DNA of 64,000 nt from Microvelia longipes. Lineage: Eukaryota > Arthropoda > Insecta > Hemiptera > Veliidae. A model generated the notes under the pieces. It made no database searches, was not told the origin of the DNA, and saw nothing but the letters and a program-made list of their open reading frames with translations. The translations under genes and the position numbers were made by a program. Below, piece after piece: positions 1-64,000 of the stretch; the stretch's first letter is position 1; each line of letters opens with the position of its first letter. Location: assembly GCA_018340805.1 (NCBI GenBank), contig JACMZG010001913.1, forward strand, positions 19,732,079 to 19,796,078, given 5' to 3'.

Positions 1-1540
1 AACTAAATATAACCTACAATGAAGAACATATTTTGCCACCTCATTCAATGATATCAAAGTGATATTCCCAAAAACAAACAAAATTTAGAAAAGCAAAAGA
101 TTTTATTATTCAAGCTCAACTCTCTATAAATGTTAGATGAACAGCAAAAAAAAAACATAATTATGAGAAGTTTACACTAACAATCCAAGCCAATATTTGG
201 CTAGAAATTATTGCCAAAACTAATAGCCAAAACTAAAGAAAAAATATTTAAAAAACAAAAAAAAAGATGTTTTTATAAAAACATAAATTATATTAAATCT
301 ATTAAGAACAGCAAGTTTACTGCTAATTCTTTTTAATCATTTCAAAGAAATGTTGTTTTATTTGTTTTTTAAAACTCTCAAGTTACCCTAAAATGTGTTA
401 CATTTAGGAATATTATATTTTAACTGTGCAGTAGGTCTAGTAGAATATGTATGTTGATAAAGAATTTTATTAGTTGTAAACGTATGGAGTAAAATGGATT
501 TTTTAAATAAGTAAATAAACGGTAGGACTTGAAAATCTTTAAAACCGTCATCAGGAGGGTAATCTAACGGTTTTTGTAAACATAGTTTAATTATTTTTCG
601 AAGAATCAGCTACCGTCGATACTTGCTGTTGGATATAAATATCCCTGGACTGGTTTCGGCATAACGCCATCATCAGCAGGCGGGGCAACACTCGAGCTCT
701 CAACTAATAAAGTTAAATCAGTGATTAACTTCTAGTCTCAATGAGCACGACGAGCCCTCTGAAGATATAACCTTTAATTTTAACCTTTTTAATTTTAATT
801 ATTTTCTTTGTAATATTAATTACTATTATTACGGGAAGATACGATTTACCATATGCTATGATGCCATAACTAATTATTGATTCTACTAGAATATATTTTA
901 TACTAATATAAGCTTAGTATATGATTCTTCCATAAGCTTAGTATTTTATACTTCTTTGTATTTTCTTTTAGCTTCTTATTTTATACTTATATTAGCTTAG
1001 TCAGTTTTATTCTTCTTTAAGTTACCACAGATTTTAAGAAAAGTATTTATTTATAAAAAAAAAATTGAATTTATTATTTCATCAGAACAAACTGAGACAT
1101 TCTGTCTCTTACATCAAATGAACTATAATTATTTTTATTTCCAGACAGTCTGTAATGTAAAGTTTTTTGACTTGATTTTAGAGAGAAAAAGTAACTTTTT
1201 AACCTCTAGGGACGAAAAAGTTTCTTTCTATGATTGGGGTTAGAGCCCACAATACTTATAAGAGGAGATATCTTCCATTTTTCAGGGCAGTAACCTTTAA
1301 ACACAAAAAAATAAGGTTAAATGAAAAATTATGTTAAAATTTGAAGATAAAATCTTGTATGTAATTTTTACCTTAAATAATTGCCTGCGTCGGCTTTTCC
1401 TTACGAGTTAAATGCATAAATTTCTCTGCTTTACTCAAGTTAAATCCATTAGTTCCCTCGGAATTAGCTTATTGTTTGAGGAAACAGTAGTATTCTTTAC
1501 TCCCTTGGTGTATAAATTACTATTAATTATTAATTTTCAG
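1..1540. other. Non-coding stretch upstream of the first visible ACAP exon
   Basis: AT-rich sequence with no exon I can recognise. It is probably intron of the ACAP-like gene, because the first visible exon opens inside the ankyrin-repeat region and must follow others outside the window. Only the hammerhead-like motif near 654-676 and a polypyrimidine acceptor ending at 1540 stand out. No ArfGAP, PH or BAR exon was found. Confidence 0.5.
654..676 (-). ncRNA. Hammerhead-ribozyme-like core (Penelope-type motif)
   Basis: Read on the minus strand the segment has CTGATGA, one extra T, a GGC/GCC stem closed by a short loop, then GAAA. The same order, with one extra base before stem II, recurs at 9714, 19695, 22175, 32390 and 43682. 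Penelope-like retroelements are known to carry hammerhead motifs. Stems I and III are not evident here, so self-cleavage is not claimed. No inverted partner was found nearby, so this may be a single element end. Confidence 0.35.
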
Positions 1541-1640
1541 GGTTCAGTGATGGCATGTGAATATTTAGTATTAAATAATATTACTATGGATATTCAGGAT
1601 GATTTAGGAAGAACTCCCCTTTATTTAGCTGTTCATTTAG
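1541..1640 (+). CDS. ACAP (centaurin-beta family): ACAP-like ArfGAP, ankyrin-repeat exon
   Basis: This internal coding exon is bounded by a TTTTCAG acceptor ending at 1540 and a GTAATT donor at 1641. It opens in phase 0 with GSVMACEYLV and closes with DLGRTPLYLAVHL plus one base of the next Gly codon. That is an ankyrin repeat: a helix with a CEYL core, then the GRTPLYLAV turn. The next exon at 3685 continues it in frame with GHTAQVCLL, which matches the ankyrin region near the C-terminus of ACAP proteins. ACAPs are BAR-PH-ArfGAP-ANK proteins that stimulate GTP hydrolysis on Arf6 at endosomes and the plasma membrane. The upstream catalytic domains lie outside the window. The assignment rests on the joint pattern of three exons. 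Confidence 0.8.
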
Positions 1641-1962
1641 GTAATTATATTCTTTCATTGTATCTAAACACATTTTATTTGTATCTATAGATAGAAATTT
1701 GCGATTCTTGTTTATAAAATAATTTATTTCTGATTTAGAATGTGAAGTAGTGACTTTAGAGCCTACATTGAAAGCTAAAATCATTTTTTTATTACTTGTA
1801 TTTTCTTCGTAACTCCTATGCTGTATTAAAAATATCTTTACCTCCAGAAGGGAGGAAAAGTGACTCATGATTCCTGGTCTGAGTCTACTGGGAGAAATGT
1901 AATTATCGGGAGTGAAATAGCTTTGGTTGTCATGGCAACTACTTTTCTCCTGCTCTAGCATT

Positions 1963-2034
1963 TCCCCTTTAGCTCAGTTGGTAGCATCTTCAGCTTTTAA
2001 CTTAAAGGCTACTGGTTCAATCCACACACTCTTT
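1963..2034 (+). pseudogene. tRNA-Lys-like sequence, first copy
   Basis: It contains an A-box-like TAGCTCAGTTGGTAG, an anticodon-loop-like CTTTTAA and a B-box-like GGTTCAATCC, in tRNA order and spacing. CTTTTAA would give a TTT (Lys) anticodon. The acceptor ends (CCCCTTT and CACACTC) do not pair well, so it is better read as a tRNA pseudogene or SINE head than as a working tRNA. Confidence 0.5.
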
Positions 2035-2168
2035 ATACTTCTTTAATAAGTTTTATCAACGAGTATGTAAAATAATTTAAAACTTTAACTTTTTTAATGC
2101 AAACGTTTTAGACTTTAAATGATTAAATTTGATTGTCATGGCAACTACTTTTCTCCTACTCTAGCATT

Positions 2169-2239
2169 TCCCCTTTAGCTCAGTTGGTAGGAAATTCAGC
2201 TTTTAGCTAAGGATACTAGTTCAATCCTCGCACTCTTTA
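2169..2239 (+). pseudogene. tRNA-like sequence, second copy
   Basis: This repeats the tRNA-like core at 1963 inside the second tandem unit. The A box TAGCTCAGTTGGTAG is intact. The anticodon arm is altered to AGCTTTTAGCTAAGG, and the B box is GTTCAATCC. The loss around the anticodon arm argues against function. Confidence 0.45.
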
Positions 2240-3684
2240 TACTTCTTTAATAAGTTTTATCAACGAGTATGTAAAATAATTGAAAACTTTTACTTGTTTA
2301 ATGTAAACGTTTTAGACCTTAAATTACTAAATTTCAAACAGCAACAATTTTTTTAAATTAAAAATAACATTCATTTAAAGTTGTGTATCAGGCTTTCAAA
2401 AACAAAATATTTAATATCTAAGCACTTATTTAGCAAGTTATTAAAATATAGTAGTTAAAATTACTATTACTGTAGTAATAGCAATTTTGAATTAGTTAAT
2501 GAAAAAAATCTACACAAATAATTAAAATAAAACTATAAGTTTTTTTTATAACAAGATGTCCCAGTGTAAACATTTGGTTCAGAATTGTCAAAATCTTTGT
2601 TTAGATAAAACTTAAACCTAAAATAAAATGCTGACCTCACTACTTTGTAGCGTAACTAATAAAACAGTTGTTTTATTTATTCTAACCATTTATTTATTCT
2701 AAAATCTTAATACGTTTATCTTTAAATGAATTTATTTTATTTGGTTTATTTATAAGTTTGATTGTTTTTTAAGAAGGATTTATATTAGCTTTAACATTTT
2801 ATTGAGGAGGGATACTATTCAATAAATTATATACTGTCTAATAAATCAAAAGGTTATCTTTTATAAAGCATATCACAATTTTAAGATTTGCTGTTTGTAA
2901 TTATACTATTTTTTCCCTACTGGAGATAAAATCTTAAATTTATCATAGGGGAAACAACAATTAACTTCCTCCGCGTCGCCTCGTAAGTTAACTGAATGGT
3001 TAAATAAAAGTTAATTGTTTTTCATACCACTATATTTAAATTCTACGAGGCATATTCATGTTTAGAATATCTACTACAAAAACCATTAAGTCTACATTTA
3101 CAAAAAAAGCTTAAAAAATATGAGGTTATTGTGTTGTCAACAGAGACGACTTTTAATCGTGATAGTTCAGCTTGGAGGGGGCGGGCAAGTTAAGCAGACA
3201 ACATATTACACTATACCCGCTTTGTTTTCTTGCTTTGATACTCCTCAGTAGCCACCTAACCCTGTAAATGTATTTTACATGCCTAGGTGATGAGCGTAGA
3301 GGATGTAAAGATCTATTTTACATCCCCGGAGTCATTATATAAATTTACAGGTTCAGGTCTGTACTTCAAACCCCCCATTTTACCATTCAAGTCTTATGTA
3401 AATATTTTTTTTACAATAAAAAATAAAGTTACTTATTTCGTAATAATTTATTTTAATAATTTATGTTATAATTTATAATTTTTTGGTTATAATGCAAGTT
3501 AAAAGATATATCTTTTGTATAAAACAATATATTTTTCTTTTTTGTAAAATTTTCTTCATTTTTTACGTATTTTTTTTTTTTAATTTGTAATTTTTTTTAT
3601 GAAGTCACATTTTAAAGGCAATCAAACATAAATCAAGTAATTATTTTATTGTTTGTTTCATTATTGATATGCAATGTTTTTTAG

Positions 3685-3805
3685 GCCATACAGCACAAGT
3701 ATGTTTATTATTAAAGCATAAGGCAGATCAGCATGTTAAAGACAAAGAAGGGAAGGATGCTTTAGATATTGCAATTGATATGGCTCATGCGGACATAGTG
3801 ACCCT
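3685..3805 (+). CDS. ACAP (centaurin-beta family): ACAP-like ArfGAP, second visible ankyrin exon
   Basis: The exon follows a TTTTTTAG acceptor and ends before GTGAGTA. It completes the split Gly codon from the previous exon and reads GHTAQVCLLLKHKADQ, then a KDKEGKDALDIAID turn and AHADIVTL. This is the next ankyrin repeat, whose HADIVTLLRL ending is characteristic of ACAP C-termini. The exon ends after two bases of a Leu codon, which the exon at 6621 completes. Reading frame, splice phases and family pattern agree across all three exons. There are no stops or frameshifts, so the gene looks functional. Confidence 0.85.
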
Positions 3806-3948
3806 GTGAGTATTGAAAATCGATTCTTTGCTTTTAATGGTTTTTTTTTAAATAGCTTATAAGGTTGGGGTTATTGAAGGGGAGAGAAGGGGAATTTATT
3901 TTTTGTGTGATGAGGGACTAACTGATTAAGAAATATATAAATATTTAA

Positions 3949-3950
<2 letters not shown>

Positions 3951-4007
<57 letters not shown>

Positions 4008-4039
4008 ATATAATGTGTGTGTGTGTGTGGTGTGTGTGT
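3951..4039. repeat. (TA)n then (TG)n microsatellite
   Basis: Compound dinucleotide tract: about 60 bases of TA repeats with short interruptions, followed by TG repeats. Confidence 0.9.
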
Positions 4040-4907
4040 TATTTGGTGTGCTCCAAAATTATTGCACGCCTTCTTTATTCTTTTTTTTAAAAAACACAAG
4101 ATTTACAATGTAAAATAATTACTAATAACACAATTATCCTATTTCAATATATACTTACTATAGCTATGTTTCTTAGCTTTATTCTTGTAATGGAAATTAA
4201 ATATAATTGTTAAAAAAAATACATCACTTCTCTCTTCAATATTGTATTAATTATTTCTTATGAGGGTTTCCTCATTGCAATTTCAGCATAACTATAAACC
4301 GTTTCCCTAAAATTTTAATGAAATGCTTAAGTTTAATTTTAACCCAGAATGCGAGCGAAGCAAGCGGAAAAAAAATTTATGTTTCTATTTTAAAAAAGTG
4401 ATTTTTTTTATTCAAAGCAGATTTTGTTAGGTGTCTTTTCCTACTCTCTGATTTTTATTTGAAATAATCGTTACTTAGTAAGTACAAGGCAATGTGAAAA
4501 ACAATTCATCGTTCTATTTATTTAAATAGTTTGTTGTAGGGTAATTTGAACTCGGAAGACTCACTTACACTTTAATAGTTATTTATGTCATAAGGCTGAG
4601 AAGTGTATCTTTATGTCACGGCAATTAGATTTATCGACGAGCGAAGTGAGTCGGGAAAAATTGCCAAGACATAAAGACATTCTTAGCCGGATGGCATACA
4701 CTATTTTTTTGGAGGCAGCACTCATTAAATAAACTGTGCTATATACTTAATTGAAAAAAAAAAACAAACGTCCAATTAACTCCATATTATCGTCGTCATT
4801 GAATTCATCCATAGCTTCACACTTTTACTCAAAAATGTAAAAGTTTTACAAATAAACACACAAAAAATTTCAATTAGAACACCTTTTAAAAACGAAAAAA
4901 AAGTTAG

Positions 4908-5160
4908 TCTACGAACAAAAACAGAAACAAAATGAACGTTTTTAAAGAAACCTCAGAGTTTTACACAGATTGTTTCTTTTGAACATGCTACATTACAGTA
5001 ATGGCGGCAATATTTGAATGACTTTTACGTCCTAGGAATTTTTTTTACATTCATTATTGTCCTTGGAGGTGAAAAGTACTAAATAACCTCCTATAACAAT
5101 AATGATTGGCTTCTCATCCTAAAAACGGTCCAATCAAGTGCTCAATTACGTACTACCTCA
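4908..5160 (-). repeat. Dispersed ~250-bp repeat, related to 52440-52690
   Basis: The reverse complement matches 52440-52690 and 63047-63297 along its length. Shared landmarks are GAGGTAGTACGTAATTGAGCAC, TTATTTAGTACTTTTCACCTCC, GCCGCCATTACTGTAATGTAGC and AACGTTCATT. No coding potential or clear terminal repeat was seen. The family is unknown to me. Confidence 0.75.
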
Positions 5161-5699
5161 AAAAAAAAAAATAAGTCACTTTAAACAGTTAATCACAATT
5201 CTTCTCAATTATGACAACCGTAAAGACCCTTTTAAGGCTGCATGGTAACAAGATAGGCATAAATTGTTCTTTATACGAGCAAAGCGGGCAAATAGGGATA
5301 CTATTTTGTAGAATAGTGACATCTATGATATACGTGGAAAAGTATGTTATCTGCCTCTTTTAATTTAAATTTGAAACTTTATTTTTATTCCAATAATATT
5401 GAGATATGGAATATTCTAATCCAAGTAAATAGCATTTGTCTTTCCACACACATATACTTAATCATTCATAGCCAGCTTTTGACTTGATCAATCATCAAAG
5501 CTGGTAGATTGAGTCCAATTCGTTTTGGTAATTCTCTTAGGTCAAGGCTTATAACAGATTAAAGTTTTTATGAGCACTGATGATGATCGTTAAGGTCAAA
5601 AACTGGCTATGTATATATGCTTGTGGAAGATTACTTATGCTATTTATTCTTGCTCTAGTGTCTCCTACATCGCCCTTTTACGACTCATTTCCCCCTTAA

Positions 5700-6395
5700 A
5701 ATCTTTTATTTGATTTACAGTTTTGACCTTTTTTATTATTATTATTAAATGTACATATCGTTTAGGTTTACCTTTGACCTTTTCTTTTATTATTTTTTTA
5801 TTAAATGTATTATTGTTTAGAATTTACCTTTGACCTTTTCTTTTATTATTTTTTTATTAAATGTATGTATTGTTTAGATTTAATTTGACTTTGATTTTAG
5901 ATTTATTTTTTTTATTAAATGTATGTATTGTTTAGATTTATATTTGACCTTTTCTTTTATTATTTTTTTTATTAAATGTACGTATTGTTTAGATTTGCCT
6001 TTACCTTTTCTTTTATTATTTTTTTAAATGTATGTATTGTTTAGATTTACTTTGACCTTTTCTGTATTTTTTTATTAAATGTATTGTTTAGATTTCTTTG
6101 ACCTTTATTATTTTTTTTTATTAAATGTACATATTGTTTAGATTTGCCTTTGACCTTTTCTTTTGTTATTTTTTTTATTAAATGTATGTATTGTTTAGAT
6201 TTACATTTGACCTTTTCTTTTATTATTTTTTTTATTAAATGTAGATTTGTTTGATCTTTTCTTTTGTTATTTTTTTATTTATGTATTGTTTAATTTACTT
6301 TGACCTTTTCTTTTATTATTTTTTTATTAAATGTCGTATTGTTTAGATTTGTGACCTTTTATTATTTTTTTTATTAAATGTACGTATTGTTTAGT
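5700..6395 (+). repeat. Minisatellite, ~55-60-bp unit, about a dozen copies
   Basis: Each unit runs TTTGACCTTTTCTTTTATT, a T-tract, ATTAAATGTATGTATTG and TTTAGATTTA. Copies differ by short deletions and T-tract length, some being truncated to about 40 bp. It lies wholly within the last ACAP-like intron, ending about 220 bp before the terminal exon. Confidence 0.9.
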
Positions 6396-6620
6396 GTACC
6401 CCCTGACAGTGTCTCAAATACTCCAGCTTGGGGACATCCTGGCCTTCGGTATCAAATTCCAATTCTTTTCTTTTTCTGGTTTTAAAGTAAGTACTTAATT
6501 GATGCCCCAAAAACACCCATTACTTTTACCCTCTCTAGACTACAGTTGAAGTGCCTCTGACTAATGGTGACATTTTTTATAGTGATAATTTGACTGATGG
6601 TGATGATTTGTACTTTATAG

Positions 6621-6798
6621 ATTAAGATTGGGTCGACTTAATGAAGAAATGAAAGAGACTGAAGCTGGAGATGAAACTTTCAACGATGTTGTTAGAGACT
6701 TCTCTCAAATGGCCAACACCACGCCTTCCAAACTTGCCTCTACCTCCTCTGCTTGCCCCTCTCCGGTCCCCTCCCAGACCAAAAGTGAACAGACATAG
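6621..6798 (+). CDS. ACAP (centaurin-beta family): ACAP-like ArfGAP, terminal coding exon
   Basis: The acceptor is TACTTTATAG. The exon completes the Leu codon left open at 3805 and reads LRLGRLNEEMKETE, then GDETFNDVVRDFSQMA, then a Ser/Pro/Thr-rich tail ending at TAG (6796-6798). RLxRxNEEM followed by GDETxxDxxRDFSQMA is the recognisable C-terminal signature of ACAP1/2/3 proteins. The exon gives the gene its 3' coding boundary and its + orientation. The tail after NTTPSKL is not conserved in families I know. Confidence 0.88.
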
Positions 6799-7600
6799 TA
6801 TTCAAATTCTCTTATAAGGAAATTCATTAGATCTGTTCGAAAGAAACGAGACAAATAATGACAATATAATTGTATATTATATATAGTTTTTAAAAGAAAT
6901 TATAATTATGACCAAAGCAATATTAAATTTATCAAATGTTTTATTTTAATTTGTTAATTATGTACAAAACCATATCAAATTAAAAAAAGTAAAAATCAAA
7001 TTTATTTTAATTTTCCATTGCTATGGAATTTAAGCAAAGTTACTTCTATGTTAACAAAGTACAATATACTTATAATGATATTTTAATTACAATATTGTTA
7101 ATTTAGTTTTTTATAATTTTGATTGATTTAATTTTATTTGCCATAGGCTTGTATATACAATGTGTTTATTACTCAGATTAATTACAGATTAATATACAAT
7201 CTGTATTTTTATGAAATTTATCTAACAGTATGCCACTATTCTAATATTTTTTTTTCTTTTTTTTATACTCCGCTCTTAACACATACGCGTTCTAGCAGAG
7301 TCTAGGAATTTGAGAATCAGTGTCAATTTTAGGAGCTTAGGTAAGGTGAGAACCATTTGTTCAATCAAACTGCTCCCTATGGTAGTAAGACACTTAAACT
7401 AAAAGTGCGCCAAAGCTAGCGGTCAGATACGGCATTGCTGACTGACTATAATTAGTCATCTTACTACCAATACCAGGGATCCAGTGTGACATTTATAGAT
7501 TATCAATTTTATTACAGAATAAAATTTAAATTTCACGGGGAAGATACAAATTTCGGTCTTTATTCTAAATAAAAACCTGCCAAGTGGCGAAAAAACTAAC
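6799..7600. other. ACAP-like 3' UTR and downstream non-coding DNA
   Basis: AT-rich. The start must be 3' UTR of the ACAP-like gene. An AATAAA occurs near 7516, but it cannot be proved to be the poly(A) signal in use. No other gene was seen. Confidence 0.5.
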
Positions 7601-7684
7601 TGTCCCCGCGGAGACTCGAACGTGGTAGAGAATCTAACCTCTAATTAGAAGTCAGACACGCTACCACTGCGCCACGCTGACCCC
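7601..7684 (-). pseudogene. tRNA-Arg(TCT)-like sequence or SINE head
   Basis: On the minus strand it reads an A box TGGCGCAGTGGTAGCG, an anticodon region GACTTCTAATTAGAGG (TCT in the loop) and a B box GTTCGAGTCTCC. The order is tRNA-like, but the variable region is long and the acceptor and T stems pair poorly. An (AATA)n/(TA)n tract lies 20 bp from its 5' side. It is probably a tRNA-derived SINE head or a decayed tRNA. Confidence 0.5.
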
Positions 7685-7701
7685 CTTCTTCCTACTCTAA
7701 T

Positions 7702-7725
7702 AATAAATAAATAAATAAATAAATA

Positions 7726-7784
<59 letters not shown>

Positions 7785-7803
7785 ATATATAATATATATA
7801 TAT
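7702..7803. repeat. (AATA)n and (TA)n microsatellite
   Basis: Seven AATA-type units followed by about 70 bases of TA repeats. Confidence 0.92.
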
Positions 7804-7839
7804 GAAATGAGCATAATCAGCTATAATTGACAGCTGAAC

Positions 7840-8110
7840 AAATGTAACTTGTAAGCTACCTCATGGGGAGATTCGCAAGTTCGCGCTACAAATAATTTTC
7901 TAAGCTTTACTATCCTTTACTTCAGGATTTTTCTTATAAACCGACTAATATCAAACAATATTTAAGAATTTACTTCTTTTGAAATGAATATAAGAACATA
8001 AAATTTAACTAAAATGCATTAAATGTTGCCCTGAGTATGGAACAAATTTAAATGAATAAACTTTTGTCTAATCCCCCGTATAGTTACAGTATTGTTTGGA
8101 AAATGAAGGC
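7840..8110 (+). repeat. Dispersed repeat, partner at 40530-40785
   Basis: It shares an ordered set of blocks with 40530-40785: ACAAATAATTTTCTAA, TATCCTTTACTT, AAACCGACT, CTTTTGAAATGAATATA, and GGTTTGAAAAATGAAGGC or close variants. The two copies are in the same orientation and differ by many substitutions. Family unknown. Confidence 0.65.
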
Positions 8111-8572
8111 CTATCAAGTCCTATCTTCCTTATGTTAAAAAACTGTCACCGATACCCTACTCTTTCTAACAACTCCTAACACCACTTTAGGAGTGGTATT
8201 AGTAGTTTTTAGCACTTCTTCCACCAGATTATAAACATAACTAGGTGGATTTTAGTTTTTTTAATATTGTGTAGAACTTAAAATTTTATGTTAAATAGTT
8301 TTCTTACCTTGTTTAAAAATTTTAATTTATAAATAAAAAAATCCTATGATTAAACTAAGTCGCTTAAATGCATGTTAGACATTAAGGGTAAAAAAGACAA
8401 ACTTTATTGAGTTCTTTTACTTTTAAACTCCAATTTTAATAAAATCGATATGACTCTAGCTTTTGGTACCCTCATTAGACAAACCAAGAAAAAACACTCC
8501 TATTATTTGGCTTGTACAACTAATGGACTTATTATTATTAGTGATTAATAATAAAAGGTGAAAGAATAAAGT

Positions 8573-8878
8573 CATAGAGATATATTACCAGAGGAGCCCT
8601 ATTGGTTGAATTTTGAAACATCAAAAAAGTAAGCTGAGCACCTACGAATATTATTATAATTAAAGTAACCAGATAAAGATATAGCAACTTATATAATAGA
8701 ATGTTTATAATACAAAACAAAGCACAATACATTTGTGGAAAGCAGGCGACAAGTGAATTTTTATAACCTTGACTCGCTCTTAGTGGAAGTTTCAATGAGG
8801 TTACACATAGCCCCAAAAATGTTCCAGGCCTCTCAATATATTGAGATAGGCTATGGCCTTTAGTAATATATCTCTGTG
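8573..8878 (+). mobile_element. Small inverted-terminal-repeat element, CAYAGAGATATA family
   Basis: It begins CATAGAGATATATTA and ends with the near complement TAATATATCTCTGTG. Inside are GAATTTTGAAACATC near the left end and CAATGAGGTTACACA plus CAGGCCTCTCAATATATTGAG near the right end. Related full or partial copies lie at 15099, 17315, 18815, 19101 (minus), 21118 and 21688. There is no coding capacity, so it is a non-autonomous MITE-like element. The target duplication is not clear. Confidence 0.7.
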
Positions 8879-9454
8879 GTAAAAGTAATGATTGAAAAAT
8901 TATAAGTAAATTATTTTACAATAATATTTATTGTATATTTGCAATAAAATCCCAAACAATAAATTCATGAGCCTATTAACAGTTTGCTTAGTAAGGCAGA
9001 TTCTTCTAAGCATTCTTTAATACTGATGTATTGTTTATATATTTATGAATTCATATTATAAACCGTTGTAAAAGGTAGTACTGGCTAGCTGTAATTTTTT
9101 TATGAACAAATAGAGTAATAAAAAAAAGTATTTTGTAATCAAGATTAAAAATTATTAGTTTCCAAAACTATGTTGTACAATTGAATTATGTAGACAGTTG
9201 AATTCAATAGATAAATATGATTTATTATTATTGTAATAGTTGTACACTTTCCATAGCAAAAATATATAAGAATCTATTAGTATTATATTCTTCTCTTCTC
9301 TAGTGTACTGCATATCTAGAAGGCCATTTTATTCACATTTAGTTTTTGCCATGATAAACATTATTATTTTAGTGATTTTTTCAAAGAAAACTATGCCAAT
9401 GAAGTTGCCAGTATGAAAATTTCTATGTTGGCCTCCTAATATCTCCTATAAAAT
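8879..9454. other. Non-coding DNA
   Basis: AT-rich sequence between two repeat elements. I see no gene, RNA or repeated block in it. Confidence 0.5.
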
Positions 9455-9690
9455 TTATATATTAATATATATATATATATATATAATATATATATATATA
9501 TTATATAATATATATATATATATATAACTATATATATATAATATATATATATAATTATATATTATATATATATAAATATCTATATATATATATTATATAA
9601 TATATATATATTACAGTTATAATATATATATATATACATATATATATATACATATATATTAAATATACATTATATATATAAGTCATATAT
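9455..9690. repeat. TA-rich microsatellite cluster
   Basis: Interrupted runs of TA with ATA/TAA variants over about 235 bp, followed at 9800-9825 by another short TA run. Confidence 0.9.
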
Positions 9691-9713
9691 ATATATAAAC
9701 AGTCTCTCTTCGT

Positions 9714-9742
9714 CTGTGGAAGAACTTTAACAGTTCGAAACG
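9714..9742 (+). ncRNA. Hammerhead-like hairpin core
   Basis: CTGTGGA, one extra A, a perfect GAACT/AGTTC 5-bp stem with a 5-base loop, then GAAACG. This matches the layout of the Penelope-type motif elsewhere in the window, except that the catalytic CTGANGA is altered to CTGTGGA, so activity is doubtful. It may mark a decayed retroelement end. Confidence 0.3.
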
Positions 9743-11553
9743 TTACGTTTTTATTGTAAGTTTTCTTAATGTTTCTATATCTTTCTTTAATAATTAAGTA
9801 TAATATATATATATATATATATAATTATATATGAAGCCAACAACTACGTAAGAGCAAATAACAACAATAATGTGGTTGTAAGTGTCCACAGGAAGGCACA
9901 CTGGCCACAAAGAGGCCCAAGGTACTGATGTCACGGGGCTCAGCTCCTTGTTTATGGAATTTTGTAATAAATAAATAAATCCTTTATTTTACATAATATA
10001 CATTTCTGTAAAATGTAAAAAGTCGAAACAAAAAAATATTTGTTACAATTTAAAATGTATGGACTGAAATTCTTCCTCACAGTACAAGGGATTTTTTAAA
10101 GGACTAATTTTTACTAATTTGTCAAATCTTTCCTCCTCAAGGGCACTTATATTTTCAGGTTCTATGTTGTACAGATTTAGCCCTGCTTGAATTGAATTAT
10201 AATTTTAAATGCTCATTCATTAAAAACTGTTTATTTTGTATACTTAAGAAGAGGTTTTCTTAGTGTGATTTGCTTATGTCAAATGTGTATATATTGATGT
10301 GCTTATATCTGTAGGTAATTTATTCAATGTGCCTTAGATGATAAAATGCTTACTTAGGATTATACAAATCTACAAGTTCACCATGACCATGTTTAAGTAG
10401 TCTAATTTTAAGATGTAATACTTTCTATGTGAAAGCAAAAACTATGTAAACCGTTTTTTTAAATATCTGTTTCATGTTATTTTTCTTTTTTGTCAATTTT
10501 CCTCCTTTTTATATATATATTTTTTTTTTCATTTGTAAAATTTCTTATGAAGTCACATTTTAAATCTAATCAAAGATTAGAAGATTTTTCTAATTTTTCT
10601 AATCAAGATTAGATTTTTCTAATTTTTCTAATCAAAGATTAGATTTAGAACCAAAAATTATATTTTTTGGAGCCCATGTTTTATCATTTTAAGAGTCATT
10701 AATTTCTAAATGCTTTATGGTTTATCTAGTTATTTTAATTGTACAATTAACTTCCAGTTGCAGTGAAAATGGGGTCTATCCTTGACTCCAACCCCTATCA
10801 TTAATATTTGTTTTGGCATAGTTCTCTAGTAGTAGATTGCTGGAGTCTCTGGGCTCAGATTGGTTTGTGCTAATAATTCATTGCTGAAATAATAATAATT
10901 TCTCTAGTTGAGGTGATGTTATCAAGGTATATCTGTTACATGGTGTTGCCGGATGCACACTGTCACTGGTATTACCTTACAATGTTGAACTTGAGCATTA
11001 CTAATGATTTTACAAATGAAAGAAATAAGTATAGATAGATAAGTATTAAATAAGTATAGAAATAAGTATTAAATAGATTAATGTATTTTTTAAAGAAATG
11101 TTTCTTTAAACAATACCTCACTTTTAAATTATGTCCACTAAAATAGACATTTCTTTTCTGCCCACGACATCGAGTTATCTAGAAATCTTTGCTTTAATAA
11201 TTTATGAGCAAATTTGGTGAAAACTAGTTTTAAGGAAGTATAGACAACATTTAGGGTTTTGTCCAATAGATTTTGTAAAGCGTTAAAATTGTTAGTTGAT
11301 AATAGATTATTTATATGATAGTCTTTTTTCATTTTTATTGTGAAGTTTATTTGTAACCTCTTTATGGATTGAATTTGATCATTTCAGAAAAATATTTTTT
11401 TACTTGAATATTTTTTTCGTAGCTTCGCGTCTTCTGATTTATTATTTAACTGGAATGAAGTTTCCTAAAAAGACATTAGGTAGCTTAATATAAAGTGTGA
11501 TAAAAAAATAATTATAAACTAATACGTTACTACGCTGTGGATTACTCATAACA
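9743..11553. other. Non-coding intergenic DNA with a short tandem repeat
   Basis: AT-rich. At 10563-10650 a unit containing TTTTTCTAATTTTTCTAATC and AAAGATTAGA is repeated, making small palindromes. No gene was recognised in the rest. Confidence 0.5.
10563..10650. repeat. Short tandem/palindromic TCTAATC repeat
   Basis: TCTAATC and its complement GATTAGA alternate about every 10-30 bp, giving overlapping direct and inverted copies. Confidence 0.75.
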
Positions 11554-12335
11554 TCAAACAACAAATTCCGTCTTTTCCACAAGAATATCTATATTTAAAT
11601 AGCAGAGCCGGCTTTCGCCATCAACTGTGCCTAATATAGCAAAATGAAAAAACAAAGTTAAAATCATAATAAAAAGTTAAATTAAAAAATAAAGGGACAA
11701 GAAATGTTAAAACTTAAATATAAAAATATAGACAAAACCATTAAATTTTTAAAAAATTAAATATAAAAATATGAGTAAGGAGAGATATAAGACGTACTGG
11801 AAAGGTGAGTCTCTGTGTTTTTATCAGCACATAACTGCCGAAAACCACAGAGATGGTAAGCACAAAGTTTCATTTTTGCACTTCGCCCCAAAAGGAGGCA
11901 AACTTAATTCCCTTGAAAACCTGGAAATAAGGCGTATCCAACATGAACAGCCTAATAACTCTCTTAATAAAAAGAACGAGGGAGGGGGATCTGCTATTCT
12001 TTATCCAATAATCGAAAAGGTTAGTAGATCAGTCTGCTCCAAGCCCTTAACGGAGATTTTGGACAACATATAGAGACTCACCTTTCCAGTACGTCTTACA
12101 TCTCTCCTTACTCATATTTTTATATTTATTTTTTTTTTAAATTTAATGGTTTTGTCTACTTTTTATATTTAAGTTTTAACATTTCTTGTACCTTTATTTT
12201 TTAATCTTTTAACTTTTTATTATGATTTTAACTTTGTTTTTTCATTTTGCTATGTTAGGCACAGTTGATGGCGAAAGCCGGCTCTGCTATTTAAATATAG
12301 ATATTCTTGTGGAAAAGACGGGATTTGTTGTTTGA
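11554..12335. mobile_element. Long palindrome carrying a Penelope-like coding fragment
   Basis: Two ~260-bp arms (11554-11814 and 12072-12335) are nearly perfect reverse complements and enclose a ~257-bp spacer. The arm landmarks are CAAATTCCGTCTTTTCCAC, AGCAGAGCCGGCTTTCGCC and TACTGGAAAGGTGAG. Each arm carries a degenerate hammerhead-like segment (TTGATGGC-GAAAGCCGG). The spacer encodes a peptide resembling the end of a Penelope-like reverse transcriptase/endonuclease. Inverted terminal copies and hammerhead motifs are both known in Penelope-like elements, so a rearranged Penelope-like copy is the best reading. Confidence 0.6.
11820..12073 (+). pseudogene. C-terminal fragment of a Penelope-like element protein
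   Basis: The open frame in the palindrome spacer ends at TAG 12071-12073 inside the start of the right arm. It includes HKVSFLHFAPKGGKLNSLE and NLEIRRIQHEQPNNSLN. An H-K-S-F stretch, then GxKLNxLExLEI and P-x-x-SLN is the pattern found just after the GIY-YIG region in Penelope-like and related retroelement proteins. There is no reverse transcriptase or GIY-YIG segment. The in-frame Met at 11771 lies in the inverted arm, so this is a remnant, not a gene. The family call rests on motif memory only. Confidence 0.45.
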
Positions 12336-12503
12336 AATTATAAACTTATCTTTTAAATAAATTTATTGTATTTTGCTTGTGTCTAAGGTGTTTTAAATAG
12401 CAGGTGGTATTTTAATTTTTTGGCTTGAATACTTTATTATGTTATAAAATATTTTCTTGCAATGACTATATCATAAAACTGGTTTAAAAATTATTATAGT
12501 GTA

Positions 12504-12666
12504 GCGTATGGCTAAAATCAGTTGACAGCGTGGGAAAATAGTGTTGAGACCAATGAGGTTAATCCAATTTGAAATGGTGGGTGTGGTTTAACATTCAGGA
12601 CTAACCTCATTGGCTCCCTGGTATTATTTTCCCACGCTGTCAACTGATTTTAGCCGTGTGTTACAG
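12504..12666. mobile_element. TA-flanked MITE, CTAAAATCAGTTGAC family, copy 1
   Basis: The terminal inverted repeats contain GGCTAAAATCAGTTGACAGC and GTGGGAAAATA, and extend inward to CCAATGAGGTTA against AACCTCATTGG. The element is flanked by TA (12502-12503 and 12667-12668). The TA target and TIRs suggest a Tc1/mariner-mobilised non-autonomous element. Related copies are at 23139, 49989, 54002, 54724 (half) and 60575. Confidence 0.8.
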
Positions 12667-12937
12667 TATAGTGAGTAAATAATTTTATTTATCAATTTAA
12701 TGTAATTTGTATTGTCATATTCCTCAATTAAGCTAATTTTCTGTTCTCTTTTGGTTTTAAAAATACATATTAACACTGAGAAACTTTCAAGTGTATATTT
12801 CAAGTTATATTTTGATACTACAGTAATCACTAACATAATAAAGTGATTTGGCTGTTTTAAATTTAAGATATACAAATAAAAGCCTTTTATTTGTTCCATA
12901 AAAGTTTAAACATCATTAATATTTTTGTAAAGAAAAG

Positions 12938-13224
12938 TTATTGATCATATATCATTTGATACTACCGAGTTTTGCAAAACATGAATAGTTTACACAATGT
13001 AATTGTGCGAGAGACGCCTAGAAAATATAACAAGCAAAATGCAATGCTACATCTGGGAACTGTACCATCATTATAAATTTGTCATCATTGATGGCTCAAA
13101 ATAATGTCATGTCCCACTCTGTTTTGTTCACACTCTGTTGGCGCCCTGATGAGTTAGACGTAACGAAACAGAGTGGGACATGACACGGTGTCTCTCGCAC
13201 AATTATATTGTGTTATTGATCATA
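12938..13224 (+). mobile_element. 263-bp element with 12-bp flanking repeats and a hammerhead core
   Basis: The element body is 12950-13212. It is flanked by the perfect direct repeat TTATTGATCATA (12938-12949 and 13213-13224). It opens with the 60-66-bp unit found alone at 41191 and 44205 (TATCATTTGATACTACC through GTGCGAGAG). It continues with about 90 bp of other sequence and a hammerhead-like hairpin (13106-13184), and closes with an inverted copy of CACAATNNAATTGTGCGAGAGAC. A 12-bp target duplication is longer than most DNA transposons make and fits target-primed retroposition. Confidence 0.7.
13106..13184 (+). ncRNA. Candidate hammerhead ribozyme, type III arrangement
   Basis: CTGATGA (13146-13152) is followed directly by a GTTA/TAAC stem II with GACG loop (13153-13164) and GAAAC (13165-13169), which is a canonical hammerhead core with no extra base. 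Positions 13106-13122 and 13168-13184 are perfect 17-bp complements and make a stem III whose inner pair is the required A15.1-U16.1, next to C-G. The base at position 17 would be U13123. The weak point is stem I: 13124-13145 ends in the palindrome GGCGCC, which has no loop and could pair only with a second molecule. The core looks real, but cleavage is unproven. Confidence 0.5.
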
Positions 13225-13246
13225 GTTCTTCTATGACCAACTGTCT

Positions 13247-13455
13247 TAATATATTTTTATTATATATAAATATTTATTATGATATTTTTATAATATATAA
13301 ATATTTATTATGATATTTTCATTATAAATACATATTTATTATGATATTTTTGTTATATATAAATATTTATTATGATATTTTTATTATAAATAAATATTTA
13401 TTATGATATTTTTATTAATATATAAATATTTCGTATGATATTTTTATGTAATTTT
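13247..13455. repeat. AT-rich minisatellite
   Basis: About six units of 35-40 bp, each containing AAATATTTATTATGATATTTT followed by ATTATAAA-like sequence. Confidence 0.85.
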
Positions 13456-15098
13456 ATTAATATTTTCATATCATCTCTAGCACAACTACTTTAGTTGTGC
13501 CAGTAACAAAATATGATCCATTTAATTCTCTTGCCTTTTATTCACAAAGTTCCTACTTATTTACTTAACTTATATCTTACTTAATTTTATTTATTCTTTT
13601 ATTTTTTCCTCTTATGCATTTATTCTTTTAAGTATTAGTGTTTTTTGTTTACTCTCTTGTTATATAATATATTAATTCTTCGATATTTGTACATTTCTAT
13701 TATTAATTTTTGCATTTATTACTTTTTATAGAATTTATTTCTTTGCCTTAATATACTTTATTTTAATATTATTTCTTTCTCTTCAACATTATATAATGGG
13801 TTAAAAGAGGTTTACTCTTATGTTGATAATTATATTTGTTCAAAGTAATTTTCAGAATACCTCTTAATTGTTTTATTACAACATTATGTATTTAAATGTT
13901 TATTACTTTGTTGATTATATTTTTATGATATTACCATGTTTTGTATTTGAAAATTATACTTTTTACATTATTAAATTAAATTATTAAAACATTATATGGA
14001 AATATAAATGTATAATGAGTCTATGTATTTTAGTATCTAAAATACACTTTATTGCCTAAAAATTCTAAATAAAATACTCTTAAGAAATACAAAAATATTG
14101 AGGTAAGAGAGGAAATGTTTTTACAAATTTTAAAGAAAATTACACTAAAGAAGTTGTCAGCATGGAAGGCGGAGTTCCGTGTGTTCTAGTATATATTCTT
14201 CGTCTCACACTTACTCTAATTAAGAAGCAACTCTGCACAAAGAGGCTTTTTTGCTTTGTGTCAAGAGCAACGGCCATCTAAGAGACTTAGCTTTGTGGTA
14301 GGAACTAAATAAGTGAATGAATAGAGTATTTGCATAATTTTTTTATTGCATTATGTTTAACAATTAGAATGAAAAATCTTAACTTTTGATGATACAGCAG
14401 AAAAATGAAAACTATATTTAAATATGTTCTTTTGGTGGGAAATGGGCCTCGACTGCTTGTGTGACATCAGACGTAAGAATACCGCCGTGTAGTACAATAT
14501 TCACTAGAGCAACACTCATAAAATTTTATTCTATACTGTCAAAAAGATTATTATGACACCTGTAGTCATCACGTTCCTTCGGCTTTGTATTACCTGGATC
14601 ACGGAATTGTTTTGTTTCAGTCTTCTTTACATTATATTGAACTGTAAGCAACTGTTGACCTTATAATATTTCTAACTAAAACTCCTATCTGTACCTTAAA
14701 CCACCCAACCTTTAGAACGTTCCGTTTTCACCCTACTCTCTCACCCATTCCCCCTCTCCTCTTCTTTAAATGCTTATTTCAACTATTTAAAATTAAATTA
14801 AATATTTTTTTACGGCTTAATATATTTTTTAAACACATTTAATCATTTTAGGAGCAAATTTTTTTTGAAAAATGCAAATACTCCATTGTTTTATTTTCTT
14901 ATTTCTTCTTTAAAATATATTGTAAGTTTTACTAATCAGTTTGTTCTTGCCTTATCTGGTGTAACCATTTAATAAATTTTGGTTATACTGTAATACAAAA
15001 ACTATGTAGAGATTTATTTTGGACCATAACACCAACACCATGTCTTTAAAAAAATATCTGTCGCTTTCAATGTTTGATTGACAATATTGCAGTGCTAT
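13456..15098. other. Non-coding intergenic DNA
   Basis: AT-rich, with no recognised gene. The GC-richer patch at 14160-14300 has no ORF, repeat partner or RNA fold I can support. Confidence 0.5.
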
Positions 15099-15724
15099 CA
15101 TAGAGATATTATCTTGAATGGCTCTATTGGCCAATTTTTGAAACATGGGAAAAGTAACCTGAACACACTTGATTATTGATGTCATAAAAGAAACAGCTCA
15201 AAATTACCATAACTTATGTAATAGAGAGAGAAACATAATATATTTAAAAAAAGTACAATATGAGGCTGATTATTTACAATAAGTTGCTACATACACAGCA
15301 TACTGATCAATCATATACATGACAATAATTAAACTAAATAATAAAATAAGGAATTTACAAGAATAGTGTATAAATCACTGTTATACTTAAGTCTAAAACA
15401 AATTAAGAAATATTGCATACATTTTGTCAAATGAGTTAATAAATAAAACTAAAATTAAGTCTAAAAAATATAAATAAAATAAAAAATTAACCGTATATAT
15501 GATGATTTCAAATTTCAAGTTTTTTTTGTTGTTTCTTTTTTTGTTTCTTATAATAATAAACAACACTCAAACAATTTACCAAACACTAACAACGATTTAT
15601 TAATTATTACATAACAGGCTCTTAGAAAAAGTTACTATGAGTTTATACAGAACCTCAAAAGATGGTTCAAACTTCTCCATGTATTAAGATAGGATATGCC
15701 CCATCTAGTTATATATTTCTATGT
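15099..15724 (+). mobile_element. CAYAGAGATATA-family element with internal expansion
   Basis: The left end CATAGAGATATTATC and GGCTCTATTGGCCAATTTTTG match the left end at 8573. The right end, TGTATTAAGATAGGATATGCC through ATATTTCTATGTG, matches the right end there. At 626 bp it is about twice the length of its relatives, so the middle probably holds an insertion or extra AT-rich sequence. Confidence 0.55.
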
Positions 15725-16908
15725 GTACTTATATATTTCAAAACCATTATTCAGAGCACAGACCTAATAATTGTTGCATTTAAGCTATAAATCATATTAT
15801 AAATTGATTCACACCTTATTTATTATAGTTGTTCAATAAATCTTGCCTTGTATCAAGTTTCTAGTTATTTGTTATTCTTCTTTGATTAAACTTTTAAGGA
15901 ATATTTATGATTTTTGTGGTATTTCGAGTTGTTTTCACATTGGTCTTTTTCATGGTACATCAGTATTTTATTAGATCAATGTGTCTTTTATTGTAGGGCT
16001 TAATTAAACATCATTAGCTCCACAGAACTCGTATATTAATAATAGTGAGATAAAGGCTATTTGATCTGGCTGAGGAGTCAAAATAAAAATATCTTACTAT
16101 GCATCATGTTGCAATATTGCCGTTGTATTAAATAGCTAAATATTAGATTAAACACGATAGAAATTAAAAATCAAAAGCAAAATAAAATCATAATACATGA
16201 AAAACTAACTGTTCTTGAAAAAGGAAAAGATAGGTAGACAAAAAATAAAAAAATGTGAAGTATATAAAATGGAATAAAGATAATAACAGATTGTAAAATT
16301 TGAAATAAAAATAAATTAAAATACACTTTAGATTTCATTCCAGGTATCAGTTTCTTGTAAATAACAATTTACAGAAACAGGAATACAACAGAATAGGTTT
16401 TTGATAATGATTTTGTCGTTGCCTAAAATGTCAGGTAAATTTGAAGGAATATTATGAGTTGTTTAAAGTATAACCAAGATGTTTAACAATGGAGGAGAGA
16501 ATGATATGTGTTTCATAGTTTATATCATAATTTAGATTATTATGACAATACGTTGGAAGATTATTTATCCAATCACACAGCTTAGAGTGGACTGTATAGT
16601 CAGTACTGTCTATTGTCATAATTTATTTACTTCTAGCCAAGAGTATATATTTAATAATTATACCTTTGCTTTTAATTTTTACAGAAGTCTCTGTTCATAG
16701 AAAAAAAATGTTTATTAAGATTTGAATTTTGTATGAAAAAGGTTTAAAAAATACTGCAGTCTAAAATATTTGAGAATCAATTACCAACCTTTTGACCTAT
16801 CAAATAAGTACAGTCCAATAACTTTCTATTGAATGAATAAAGCCATTTATGAAGATATTAAATGCAATTGATAAATATTTCATTATTATTATAAAATTAT
16901 ATTATATA

Positions 16909-16957
<49 letters not shown>

Positions 16958-17314
16958 TATTATAATAATATATATATATCCATTTTAGTTCACTTTATTT
17001 GTATGACATATTGTTTGTATGAAGTATGTGTAAAAACTCGAGAATTGTGAACTAAAAAGTTGTGTGGTCATAAGTTCTTATATAGTTTCTCTAGTGTGGT
17101 CTGCAAAGAGATAATAAAACGGACGGTCTGGATCACTACAGTCTATTGTTTAGTTTAAAAAATCCCCAGGGTCAAAGGCATTTTGGGGATTAATTAATCA
17201 GAGAAGCCACTGCCAACCAATCCGTTGACGCGCCATTTATAGGTGCTCCATCTAAAGTGGAGCGCCAATGAATGGCGCTGTCACGATTTGTAGCGTCTAT
17301 GAGTTTTTTGAGAA
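15725..17314. other. Non-coding intergenic DNA
   Basis: AT-rich. It contains a TA microsatellite (16895-16980) and a short hairpin AATCCCCA...TGGGGATT near 17160-17192. No gene was found. Confidence 0.5.
16895..16980. repeat. (TA)n microsatellite
   Basis: Near-uninterrupted TA repeats with two short breaks. Confidence 0.9.
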
Positions 17315-17592
17315 CATAAAGATATTATTGCTAAAGGGGTCCTATAGGTTTCATTTTGAAATATCGAAAAAGTAACCGCACCACCTTCGATTATAAATAT
17401 AATCAAATAATCAGTACAAAATTACGATAATTTATATTGTAAAAAATAAATTTATTTATTATAACCTTAACTCACTCTTAAAGGAAGTTTCAATGAGGTT
17501 ACACAGAGCCCCAAAAAGATGTTTCAGGCTTCTCAATGTATTTAGCTTGGTATTTAGATAGGCTATGCCCCCCCTGTAGTATATCTCTATGT
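17315..17592 (+). mobile_element. CAYAGAGATATA-family element, full-length copy
   Basis: It runs from CATAAAGATATTATTGC to GTAGTATATCTCTATG. Internal landmarks are GTTTCATTTTGAAATATCG, AACTCACTCTTAAAGGAAG and CAATGAGGTTACACAGAGCC. It is about 280 bp, the same layout as 8573-8878. Confidence 0.7.
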
Positions 17593-17698
17593 TAGAGAAA
17601 TCACATGAGAAAATTTAAGTGCTTGCATTTCATTGACGTGCCATTCATTGGGGCTCCATATCGTTAGAGCGTCTACGAATGGTACCCTGGAGGACCAT
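17593..17698 (+). repeat. Short dispersed repeat shared with 32878-32968
   Basis: Both copies read AGAAATCACNNG, GAAAAT, AAGTGC, then TTGACGT, a GGNGCTCCAT block and GAGCGTCTACNAATGGTACC. A rearranged relative precedes the element at 17220-17310. Function unknown. Confidence 0.6.
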
Positions 17699-18814
17699 TG
17701 TGAATAACTCTTGAACTAACCCCTGTAGCTTTCCAAAAATGATTTGTTTAAAAAAACGCAGCAGCATTCCACCCCGCCAAGTCAAGAGGAAAAATAAAAA
17801 AAGTCAAAAACTTACTAAAGCCTCCTGTGTATACTATACTGTATGTAACAAAGTAGGGTTATTGAGCGTAAAAATGGCTATTGGTACATGAATATTATTA
17901 AAATATCATAAAAATGCGTGCCTTGTAAATCAAAATTAAAAAAAGTCATTTAATTTGGTCAAGTAGAAGTGGAGAAAAAGAGGTTTGAAAATTATTTTAC
18001 GACTTCTTCTAATTCTTCCTGCACTTTTTGTTAACGCACCTACAGCCTAAGCTACTGAATGGATTTAGAGGTATGAGAACTTTTTGGATTCTTCTTATGC
18101 TTATGTGCATTCCTACCTAATTAAATCTGAAATTCGACATTTCTACGCTGAACACGGAGCAAAAAAACTAAGCTAGGTTGTTTATGTTGATACACCTACA
18201 GCTTAAACTATTAAACAAATTTGATGTGTGAGGGCTCTTTGGATTTGTCTTATACTCGTGTGCAGTCTTACCTGAAGAAATCTGTAACAAAGTGCAAGGC
18301 AACCTTTTAATGCGTTAGAAGGAAACTAAAAGCAAATGTTAACAGAGTAAGTGTTTTACTCTGTAAAGGACTTTTTAAATTGCCGGTTATTATAAACTTG
18401 CTCTTCTATGACTTATCCTAATGTTTTTTGGGGAAAAAACGAAATGGAGGCAAACTAAAACTAATATTATAGAGGAGGCCTACAAATAGTCATGAAATCT
18501 TACCAAAAACCACTTGCGTGGTAAAACGACTCCCCGCCTGGTCTTTGGTATAAAAAAGTAGGGAACTTTTCTTTCCTGCTAAGTATGTCCATTTTGGTTG
18601 GAGATGGTAATTTGCGTTTCAAGCAAATTGAGAAGCAAACTCGACAACCTCGCTACATAACCTGCGTTTGGCCTTTTTTTAATTTTAACCAAGGGGAAGG
18701 TAAGTTTGCTCATATTTCTCTATCTCATACAACCTCCGTGGAGTCAGAAATGTTCCTTAATGCGTTATCCCCTTTCAAAACACAAAAAATGTGTGGAGGA
18801 AGCTAAAAATTGAT
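17699..18814. other. Non-coding intergenic DNA
   Basis: No gene can be supported. A 73-codon open frame at 18585-18806 has a TATAAAA about 30 bp upstream, but I recognise no homologue and it runs up to a transposon fragment, so it is not called. Confidence 0.45.
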
Positions 18815-18915
18815 TTTTATAACCTTAATTTACTGTAGGAGGAGGTTTTAATAATGTTACACAGAGCCCCTGAGAACATCAAAATGATGCTTCAGGCCTC
18901 TAAATGCATTGAGTA
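18815..18915 (+). mobile_element. CAYAGAGATATA-family right-end fragment
   Basis: It contains TTTATAACCTTAATTTACT, GTTACACAGAGCCCC and TTCAGGCCTCTAAATGCATTG, all matching the right half of the family. Confidence 0.6.
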
Positions 18916-19100
18916 TGTGCGGTGATTTTGTACCGTTTATGTGGTTATATTAATAATCGAAGGTGCTTAGTTTACTGTACAGATGTTGCAAAATTAAACG
19001 AATAGGTAAGAATATCGACAAATATTCAAAAACTCGAATAATGATATCTCAATGGTGAAGGTTATTATAAACATAGTATGAAGTATATAGTATATACACA

Positions 19101-19240
19101 CACTAGAGGGGGTATAACCTCTCTCAATCTAAGTTAAGTCATAGTCTATCTCAATATGCTAAGAGGATTGAAACATCATTTTGGGGCTCTGTGTAACGTA
19201 ATTGTAACCTCCTCCTAGAGGGAGCTAAGGTTATATTAAA
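19101..19240 (-). mobile_element. CAYAGAGATATA-family right-end fragment, inverted
   Basis: On the minus strand it reads GGAGGTTACAAT, GTTACACAGAGCCCC and AAAATGATGTTTCAATCC, matching the right half of the family. With the fragment at 18815 it forms a loose inverted pair. Confidence 0.6.
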
Positions 19241-19508
19241 TAAATTATTTTCGACTTCTGCACATTTTTTGTGTTTTGGTTTGTATTTTAAACGTTCAAC
19301 AGTATAAGTTACAATATTTTTGTTCTATTTATTTCATTATATTAATAGTCAGGTTATATATTATGTTCAGGTTATATTTTCGATGTTTCAAGTTCAACTG
19401 CTACGGTTTCTCCTGTAATAATATATCTATGCCCATAAAGAAAATTTATTAAAAAGTATTTCACAATTAATTGCAATAATTTAAATAGTAACTAGTAATT
19501 AAATATAA

Positions 19509-19793
19509 ATTAATATCAATTAAATTAATGAAGACTTTAGTCCTTATAAAAATTTATTGAAAATAAATTGTTGAAGAGCTTTCGCCCAGGGATCCTGAGC
19601 TTCTTCAGTTCTTTAAAAATGACAAATGAAAAAGTTGGAAAATAATAAAATTTTATTATTTTCCAACTTTTTCATTTTTGTCAATTTTAAAGAACTGAAG
19701 AAGCTCAGGATCCCTGGGCGAAAGCTCTTCAACAATTTATTTTCAGTAAATTTTTATAAGGACTAAAGTCTTCATTAATTTAATTGATATTAA
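19509..19793. mobile_element. Near-perfect 285-bp palindrome with hammerhead-like cores
   Basis: Arms 19509-19650 and 19651-19793 are reverse complements almost base for base, meeting at AATAATAAAA|TTTTATTATT with essentially no spacer. Each arm carries CTGAAGA, one extra A, a 7-bp GCTCAGG/CCTGGGC stem with ATC loop, then GAAAGC (right arm 19695-19723). There is no coding capacity. It is probably a non-autonomous relative of the Penelope-like palindrome at 11554. Confidence 0.75.
19695..19723 (+). ncRNA. Hammerhead-like core in the palindrome right arm
   Basis: CTGAAGA at 19695-19701, extra A at 19702, stem GCTCAGG 19703-19709 with CCTGGGC 19713-19719, and GAAA 19720-19723. The left arm holds the same on the minus strand. 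Stem III and the cleavage triplet are not obvious. Confidence 0.4.
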
Positions 19794-19869
19794 ATCTGTA
19801 ATAGTCCAAAAAGCTCTAAAGTTAATATAAATTAATTATTGTTTTCAAACAAATGTGTTTGTTAATTAT

Positions 19870-20800
19870 TTATACAATTCATTTAAGATGGAGGTTACTT
19901 AACTCGAGGTATAAACGGACGAATTTCAATATAAATTATAAACTTCATTAAATTCAAAGTAATATTAAATGAAACAGTATTTTATTTTTAAGATAATATT
20001 AAAGATTATTAAATTTTATGTAAATTTAATAAAAACACATCGTATTAGTCTTATCAGCTTTTTATTGAGATCAATATTTTAATTTTTGGTCTAAATGGTA
20101 AATTTAAAAAAATACTATCAATTATTAAATGTTAATTGTAAAAATATATTAGTTAACAATTATGAATAAATTTTAACATAAATAAAATGGAATATTTCAT
20201 AATTATTTGTTTTGTGATATCCAAGATGGCGGAGGGGGGTATAGGATATAAAGGGAGACACTGTCGGCACTCGTCAGTCGGCCTTGAGCCTTCATGCAGA
20301 GTGAGATGTCCGATGAAGTGAAGTAAGTTTAGAAATTTTATTTTATTTTTCATTTTAATCCATATAATTTAAATTTATTCGAAGTTTAACTAGAATCCTA
20401 AAATATTTTGCATAATTATATAAGACAATACATCGCAATATATAAGTACGACATTTTTTACATTGAATTTTAGACATTTTGAATATTTTTATTCTCATTA
20501 CCATTTACTTATTATTCTCTTTGTATATCTGCTACAAATATTAAATTACTAATATAACTCGCATAAATATTACTTCTGTAACTATTAATACTAATATCAT
20601 TGTTAGCTTAATACCTGTTAGTGCTAATACTAGATCTTATTGCTATTCCTATTATTACAGTAGCTAATAACTCGTACTATTTAACCTATAACTCTTGCTG
20701 ACGTAACCTAATACAAGCACTATTATATTACTATCACCAATAACTGCAACTATTACTATTACCTATAACTACAACTATTACCTATTGGTCATGCTATTAC
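19870..20800 (+). repeat. ~1-kb dispersed sequence containing a promoter, partner at 51340-52230
   Basis: It shares with 51340-52230 (and 61920-62830) ATATATTAGTTAA, a GGAATATTTCATAATTATTTG block, ATGGCGGAG, a TATA/initiator pair with identical spacing, a GTAAGT donor, ATTTTGAATATT and a TACTATTACTACTAAT-type tail. Divergence is moderate, so the copies are old. Whether it is a transposon or a duplicated gene 5' region cannot be settled here. Confidence 0.65.
20226..20322 (+). promoter_or_regulatory. Candidate promoter and non-coding first exon for the BRMS1-like gene
   Basis: It has an AAGATGGCGG box (20223-20232; the core of YY1/Pho-type sites), TATAAAG at 20247-20253 and an insect-type initiator TCAGT at 20274-20278. 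The distance from TATA to the initiator A is 29 bp, the classic spacing. A GTAAGT donor follows at 20323, giving a ~47-nt first exon. The next strong acceptor downstream on this strand is at 22642, the 5' edge of the BRMS1-like coding exon. Linking the two is inference. Confidence 0.45.
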
Positions 20801-20883
20801 TATAACATGACTAAGTCCCTTTTAAGGGATTAAAGTTTTAACTAAAGTAATATATAAACCAAGTAGGGAAACTCCTATACCTA

Positions 20884-21056
20884 CTTTGTTCAGACGCGGG
20901 GTTTGCCAGATGGATAAGCCCCCCCCCCTCCCCCCCAGTTGTCGTTTGAACAGGAATAAACTCGAGGTTTAACCCTGAATCTCATTTTTTACCGTGAAAA
21001 ATACCGTGTGTACAGTTGGGGTTAAACCCCCTGCCAAACCCCGCGTGTGAACGAAG
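20884..21056. mobile_element. TA-flanked 173-bp MITE with GC-rich TIRs
   Basis: Its ends are CTTTGTTCAGACGCGGGGTT and the complement of CTTCGTTCACACGCGGGGTT, flanked by TA at 20882-20883 and 21057-21058. Interior G/C runs (9 and 7 C) are notable in this AT-rich region. It is probably a Tc1/mariner-type non-autonomous element. Confidence 0.7.
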
Positions 21057-21117
21057 TAACAGACTCATGTTAAAAAATCCGCTGTTTACTGGATAATATC
21101 CGGTAAGCCAAAAATAA

Positions 21118-21245
21118 ATTATTTATTATAACCTGAATTCACTCTTGAAGGAGGTTTCAATGAGGTTACACAGAGCCCGAAAAAGATGTTTCAGGCCTCT
21201 CAATGTAGTGAAATAGGCAATGCCACCTCTAGTATGTCTATATCT
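21118..21245 (+). mobile_element. CAYAGAGATATA-family right-half copy
   Basis: AATTCACTCTTGAAGGAGG, CAATGAGGTTACACAGAGCC and TTCAGGCCTCTCAATGTAG match the family. It ends in CTAGTATGTCTATATC. The left half is missing. A further end fragment lies at 21688-21735. Confidence 0.6.
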
Positions 21246-22035
21246 ATGGTTTCTAACCATCTATGGTTTCCAATATTAATATGTACGTGCTGATTTAAAA
21301 CTTCTTTATTAAATTCTGTGAACTGTGAGTTACAATCATTTAGTTATAGAAAAGAGAAACTGTTTTGATAATACTGTTTCGTTGATTAATTTACAGACGT
21401 AAGTTAATTGCCTTAACTATAACTTCAAATTACGATTACTATAATTATATTCAAAAACGTTTGGTTAATTATCCTTACATTACAAATAATAATAATCATT
21501 TGAAGGTAAAAACTCTGATCACTTGCAAAAATAAAAAAAAAATAAGTTGTGCAAACAAATAGAAGTTTAATTTGCCGCTCGTTTTAAGTAGTTTTAACAA
21601 ACCTAGTATTTAATGAATCACTTAAACCTCTAGTGGAAGTGATAAAATATATTTCTTAATCAAATTATAAACATTTCGTACTAAAAAGCACAGAGAGATA
21701 TATACTAGAGAATGGGGCATAGCCCATTTTACTATCAATTGTTTTGCCTATCAATTTGGCTTCCCGCACATCCCTTGTATTTTGGGGACTGCCTAAAACA
21801 ATTGAAAAAAAATTGAACATAGGAACTACTGAATGCAAGAACTACTGAACCAAACCCTGGCAGGATTCTACGTTGTATTGACACTTAAATGTCTTGACAT
21901 TCAAGTGTCTAAACAAAACAACATCGATACGATATACTTTTCTTAATTCTTCATCACGTATGTTAATTTTTTTAATGATTTAATCTTAATATCATATTGT
22001 ACTGGTATGATATATATATTTTACATTTTTTGAAA
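21246..22035. other. Non-coding DNA between repeat elements
   Basis: AT-rich. It includes a short CACAGAGAGATATATAC end fragment at 21688 belonging to the CAYAGAGATATA family. No gene was seen. Confidence 0.5.
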
Positions 22036-22250
22036 ACTGCAGTCCTATATAATATTAATTTATTTAATAACTCTCACAACGTTTCATTAAGCAAAGCTCA
22101 ACATCTTCAGGTGAATTTTGTTTATTATTTTTTTTTAATTTTTTGCATTACAATTTTAGTTTTATTAGATCCACCTGAAGATGTTGAGCTTCGCTCAATG
22201 AAACGTTGTGAGAGTTATTAAATAAATTAATATTATATAGGACTGCAGTC
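22036..22250. mobile_element. 215-bp palindromic element with hammerhead-like cores
   Basis: Arms 22036-22112 and 22173-22250 are reverse complements, with landmarks CTGCAGTCCTATATAATATT, ACTCTCACAACGTTTCATT and AACATCTTCAGGTG. They are separated by a ~60-bp T-rich spacer. The right arm holds a hammerhead-like core (22175-22203). Confidence 0.75.
22175..22203 (+). ncRNA. Hammerhead-like core in palindrome
   Basis: CTGAAGA (22175-22181), extra T, a G-T wobble then TTGAGC/GCTCAA around a TTC loop, then GAAACG. The left arm has the same motif on the minus strand with one base altered. The layout is identical to the Penelope-type motif elsewhere in the window. Confidence 0.4.
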
Positions 22251-22642
22251 TTTTTAATTTAAAATTAAATTAAATTGATAAATCCTCCTGGGCATGAGGT
22301 TAAACTGCATCCACTGGTCCCTGCATTATGCAGGGTACCAGGACTGGTCAGCTGGTGCTATGGTGCCTGACGGGAAGATAAGCGTTCCTAGCCCACTCTA
22401 GCTAATCCTGTCTGTTTGGCTCTATGACACAGCCGATCGTGCTTAAGTTCCCTATGGCAGGATAACTAATATCGCCTGGATGACTCTTAAAACTAATGTA
22501 GCAGAGCTTTTGTTTACTTTTCGTACTTAATCAAATAAAGTTTGTTTTTTTATTCAAAGTTTTTAAGTTTCCTTGTTTAGATAATGTATTGTTGTTAATC
22601 AGTACCATTCTAATTTTTGATATATTTTCAATTTAATTTTAG

Positions 22643-22804
22643 ATTAAGGTATTGGAAAAAGGTCGAATAAAGAAAAGGACCAAGGAGTGAGAAACATGGG
22701 TAGCCTGCGAGATGATAATGATGATATGGAGCATGATTCTGATACCTCTGATAAATCTAGTTCTTCATCTGATAGCAGCGACTCTGATTCTGACGATAGT
22801 TCAG
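22643..22804 (+). CDS. BRMS1L-like: BRMS1-like protein, first coding exon
   Basis: The exon follows a TTAATTTTAG acceptor and ends before GTATAA. Translation starts at ATG 22696-22698, since an in-frame TAA at 22645-22647 closes the frame upstream, leaving a short 5' UTR in the exon. The encoded N-terminus is MGSLRDDNDDMEHDSD followed by a Ser/Asp tract. A long acidic Ser/Asp/Glu leader just before an ECEKRR helix is typical of BRMS1 and BRMS1L, subunits of the Sin3-HDAC corepressor. The exon ends after the first base of a codon, matching the next exon's phase. The acidic tract alone would be weak evidence; the following exon carries the identification. Confidence 0.72.
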
Positions 22805-23000
22805 GTATAATTTACTAAAACCAGTAGTTATTAATAAAAATGTAGCTTGAAAGATAAATGGAATTTATCTTTGACTGTAGCTCTAATAGAAAAATGATTC
22901 TATCATTAAGTAAAACATCGTTTTACATTTTATTATTATGGTGAATAATTATTTATTAATTTAAAAAAAAAACATATTTATTGGGTTACTTTGATTGCAG

Positions 23001-23091
23001 AGTTGGATGGAGAGGAGTGTGAAAAGAGAAGGAATGAATTACTAAGCACAATATCAGAGTTGGAGAGGCAATTTGAAGTACTAAGGGAGCA
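23001..23091 (+). CDS. BRMS1L-like: BRMS1-like protein, second coding exon (Sds3-family helix)
   Basis: The acceptor TTTGATTGCAG precedes an exon reading ELDGEECEKRRNELLSTIS then ELERQFEVLREQ, followed by a GTAAGT donor. The ECERRR...L..I..LE.QF..L.EQ heptads are the start of the Sds3/BRMS1 coiled coil used for dimerisation and Sin3 assembly in the nucleus. The exon leaves two bases of a Gln or His codon. The expected continuation (LYKER-type helix) was not found before 64000, so the next intron is long or the exon falls in or beyond the gap. The gene is therefore partial in this window. Confidence 0.82.
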
Positions 23092-23138
23092 GTAAGTATA
23101 CCTCATTATTTCAACTCCCTATATTATCATTTACTATA

Positions 23139-23277
23139 GTATAACGCATGGTTATTATCAGTTGCCAGTGTGGGGAAAATACTGTGAGGGAGCCAATGAG
23201 AACAGTTTTCATAACAGGCAAACCTCATTGGTTCCTCAACATTATTTTCCCACGCTGTCAACTGATTATAACTACTA
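23139..23277. mobile_element. TA-flanked MITE, CTAAAATCAGTTGAC family, diverged copy
   Basis: The left end is GGTTATTATCAGTTGCCAG and the right end CCCACGCTGTCAACTGATTATA. The inner blocks CCAATGAGAAC and AACCTCATTGG match the family. It lies just inside the second BRMS1-like intron. Confidence 0.65.
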
Positions 23278-23333
23278 TAAAATAAGTAATACTTGGACAC
23301 AATACTTTTTATATTTCGGAAACATTTAATATT

Positions 23334-23507
23334 TATATATAATCGGGAATAATTCCCGCAAAACCATATATATCGCGATTTACTGAAACTTTATGTTCCA
23401 CTCTAACGCTGGAGTGTAGTATCAACTGATATTACTAAAATAAGTCTCAAACTTGGTTTTGCGGGAATTTGCGTCGCAATATTCCCGATTACATATAAAT
23501 ATTAAAT
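23334..23507. mobile_element. Inverted-repeat element with CGGGAAT ends
   Basis: Left ATTTAATATTTATATATAAT followed by CGGGAAT...CCCGCAAAACCA is complemented by the right TGGTTTTGCGGGAATT...ATTCCCGATTACATATAAAT. It is about 174 bp with no coding capacity. No second copy was seen in the window. Confidence 0.65.
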
Positions 23508-23994
23508 ATTTCCCATTTAGTACAAGTTTAAGTTCATGCTAGAGTATACTATGAACTGTGTAGCTTAAATTAATCTTAAATGTTTAATTTAATTATTTTG
23601 CATTTTTGGATATGCAAAACACTATCCTTTAAATGGATAATATTTTTTAATTACACTTAGTACAAAAATCAGCCTTAGGGAGGACACGATCCTGGTTGAA
23701 AACCAGGTTGTTATGACCTCATTAACCTGGTTGGCTACTTTGCCGATGGTAAATTACCGGGTATCCTAAAATACGATTACCCTACCTATGTCGAGTAGGG
23801 TGTAGTTTTCGATTTGTTTTAATTCAAATATTTTTTTGAATTTGTTGTATTCGACATGCTAAATTCAATAAATCGGTTATAAGTTGAACAACTCAAAGTT
23901 AGGGTTTCCAGTACCGGCGCAAATTTTTTATTTTCCATAATTAACTTTAATACTTTAATTAAGAGGTTAAAGTATTAAATTTTATAAGAACAAA

Positions 23995-24405
23995 ATAATT
24001 TTATAGCGGAGGTCCGCAAGCCGGGCAAATTTTCATTTAAATACTTGCTTTCTTGTTTATTAATCCATTTTTGCTTAATTTATCGGTTTATATTTCATAA
24101 CCTGAGCAGTAGCGTCACAACTTGTTATTTAATTTATTCGAATTAAAAAAAAAATTGCGAAAGATTAGTATTACACTGTACAGTGAAATATGCGCATTTT
24201 CATAAAAACGCGTTTTTCTTTTAAAAAATCAAATAACAAGGTATGAGGCTACTGCTCAGGATATTATATATATGCCCAAAAACGTAAGTAAAAATTGGAT
24301 TGATTGAAGCAAGTAAGCCCGCATTTCAAAGAAAATTCGCCCGGGTTGCGCCAGATTCGACCTCCAGAATCATTTGTATAATTTTGAGTACTTCGAAGTA
24401 AGAAA
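23995..24405. repeat. Two inverted SINE-tail copies forming a long hairpin
   Basis: The left copy (about 24000-24135, GGTCCGCAAGCCGGGCAAATTTTC through CCTGAGCAGTAGCGTCACAAC) is complemented by the right copy (about 24230-24405). The same tail follows the tRNA-like SINE heads at 31607 and, in inverse, 42838; another lone tail lies at 41980-42130. Confidence 0.65.
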
Positions 24406-24801
24406 ATTTTCGATCGAGATACCCCGCACTTTATTGCGCGTTTTTTCACTTATTGAACGAACGTAAGTGAGTTCTTTCATTTCAGAAGTTTGGGACGGCG
24501 TATATGTTTGTGTGTGTTCTATGTTTGTACGTGTCACGATAACTGCCGTAAAGATTAACCAATTTTAATGAAACTTGGTTTACATTTAGTAACAATTAGT
24601 TTTCAGATCTGTATACTGGCGGCGACGATATTTTCAAAATAACGACTAAAATGGCGGACCATTTAAAAAAAATCGAGTGAAAAAATCGTGTTGCATATCG
24701 TTTTAAAGCTCTTGCAGAGTACAAAAAGAAAATAAACTGACTTACCTATTCAATAAATTCATAGGAAATGGAAGTATTGACACCATGACGCTCGCCTCAG
24801 C
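24406..24801. other. Non-coding flank of the gypsy element
   Basis: It includes a GTGTGTGTTCTATGTTTGTACG-like stretch followed by ACCAATTTTAATGAAACTTGG, a kind of sequence often seen in invertebrate dispersed repeats, but no partner lies in this window. No gene was seen. Confidence 0.4.
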
Positions 24802-24832
24802 GAGTGTCAACAACCAGGGGGACACTTGTCCA
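24802..24832 (-). repeat. Terminal direct repeat of the gypsy element, 3' side
   Basis: It shares GAGTGTCAACAACC and GACACTTGTCCA with 31482-31513, in the same orientation. It could be the end of the 3' LTR. The sequence beyond the shared block differs between the two ends. Confidence 0.55.
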
Positions 24833-24960
24833 GCCCCGGGGGCAAATAAATTACACGGTCGCCACTCTCTTTTGTTGAGGAGAGAGAAACTCAAAGAAAA
24901 CTAGCATCCTAAAGAACCCGGTACCCACGCTACCTCACACGGGGGAAGGGGAGCTACAAC

Positions 24961-25500
24961 CTAGAGTGGTCTCCTCTCGGTTCAGGGAAGGGGTCACTGG
25001 TGGTTACCTAGTGACTGATCACAGGTTAAATGCCGTTGGTGGTTACCCAAGGGCAGAACAGCTAGACGGGGGGGATTCTAGTGGTTTCCCAGAATTTGAA
25101 CAATTGGACCAGGAGTGGTAGCCTCCTAGCATAGCGTGGGTTTGGACCTCCCTGGTAACGGGGGTCTGGACTTGGGGTCTTTGGTGTTCCGGCTAGTGGT
25201 GGCCTAGCCAGAGGTACTCGGTGCCGATAGTGGTTACCTACCGGTCGGTAGTTATTTTGGAACGCCATGAGTGGTGACCCCACAGCGGCACTGATCATTT
25301 CAGGACGTTCAGGAATGCCAAGAGTGGTTACCCCTTGGTCGTTGGTGAGGTTTGAGTACAGTGGTGTCCTGCGCTCGGTATGGGTTGGGGGAGCTAGTGT
25401 GGTATGTGGTGCCCATACCACTGATCCATTAGACCCGTGGGAGATAAGTGGTCACCTCACCTCGATTCCTTGTTTAAGCCTGGCATGTGGTTACCATACC
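24961..25500 (-). repeat. Array of about 13 GTGGTNACC motifs at ~40-bp spacing
   Basis: On the + strand AGTGGT or TGTGGT followed by TACC, CACC, GACC or close variants begins near 24966, 25000, 25038, 25081, 25115, 25196, 25230, 25270, 25324, 25361, 25405, 25447 and 25487. Intervals are mostly 34-44 bp, with one double-length interval. The sequence between motifs is not conserved, so this is not an ordinary tandem repeat. It lies downstream of the last ORF of the gypsy element. Confidence 0.7.
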
Positions 25501-26729
25501 TGAGATCTTTAATAGAAAAGGGGGGGTCCCTCTGGGATACGGGATCAGTCTCTGCTTCGGCGGTGGGGTAGGGAGGAGAAGTTTCCATCGGGAGCGCAGA
25601 TTCCTTATTCTCTGAAAGCTCTTGGTCAGGACTTGAAGCTGGAATGTCTGGAGGGTTGTCCTGGGGTGTGGGCTCTATCGGGCGAGGAAACTCACCGGGA
25701 CTGGACGACTTCTGGAGGACCGGAGTGGGAGTTGAGCTGGGTTGAAGTGGTTCGTGTTGGGCAGCTCGTTGGTGCTTAGGAGTTGCAAGCCGAATTCTTG
25801 GAAATACCCCCTCTGGGTTGGCTTTATTTTCCACCTTTTGAACATAAGCCAGGGCATCCTTTTTGCTCTTAAGTACCTTCTCCGTCTGGCTATCGACACT
25901 GCAGGTGCCCTCCACCGGGCCTTAAACACGGCGGCTGATTCGGGGTCCCACATCAGTTCCTGCTGTCCCGGTGAGTCTTCGGAAGACCCAATACCCGGTT
26001 TGGGTGGCGCAATCTCGCAATGACTTCCCATTTCTCCTTATCACCTTTCCTAGCTTGGAACACAAGAACCCCCCCCCCCTCTGGACGACCAACTGGGGTA
26101 CTCATTAGAGCAGGGATAAACGTTTCGCTACTGGAGCCAGGGATTCGCCTCATTGATCGCTGGCTCGATGAAGACGTTTCAGGTAAGTGACAGCGGAGAC
26201 TACTGAGGTCCGGCAACGACTGCCGACTCTGGGGGGAAACAACCGGTTGGTAAGGCTGGTAGGCCACCACCGGTCTTTCCCCCCTCGAGCGCTCGAGGGG
26301 GGAAAGTTCTTCCCTCGCTGGAGGCTTGGGTGGCAATGGGGGAACGCTAACAGGGACCAGCGTTCTTCCCTCGCCTCCCAGAGAGGGAGGCGAGGTCGGA
26401 GCCGAGGCTTGCACCTCCGCCCCATGTGGTCTAGCTGGCTGAGCCACAGTGGGCGGCCGCACTGGTCGACACCGCACTCTCCCCCCTGCCGCTCCCTGTG
26501 GAGCTAAAGCGTTGACCACACTCTGGCCTGAAGGGCCAGGGCGAGGCTGGACCTGCCTACCTTTAGACGTTACCTGAGGAGAATTAATAAACTGCGTCCT
26601 AGGGGCCCGTTGATTTAATTCAGAATACCTTCTCCTGATCTTCTCCAGATCAATCTTCTTCTCGTCCTTCGGCATATCGAAAGGGCAACAAAAACTAAAT
26701 TTACCACGAGAAAGAATAAAATTGAACAA
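25457..26729 (-). pseudogene. Proline-rich ORF downstream of gypsy pol, frame-broken
   Basis: Three overlapping open frames (26729-25953, 26031-25675, 25915-25457) appear to be one coding region broken twice. A ten-C run near 26070 and other short G/C runs are likely indel sites. The first frame has a basic Lys/Glu/Arg N-terminal stretch (MPKDEKKIDLEKIRRRYSE), then a long Pro/Ser/Arg-rich region with no globular signature. The last frame has a Lys-rich helix followed by a Pro/Ser/Glu-rich tail. It sits where env lies in errantiviruses, but shows no signal peptide, furin site or transmembrane segment, so I do not call it env. Function unknown. The upstream start could be the internal Met of MPKDEKK. 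Confidence 0.5.
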
Positions 26730-27174
26730 ACTATTGGCTAAGGGTGTGAATAGCTAGAGGGCTAAAGGGAGAATGAATAATTAACCCACTTAAAAGGTAA
26801 TTCATATTAATAGCGATAAGAAATATTAAACAAAACAAAACAAAGGTTCAAAAGGGTACAAGAGGCTGCTAGGTTACTCTTAGTAGAATGAATCAAAGTT
26901 CCATCAGGAGAATATGAAATAATCATTCATAAAATAAAGGAAAAAAAATAGTATTTAATAAATTAGGGGTTAAAGTTAAAAAGGTAACTAAATGTTAGTA
27001 AAGGGATGACTTTATACTATTAGGTATATTTATTTTATTATTAAGTGCACTTAATTATACTTTATATAATAATATTATTTATATTATCTTTATAGTTATA
27101 CATTAATTTAACTAGTTATTAAATTATTTTCAAAGTTAGTAACAACTTATTTAAAATTACAATTAATTAAAATT
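26730..27174. other. AT-rich spacer between pol and the Pro-rich ORF
   Basis: About 445 bp of low-complexity AT sequence inside an otherwise GC-richer element. No ORF or repeat was seen. It may contain a splice site or promoter for the downstream ORF, but none can be singled out. Confidence 0.5.
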
Positions 27175-29870
27175 TCAAATCAAATTAACAACAAATACAG
27201 TTCGGTCATTCGGACTTGTTAGATCATCAAAAGCTACCTTAACGACACGGTCATCTTCAACTTCAATCTCATAGACATTCGGGCCTAAACGGGTTTTCAC
27301 AGAGTAAGGGCCTTTCCACTTAGGGGCAAATCCTGCATGGACACCTCTAACCTTATCACTCAAGGTGTGATTGCGCATCATGACTTGCGTTCCTATCTTA
27401 AAGCCTCTATTAACTGGGGTCGGATCTCTCTCATCTTCGTGCGTCGGAATTAACCGCCAATCACCAGGTTGAGATATCTTCCGGCCTAACATAACCTCCG
27501 CGGGGCTTTTTCCCATATTTAAATTTGTTCTTTGTCGCAACTGATAGAGAATTTTCGTAATCGCTTCCTCCCAGCGATTATGATTCTCTTCTTCTAGGGC
27601 AATTCGAATTCCTTTCTTTATCTCTTGATTCCGTCGCTCTGTTGGGTTGGTAGGAGGGTGATACACGGGAGTTGTCCATATCTCACAGCCCCATTTCTTA
27701 CCGGCCTCCGTCCACTGCTTAGATGAGAATTGCGGACCATTATCACTTAAAATGACACGGGGATATCCGAAGCGGGTGAATATCTCTTTCTCCATCACAT
27801 TAGCAATTTTCGTCGAGGTAGCAGTACTCATAGGGAATGCTTCAACCCATCGGCTGTGAAGATCCGAATAAACCAGCAGCATGGTTTTCCCTGTTCGAGA
27901 TCTAGGATAAGGGCCCATTAGATCTACGGCTCCGACTTCCCAGAGTCGATAATTTTTTCTTCGCATCATCGGAGCACGAGGTCTTCCAGTAAGAGGTTTG
28001 TATCCCAGGCAGACTCGACAAGAACGGACATATTTTCGTATGTCACGGGTCATTCCGGGCCAATACATTCTAGCACGAATGGTCGTACAGGTCTCTTCGT
28101 ATCCAGGATGCCCAATTAATGAATGATCATGATATCTCGCCATTATAGACTTCTGAAGATGCTGGGGGGCGCAAACACGAAGATTGTCTCCTTCGGCGTA
28201 ATATAAAACTCCGTCGGCTAAGGAGAAATTCTTCTTCTGGCGAGCCCAAGCTCGGCGTTGTCGAGCTGTTCGGGGTCGGTGCGTTTCGCGTATCCATGAT
28301 ATCTTCTGAGCAATGGAAGTATCTTGATTCTGTTCAGTATGAATCTTCTGGATAAGCTCATCAGGAGCTTCCTCGGTATGGTTTACACACATACGTTCTG
28401 CCCTCTCCTCTGTCGGTGGGGTGTAGACATCTATCATCTCACTATCTGACTCTATCGGGTCTCTAGATAACGCGTCTGCAGCCTGATTAAGCTTCCCGGG
28501 TCTATGTTCCAGAGAAAAGTCAAATGCCATCAATGCTAGGAACCAACGATGCACCTTACTGTTGTGGTCCTTAGTTCGAGTCATCCAGGTCAACGCGCTA
28601 TTGTCGGTGATGAGGTTAAATTTCCGACCTTCTAACATGTGGCGAAATTTCCCAACTGCCCAGACGATAGCTAACGCCTCTCTCTCCAGTGCTGTGTAGC
28701 GTCGCTCGGTATCATTTAGTTTACGACTCCCAAAGCTTAAAACGTGTTTCCGATCAGTCTCTTGGTACAGGACGGCTCCTAACCCAACTTCTGACGCATC
28801 CGTTTGCAAATATAAGTCCAGCCCCGGATCATAATGACATAAACTTGGAGCTTCCATCAGCTTGACTTTAAGTTTTTGAAAGGCCTCTTCTTCCGTCGCT
28901 GTCCACTTCCATCGCTTCTTGGTTTTTGTTAACTCCGATAACGGGGTTGCTACTTCCGCAAAATGGCTTACAAAATCTCCGTACCATTGACATAAACCTA
29001 GGAATTGACGAACGGTCTTTCTATTAGTGGGAGTAGGAAAGTCGGCGATCGCTTGAAGTTTTTCCGTTTGCGTGGAGATACCCTCAGGCGTAATTTGATG
29101 TCCCTGGAACTCGATTTCTTGAGTGGCAATGACACATTTTTCTACATTGCAGGTCAATCGGTGGCGCTCTAAACGTTCTAATACCAAATTTACATGTAGC
29201 ATATGTTCTTTGAACGTTTTACTATGAATGATTAGATCGTCCAGGTAAGCTTCGACGAAATCCCCGAGATAACCTCTTAAGACCTCACCCATAAGCCTCT
29301 GAAACGTCATAGGACTGTTCTTTAATCCGAAGGGCATTACGATAAATTCGTAGAGCCCTAGAGAGGTAGGAAATGCTGTCAAGGGTCTAGAGTCATCCTT
29401 AAGCTCCACTTGCCAGTATCCCGATTTCAAATCCAACTTGATGTAATATTTCGACCCGTTAAACTTTCCCATGTGGTGATGTAAATTGGGCATGGGATAT
29501 GCATCATCCTGCGTAATCTCGTTAATTTGTTGATAGTTAACACAAAACCGATATGCGCCATCCTTCTTCCTGACCAAGACGACGGGACTAGCCCAGGGAG
29601 ATTTGCTGGGTTGGATCATGCCGTTCGCTTCCATCTCTCGGACTTGTTGACTGATAGCCGCTTTCTTCTCTTCGTTGTATAGATAAGGGGATAATCTTCG
29701 AGGTGCCACGTCCTTAATCTTGATTTCATGAAAGATAGTTCGCGTCCTTCCTACTCCTTTGAAACACGAAGCGTGCGCATCTATAACTTTCTTAACCTGA
29801 GCGCGTTCTCCTTCCGAAAGTTTTGTCGCAATAACTTCTTCAGGCGCTGCCGTTTCTATATAGGAAGTTT
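27175..29870 (-). CDS. pol: Ty3/gypsy pol: reverse transcriptase, RNase H and integrase
   Basis: The open frame covers at least 844 residues from the first Met (29709). It continues upstream without a stop to about 29870, as expected if it is reached by frameshift from protease. Domains in order are RT (QPSKSPWASPVVLVRKKDG, LDLKSGYWQ, and catalytic YLDD in EAYLDDLIIHS), RNase H (TDASEVGLGAVLY, the Glu of LEREALAIVWA, ITDNSALTWM), and integrase with an HHCC finger (GHPGYEE...CRVC). Integrase also shows DDE residues in AVDLMGPYP, LSDNGPQFSS and PTERRNQEIKK, and a C-terminal GPY/F-type WKGPYSVKTRLGP. All key residues are present and no stop interrupts them, so this is the best-preserved part of the element. 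It copies element RNA to DNA and integrates it. Confidence 0.95.
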
Positions 29871-30344
29871 CTATATTTCTATATAGGGGATGGTATGGCT
29901 AGTTCTCCAACTAACAGTCACACGTTCAATCACTCCTATCGAGCTGTTCTTACTACCGTAATCAATAACCGCCGCATAGTCTCTCAACCACGGGTTTCCT
30001 AGCACTAAGTCATAAGTGGCATCATGTAGCACTTCGGCTTCTGTGTAGAAAACTTGGTCATGAATAACTAGGTTTACCGCAACTCGGCCACTGGTGTGAC
30101 CCCAAGCAGATTTCGTACCCAATATAACATTCTTTCGAAGGTCGCTAACTTGATGTACTTCGGGGTGAGCGGCTAAGGTCTCACTAATGAAGGATACCGT
30201 AGCTTGAGTATCGATAAGGGCTTGGTATTCTGCACCATCTCGTAAACGAAAGCTTATCCCAGGACAAGGATTGCCGTCTGACTTTAAGTGGAGGAGCTTC
30301 TCAGTAAGTTGAGGATTCGACGGAGCTCCATCGTGAATCCTCAC
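29871..30344 (-). pseudogene. Ty3/gypsy aspartic protease region, altered active site
   Basis: A 157-codon frame contains YQALIDTQATVSFIS, where gypsy proteases normally have D-T/S-G-A; here Gly is replaced by Gln. The later VLGNPWLRDYAAVIDY matches the conserved ILG.PWL......I.. end of retropepsins, so the family call is firm. The frame closes at TAG 29871, at a short duplicated TTTCTATATAGG block (29850-29885), and pol resumes in another frame just beyond. The duplication may have broken a continuous frame, or may sit at a frameshift site. The Gln substitution predicts an inactive protease unless it is a sequence error. Confidence 0.75.
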
Positions 30345-30454
30345 TTCCGGTTTCCCGCAGTTTTATCGACTGTGTCGTCTCCATTGCCTTTCTGTTCCTT
30401 AGCGATGGGTCTACCGTAACGTTGCCACGGGATTTCTTTGGATAACGGACCCCG

Positions 30455-31474
30455 CTAATTACCGTTGTTGTTGTTGTTCCGATTGCTCGTACTAGGAAAA
30501 TTCGGTCTACTCGCTCCGGTCGTATCATTATTTGGTAGGAGAACTATCGTCTTCGGTTCCGAAGGTTTGACACTAGCCGCGTCTGCATTCTGGTCCTCTT
30601 CTATCTTACGGGCTAAAGCAATAAACTCCGAAGCATTTCTGGCCGCTCCCAGCCTTAACAGTTGTCGCAAATTAGGCGCTACCAGTTCTATAACCTGATT
30701 CATGAACGTACGATCTGTGTCTGTAGGATATAAGCGACGAAACACTGCTACCTTCTCTTGTAGAAATTTCTCGACTTTCTCCCCCTGTTTTTGTCGGTCT
30801 CCGTGAAAGGCTGCGCGCAACTTTGTTAACACAGAATGAGAGGCGTATCGTGTGGTCAGGAATTCGCTGAACTCTTCCCAGATAGCATCATTGCGGCATT
30901 GGGTTTCCCACTCTTGTCGAACCGTCGGTCCTAAATATTTACAGGCCACTTCTACCCAGCACGACTGAGGTACCCGATTCTCTATTAAGCCTCTTTTCCA
31001 TTTGGCCAGGTGCTTGTATGGATCCTCCCAGGTTTGCCCCTTGAATGGTGCCATCACATAATCTAGAGTAGCTGGGTTCCATTTAGAGGTCTGAGGGGTG
31101 CCGCTACCGCTACTTTCCAGCCGCGTCACTAGACTCCTGATTAGGGCTCGGTTCTCTGCTGCTTCCCGCACAAAGGTGCTAATTAACTGGGATAAATCTA
31201 CGTAATTTCTGCGATTCTCCTGCACTGAGCACTTCGCTGTTATCACCGGCTCTACTTCGTCAAAAACTGTAGCATCGTTTTGCGGTACCGATACAGGTGC
31301 TCCCTGCATCCCAGATGATTCTCCTATCTCGATTGACGGTGCGCCGTTCGGAGGAGCATTATCCACTTCGCTATCATCAAATCTTGCGTCCCCTATTTCA
31401 CCCGGACACCAAAAACGATACTTCCCGGGATCGTGACCTTCTTGCCTCATCGCTTCCTCTAAACGAATAAACAA
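30455..31474 (-). CDS. gag: Ty3/gypsy Gag (capsid)
   Basis: The frame opens after a TGA just inside the terminal repeat. The first ATG is at 31450 (AMRQEGHDPG...). The central region, with APFKGQTWEDPYKHLAKWKR, then CKYLGPTVRQEWE, then FLTTRYA and EKVEKFLQEKVAVFRRLYP, is the capsid fold of retrotransposon Gag (PF03732-type pattern). The C-terminus is Ser/Asn-rich (SNRNNNNNGN) and no CCHC zinc knuckle is visible in this frame or in the overlapping one to 30301. Gag would package element RNA in a cytoplasmic particle. Frame breaks separate it from protease. Confidence 0.85.
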   Translation of the reverse strand: MFIRLEEAMRQEGHDPGKYRFWCPGEIGDARFDDSEVDNAPPNGAPSIEIGESSGMQGAPVSVPQNDATVFDEVEPVITAKCSVQENRRNYVDLSQLISTFVREAAENRALIRSLVTRLESSGSGTPQTSKWNPATLDYVMAPFKGQTWEDPYKHLAKWKRGLIENRVPQSCWVEVACKYLGPTVRQEWETQCRNDAIWEEFSEFLTTRYASHSVLTKLRAAFHGDRQKQGEKVEKFLQEKVAVFRRLYPTDTDRTFMNQVIELVAPNLRQLLRLGAARNASEFIALARKIEEDQNADAASVKPSEPKTIVLLPNNDTTGASRPNFPSTSNRNNNNNGN

Positions 31475-31481
31475 ATCATTT

Positions 31482-31513
31482 GAGTGTCAACAACCGGGGG
31501 GGACATTTGTCCA
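31482..31513 (-). repeat. Terminal direct repeat of the gypsy element, 5' side
   Basis: It matches 24802-24832. It abuts the gag frame with no room for a normal 5' UTR or tRNA primer site, which suggests that the 5' LTR and leader have been lost or recombined. Confidence 0.55.
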
Positions 31514-31599
31514 AAAAGTCGAAAAAAACAACAAAAGTTATTGAAAACCAAAATTACGGTCGTTGAAAATTAAATTTCGAGTAGGGTGTTGTTTTCCAT

Positions 31600-31985
31600 G
31601 TTTTTTGGGCCTCTGAGTTGAATGGCAGTGGTCCGGAGTCAATAAGAGCACTCTAACTCAGGGTACCTGGGTTTAAATCCTGGTAGGGACGATAATTTTT
31701 TATCGTTTTTTTACTTGATATAAATTTACAACTACAAAATAATTCTGGCGCGGTGTTCCGCATGTCGGGCGAATTCTCTTTGGATGCGTGTTTCCGTGCT
31801 TATCTATTATGCGTGTTTCCAATCCTGGTTGGAATGATAATTTTTATAGTTTTTTTACATTATATAAGTTTACAACTACTAGATAAATAATTCCAGCGCG
31901 GTGGTCCGCTGTCGGGAGAATTTCATTTAGAATGCGTGTTTCTGTGCTTAACAACCCATTTTTTGCTTAAGGTTCCGGTTCATGC
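31600..31985 (+). mobile_element. tRNA-headed SINE with duplicated tail
   Basis: The head has an A-box-like GAATGGCAGTGGTCCGGAG and a B-box-like GGGTTTAAATCC about 45 bp on, followed by TGGTAGGGACGATAA. The tail unit (TTACAACTACNAAATAATTC, GCGCGGTGNTCCGC, GAATTNCNTTT, GCGTGTTTC) occurs twice in tandem (about 31720-31845 and 31846-31985). The same head and tail lie on the minus strand at 42838-43075. RNA polymerase III transcription from the A/B boxes is expected. Confidence 0.7.
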
Positions 31986-32314
31986 TTTAGAACCTAACCA
32001 GTTACTCAATTGTTGAGCACTGCTCGTAACTCATTTTGTCTGTATTTTTCAAAGGAAATGCGCTAAAACCTTTAAAGATAACTGACTAATCTTAAAGATA
32101 AATAACAATAATAGTGCGTAATTCTAATTTTAGATGCATAGTTTTGTATAACCAACTGGATAATTATGCGCATAAGTTAGTTATTCATTTAAGCATAAGT
32201 TAAGTTTATTAATTTAAATATTATATATTATTTTATCTTTAATGTCTAGGGTCTTTTTGTACCGCTTTAGGGCCCTGATCAAGGGAAGTAGGTTAAGGGA
32301 CCCGATATAATATT
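31986..32314. other. Non-coding DNA between SINE and palindrome
   Basis: AT-rich, with no gene. It includes CTTTTTGTACCGCTTTAGGGCCC near 32250, without an identified partner. Confidence 0.45.
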
Positions 32315-32665
32315 ATTATTATTATATTTATAATATCAACACCAACAACGTCTTTCCTCTAAATTTAAACTTTATTTTGCAGAGCCGGCTTTCGGCAATA
32401 ATGCCATCTTCAGTGCCGTGGTGGGATGTTGAGTCTTTCAATTCGTGGAATTTGACTCAACAGTCTTTGAAATTGAAAGACTCAATGAGTCTTTCTATTT
32501 ATAAATTGAAAGACTCAACATCCCACCACGGCACTGTAGATGGCATTATTGCCGAAAGCCGGCTCTGCAAAATAAAGTTTAAATTTAGTGGAACGACGTT
32601 GTTGATGTTGATATTGTTGAAGAAAATTCCACTGCGCTTACTGAAGTTATTATTATATTTATAAT
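32315..32665. mobile_element. Palindromic hammerhead-motif element with ~19-bp target repeat
   Basis: The body 32334-32646 has arms with CTAAATTTAAACTTTATTTTG, CAGAGCCGGCTTTCGGC and CCCACCACGGCACTG complementing each other around a ~70-bp spacer rich in GAAAGACTC repeats. It is flanked by TTATTATTATATTTATAAT at 32315-32333 and 32647-32665; the repeat is low-complexity, so this is suggestive. An open frame across it is an artefact of the palindrome. Confidence 0.65.
32390..32413 (-). ncRNA. Hammerhead-like core in palindrome left arm
   Basis: On the minus strand: CTGAAGA, extra T, GGCA/TGCC stem with TTAT loop, GAAAGCC. The right arm has the same motif on the plus strand, but with CTGTAGA, so one catalytic base is lost there. 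Confidence 0.4.
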
Positions 32666-32673
32666 TATTATAA

Positions 32674-32742
32674 TTGTGCGAGAGATATTGTGTTAAGTAT
32701 TAATGTTTTGCAAAACACGGTAGTATCAAATTATATATGTTC
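32674..32742 (-). mobile_element. Micro-hairpin unit, rearranged copy
   Basis: It contains TTGTGCGAGAG, then in opposite sense ATATTGTGTTAAG, GTTTTGCAAAAC and GGTAGTATCAAAT. These are the same blocks as the 60-66-bp unit at 41191 and 44205, but the end carrying GCGAGAG is inverted relative to the rest. It sits right after the palindrome at 32315. Confidence 0.5.
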
Positions 32743-33838
32743 TGGGACATCATTGGCTCTAGTCTTCGAGTGGAGCCTTTAAACTTTTGGCCCTACCTCA
32801 CAGTATTGGACTTCTTTTACTCAGCTGTTTTATATATTAAAAATATTTAATATGTTAATAATTTTAGATGAGTTTTTAGAGAAATCACGCGGGAAAATAA
32901 AGTGCGTGTATTTTGTTGACGTACCCTTAATTGGCGCTCCATGGAGCGTCTACTAATGGTACCTGAGAAATAAAAAAAATACAAGGAAGAAGAAGAAGAA
33001 CAAGAAAAAGTGAAGCCTGATAAAATTTTATTTTCTTGTAATTAAGTTCTAGAATTCATGATATTTTAATTCTATTCTTAGTTAATTTTTATAAGATTTG
33101 TGTTTATAATGTTTGTTATTACTGTTAATCAGTGCAGAGAGTTTTCTTGATTTATTTTAGTACAAAAAACGGTTTGAGATGCTTTCTCTGTAACTGCGTT
33201 ATTTGTAATTTTTCTAAGGACTAAACAGTTTTTTAGTAAGTATGGTATTTATTGTATAAGATTGCAAGGTATATACGTTCTATGTTGAGCATCAAACGTA
33301 TATATTTGAGTTTCAAACTAATTTTACATGCGGCGTTGATGGTAGGGTTTTATTCAAACTCAATCCCATCTTGGGTTTTAATTACTACGCAAACACAGCG
33401 TATTTAACAGGTGATCGTTTCCATACGCATTTAATACGATAAAGTTCTTGCACCGTTTTTGTTTAGTCCCTTGAGTAAGATTGCGTGATAAATGATCCTG
33501 CCAAAACATTGTCTTTTTTGGTGAAGGTTCACTTTTGGTTACAAGGAAGTTTAAAACAAAAAAATAAATAAGTGTGATTTCTTTGCATACTTAATAATAT
33601 AGTGACACTAAAAAAAATAATATTCCAAAAGTTATTTGATGTAACACAGTAATGTTTAAGTGAAATTTAAGTTTAACGAGGTTATGCCTTAAATACAATC
33701 GCCTCTTAAGGTACATACAGCGTATCAGGTGATCCATTTTGATTCTATCTCCCTAGTTCAAGCGTATGCGATTGGATTCCAACCGCATGGTTCATACAGC
33801 TAATATTACTGTATTGAAATAATAATAATTATAATACC
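32743..33838. other. Non-coding DNA
   Basis: It contains the short dispersed repeat at 32878-32968 (partner 17593-17698: GACGTACCC, GGCGCTCCAT, GAGCGTCTACTAATGGTACC). Otherwise AT-rich, with no gene recognised. Confidence 0.5.
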
Positions 33839-34066
33839 TATTTAGAGCCTTGTGGTCCATCAGGGATAGCCCCTGCAAGAACCACTTGTAGTGGTTGTGG
33901 CAACGGTTGCGCTCAAAGTGTTATCTATAGTTGGCGATAAGTTACTTGAACAATAATCTTATATTAACTAAGAGCGTAACATGGGATGTGAACCCCAGAC
34001 CTCTGGGGTGTTGAAGGTCAGTTTAATAACTAACGACCTCTACCACTGAGGCGGCTACCGTAATGA
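33839..34066 (-). mobile_element. tRNA-like SINE, second type
   Basis: On the minus strand from 34066: an A-box region GCCGCCTCAGTGGTAGAGG and a B box GGGGTTCACATCCCA about 50 bp later, then a body running to about 33839 with GCGCAACCGTTGCC and complementary ACCACT/AGTGGT stretches. The head differs from the SINE at 31600, so it is probably a separate family. No second copy in the window. Confidence 0.5.
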
Positions 34067-36654
34067 GATATTGTATTTAATACGATCCGCGGATTTAGAA
34101 GTGTGTGTGTAAATGTACTAAAACTTGATAATTAACCTCGTGTTTTGTTTGTACTCTAACTATAGTGAAATAGAATAAAAAGTGAACCGATGTCCCTTAT
34201 AAACTATTAAAAGATCAATTTTTCTACACATTGTAAAACTAGCCACCACTCTGTAATTGACAGAAGAGTCAATACTCATAATAAATAATAAATTAGTAAT
34301 GTTTTTTGTGGACAAAAAAATACAATTTTTTTATGTTTTTGTTATTATTGTTTTGTACTAATGTGATGTAAAAATGAGGGTGTAGAGACAGTGTTCCGAC
34401 TCCCACCTATATCCCCATGGGTGAGATGGACCAGCTTTCAATCAAGGGGGAAGCTAGTTCAACTACTGTGCTGCAAATCAGTGCCACTTGTTTCTCTATC
34501 CTGCTTTGTTATTATATTTGTTGATAAGCAACGGTCAACAATGAGTGCCTTTTTTAAACATTTCTAAAATCCTCTGAATGACTTTTTAACTTTGGCCATT
34601 TCTAAAAAATAAAACCCAGGTTTAAAAGAGAAGCAGCACATTTTCAAAAATATGTCTTTATCGCTTAAAAAGTTAAGTCATCTGAGGTAATTAATGTTCA
34701 TTTTTGAAGTCCTGTCCTAATCTTATAAACATAGGAAGTTTGAGCAACTTTATTATTTACTTAAGCTTTAAGAAATGACTCCATTATAGAATCCCACTTC
34801 ACTTTTTTTGTTCCGATTTCTGTCACACAAAGTAACCTCCATGAATGACAGGCAATATTACATTGGCACTTCCTCTACAATTACATTAGTCGCTAATAGT
34901 AGCCTTGGTAGCCAACATTTTCTTCTTTTGACTTACGCAGCTATAACGAAAACCCAAACTACATTAGTGAAGTCACTTGTGAATTGTATTCCACTATAAC
35001 TCAAACCTTTGTCATAACTTCTCTCCATTCGGAGTTAAGTTTGAAATAACACCAAAGACCTAGGGCAAAATCTTAGGGCCAAACGACTAAAATCTTAATT
35101 TAGCCTTAAAAACAGAAATTGTTATATCAACTGATAATAACCAAATTAGAAATAATTCCACTCAAGGTAGTGTGTGATGGAAAATAATTTCAAACTAGAA
35201 GGTAGCACAGCTATTTCTTCCCCTTCTTTGACCAGAGAGGCCAATTATACTTTATATCCAGACCAAAGGCCTTATTAAATGCATTGGGTGTCATTAACAC
35301 AAAGATAATGTTGACAAAGTATTCATTCTCCCATCCTCCTTAAAACAAATCCTAATTACAACATTACTATAGTGTCAAACATATGCTCATTGATTTGATG
35401 AAACACAAGGGTACTTGCACTTGGACATAGCATTTGCATTGATTCTAACGATTTTATTAGTTATGTTGACATTGTTTTTAAGAAGAAAATTAAGACATTT
35501 TAGTGATAAATTATATGATTAGATAAAGAAGTAACAATGTAGATCAAGGTGAAAATTCCCTCTGACTCTTGGCAATTAATTATTGCCAATAGTCTAATCA
35601 ATGAACGGGGTTTTTTGTGAAGTTTTAGATAGTTAAAATTTTATGAAGCCCCGTAACTTAGTATCACAGCTGCAATGAAAAAAATTGAAAATAATAAAAT
35701 AAAATATATGACCGCTTTGTGAGTTTTTTGGACAAATTTATCGTTCTCAGGAGACTTTTTTTTCTATTGGTATTAGAAGAAAATTGAAGAGGAAACATTT
35801 ATAGAACAGTTTGTCTTCTTTCTTTTTTATCTCTTTATTAATTGTTGGGTGCATGGCTGTTTCAAAGATACAGTTGAAATTCTATTTTCACTTTATAAGA
35901 AAAATTTACCAGGCCAGTGCTTTGCGGCTATAATAAACTGAGAGCTGTAATTTAGGGTAAAAACTTGTTCTGTAGTTGACTACATCATATCTAAGAATCA
36001 TTATGTTTGATCGATTTGCTGTTGAGTTATGTTAGTGAATGGGGAATAATTTTGCACCAAAGTGACAATTTTTTGTTTGGTTATGTTTTAAAAAAATGAA
36101 AATATGGTTAATTTTTAATAACTAAAATCATTATTTAACAGTTTTAAATAGAGAGTATACCAATAGAATCTTATTTTTAGACTATTTACTTAGCTTCAAA
36201 CTTTATTTAAAGGAATTTTTGGTATTTTGTATTCCTACCTAGATATTAACAAAAGCATAAGAACGGGACACGTTTTGGTCTACTACGAGCACAACTATGA
36301 TGTATAGTTAGAGGACCTTTTTTTTGTGGGGGGGATATCCCTAAAAATGTCCAAAAAGATTCCCACAGTAAAATTTTAACTGTTTAAAACATGTATTTTT
36401 ATGAATGTTATATTTCTTTGTTAAATTTTGAAAAATACATCTTTCTTTATTCAAATGCCTTTATTTGATAAACAAAAATTATAAAAATTACAATATAACA
36501 AAGAAATGTAAATATTTTATAAGGCTATCTCTCTATGATAAAGCTTGTGCTGCAGAGAGGGCTTTGTCCAATTCAAATTTTTCTCAAGTTTTTAACTCGA
36601 GCTTGCAATTTTTTATTGTTACATTTTTTGTTGGTAGGTTCAGAGAGATAAATC
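34067..36654. other. Intergenic DNA and 5' side of the YTHDC1-like gene
   Basis: AT-rich. No coding exon was recognised. A T-rich tract ending TTTTTGTTGGTAG at about 36638 is a good splice acceptor just before the YTH ORF, so an upstream non-coding exon is likely within this stretch, but it could not be placed. Confidence 0.5.
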
Positions 36655-37785
36655 ATGTCTGATTCTGATAGTGATTATGAGACTATAAAAGAAAAAATTG
36701 ATTTAAAAGATTTGAGAGTTGTTGATGAAGCTGGTGTGGACTCTGATCAAGATGGTAATGGACATTTAGACTATGATACATTGAGTGAGGCAAGTGGATC
36801 TAGTCGGGGTACGAGAAGAAGACGTAGGTTCAAAGAACGAACTTATATACCGTCAAATCATCAACATATTCAAGCTAGAAATTATCGATCACGCTCACCT
36901 ATTCATAAATCAAGGCATTTGAAAAGAACTCATGCTTCACTAGAAAAATATGGTCATTATGAAAAATCATTAGAATATTTGTTTAGAGGTGCACGATTCT
37001 TCATGATGAAGTCAGGTAATCCTGAAAATATTGCTTTGTCCAAAATTAAAGGAGTTTGGTCAACATTGCCTATCAATGAGAACAAATTAAACCAAGCTGT
37101 TAAGATGACTAAAAATATAATATTGATATTTTCAGTTAAAGAGAGTATGAAATTTAGTGGGTTTGCGCGATTAGCTGGTGAATCTAGGAGAGACACGTCT
37201 CCTGTTAATTGGGTGTTGCCTCCTAACATCAACCCGGAGGATTTAGGCGGTGTTTTCAAAGTAGATTGGATCTGCCGGAAAGAGTTGTCATTTTTAGAAA
37301 CTGCTCATTTAAAAAATCCATGGAATTTGAATAAACCTGTTAAGATAGGAAGAGATGGTCAGGAGATCGAACCTAGTATCGGTAGGAAACTTTGCTTGTT
37401 ATTTCCTAAAGATCATCACATGGATTTGGAGAAGGTTTTGAAGAGAAGTAAAAACCACATTATTAGCAGTTCATCCTCAAGTAGTGAAAAACGGTCTAGA
37501 GTTCAATCTTCTGTTAGTGTTGCGCCTTCAGGTGTCCAACATTATCCATCACCTGTTGCTCATGCGATGACTCCTAGAGAATACTACCCAGGCCCCCCTG
37601 TTAGGTATCCCATGCCTTACTATATGGTGCCTGCATATGAACCCATCCCACCTCCAAGGTACTATGAGGGTGTGCCTCTCCCCCCTGATCCATCCAAGCA
37701 TTATCCTGAATATTTTTATCCGAGAGAAAGAGTACCATTCTTTCATGCAAGACCATTCCCTCCACCACCAGGTCTGAGGAGATAG
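36655..37785 (+). CDS. YTHDC1-like: YTH-domain m6A reader, YTHDC1/YT521-B-like
   Basis: A single uninterrupted 376-residue frame starts [14 protein letters not shown] and has an acidic N-terminus, an RRRRRFKER basic patch (55-62) and the YTH domain at about 105-265. The aromatic cage is complete: Trp135 (KGVWSTLP), Trp186 (NWVLPP) and Leu197 ([10 protein letters not shown]). They are spaced 51 and 11 residues apart, exactly as Trp377, Trp428 and Leu439 in human YTHDC1, and Ser136 follows the first Trp. The C-terminus is a Ser run followed by a Pro/Tyr-rich tail. YTHDC1 binds m6A in nuclear RNA and guides splicing and export. The protein is shorter than known insect relatives, chiefly in the N-terminus. 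An acceptor at ~36638 suggests a spliced 5' UTR. The lack of introns in the coding part could also mean an expressed retrocopy. Confidence 0.9.
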
Positions 37786-40524
<2,739 letters not shown>

Positions 40525-40529
40525 CTTAA

Positions 40530-40785
40530 CAAAGATAACCTGGGGGCTTTCTCATGGAGAGGTTTTCAAGTTCCCGCCACAAATAATTTTCTAATCATCC
40601 TATCCTTTACTTTGGGATTTTTCATTTAAACCGACTTATATCTTTGAAAAATAACATTTCAGAGTTTGTTTCTTTTGAAATGAATATAGGAACAAACAAT
40701 TTAACTACAACCGCATAAAATTATGCCTTTAAAATTAACTTTTTGTCAAATCCCCATACACAGCGTGGTTTGAAAAATGAAGGCA
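40530..40785 (+). repeat. Dispersed repeat, partner of 7840-8110
   Basis: It carries the same ordered blocks as 7840-8110, including CACAAATAATTTTCTAA, CTTTTGAAATGAATAT and a GAAAAATGAAGGC end. Confidence 0.65.
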
Positions 40786-41176
40786 TTATCACCAGTCAGT
40801 GCTCCAGCCTCAAAAATTTACTGCTACTGATAAAAATTGTGAGCCAATTGCATCCCTGTGTCCTTATCTCAGACTGCCCTAATACGTTTCCCCCCAAAAA
40901 TAAAGGTAATCGCCTTGCACTGGAGACTAGTGCATAGAATAATAGAAATGTTTCCAGTTTCTGTGCATTTATAAAATTTTGGATGTATTCCATTATTATT
41001 TATAATTAATAGAATTTAGGGAGGAGGTACTTCTCTCTTCATCAGATTCATCTTTAGAAGATAGTGTGTTATGTGTAGGGTGTTAAAATTTTTACCCTAT
41101 CTTACTAGGCAGGTAAGGATTTCTCTAATCGAAATAAAGGTTGGCGTGATGTTGTGGTGGTTAGATGGCCTATTGT
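40786..41176. other. Non-coding DNA
   Basis: No gene or repeat was recognised. Confidence 0.45.
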
Positions 41177-41270
41177 TATGAAACATTAATCTCTCGCACA
41201 ATTATATTGTGTCAACTTCATTCATGTTTTGCAAAACTCGGTAGTATCAAATGATATATGAAACATTAAT
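41177..41270 (-). mobile_element. 66-bp micro-hairpin unit with 14-bp target duplication
   Basis: The body 41191-41256 (read on the minus strand TATCATTTGATACTACC ... GTGCGAGAG) is flanked by the perfect direct repeat TATGAAACATTAAT at 41177-41190 and 41257-41270. The body holds three small palindromes: TATCA-TT-TGATA, GTTTTGCAAAAC and CACAAT-ATA-ATTGTG. It has no coding capacity. Confidence 0.8.
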
Positions 41271-42837
41271 GTTCGAATAATTTCATTAGAACAAAATTGT
41301 TCAAACCCTAAATCAATAGCCATCTGTTAATGCCAACTGATCAGACCAATCCCACATAGTTGAAATGGCTACTAGGAGGGCCACAGGCTCTTATTTACTT
41401 ACTAATCCATATGTTATGTTGAAACCTTAACTACTCAGGTCTACCTTAGAATATGTAATACCAAGATCTTTCTAGTTTTTAATCTTAATTTTTAAACTCC
41501 TATACCATTGGTATCCATATTGGATAAATCTTGATGCTTTATTGGCTTTACTATTGCTATACTATCTTTCTAAAAACAAACCTGAGACTGCAAAAGTACC
41601 TCCTTCCGAATCATCGTTTATTGTAAATGTCAATGACTTACATTCAACTAATTTTACTTATTATCATCATTCTCAATAACTGTGACTGAAGGTATTTATT
41701 TTTTTTTAAATTTTAATTCTGCATGTTACAAGCCCTTTTAGCCAATTTTATTTGAAAAAAATGTGCTTGTGAGATGGCTTGTATGGGGGGGGGGGGTCCG
41801 AAATCAGTTTTTTATATCCCCAAGCACAAAATAATACGTTTCACGTAACATTCCATATTTTCTTTGAAAAAATTAAATTACATTTTTTCAAAGAAAATGA
41901 TCTAAAATTAGCAGAGCTCAGTTTAAACTGAGCTTCAAATAATTCTGTGCTGTGTAGTGTATAATACTTGGGATAAATATGCGCATTTTCATTGAAAAAA
42001 TTAAATAACAAGTTTTGACGCTACTGCTTAGGATATTAAATATGTATCAAAACTTAAGCAAAAATTGGATTGATAAGGAAATGTGCGTATTTCAAAGAAA
42101 TTTCGCCCGGCTAGCGGACCTCGGAGCCAAAATTATTTTTAACTTTTTCATCAGCAGACCCTGACATACTGCTGCTATGAGTAATGTTAGTAATAAAATA
42201 CCAGGTTGATATTAAATCCTTAAAATATGAGAGTAAAGAAAACATGCTCCTAGACTTTCGATAATGATCTTAAGCTGAAGTCAACTTACCGTGAGTATAT
42301 ACCAATATCGAAAGTCCAAGACAATGTTTCTTCCATTTCTTTTAAAACAATGGACAAATTTTCTCTTTAATTTATTCATTTTCACTTCCTCGGCTTTCAA
42401 TAGCAAAAGTTTTACGTTGAAAGAGATTTTTACAGGTCTTATAACATTTTGCAATTTTATAACTGCATCTTAATATCAAAAGACCACAGAAACAGATCTT
42501 AATTGATTATTTATGTAAAATTAACAACATTATTCCTCTTTTTTCAAGAAAAATGAGGTTGGAGTCATGTATGGGTGGGGGGCACACTGATAAAGAATAT
42601 ATATGTGTGTGTTTATGTCCTTGTCGTATTTATGGGACACGATCGCTTTATTAGGTCCAATTGAATCAGTACAAAAATCGACCTCATTAATGTCCCGAAG
42701 AACCCTATTGATCATGTTGATGGCCGTTAGGAATCTAGAGTTAAGGCAGAAGTCCTCATGCTCTAGCAAAACGCGACGGAAATCGAGTTCATGTTCGATA
42801 TAATTGTGATTGCAAATCTTAAACAATAAAGCTTTTA
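41271..42837. other. Non-coding DNA with hairpin and SINE-tail fragment
   Basis: A short perfect hairpin TTTTCTTTGAAAAAAT/ATTTTTTCAAAGAAAA lies at about 41858-41900, and a SINE-tail fragment on the minus strand at about 41980-42130 (AAAATTGGATTGAT, TTCGCCCGGCTAGCGGACC). Weak open frames at 42530-42826 have no recognisable homology. Confidence 0.5.
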
Positions 42838-43075
42838 TTTATTTATTTATGGAACCTTGTGCAAAAAATGGATTGTTAAGCACATAAAAACGCTTTACAA
42901 GGAAATTCCCCCGACATGCGTACCGCCTCGCCAGAATTATTTTGTAGTTACAATTTATAAAATGTAAAAAAAACGATAATAAATTAGTTTCATTACCAGG
43001 ATTCGAGCCCAGGTACCCTGGCTTTGAGTGCGCGTATCGGCTCTGGACCACTCTCATTCAAATCATAGGCCTATA
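42838..43075 (-). mobile_element. tRNA-headed SINE, well-preserved copy
   Basis: On the minus strand: GAATGAGAGTGGTCCAGAG (A-box side), GGTACCTGGGCTCGAATCC (B box), then TGGTAATGAAAC, a T-rich linker, TTGTAACTACAAAATAATTC, GGCGGTACGCATGTCGGGGG and a GTGCTTAACAATCCATTTTT tail ending in (AAATA)n. It is about 240 bp and has the cleanest A/B boxes of the family. Confidence 0.75.
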
Positions 43076-43487
43076 AATCATCGGAGGAAACGACTACCCA
43101 CTAGAAATATATGGTTTAACGGCGGTATTTTATGTTTTCTGGTAATAAACCACAGTTTTTCGATTTTTGGTAACTTAGCGTAGTCATGTCGACTTTTGAC
43201 CGGTTTATTTTGATTCAGCGCACAAAAATACATAGAAAACGAACCATACTCGAAATGTAATTTTGGTTTCTAGTAATTTGTTTATGGTTTTTTCGACTTT
43301 TTGATCGGAAAAAACAGTCTTATCGACTTTGGACCAGTTTTATTCAATTCAGCGTCCCAAATAACAAATAAACTCATCAAATCGGCTTATTGACGTCACA
43401 AAAACCTGATTTTCATCAGGGTTCGTGTCCTCTCCAAGGTTGACTTACTAGTCTCAGGAGGACTTTAAAATAATTTGGGAGGAAAAA
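43076..43487. other. Non-coding DNA
   Basis: Short internal similarities (GACTTTTGACCGGTTTATTTTGATTCAGCG near 43192 and GACTTTGGACCAGTTTTATTCAATTCAGCG near 43325) point to a diverged ~130-bp tandem duplication. No gene was seen. Confidence 0.45.
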
Positions 43488-43774
43488 GAAGTGACATCTG
43501 TCACTCCATTTAGTATATATTTATTGACAGAGCCGACTTTAAAACTTAACAGTTCATCATCAATGCCGGTGAAAGCGAAGTAAAAAAGCTAGGAGACAGA
43601 AGAAATAGATTTGTCCAGAGGCTGGTGTAGACAAATCTATTTCGTCTGTCTCCTAGTTTCTTTACTTCGCTTTCACTGGCACTGATGATGAACTGTTAAA
43701 AGTTTGAAAGTCGGCTCTGTCAATAAATATATAATAAGTGGAGTGACATCTTTCTTTTTTCTCCTATTTGGAAA
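43488..43774. mobile_element. Palindromic hammerhead-motif element
   Basis: The arms share GTGACATCTGTCACTCCA/TGGAGTGACATC, ATATATTTATTGACAGAGCC, AACAGTTCATCATCA and AAGCGAAGTAAA with their complements, around a short spacer near 43612. It lies next to the copia insertion region. No coding capacity. Confidence 0.7.
43682..43709 (+). ncRNA. Hammerhead-like core in palindrome right arm
   Basis: CTGATGA (43682-43688), extra T, GAACT...AGTTT stem (one G-T pair) with GTTAAA loop, then GAAAGTCGGCTCTG. The last block resembles the GAAAGCCGGCTCTG of the elements at 11554 and 32315, so the three families are related. Confidence 0.4.
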
Positions 43775-44030
43775 CTCCACAGCCCATCTCAGCATCAATT
43801 AAAATAATTTGTTTCTACCATTAGTGGATGTCTTCTTGGTTCATTCTAATTGATATATTGTGTGTATTTAGGTCATAGTAAACTATTTTGACCTCTATTA
43901 CTGGTAATACACCACAGCCCATCTTACCATCAATTAAAATAATTTGTTTTCTACCATTAGTGACTGGTCTTCTTGGTTCATTTAATTGATATATTGTGTG
44001 TATTTAGGTCATAGTAACTATTTTAACTTA
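43775..44030 (+). repeat. Tandem duplication, ~125-bp unit
   Basis: Two units each contain CCACAGCCCATCT, CATCAATTAAAATAATTTG, TCTTCTTGGTTCATT and ATATTGTGTGTATTTAGGTC. A decayed third relative (GGTTCTCTTGGTCCAATCTA, GTGTATTTAGATCATTATG) lies at about 44290-44360. Confidence 0.8.
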
Positions 44031-44187
44031 TTATGGTTATGCTCTATTAGCTTAGGGCCTATTAGCTTAATTCAAAGACATTTTCCTAATATTCTCCTTA
44101 AGGAACAAGGAAAATATGTCTTTGAATACGGGCCTAAATATCAATGGATTAGCAAAAACTAAAATCTTACGGACTGCCTGGACCAAG

Positions 44188-44282
44188 GGGGATTCTTAAG
44201 TATTTATCATTTGATACTACCGAGTTTTGCTAAACATGAATAGTTGACACAATATAGTTGTGCGAGGGGGACTCTTAAATAT
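44188..44282 (+). mobile_element. 62-bp micro-hairpin unit with 16-bp imperfect target duplication
   Basis: The body 44205-44266 reads TATCATTTGATACTACCGAG ... TAGTTGTGCGAG. The flanks are GGGGATTCTTAAGTAT (44188-44203) and GGGGACTCTTAAATAT (44267-44282), 14 of 16 identical. It is the same unit as 41191-41256 in the opposite orientation, and two substitutions in the flanks suggest an older insertion. Confidence 0.75.
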
Positions 44283-44674
44283 ATTTATTTTCTATACTAC
44301 TAGTTGCTGGTTCTCTTGGTCCAATCTAGTGTAATATCGTGTATTTAGATCATTATGTTAACGTTTATTTACTGATTATTACGGGTAAATTTTACTTTTC
44401 ATCATATAAACCATAGGTATATAGGAAAAGTTTGTGTTGGTAAAGAAATACGAAACTTTTTAAGGGGGACCGTCTATTTCTTTCGCGAGATGGCCAAACG
44501 TATGATCGAGTTCCGACTCCAGGTTTTATTTTCTACAGAACAACTTAATGATAAACTAAGTAAAAACAGTCTTTGTACATATGCTAAAATCCAATAGCAT
44601 TTTCGTATTATGAACAACCAATTTCAGGATACACTACTTTTGTCTATGCTAAACCAGTTTGTCTTGTATATACG

Positions 44675-44824
44675 TGTTATAATGAGGTCTTAACTAATAG
44701 ATAATATAACTCTTATTACCACTCCTTCACTATATCATATATTCATTATACAATAATATAAATTAACTTAATAATACAATTGAAACTATGAACTATATCT
44801 GAATGTAAGTGTCAATGTCTAACA
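44675..44824 (-). repeat. Copia 3' LTR
   Basis: 150 bp, TGTT...AACA, nearly identical to 49029-49179. Confidence 0.93.
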
Positions 44825-44840
44825 CTCCCCTCACGAAATT
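44825..44840 (-). promoter_or_regulatory. Polypurine tract of the copia element
   Basis: On the minus strand the internal sequence ending at the 3' LTR reads TTTCGTGAGGGGAG, a purine-rich block at the right place to prime plus-strand DNA synthesis. Confidence 0.75.
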
Positions 44841-44911
44841 GTCAGTTATTGCCGTTTGGCTTAACCACATGAAATTTTGTCTTTTTTCATATCTTAATAT
44901 ATATTGACTTT

Positions 44912-45202
44912 TTACCTAAAATGATTGTGTTTTGGTCCGCTTAGTGCTTTTGTTAATAAGTCTGCCTCCATTTCATCGGTTGGTTTGTACGCAATTTCGA
45001 TATGTCCATTTGCTACTGACTCCCTAATAAAGTGTGCCTTAATGTCTATATGTTTAGATTTCGAACTAATGATTGGGTTATTTGTCAATTTTTGTGCCGC
45101 TTGGTTATCATTGTAAATTTTGATAGTGTTCTGGTTTATTCCTAAATCAGTTAGGATTTGTTTTAAGTGCATGGCTTCTTTGGCTGCTTCAGTTAAGGCC
45201 AT
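44912..45202 (-). pseudogene. Copia RNase H C-terminal fragment
   Basis: The frame starts MALTEAAKEAMHLKQIL and includes IKIYNDNQAAQKLTNNP, then KHIDIKAHFIRE and EMEADLLTKAL. These are the copia RNase H motifs (the E in E-A-..., YxDNQ-A, KHIDI..HF.RE, AD.LTK). The frame is cut off from the upstream RT by breaks at 45203-45373. Confidence 0.85.
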
Positions 45203-45373
45203 ATACTCAGCCTCAGCTGTAGATAGGGCTACTGTTCTCTGTTTCCTTGCTTCCCAGCTGATCGGTCCTCCTCCAAAGAAGAAACAGTACCCTGTGTAAG
45301 ATTTTCTATCTACTAAACACGTTCCCAGTTGGCGTCTGCTGAACCATACAAGGGTTCTTCAGTTTCTTAAAGT

Positions 45374-45982
45374 TTATAGACATGTTTTTGGTTGTTTGAT
45401 GTATCTTAGTACACGTTTCGGCGCTTGCCAGTGCTCCTCTCCATAGCAGTTGTTGAATTGGCTTAAATAGCTGACTGAGAATGCTATGTCTGGTCGCGTG
45501 GCTACTGCGAGGTACATAAGGGCTCCAATGAGGTTTTGATATGGTATGTCTCTGTTAGTGATTTCTGATTTTTTCTCTAATACCAGTCCTACTTCCATCG
45601 GTGTCGCTGCCCCTTTGCAGTCTTCCATGTTGTACTTTTTGAGAATTTCATTTATGTAGTTAATTTGATTCGCCGAGATATTATTTTCTTTTAAGTTAAA
45701 TTCGATTCCTAAACAATATTTTAGTTCTCCTATGTCTCTTAGGTCGAAGTGTTCTCTTAGCTTTTGTTTTGTTTCAGTTAGAACGGCTTCTTTCTTAGAT
45801 GCTAGGATCAGGTCATCTACATACACTGATACAATGACTTTCTCTCCCCCTATCTCTGCCACGTACAAACATGGATCAGCTCCTGAGGGTTTGAATCCTA
45901 TTTTTTTCAGTGTTTCGTCCAGTTTATGTTCCATTCTCCTTCCGGCTTGTTTCAGTCCATATAGAGCTCGTTTTATAAACAT
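45374..45982 (-). pseudogene. Copia reverse transcriptase, catalytic part
   Basis: It begins RALYGLKQAGR, contains the catalytic YVDD in VIVSVYVDDLILASKK, then GELKYCLGIEF and ends with LMYLAVATRPDIAFSVSYLS and HWQAPKRVLRYIK. This is the classic copia RT order. It starts in a different frame from the N-terminal RT fragment at 45973-46356. Confidence 0.9.
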
Positions 45983-46356
45983 ACCTTATTTTTCTCTCCT
46001 TTCCTTAGTTCTCCTAACATTTCTTTTGCTTTGTTTAGAGTTGTATCGTCTTCATTCATACTTTCTTCCAAAATTATTTCTAGTAAATATTTTTCTAAAT
46101 ATGGTGGTACTTTCATGTAAATTTCTAAATCTTCCTCTATGACTCCATTTAAATATGCTGTAGTGATGTCAAGTTGGTGTAATTTCATGTTTTCTTCTGC
46201 CGCAAGTCCTAATAGTAGTCGTATAGTGCTCAGTTTTACTGGTGCGAATGTTTCGTTGTATTCTACATTAGGTTGCTGTTTAAATCCTCTCGCTACTAGT
46301 CGAGCTTTCTTTCTCTCTAATGTACCATCAGAATTGTATTTGTTTTTAAGTATCAT
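45973..46356 (-). pseudogene. Copia reverse transcriptase, N-terminal part
   Basis: It contains ERKKARLVARGFKQ, YNETFAPVKLSTIRLLL and LDITTAYLNGVIEED, the first RT motifs of copia pol, including the Asp of the LD.TAYLNG block. After GVIEED it carries an unusual acidic/basic insert (about 45 residues) before the next frame. That insert is longer than the usual YM.QP.G linker. Confidence 0.88.
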
Positions 46357-46817
46357 TCTATAGTCTATTTATTTTTGTCTTCTTTCTTGTCTGTTATTAT
46401 CCATGTTCCGTTTTTAATGTGATATGAGTTCGGATTTTATCGCTTCATGCCATTCATCTGTATTTTCATCTTCTGATGTGCTATCTTCATCACATATGTA
46501 TGACATGTCAAAATCTTGAAACCATTTCGGCTGTGTTTTTCTGTCTTTTTGATGTTCTGACTTTTTCTGTTTCTTTTGTTTTGTCTATCTTTGTCATTCA
46601 TCGATTTGTTGTTATTTCTACCATGTTTTCAATATCTTCATTTTCAGTTTCATCAATTTTGATTTCATCTTTTGTTCTAACAAATTTCTTCATTATTATA
46701 ATTTTCATCATTTTTGTAAAATTTGTTTATTATTTTGACTCTGGATATTATAATTCTTCTTAGTCTTGGACTCCAAATTCTGTATGCTTTTGATTTCTGA
46801 GTATCCCATAAACATTC
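46357..46817 (-). pseudogene. Degenerate copia linker between integrase and RT
   Basis: Multiple stops in all frames. The position matches the variable integrase-RT linker of copia pol. Fragments encoding acidic Asp/Glu-rich sequence are visible on the minus strand. No motif can be assigned. Confidence 0.55.
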
Positions 46818-47186
46818 CTACCTTTTTGTTTCAAATTTTCCTCTGTTAGGTTGCTTTTTAATTAATGCTTTACTACCGAAAACGTGTAAATGTCGTACAG
46901 ACGTGCATGCTACCCACTTCGTGAATGGTATTTGTCCTTCTAAATGTTTTGATGGAGATCTATTAATGATGTAGTTTGCTGTGTTAATACTTTCAGCCCA
47001 AAATGTCGCTGGTAGATTTGATTCAATTAATAAACATCTGCTCTTTCCACCAATGATCTTTTTTCTTTCTGCTTCCGTTTGTTGCGGTGTGTACGGTGCA
47101 GTGAGTCTTCTTTGTATTCCACATTCTTTTAAATATTTGTCAAAAGCATTTGAACAGTACTCTGCGATACCATTGTCGCTTTGCAA
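46818..47186 (-). pseudogene. Copia integrase, C-terminal half of catalytic core
   Basis: It contains SDNGIAEYCSNAFDKYLKE (second catalytic Asp), TAPYTPQQTEAERKK (catalytic Glu; usually TPQQNGVAER), then ATFWAESINTANYIINRSP and HLHVFGSKALI. The first catalytic Asp and the HHCC finger lie in the decayed stretch upstream. Confidence 0.88.
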
Positions 47187-47694
47187 GTATTAATTTTTTT
47201 TCCTATTGAATTTTCCACTTCGTTTTTATATTCTATAAATTTATCAAGCACTTCATTTTTTGTTTTAGAAAATATACTTTTGTGTACCTAGATGCTTCAT
47301 CTATGAATGTGACAAAGTATCGTGCGCCTCCCGGGTCTGTACCGGAACGGTCCACATACATCTGAGTGTATTGTGTGAAGTAATTCAGTTATTTCTGGTT
47401 TTTCTTTATTTTTGGGAAAGGTAACCTAGATAATTTCCCTGAATGCATGTTCACAATCACCTAATTTTGACGTTTGAGTAAAATCTAACCCTATAAGTAA
47501 GTTATTTTTTAGTGCTAATTTCATATCTGATTCGTTTAGGTGTGCTAATTTTTTATGCCAAATATCTATATTGTCTTTATTTTTTTGGTTGTATAAGATG
47601 TGTCAATATTATTTATTTGTGTTTTGTTATTGTTATTTTTGTTTATTTCATTTCCCGCGTTATATAATATAACCCATTTTGTCTTTATATGCTT
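47187..47694 (-). pseudogene. Decayed copia integrase N-terminal region
   Basis: It lies between the pre-integrase block and the integrase core. Reading is broken by several frameshifts, but minus-strand fragments such as HKKLAHLNESDMKLA suggest the integrase zinc-finger region. Confidence 0.6.
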
Positions 47695-48010
47695 TTAATA
47701 TTTTATTTCGCGCCTATCTGTTATTGTTGCATCTTTTGCCCTAAATACTACTTCATACCCTTTTTCAGTTATTTTACTTACTGACATGAGGTTAGTGCTG
47801 AGTGTTGGTACGTACAATGTCTCTGTCATCCTTACCGATGTTTCAGATCTGCTTTGGTTTACCATTAGATTTACTTCTCCGGTTCCTTTGATTTCAGCAG
47901 TATCCATTTGATGCTAGGTTTAGTTTTCCTTTTGATTTTTCTGCCAAATTATCGAATTTTTCTTTGTCTCCGCAAAAATGAGAAGTGCATCCTGAATCCA
48001 GACACCAAAG
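47695..48010 (-). pseudogene. Copia protease and pre-integrase segment
   Basis: On the minus strand at about 48007-47970 an active site DSGCTSHFCG is encoded (preceded by WCL), the copia-type D-S-G-A/C signature. The open frame 47907-47695 follows with GTGEVNLMV, TLYVPTLSTNLMSVSKITE and GYEVVF, the typical protease C-terminus leading into pre-integrase. A frame break separates the two. Confidence 0.85.
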
Positions 48011-48108
48011 CTGGTTTTTACTTCAGATTTTTCTGTTTCATTTGAGTAACATTCTATTATGAATGTGGCGTTTTTGTTGTTTCTCCTGTTACGATTTGTT
48101 TTCGAATA

Positions 48109-48150
48109 ACAGTCCTTAGCTTCATGTCCGTAGCGAAAACATCTCTGGCA
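48109..48150 (-). pseudogene. Copia Gag CCHC zinc knuckle
   Basis: The minus strand encodes CQRCFRYGHEAKDC, the C-x2-C-x4-H-x4-C knuckle of Gag nucleocapsid, in its expected place between the Gag N-terminal region and protease. Confidence 0.85.
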
Positions 48151-48515
48151 TGTTTGATTTGTGTCTTTATAATCTGATTTATTTTATATTATAATCTTAC
48201 ATTTTTATTTCAAGGTTATTTCGATAGTTTTTATTGTTGAATTTATTTTTACGTCCTATAAATGCTTCTTGAGATGACGTTGACAGATTGTTATATTTCG
48301 TGCTTCAAATTCTTCTATATTTTTATTTTTAGATTTCTGGAGTTGGTAGAGTATCTCGAGACTCGATTGCTATTCGAAAGTTCTCGTAGGATGATGGTAA
48401 TGAGTATAGCATCATTATGCTCAATAGATCACTATTTATGTTGATTTCCATTTCCGCAAGTTTGTCTACAGTTTCTAATAGTCGTTAATATGATTTCTAA
48501 TATCTTCTCCCTCAT

Positions 48516-48797
48516 TCATCTTTTTACTATTAGGTGTTTCAATAGAGCTGCTTTTCTTGCTGGCCCTTTACTTTGAAAATTATTTTCTAGTGTGTCCCAT
48601 ATGTCTTTGGAACTTTTGCAGTTTTTAATTTGCTTCAATTCAGCGGGAGATATCATTAACACTAGTTCTGACCTTGCATTTAAATCGCCTTCTTCCCATT
48701 TTGGTATGTCCTCAAGTTTAGTTGGTTTATGTTCGTCACCTGATACATATTTCCACAAAGCATTTCTGTCAATACTGCTCTGGCTTGAATTTTCCAT
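48516..48797 (-). pseudogene. Copia Gag N-terminal region
   Basis: It contains NALWKYVSGDEHKP, SELVLMISPAELKQI and SKDIWDTLENNFQSKGPARKA, the Gag region of copia elements (UBN2-type pattern). The first dozen codons here are out of frame compared with the post-gap copy at 59224-59427, where a one-base difference keeps the N-terminal MNSYKIESLKRENYDTW in frame. Confidence 0.85.
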
Positions 48798-49011
48798 GTA
48801 TCATAATTTCTCTTTTTAGAGATTCAATTTTGTACGAGTTCATATTTAACTCTTAATTTTATTATTAATTTATTTAAACTTACTCGTTTTTATGAATTTT
48901 TTTTCAGATTTAAATTTCTTTTTGATTTGACGTATTTAAATTTTTTCTGTCACTTTTTTTTTTCAAAATCAAAAAATTTTAAGTTTCTTGCTAATTTTTG
49001 ACCTTCATTTA

Positions 49012-49028
49012 TGATGCGGCCCATAACC
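49012..49028 (-). promoter_or_regulatory. Copia primer-binding site
   Basis: Directly inside the 5' LTR the minus strand reads GGTTATGGGCCGCATCAT. Drosophila copia primes from an internal half of initiator tRNA-Met with a very similar site. The duplicate at 59588-59605 reads GGTTATGGGCCCATC, closer to that site, so a base here may be wrong. Confidence 0.7.
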
Positions 49029-49179
49029 TGTTATAATGAGGTCTTAACTAATAGATAATATAACTCTTATTACCACTCCTTCACTATATCATATATTCAT
49101 TATACAATAATATAAATTAACTTAATAATACAATTGAAACTATGAACTATATCTGACATGTAAGTGTCAATGTCTAACA
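49029..49179 (-). repeat. Copia 5' LTR
   Basis: 151 bp, TGTT...AACA, followed by the ATACG target duplication. Copies: 44675-44824 and 59606-59760. Confidence 0.93.
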
Positions 49180-49429
49180 ATACGTAGAAGCATAACCTAA
49201 TATTCTTTAGAACTAATAAGACAACTCACCCTCCAAGCGCGGTCATTAGTCCGTAGACCAAAGCCCTGTTCTTATTACCGTCCGTAGCTTCAATTTATTT
49301 TTAAGCATAGTCAGTAGGCTATGCTACTTGCTAGCCTTCATGTTCAGGCATATTTCTGTTTAATTCACAGAAAAGCTCTGACTTAACTTTGTTGCAACAG
49401 CTTAACTAAAAACTACACGTGCCCCACTC

Positions 49430-49955
49430 CAATGATAGACAGTGGCGTTCCTATGGCCGCAATGCAGGGGGCCAAAAAGTTATTATAAAAAAAATGTAAA
49501 CCTACTAATAAAACGGGTCCATGCCCCAGTAGTGATTTGTATATAGTCTGTCTTAACATCATTAATTCGCGGGGCCTTATAAGATGTGTATTTGTATACA
49601 TATCTTATAAGGGATGTAGATATTGTTATCTTCACCTAAAAATGGGGCCCCGTTAATTGGAGTATAGTCTTGCCTAATATCATCTATCTTTCTTCCTTAA
49701 TATTCATCTCTTTCTTTGTAACAATCTACCAGAAAATCGGGCACCGTTTAATTAGTAAGTCTTTCTTAAGATCGTCATGTCTTAAGGGCCCCTTTTTTGA
49801 GTTTTATTCAATAACTTTACCTAATCTTAACTTAATTAATTCAATAACGGTGCCCTATTAATCTTAGTAAAGTCTTAAGATCATCAAGTTACGGGGCCCC
49901 TTGTTTGTGTTAAATAAAATCTTTTTACCTAAAAATAGGGCCCGACAGGAAAACT
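49430..49955. mobile_element. Unclassified repeat with GGGGCCCC blocks
   Basis: It begins CAGTGGCGTTCCTATGG, a type of start seen in some non-autonomous DNA transposons, and ends AATAGGGCCCGACAGG. Inside, GGGCCCC-type blocks recur near 49645, 49787, 49892 and 49938, each next to TTAAT/TTAGTAAGTCTT-like sequence, and TCTTAAGATCNTCANGT occurs twice. The internal units look like diverged tandem copies of ~110-140 bp. Also present at 60015-60535. Confidence 0.55.
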
Positions 49956-49988
49956 CAAACGCACAATTTATATTTGATTGTTTTAGTA

Positions 49989-50151
49989 CGACACACGGCT
50001 AAAATCAGTTGACAGAGCGGGAAATAGTGTTGAGAAACCAATAAGGTTGGCTTGTTTTGAAATTGGTGGGCGTGGTTTAATATCCAGGAATAACCTCATT
50101 AGCTTCCTCGCATTATTTTCCCACGCTGTCGACTGATTTTAGCCCTGTTCG
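49989..50151. mobile_element. TA-flanked MITE, CTAAAATCAGTTGAC family, copy
   Basis: The ends are CGACACACGGCTAAAATCAG and the complement CTGATTTTAGCC...TTCG, with TA on each side (49987-49988, 50152-50153). It is 163 bp, the same length as the copy at 12504. Confidence 0.8.
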
Positions 50152-50153
50152 TA

Positions 50154-51339
50154 CTATAGACATTTTGTTATGACAATTTGCATAGTTAAACAATAATATT
50201 GTTTTCAGACAACTTTGCAAAAAACCACTCAGGAGGCCTTTAAAAACACCTGAAACGGATAATTCCGGTTTCGGATTTTTTGCAAACACAAACTTTTCCT
50301 ATATATTCTACGGTATAAATAAGGAAAGTAACAATAAGCAAAGATTAACCCAAGGATCTTGAATAAAGATCTTTATTTAAAATCCTTGGATAAAACCACG
50401 TCTCTGCTAGGTTGGCAATACCAATGCGGGAAACGAAAGGGTGATTTTTTATCATGGAGCCGATTGATAATATTATTTATTGCTTTTTTTACTTAATTTG
50501 TTATAAATGAGTTAAAAATTAATAGAACAACCATCATGCTGTGAAAACTGTCAATATTTCATAGATAAATACTCAGGCTAATAATCAGGCTCTTATCACT
50601 ACAGACTTGGATTTGTGTGTTTTGTAAAGCTTGTGTTTACCGATATAAACGGTTTCATATTAAAACTGTGATTAAAATATTCACAGTATAAAATATTTTT
50701 AAAATACACAGTTTTATATATTTAAATTAAAATTCATAACAGAAAGTTGGAAAATATCAGTTAATTTAAACGACTTAATGCAATAAATGAGTAATTTTGT
50801 GAGTTCGTGCAAACTAAAAGTAAAATTAATTAGAGTGCCTATATCACTAATTAAGAAGGGAAAGCATTTAAAACATTATATTGTGATTTTCACCTATTAT
50901 TATCAGTTATTTTTAAGCTTGTGACTACCCATTTAAAAGTTTTTTTCAATTGAAAGAGTGACTTCATCGATCACCCTAAAAATTGATTAAAAATTTATCA
51001 CTTTAAGAAAACATTTAAAGGTAAATCTCTAGATCACCCTTTCGTTGTCAATTTATTTTCAGCGCACGGTGGCGCTGCTACGGACTTAAACCGCGATTTT
51101 TTTACCATTATGAAATAAATTAATTATTATATATTTTTTACTCGTGATAAAAGTAGATTTTAAAAGTTATTATAAATTAATAACATATAATCCTGAGTTA
51201 TTACGTCGAGCAAAACTCATAAATTAAATTAATATAAATTCTATTTTAGATAAGAATTAATTTTAATAATTTAAACAGTAATTAATTATTAAACGTTAAT
51301 TACTTTAATGTGTTATTTAACACATTTTTAATTTAATTA
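50154..51339. other. Non-coding DNA
   Basis: AT-rich, with no gene. A hairpin CCAAGGATCTTG...AAATCCTTGG lies near 50350-50390, and GATCACCCT occurs twice around 50970-51040. Duplicated at 60741-61920. Confidence 0.5.
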
Positions 51340-52230
51340 TTTCCAAAACTGTCAGATTCAAGATGGAACTTTGAGGTTAGGAACGGTACCTTTCGATATT
51401 AAACTAATTATATTTGAAAAAAAATTAAAAATAATCATTGTTTATTTTTATTATTTAGAGTCTATATTAGATAGTTTAGATTTTTCAATCAAATTATCGT
51501 ATTAATTGTATCATCTGATCCATTCCTCATTATATTTTTATATTAGTTTTTGCTTTAAAATAATATATTAAATGTAAATTATGAAAATGTAATTGCAAAA
51601 ATATATTAGTTAATAAATATTAATAAATTCTATTATAAATATGACGGAATATTTCATAATTATTTGTTTCGTGGTTTTCAAAATGGCGGAGTGGGGAATA
51701 TATGGAAGGCCTGCTAGTTCTGGAGTCAGTTGGCCTTCTACCTTAATGCGCAGTTAGTAATATACGATATAGTGAAGTAAGTAAAACACTTTTTTGTTAT
51801 TTTTTTTTAATTTTAAAATCATTTAATGTTTCACTATATTAAACATTATTGTTTAATATTATAAGATGTAAAATATTATAAAATGAAGAAACGTAATAAA
51901 GGTGCGACGATCTTTTCGTCGGCCATTTTGAATATTTCGTTTTATATTAAAACTTTTTACTCATTACTATCAATAGTATCTACTTACTATTACTACTAAT
52001 TCTTTCATTAAGACTACTCCTATTACAGTAATATTATTAAAAGTAATAAATTATTAGTATTGATGTTACTTACTACTAGTGCTGATATAACTACGGTTAT
52101 TTATCACTCCTCGTACATCTGTTAACCACCATTTCTATTATTACTTTACAGTTGTAACTCACACTATTAATGTAATTAATACAACTATCACTTCACCTAC
52201 TGCTGCTAGTTGTGCAACTTGTTAATAAAA
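51340..52230 (+). repeat. Promoter-bearing dispersed sequence, second copy
   Basis: Homologous to 19870-20800 (see there). It is about 90% non-coding AT sequence around the conserved ATGGCGGAG/TATA/initiator/donor core. Confidence 0.65.
51682..51776 (+). promoter_or_regulatory. Candidate promoter and short first exon
   Basis: AAAATGGCGGAG (51680-51691), TATATG at 51699-51704 and initiator TCAGT at 51726-51730. The TATA-to-initiator-A distance is 29 bp, identical to the copy at 20226. A GTAAGT donor starts at 51777, giving a ~49-nt exon. Any gene it serves was not found; a possible acceptor is at 54337. Confidence 0.4.
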
Positions 52231-52975
52231 CATTTTGACGTCTAAAAACTACCTTAATGACCACAAATTTTAATCTTATGGAATGTTTGATTATGTATAT
52301 GTCTGTGTCTGCATGGCTCTTTTCGAAACATGCTCCGCTTTTGCAAAACATGTTTTTCTTATCTTCTTTTTTTCATTTGAGTTTTCATCTGTTTTTGTAT
52401 TTATTCAAAAGTATTTTTTTAGTTAATTTTCTTTTATTGAGGTAGTACGTAATTGAGCACTTTATTGGACCGTTTTGTTGGATGAGAGAAGCCAATCATT
52501 GTTACAGGAGGTTATTTAGTACTTTTCACCTCCGAGGACAATAATGAATATAAAAAACTCCTAGGACGTAAAAGTAATTCATATATTGCCGCCATTACTG
52601 TAATGTAGCGTGTTCAAAAAACAATCTGTGTAAAACCTTCATGAGGTTTCTTTAAAAACGTTCATTCTGTTTTTGTTCGTAGAATAATTTTTTTATGATC
52701 TAATTCCTAATGAAAAACAAGCGGTGGCTGAAAACTGTTATGATAGTGTTGTACAAAAAGTCCAAGAAAATTTAGGAAATTCTCAAAATATTATTCAGAA
52801 TCCTGTTAAATACATCCAAAATTTTTATAATTGCACAGTCAATTTAACTTAACAATAAAAAAAAATAATTAAAACAGGTATTTATTTGTCATTTGTTTGT
52901 TTATTTCAAATAAATTAAACATGTACTTATTTTTTTACGTTTTTAAGCAGATACAGTGTGTGTGTCCTTTGCTTC
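52231..52975. other. Non-coding DNA with dispersed repeat
   Basis: It contains the ~250-bp repeat 52440-52690 (+), whose inverted copy is at 4908-5160, followed by a short decayed coding-like stretch (52695-52850) without a recognisable match. Confidence 0.5.
52440..52690 (+). repeat. Dispersed ~250-bp repeat
   Basis: Reverse-complement partner of 4908-5160; also duplicated at 63047-63297. Confidence 0.75.
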
Positions 52976-53106
52976 CAAAGAGACTAAAACTATTAGAGGG
53001 AGTACAGGACCCGTTTAACACAGTGATAAGGGGTCTGGAAGTGTGACAGTTTCCATAGGTGTACAGTTAGGGAACTGTGCTTACCCCCACTATAGTCTCC
53101 CTAGAG

Positions 53107-53624
53107 CAGTGGTTCCCAACCAGGGGTCCTGGGACCCCTTGGGGGTCCCAAATGAGTTTTTAGGGGGTCCCGGAGCAATTTTACAAACTATATTGTAAAA
53201 GTAAAAAAAATTTTTTTCTTTGTGTGTGTTACTTTAATAAATAATTAAATTATTATTTATTTATGAATTATTTAAATACTGATTAGAGTTAGAATTTTTA
53301 TTAATACTATCCGTTCACTATAAGTATAAGTTATAAAATTATATTAAAAATTGTTACAACCTATACTGTGAGTTTGGGTTTAGTAATTTAATAGTAATAA
53401 AGACCAAACAAAGAAACAGGCTCAATCCAGAATCTGATCTGCTCCTAGCAATCAGTGAAAAGATTCCGCATTTTGAAAAAAATAATTATGAGAGGCAAAC
53501 AAAAAGAGCCACTAATATTTTTAATAATATTTACCTATGTATGTTTGTTTAATAAACCTTGGCATTCTTATATATCTTTTGGATTTACCTTGCCTTATAT
53601 ATGATAATATATAACAAATTTAAT

Positions 53625-53715
<91 letters not shown>

Positions 53716-53794
53716 TATATATATATAGCAAGGGTCCGGGAAGTAGTTCAAAATATTTTAGGGGTCCCAAGTATAAAAAAGGTTGGGAACCATG
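53107..53794. mobile_element. Nested hAT element, CAGTGGTTCCCAACC family
   Basis: The left end CAGTGGTTCCCAACC and the right end GGTTGGGAACCATG are near complements, and GGGGTCC-type blocks follow inside each end. The target duplication is CCTAGAG (seven of eight bases, 53100-53106 and 53795-53801). The interior is AT-rich with a TA microsatellite and has no transposase. CAGTGGTTCCCAACC is a widespread hAT terminus in animals. Confidence 0.82.
53626..53728. repeat. (TA)n microsatellite inside the nested hAT element
   Basis: About 100 bp of TA with one-base interruptions. Open frames reading IYIYIY here are artefacts. Confidence 0.9.
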
Positions 53795-54001
53795 CCTAGA
53801 GAGAGACCGAACTTCTCCCCACTCCCCTACAACTTCTATCGGAGCACATATTTATAACCCAAAGAGACTAAAACTATGACGTCACCAATTTACCGTTAGG
53901 GCACCTAGCTACCCAAGGAATGATAAGAGCTGTTGTATCCTCCCTCTAATAGTTTTAGTCTCTTTGTTTGCTTCCAATTCCCCCTCCCCTACACCCCTCA
54001 C

Positions 54002-54161
54002 ACTAGGCTAAAATTAGGTAACAGTGCAGGAAAATAATGCGAGGTAGCCAATGAGTTTAGTCCTGGATGTTAAACCACACCCTCAATTTCAAATCAGGCC
54101 AACCTTATTGGTTCCTCAAAGCTATTTTCCCTCGCTGTCAACTGATTTTAGCCGTGTGTCG
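54002..54161. mobile_element. TA-flanked MITE, CTAAAATCAGTTGAC family, copy
   Basis: The right end is CTGTCAACTGATTTTAGCCGTG...GTCG followed by TA. The left end (GGCTAAAATTAGGTAACAG) is more diverged. A right-half-only relative lies at 54724-54806. Confidence 0.7.
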
Positions 54162-54337
54162 TACTTTAAATGTTATTGTTTTTGTATTATATTTTACTAA
54201 CCAGCTCTTCATACACAGTGCGTACTTGTTATTATAAACCGTCATTATTTCTATTAATAAAATATCACTATATAAAATAATTCTTAGATTTGTTATTTTG
54301 TCCCATCTTGTGACTAATTGTTTAATTTTTCTTTCAG

Positions 54338-54442
54338 ATGCAGGAGCACAGTACCTTTGGAAAACTGACTGGCAGACGAGCTAATCATTTAAAGACACAT
54401 CAAGAAAAATATGACACCTGGGTTCTATTATTTATTAGGTAT
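54338..54442 (+). other. Possible exon of unknown gene
   Basis: A strong acceptor TTTTTCTTTCAG ends at 54337 and an in-frame ATG starts the segment. A GT follows at 54440. One frame reads MQEHSTFGKLTGRRANHLK and stays open to the possible donor. No family is recognised. It is listed only because of the clean acceptor and the promoter-like core upstream at 51682. Confidence 0.2.
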
Positions 54443-55438
54443 CATATTACTATATATAATTTTAGAATTAAGGATAGGCTTTTTTAGTCTTGAAAATAAA
54501 ATAAAAGAAAGAGGCTAGGAATGGAAGGGCTTAAGGGGCTGTTGAAGCTGGCATAATATTATGGCTCAAATTACCAAAAATTATGGTACTGGGGTGTAGG
54601 GGGTTGCTGAAGTTGGTGTGATATTATGGCTTAAGTTGCCAAAAATTATGAATGGGGGTTTATGAAGTTGCTATGGCTTAAGTTGCTAAAAATTATCAAG
54701 TCAGCCCCAAAAGTGTTTTCAAGATCTAGGAATGACTCCATTGCCTCTCTCATATTATTTCCCCACACTGTCAACTGATTATATCCGTGTGTTATACAAT
54801 AGAATCCCTGCATCAAACCATAAACACCTGTTCAAGGTATGTCGAGTTACAGTGTGACCACTTAAAAGTCATATTTATTATTAGAATTCGTTTTAGTCTC
54901 CATGATTGCAATATAATTATTGCAATGATTAGTACCCATCATTAATTAATATATATTCGGGTCATTCCATGCAGAATCAGCCAATTTGTGCGGTCAAAAT
55001 TTAAAAGTGAATGATACTTTATCTATTTATTGTCTTTTGCTTATTCTAAAAGGAAATGGTCGAATTTTCTCAATATCTTAATCCGTTTCTTGACAGTGCT
55101 TTTGTTTCTTGAAAAATGTCATTTTTTCATTTTTTTGATAAATTTTAAAATAACTGTAACTTGTTTATTAGTTGAGATAATTGAATGAAAAAACAGCTGT
55201 TGTAACCAGGAAAGACTATATTTTTAACTAATACCTGGTTTTTGTTTTGGGTGTGAAGCGTGCAAAGCTTATTTTTAACCTAAAAATGCATAAAAATAGG
55301 CAAAGTTTGGCCAATTTTTATGGGAAAAAAATATATGAAATAGTAATAGGATGATATATCGCGCGCTTTTTACGAGTTAATATCGGCTCCCGAATATTTC
55401 ATTAATACTTAAATATTAATACATTTTTTAACTTTAAA
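54443..55438. other. Non-coding DNA, possibly LINE 5' UTR at its end
   Basis: It contains diverged tandem pieces around 54520-54700 (TTATGGCTNAAGTTGC with CAAAAATTAT, three times) and a half MITE at 54724-54806. The stretch from about 54960 to the ORF1 start may be the 5' UTR of the LINE. Confidence 0.45.
54520..54710 (+). repeat. Three diverged tandem units (~65-75 bp)
   Basis: GGGGNTGTTGAAGNTGG, ATATTATGGCT, CAAAAATTATG recur three times with decreasing completeness. Confidence 0.65.
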
Positions 55439-56378
55439 ATGAGTGATATTTGTGTATTATGTAATAAAGAAATTAAACATACAAAGATTCTGCTGAATTG
55501 TGGTTGCAACAGTAAATTTCATCAAAAATGTGTAAACCTAACAGCCACCGAAATGAGAACTTTAAACATTCGAACTCGAAAACTAAAGTTCCTTTGCTCA
55601 GAATGCAACGATGTAAGTTTAATTACATTACTTTCACACATTATTCAAATAAAAAACGATCTAAAGGAGTTAAAAAATAAAATACTAATCACCAACAGAG
55701 ATAATAATGAAAAACCGGTAGATAACACAGCTGATAAACTCGGAGATGACAATGATAACAAAAACATTGTTAGCAATAATGACGGAGCCCTAACAGGTAT
55801 TTCTGAATTAAATGAAAATAAAGATCGAGAGCGAAATGTCTTCTGATTCCCAAAATTATTATGATATTCATAAAAATTATGAAGCGGACTCTGACTCAAC
55901 CAGTAGCGATAACGAAAGTAAAAATAATGACGTATTTGACAAATCAAATGATAAAGACAGTGTTGCCACTATAGAAGCAAAAAAAAATGTTGCCAACAAT
56001 TTAAATGTGAAAAAAAGGATTAGCAGTTCCCGCCATTATTTGAAATTAAGTCCCACAGCTCAAACAAGACAGAAGAGACATATTAAAGTAGCTAAAGTTT
56101 TACAAAATAATAATGATAAAAGAAAAAAAAAGGAAATTTAATTAATAATTACACAAGTTCTTTAAAAGTAGCTACAAAAAAGAAGTCTTTATTTGTTTCA
56201 AGACTAGATGTTAGAATGAAAATAAGAGATATAAAAACGTTTTTACAAATGAAATGTAAGAATATAAAACTACTAGACATTCAAAACATTCCAGTCAGAT
56301 CAAAAGAATATGTAGCCTTCAAAATTACAGTGGACGAGGAACAGTATGAAGCTATATCTAACCCTAAGTTATGGCCAG
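55439..56378 (+). pseudogene. Non-LTR retrotransposon ORF1 (PHD finger and C-terminal RNA-binding domain), cut by gap
   Basis: The first frame (55439-55846) starts MSDICVLCNKEIKH. It holds a C4HC3 PHD-type finger: Cys5, Cys8, Cys21, Cys23, His28, Cys31, Cys53, Cys56. An Asp/Asn/Lys-rich linker continues in a second frame (55812-56141). A third frame running into the gap (from before 56216) encodes SLFVSRLD, KIRDIKTFLQ and EYVAFKITVDEEQYEAI followed by LWP. The finger plus a FVSRL...FK..V......WP domain is the ORF1 layout of CR1/Jockey-type LINEs. Two frame breaks occur near A-rich runs (about 55815 and 56120), which may be sequence errors. The RT-containing ORF2 would lie in the gap. Confidence 0.75.
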
Positions 56379-57378
56379 NNNNNNNNNNNNNNNNNNNNNN
56401 NNNNNNNNNNNNNNNNNNNNNNNNNNNNNNNNNNNNNNNNNNNNNNNNNNNNNNNNNNNNNNNNNNNNNNNNNNNNNNNNNNNNNNNNNNNNNNNNNNNN
56501 NNNNNNNNNNNNNNNNNNNNNNNNNNNNNNNNNNNNNNNNNNNNNNNNNNNNNNNNNNNNNNNNNNNNNNNNNNNNNNNNNNNNNNNNNNNNNNNNNNNN
56601 NNNNNNNNNNNNNNNNNNNNNNNNNNNNNNNNNNNNNNNNNNNNNNNNNNNNNNNNNNNNNNNNNNNNNNNNNNNNNNNNNNNNNNNNNNNNNNNNNNNN
56701 NNNNNNNNNNNNNNNNNNNNNNNNNNNNNNNNNNNNNNNNNNNNNNNNNNNNNNNNNNNNNNNNNNNNNNNNNNNNNNNNNNNNNNNNNNNNNNNNNNNN
56801 NNNNNNNNNNNNNNNNNNNNNNNNNNNNNNNNNNNNNNNNNNNNNNNNNNNNNNNNNNNNNNNNNNNNNNNNNNNNNNNNNNNNNNNNNNNNNNNNNNNN
56901 NNNNNNNNNNNNNNNNNNNNNNNNNNNNNNNNNNNNNNNNNNNNNNNNNNNNNNNNNNNNNNNNNNNNNNNNNNNNNNNNNNNNNNNNNNNNNNNNNNNN
57001 NNNNNNNNNNNNNNNNNNNNNNNNNNNNNNNNNNNNNNNNNNNNNNNNNNNNNNNNNNNNNNNNNNNNNNNNNNNNNNNNNNNNNNNNNNNNNNNNNNNN
57101 NNNNNNNNNNNNNNNNNNNNNNNNNNNNNNNNNNNNNNNNNNNNNNNNNNNNNNNNNNNNNNNNNNNNNNNNNNNNNNNNNNNNNNNNNNNNNNNNNNNN
57201 NNNNNNNNNNNNNNNNNNNNNNNNNNNNNNNNNNNNNNNNNNNNNNNNNNNNNNNNNNNNNNNNNNNNNNNNNNNNNNNNNNNNNNNNNNNNNNNNNNNN
57301 NNNNNNNNNNNNNNNNNNNNNNNNNNNNNNNNNNNNNNNNNNNNNNNNNNNNNNNNNNNNNNNNNNNNNNNNNNNNNN
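56379..57378. other. Assembly gap, exactly 1000 N
   Basis: A run of exactly 1000 N, a placeholder rather than a measured length. The sequence on each side belongs to different elements, so the join is a scaffold link, not continuous sequence. Open frames reported through it have no meaning. Confidence 0.99.
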
Positions 57379-59605
57379 GTACGACTGGTGCATTGTCCTA
57401 CCCCGTTCGGGAATGGTATGGTGATCCTTCTGAAATGTTTTGATGGATCTTATAAGATGTAGTTTGCGGTGTAAGTATTGTCAGCCGCAAAATGGTCGCT
57501 GGGAGATGATTCAATTAATAACATCTGCTGCTTTCCGACCAATTGTATCTATGTTGTTGGTGTCTTTCTGCTATTTGGGTGTCCGTTGTTGCGTGTGTGT
57601 ATTCTGTGCCAGTGAGGTGGTCTTGCTTTGTATTTCCAAATGTCGGTTTAAAGATATTTGTCGAAAAAGCATTGAACAGTACTCGTGCGATTATCCGGAT
57701 TGTCGCTTTTGCGCAGAGTATTTATTTATTTCCTAGTGGAATTTCGTGGCACTCTTGCGTTGTTATGATTCTGATATTTATCAGCACTTCAATTTTTTTG
57801 TTTTGAAGAGATATACGTTGCTGTCCTATGGATTTGCTTCAGCTATGAATGTGACAAGGTATTGCTGTGGCGCGCGTGCCCGGTCGTGTACTGGCGGTAA
57901 AACGTGTCCACATACATCGTGACGTGTGATTGTGTGAAGTAATTCAGTGTATTCTGGTTTTTCTTTATGTTTTGGGAAAGGTAACCTAGATAATTTTCCC
58001 TGAATGCAGCTGACAAATCACTAATTTGACGTTTGAGGAAAATCTAACCCTATATAGGTATAGTTAGTTTTTAGGTGCTAATTTCATATCTGATTCGTTA
58101 GGTGCTAATTTTAGGCCAAATTATCTATATTGTCTTTTTTGGTTTTGTTTTATATAGAAATGTGGTCAATATTATTTTTTTGTGTTTTGTTATGTATTTT
58201 TGTTTATTTTATTTCCCGCGTTTATATAATATAACCTTCCATTTTGTCTTTATATGCTTTTAATATTTATTTCCGCGCCTATCTGTTATTGTTGCATTTT
58301 CTTGTCCCTAAATACTACTTCATACCCTTTTCAGTTATTTACTTTTACTGACATTGAGGTTAGTGGCTGAGTTGTTTGGTACGTACAATGTCTCTGTCAT
58401 CTTTACCGATGTTTCAGATTCTGCTTTGGTTTACTATTAGATTTACTTCTCCGGTTCCTTTGATTTCAGCAGTACATCCATTTGATGCTAGGTTTAGTTT
58501 TCCTTTGATTTTTCTGCCAAATTATCGAATTTTTTTCTTTGTCTTTCAAAAATGAGAAGTGCATCCTGAATCCAGACACCAAAGCTTGGTTTTTACTTCA
58601 GATTTTTCTGTTCATTTGAGTACATTCTTCTATTATGAATGTGGCGTTTTTGTTGTTTTTCCTGTTACGTTATTTGTTCGAATAACAGTTCCTTAGCTTC
58701 ATGTCCGTTATGCGAAAACATCTCTGGCATGTTTGATTTGCGTCTTTATAATCTGATTTATTTTTATTATTATAATTCTTACATTTTTATTTTCAAGATT
58801 ATTCGATAGTTTTTATTTGTTGAATTTATTTTTACGTCCTATAAATGCTTCTTGAGATGACGTTGACAGATTGTTATTATTTCGTGCTTCAAATTCTTCT
58901 ATGATCTTTATTTTTAGATTTCCTGGAGTTGGTAGAGTATCTCGAGACTCGATTGCTATTCGAAAGTTCTCGTAGGATGATGGTAATGAGTATAGCATCA
59001 TTATGCTCAATAGATCACTATTTATGTTGATTTCCATTTCCGCAAGTTTGTCTACAGTTCTAATAAGTCGTTAATATGATTTCTAATATCTTCTCCCTCA
59101 TTCATCTTTTTACTATTAGGTGTTTCAATAGAGCTGCTTTTCTTGCTGGCCTTTACTTTGAAAATTATTTTCTAGTGTGTCCCATATGTCTTTGGAACTT
59201 TTGCAGTTTTAATTTGCTTCAATTCAGCGGGATATCATTAACACTAGTTCTGACCTTGCATTTAAATCGCCTTCTTCCCATTTTGGTATGTCCTCAAGTT
59301 TAGTTGGTTTATGTTCGTCACCTGATACATATTTCCACAAAGCATTTCTTGTCAATACTGCTCTGGCTTGAATTTTCCATGTATCATAATTTTCTCTTTT
59401 TAGAGATTCAATTTTGTACGAGTTCATATTTAACTCTTAATTTTATTATTAATTATTTAAACTTACTCGTTTTTTGAATTTTTTTTCAGATTTAAATTTC
59501 TTTTTATTTGACGTATTTAAATTTTTCTGTCACTTTTTTTTCAAAATCAAAAAATTTTAAGTTTCTTGCTAATTTTTGACCTTCATTTATGATGGGCCCA
59601 TAACC
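57379..59605 (-). pseudogene. Copia internal region, second copy, truncated by gap
   Basis: It runs from within integrase (matching 46894) to the primer-binding site. Gag fragments are open at 59224-59427 (MNSYKIESLKRENYDTWKI..., intact N-terminus) and 58813-59037 (LSIMMLYSLPSSYENFRIAI then KIKIIEEFEAR). The CCHC knuckle (about 58690-58735) and protease DSGC site (about 58545-58590) can be located, but frames are broken by indels. RT and RNase H are not present after the gap. Confidence 0.85.
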
Positions 59606-59760
59606 TGTTATAAATGAGGTCTTAACTAATAGATAATATAACTCTTATTACCACTCCTTCACTATATCATATATTCATTATACAATAATATATAAATTAA
59701 CTTAATAATACAAATTGAAACTATGAACTATATCTGACATGTAAGTGTCAATGTCTAACA
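59606..59760 (-). repeat. Copia 5' LTR, second copy
   Basis: TGTTATAAATGAGG ... GTCTAACA, followed by ATACG, matching 49029-49179 with small insertions (extra A and TA). Confidence 0.92.
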
Positions 59761-60014
59761 ATACGTAGAAGCATAACCTAATATTCTTTAGAACTAATAA
59801 GACAACTCACCCTCCAAGCGCGGTCATTAGTCCGTAGACCAAAGCCCTGTTCTTATTACCGTCCGTAGCTTCAATTTATTTTTAAGCATAGTCAGTAGGC
59901 TATGCTACTTGCTAGCCTTCATGTTCAGGCATATTTCTGTTTAATTCACAGAAAAGCTCTGACTTAACTTTGTTGCAACAGCTTAACTAAAAACTACACG
60001 TGCCCCACTCCAAT

Positions 60015-60535
60015 GATAGACAGTGGCGTTCCTATGGGCCCGCAATGCAGGGGGGCCAAAAAGTTATTATAAAAAATGTAAACCTACTAATAAAACGGGT
60101 CCATGCCCCAGTAGTGATTTGTATATAGTCTGTCTTAACATCATTAATTCGCGGGGCCTTATAAGATGTGTATTTGTATACATATCTTATAAGGGATGTA
60201 GATATTGTTATCTTCACCTAAAAATGGGGCCCCGTTTAATTGGAGTATAGTCTTGCCTAATATCATCTATCTTTCTTCCTTAATATTCATCTCTTTCTTT
60301 GTAACAATCTACCAGAAAATCGGGCACCGTTTAATCTTAGTAAGTCTTTCTTAAGATCGTCATGTCTTAAGGGGCCCCTTTTTTGAGTTTTATTCAATAA
60401 CTTTACCTAATCTTAACTTAATTAATTCAATAACGGTGCCCTATTAATCTTAGTAAAGTCTTAAGATCATCAAGTTACGGGGCCCCTTGTTTGTGTTAAA
60501 TAAAATCTTTTTACCTAAAAATAGGGCCCGACAGG
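60015..60535. mobile_element. GGGGCCCC-block repeat, second copy
   Basis: Matches 49430-49955 with single-base indels. Confidence 0.6.
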
Positions 60536-60574
60536 AAAACTCAAACGCACAATTTATATTTGATTGTTTTAGTA

Positions 60575-60738
60575 CGACACACGGCTAAAATCAGTTGACA
60601 GAGCGGGAAAATAGTGTTGAGAAACCAATAAGGTTGGCTTGTTTTGAAATTGTGGGCGTGGTTTAATATCCAGGAATAACCTCATTAGCTTCCTCGCATT
60701 ATTTTCCCACGCTGTCGACTGATTTTAGCCCTGTGTCG
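60575..60738. mobile_element. TA-flanked MITE, second copy of 49989-50151
   Basis: Same ends and TA flanks. The right end here (CCCTGTGTCGTA) is one base longer than at 50141, restoring symmetry with the left end. Confidence 0.8.
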
Positions 60739-62279
60739 TACTATAGACATTTGTTATGACAATTTGCATAGTTAAACAATAATATTTTTTTTTCAGACAA
60801 CTTTGCAAAAAACCACTCAGGAGGCCTTTAAAACACCTGAAACGGATAATTCCGGTTTCGGATTTTTTTTTGCAAACACAATACTTTCCTATATATCTAC
60901 GGTATAAATAAGGAAAGTAACAATAAGCAAAGATTAACCCAAGGATCTTGAATAAAGATCTTTATTTAAAATCCTTGGATAAACCACGTCTCTGCTAGGT
61001 TGGCAATACCAATGGCGGGGAAACGAAAGGGTGATTTTTTATCATGGGAGCCGATTGATAATATTTATTTATTGCTTATTTTTACTTAATTTGTTATAAA
61101 TGAGTTAAAAATTAATAGAACAACCATCAGTGCTGTGAAAACTGTCAATATTTCATAGATAAATACTCAGGCTAATAATCAGGCTCTTATCACTACAGAC
61201 TTGGATTTGTGTTTTGTAAAGCTTGTGTTTACGATATAAACGGTTTCATATTAAAACTGTGATTAAAATATTCACAGTATAAAATATTTTTAAAATACAC
61301 AGTTTTATATATTTAAATTAAAATTCATAACAGAAAGTTGGAAAATATCAGTTAATTTAAACGACTTAATGCAATAAATGAGTAATTTTGTGAGTTCGTG
61401 CAAACTAAAAGTAAAATTAATTAGAGTGCCTATATCACTAATTAAGAAGGGAAAGCATTTAAAACATTATATTGTGATTTTCACCTATTATTATCAGTTT
61501 ATTTTTAAGCTTGTGACTACCCATTTAAAAGGTTTTTTCAATTGAAAGAGTGACTTCATCGATCACCCTAAAATTGATTAAAATTTATCACTTTAAGAAA
61601 ACATTTAAAGGTAAATCTCTAGATCACCCTTTCGTTGTCAATTTATTTTCAGCGCACGGTGGCGCTGCTACGGACTTAAAACCGCGATTTTTTTACCATT
61701 ATGAAATAAATTAATTATTATATATTTTTTACTCGTGATAAAAGTAGATTTTAAAAGTTATTATAAATTAATAACATATAATCCTGAGTTATTACGTCGC
61801 CTTATCGTTTTTTTGCAAAACTCATAAATTAAATTAATATAAATTCTATTTTAGATGAAGAATTAATTTTAATAATTTAAACAGTAATTAATTATTAAAC
61901 GTTAATTACTTTAATGTGTTATTTAACACATTTTTAATTTAATTATTTCCAAAACTGTCAGATTCAAGATGGAACTTTGAGGTTAGGAACGGTACCTTTC
62001 GATATTAAACTAATTATATTTGAAAAAAAATTAAAAATAATCATTGTTTATTTTTATTAATTTAGAGTCTATATTAGATAGTTTAGATTTTTTTCAATCA
62101 AATTATCGTATTAATTGTATCATCTGATCCATTCCTCATTATATTTTTATATTAGTTTTTGCTTTAAAAATATATTAAATGTAAATTATGAAAATGTGCA
62201 AAAATATTTAGTTAATAAATATAATAAATTCTATTATAAAAATGACGGAATATTTCATAATTATTTGTTTCGTGGTTTT

Positions 62280-62377
62280 CAAAATGGCGGAGTGGGGAAT
62301 ATATGGAAGGCCTGCTAGTTCTGGAGTCAGTTGGCCTTCTACCTTAATGCGCAGTTAGTAATATACGATATAGTGAA
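62280..62377 (+). promoter_or_regulatory. Promoter-like core, second copy of 51682-51776
   Basis: TATATG at 62300-62305, TCAGT at 62327-62331 (29-bp spacing) and a GTAAGT donor at about 62378. Confidence 0.4.
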
Positions 62378-63046
62378 GTAAGTAAAACACTTTTTTGTTA
62401 TTTTTTTTTAATTTAAAAATCATTTAATGTTTCACTATATTAAACATTATTGTTTAATATTATAAGATGTAAAATATTATAAAATGAAGAAACGTAATAA
62501 AGGTGCGACGATCTTTTCGTCGGCCATTTTGAATATTTCGTTTTATATTAAAACTTTTTACTCATTACTATCAATAGTATCTACTTACTATTACTACTAA
62601 TTCTTTCATTAAGACTACTCCTATTACAGTAATATTATTAAAAGTAATAAATTATTAGTATTGATGTTACTTACTACTAGTGCTGATATAACTACGGTTA
62701 TTTATCACTCCTCGTACATCTGTTAACCACCATTTCTATTATTACTTTACAGTTGTAACTCACACTATTAATGTAATTAATACAACTATCACTTCACCTA
62801 CTGCTGCTAGTTGTGCAACTTGTTAATAAAACATTTTGACGTCTAAAAACTACCTTAATGACCACAAATTTTAATCTTATGGAATGGTTTGATTATGTAT
62901 ATGTCTGTGTCTGCCATGGCTCTTTATTTTCGAAACATGCTCCGCTTTTGCAAAACATGTTTTTCTTATCTTCTTTTTTTCATTTGAGTTTTCATCTGTT
63001 TTTGTATTTATTCAAAAGTATTTTTTTAGTTTAATTTTCTTTTATT

Positions 63047-63297
63047 GAGGTAGTACGTAATTGAGCACTTTATTGGACCGTTTTGTTGGATGAGAAGCCA
63101 ATCATTATTGTTACAGGAGGTTATTTAGTACTTTTCACCTCCGAGGACAATAATGAATATAAAAAACTCCTAGGACGTAAAAGTAATTCATATATTGCCG
63201 CCATTACTGTAATGTAGCGTGTTCAAAAAACAATCTGTGTAAAACCTTCATGAGGTTTCTTTAAAAACGTTCATTCTGTTTTTGTTCGTAGAATAAT
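63047..63297 (+). repeat. Dispersed ~250-bp repeat, second copy of 52440-52690
   Basis: Same landmarks as 52440-52690. Confidence 0.75.
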
Positions 63298-63580
63298 TTT
63301 TTTATGATCTAATTCCTAATGAAAAACAAGCGGTGGCTGAAAACTGTTATGATAGTGTTGTACAAAAAGTCCAAGAAAATTTTAGGAAATTCTCAAAATA
63401 TTATTCAGAATCCTGTTAAATACATCCAAAATTTTTATAATTGCACAGTCAATTTAACTTAACAATAAAAAAAAAATAATTAAACAGGTATTTATTTGTC
63501 ATTTGTTTGTTTATTTTTCATTTATAATTAAACATGTACTTATTTTTTTACGTTTTTAAGCAGATACAGTGTGTGTGTCC

Positions 63581-64000
63581 TTTGCTTCCAAAGAGACTAA
63601 AACTATTAGAGGGAGTACAGGACCCGTTTAACACAGTGATAAGGGGTCTGGAAGTGTGACAGTTTCCATAGGTGTACAGTTAGGGAACTGTGCTTACCCC
63701 CACTATAGTCTCCCTAGAGCAGTGGTTCCCAACCAGGGGTCCTGGGACCCCTTGGGGGTCCCAAATGAGTTTTTAGGGGTCCCGGAGCAATTTTACAAAC
63801 TATATTGTAAAAGTAAAAAAATATTTTTTTTCTTTTGTGTGTGTTACTTAATAAATAATTAAATTATTATTTATTTATGAATTATTTAAATACTGATTAG
63901 AGTTAGAATTTTTATTTAATACTATTCCGTTCACTAAAGTAATAAGTTATAAATTATATTAAAAATTGTTACAACCTATACTGTGAGTTTGGTTTAGTAA
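63581..64000. mobile_element. hAT-type element with nested hAT, left parts only
   Basis: The TTTGCTTC target repeat is at 63581-63588, the outer element starts at 63589 and the nested CAGTGGTTCCCAACC start is at 63720. The window ends inside the nested element. Confidence 0.8.

What the first reader, a model, noticed from the sequence alone, without database searches (positions are those of the whole stretch)
41177..41270. A 60-66-bp mobile unit made of three micro-hairpins with 12-16-bp target duplications
The same tiny unit occurs at 12950 (as the start of a longer element), 41191-41256 and 44205-44266, and rearranged at 32674. Three insertions have direct repeats of 12 (perfect), 14 (perfect) and 16 (14/16) bp flanking them precisely. 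The unit contains three successive palindromes (TATCA-TT-TGATA, GTTTTGCAAAAC, CACAAT-ATA-ATTGTG) joined by conserved CTACCGA and ending GCGAGAG. It is too small for a Pol III SINE or an ordinary MITE, yet the long variable target duplications suggest target-primed reverse transcription. I know of no described element with this layout.
Basis: partly seen in the sequence, partly recalled or inferred. Interest (0 to 1): 0.85.

Follow-up and report, generated by a model that had tools for sequence, protein, structure and literature searches.

The report
Hammerhead-bearing Penelope hitchhiker, not micro-transposon
The 66-base "mobile unit" is the cut-short end of a roughly 316-base parasitic repeat carrying a self-cutting RNA motif, which appears to be copied into an insect genome by Penelope-type retrotransposon machinery that starts once at each of two fixed points.

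Summary
In detail: copies at 12950, 41190 and 44205 begin at the same base and carry long flanking direct repeats. The reading as a free-standing 66-bp element does not: in the 665-Mb host genome all 39 other scored copies run past it (to m75 or further) into a ~316-bp monomer, often tandem, with a hammerhead ribozyme core. Target duplications are real: 24 of 56 insertions score 9 or more, against 0.6% of shuffled flank pairs. Of 114 start-type ends 61 lie at m1-6 and 38 around m43. The 42 bp between match the "tail" of Penelope-like elements, whose enzyme starts at two nearby internal sites and extends both target strands. Two-armed insertions tend to use one site of each kind: 18 of 20 classifiable in the sample not selected for ends, and 11 of 11 two-ended Penelope copies of the same genome. 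I read this as a non-autonomous, Penelope-mobilised, retrozyme-like family. Its hammerhead is unusual: stem I is a loopless palindrome (GGCGCC), so a full core can form only between two copies. No partner Penelope with matching ends was found in 50 loci, and ribozyme activity is untested. New variant of a known kind.

The parts
12950..13213 (+). Copy A: two-armed insertion. First arm m1 to about m178 (12950-13128); second arm inverted, about m214 to m43 (13126-13213), with an internal deletion
   Evidence: blastn to monomer
12937..12949 (.). Target duplication of copy A, left; right copy 13212-13224, 13/13 identical
12950..12991 (+). Tail of copy A (42 bp, m1-m42), start site T1 at 12950, start site T2 at 12992
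   Evidence: start-site list
13132..13174 (+). Hammerhead ribozyme core in the second arm: ACTCTGTT / GGCGCC / CTGATGA - stem II - GAAACAGAGT; stem I has loop length 0
   Evidence: Rfam RF00008, 34.4 bits, E 7.7e-6, below gathering score 48.5
41190..41256 (-). Copy B (the finding): single-armed insertion m1 to about m65, tail 41213-41256 (44 bp)
41177..41190 (.). Target duplication of copy B, left; right copy 41257-41270, 14/14 identical
44205..44266 (+). Copy C: single-armed insertion m1 to about m62, tail 44205-44246 (42 bp)
44186..44203 (.). Target duplication of copy C, left; right copy 44265-44282, 16/18 identical
32669..32735 (-). Copy D: possible minimal two-armed insertion, T2-side stub 32669-32685 (+) joined to T1 arm m51 to m1 (32685-32735, -)
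   Evidence: called T1/truncated by the script; no target duplication found

Best explanation
The unit is the 3'-end region of a non-autonomous, hammerhead-bearing retroelement (316-bp monomer, often tandem) mobilised in trans by a Penelope-like element (PLE). RNA is read in the hammerhead sense, m316 to m1. At a staggered AT-rich target cut, reverse transcription starts inside the multimeric or circular RNA at T1 (m1) on one target strand and, 42 nt away at a stem-loop, at T2 (about m43) on the other. The two cDNAs run toward each other, are 5'-truncated and are joined head to head; gap filling leaves duplications of mostly 10-16 bp. When only one strand is extended far, a truncated stub such as the 66-bp unit remains. 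Shown: common start points, duplications, inverted arms, tandem monomers, hammerhead core, coexisting GIY-YIG PLEs with the same end pattern. Inferred: that a PLE enzyme does it, that each strand is primed separately, and that the RNA is multimeric or circular.
For: Copies extend into a 315/316-bp monomer, tandem in L010, L019, L035, L037. Of 114 start-type ends 61 lie at m1-6, 38 at m35-51, 15 elsewhere; the 12 truncation ends are scattered from m51 to m315. Duplications: 24 of 56 insertions score 9 or more against 0.6% of 1120 mismatched flank pairs. Anole PLE in vitro (PMC11167929, parts 1-2 of 4 read): two adjacent internal start sites in an AC-rich stem-loop, the interval equal to the 30-40 bp genomic tail, both target strands extended, hammerhead upstream. 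Same genome: 63 GIY-YIG matches, an ORF with RVT_1 plus GIY-YIG, and in 11 of 11 two-ended PLE copies one tailed and one tailless end (BLAST extents read by eye), with a duplication score of 9 or more in 10 of 11 against 8 of 110 mismatched pairs, 11 or more in 7 of 11 against 0 of 110. End pairing in the monomer family: 18 T1/T2, 1 T1/T1, 1 T2/T2 of 20; binomial tail 2e-4 if starts were independent and equal, with the PLEs 29 of 31, 2e-7 (tests chosen after seeing the data).
Against: No PLE among 50 fetched GIY-YIG loci (of 63 matches) was seen to share the tail or stem-loop; monomer hits near L083, L087, L099, L107, L114 and L129 look like separate insertions. In vitro the anole PLE showed no start-site difference between strands. 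T1 flanks prefer TA (32 of 54), which matches the RNA beside T1, unlike the anole case. The genome search scores only the best candidates, so counts are no census; in sample 1, 22 of 40 clusters were neither T1/T2 nor one-armed T1 (8 T1/other, 2 T1/T1, 2 T2/other, 1 other/other, 9 cut by the locus end).
Confidence: 0.78

Rival explanations
1. Inverted arms arise by self-priming (snap-back) of one cDNA or on an antisense template, as proposed for rotifer Penelope by Arkhipova et al. 2013, rather than by priming on both target strands.
For: Arms of one insertion share variants more than arms of different insertions (7.6% against 1.7% of variants, 35 insertions, 13 others skipped; L008 has 4 shared and 0 private). 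Some junctions look like short complementary annealing, e.g. TCAGG/CCTGA in L055 and L069. PMC3846280 passages.
Against: A snap-back copy should end where the first strand began, not 42 nt inside it, so T1/T2 pairing is left unexplained. The anole PLE extends both strands.
Confidence: 0.17
2. Free-standing 66-bp SINE-like unit.
For: Copies B and C are that length with duplications.
Against: 39 of 39 other scored copies reach m75 or further; the only tRNA gene found in the window is elsewhere.
Confidence: 0.02
3. The element is mobilised by a LINE, not a PLE.
For: Variable duplications and 5' truncation fit LINE target priming; inverted arms occur in L1 twin priming (recalled).
Against: Two fixed starts 42 bp apart, hammerhead, tandem copies and head-to-head inverted copies are PLE traits and are seen in this genome's PLEs. 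LINEs of this genome were not searched.
Confidence: 0.1
4. The hammerhead is a decayed relic; the loopless stem I makes it inactive and irrelevant to spread.
For: Below the Rfam gathering score in the window and in the 14 loci scanned; stem I has zero loop; junction points are spread, so cleavage does not set cDNA ends.
Against: Catalytic core intact in array copies; 23 of 30 monomers found by a pattern that itself asks for near-intact surroundings keep GGCGCC exactly; a paired two-copy hammerhead is predicted at -27.7 kcal/mol against 2 x -11.2 for monomers, although a plain duplex scores -32.0.
Confidence: 0.4
5. Fold-back DNA transposon (MITE).
For: Inverted repeats.
Against: The two ends differ (m1 against m43), duplications vary in length, arms vary in length and number of monomers.
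Confidence: 0.01

Closest known systems
Penelope-like elements (EN+), Penelope/Poseidon
   Same: 30-40 bp optional tail, two internal reverse-transcription starts, hammerhead upstream, inverted terminal copies, variable duplications (PMC11167929 parts 1-2; PMC3846280 passages)
   Different: No ORF; monomer only 316 bp; no end match to the PLE loci examined; hammerhead stem I, not stem III, is the loopless palindrome
Metazoan non-LTR retrozymes (Cervera and de la Pena 2020, PMC7229834, passages)
   Same: Non-coding, about 170-400 nt, tandem, GC below 50% (42%), hammerhead, duplications longer than 4 bp; those authors name PLEs as a strong candidate mover
   Different: Hammerhead is type III in topology, not type I; circular RNA not shown here
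Dimeric hammerheads of newt, avocado sunblotch viroid and related repeats
   Same: A short helix that becomes complete only between two copies (PMC6155905 and PMC3088659, passages)
   Different: There the shared helix is III; here it would be I

Membership tests
Penelope-like element (autonomous) | ORF with RT and GIY-YIG domains | tested here: not met
   Longest open stretch in a tripled monomer is 56 codons; hence only 'moved by', not 'is', a PLE
Penelope-like element (end structure) | Two start sites 30-42 bp apart, tail at one end | tested here: met
   Starts at m1-6 (61) and m35-51 (38) of 114
Penelope-like element (end structure) | Inverted terminal copies and variable target duplications | tested here: met
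Non-autonomous PLE | Shared end sequence with an autonomous partner | tested here: not met
   50 of 63 GIY-YIG loci examined, no shared end seen; 13 loci not fetched, PLEs lacking GIY-YIG not searched
Metazoan retrozyme | Small non-coding tandem repeats of low GC | tested here: met
   316 bp, 42% GC, tandem
Metazoan retrozyme | Type I hammerhead | tested here: not met
   The hammerhead family matched is RF00008 (type III), 31-37 bits, below gathering score
Metazoan retrozyme | Circular RNA in vivo | not testable with these tools
   No RNA data
SINE | Pol III promoter or tRNA-like head | tested here: inconclusive
   Only a tRNA-Arg at 7601-7681 found; box motifs not scored

The most novel reading that the evidence does not exclude
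Penelope-type complexes assign the two target strands to two different start sites on the RNA, so that two-ended insertions, autonomous or hitchhiking, have one tailed and one tailless end; and this family carries a hammerhead whose loopless palindromic stem I lets it cut only when two copies pair, which would spare monomeric circles.
Probability: 0.4. Interest if true: 0.75.

Novelty: new variant of a known kind. Interest (0 to 1): 0.6.

Why it matters
How animal retrozymes move, and why Penelope insertions are inverted head to head, are left open in the papers read. This family gives end-structure evidence that retrozyme-like repeats use Penelope machinery, and the one-tail pattern offers a simple alternative to antisense self-priming that can be tested in vitro and by census in any PLE-rich genome.

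Tried and rejected
Rejected: chance; free-standing unit; structured small RNA from the unit. The exact-pattern hits L001 and L002 in bacterial contigs show no likeness beyond the 19-mer; no viral-contig hit. I first thought cDNA ends cluster at the hammerhead cleavage site; that came from the query, which itself spans that junction, and is not seen in the sample. Five viral-contig hits to a 17-mer of the ribozyme were not followed up. Arm-variant sharing does not separate two-strand priming from self-priming. A PDB sequence search with a PLE protein found nothing. Literature: searches; one search listed 10 titles of 6,914 partial matches, none on retrozymes. PMC8557442 is not held, and the 2017 study of dimeric PLE hammerheads is recalled, not seen, so novelty of the loopless stem I is not established.

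By-eye reading: L053, L062 and L073 also look like T1/T2, which would make 21 of the 23 two-start insertions of sample 2; the main text uses the script's 18 of 20. L045 (T1/T1) is a palindrome including its flanks and L022 (T1/T1) is ambiguous. Dropped as duplicates before the counts: L060, L063, L072, L074, L050 (the window copy), L003, and one of each 3-kb/1-kb pair of the same place. One search also left out loci with an end too near the locus border. The display shows for L036 and L038 another arm than the scored one; the count of 39 rests.

Full report
What was checked. The window's unit copies are real and their flanking repeats are perfect or nearly so. The window lies in a held 665-Mb genome. 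A YTHDC1-like ORF at 36658-37782 has insect proteins among its best hits, the first named one from Laodelphax, so the host is probably a hemipteran; this is an inference.

What the unit is part of. One search scored 40 of 250 candidates; I fetched the 39 besides the window copy. In all 39 the monomer match that covers the scored place reaches m75 or further. In L019 and other loci the sequence repeats head to tail with a 315-316 bp period. A second query from copy A scored 40 of 2646 candidates. The true number of copies is not known; 65 sources (64 loci and the window) entered the end census.

Anatomy. In unit orientation m1 is the T of TATCATTTG; T2 is at m43 (ACACAATATAATTGTG stem-loop); the hammerhead lies on the opposite strand with its cleavage site at m201. 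Rfam gives Hammerhead_3 at 31-37 bits, below its gathering score of 48.5, E 7.7e-6 for the window copy in a 381-base search; no family reaches gathering score in the window or in 14 loci. The alignment shows stem I as GGC/GCC with loop 0. Of 30 monomers found in 12 loci by a pattern asking for near-intact surroundings, 23 keep GGCGCC exactly; in a looser set of 98 core hits, which includes fold-back artefacts, 60 do. A hairpin cannot form without a loop, so a complete core needs two copies; energy estimates allow but do not favour this over a plain duplex.

Insertions. Of 56 insertions with both flanks, 24 have a direct-repeat score of 9 or more, against 0.6% of 1120 mismatched flank pairs; of the 21 scoring 10 or more, 18 have a best length of 10-16 bp. 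Ends were classed by script as starts or truncations. Sample 1 (query m1-66, so T1 is expected) gave 40 clusters: 11 T1/T2, 2 T1/T1, 7 T1/truncated, 8 T1/other, 2 T2/other, 1 other/other, 9 with an end outside the locus. Sample 2 (query m63-178 plus the inverted arm, not selecting T1) gave 25: 18 T1/T2, 1 T1/T1, 1 T2/T2, 3 with one other end, 2 T2/truncated. The window has 1 T1/T2 and 3 called T1/truncated, of which copy D may be two-armed.

Comparison with Penelope. Frangieh et al. 2024 (PMC11167929, parts 1 and 2 of 4 read) report two adjacent internal start sites for an anole PLE, the interval matching the genomic tail, and extension of both target strands, with no start-site difference between strands. 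Arkhipova et al. [quoted passage not shown] So a tail on one inverted copy was known; the one-and-one pairing as a rule, and its reading as one start site per strand, I did not find in the passages read. In this genome 63 GIY-YIG matches were found among 150 scored candidates; one fetched ORF carries RVT_1 and GIY-YIG above cut-off. With seven hammerhead-to-tail queries, 11 of the 50 fetched loci show two opposite ends; all 11 have one long and one short end by BLAST extent, and 10 have a duplication score of 9 or more against 8 of 110 mismatched pairs; one of the 10 (L089) lies in AT repeats.

Limits. No partner PLE was identified. The samples are top-scoring copies. Retrozyme status lacks RNA evidence, and the type I hammerhead that marks metazoan retrozymes in PMC7229834 (passages) is not met.

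Noticed in passing
L085-L124 (GIY-YIG loci): In several PLE families the tail holds a complement to a block just upstream of the short end (e.g. GGACTG...CAGTCC), suggesting a conserved RNA fold around the two start sites (read by eye).
   Followed up: no
L085, L086, L106 and others: PLE hammerhead-like motifs here have a short palindrome after GAA (e.g. AGCCGGUU), consistent with dimer-type hammerheads; no Rfam hammerhead match at E 0.1 in the PLE loci scanned.
   Followed up: partly
window 25457-31486: Ty3-like LTR retrotransposon with long open frames on the minus strand, in a GC-richer stretch (named by eye).
   Followed up: no
window 45374-45985: Ty1/copia-like reverse transcriptase fragment, minus strand (named by eye).
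   Followed up: no
window 36652-37785: Long uninterrupted YTHDC1-like frame, possibly a retrocopy.
   Followed up: partly
window 12490-12665, 23130-23277, 49977-50148, 54000-54157: Diverged inverted-repeat (MITE-like) family ending in ...CAGTTGACAGCGTGGGAAA.
   Followed up: no
window 13246-13448 and 13474-13499: 31-bp AT-rich tandem repeat next to copy A, followed by a diverged stem-loop resembling T2.
   Followed up: no
window about 630-690, minus strand: CTGATGA...GCCGAAAC hammerhead-like core motif; no Rfam match at gathering score.
   Followed up: no
L045: Monomer insertion at the centre of a palindrome that includes its flanks.
   Followed up: no
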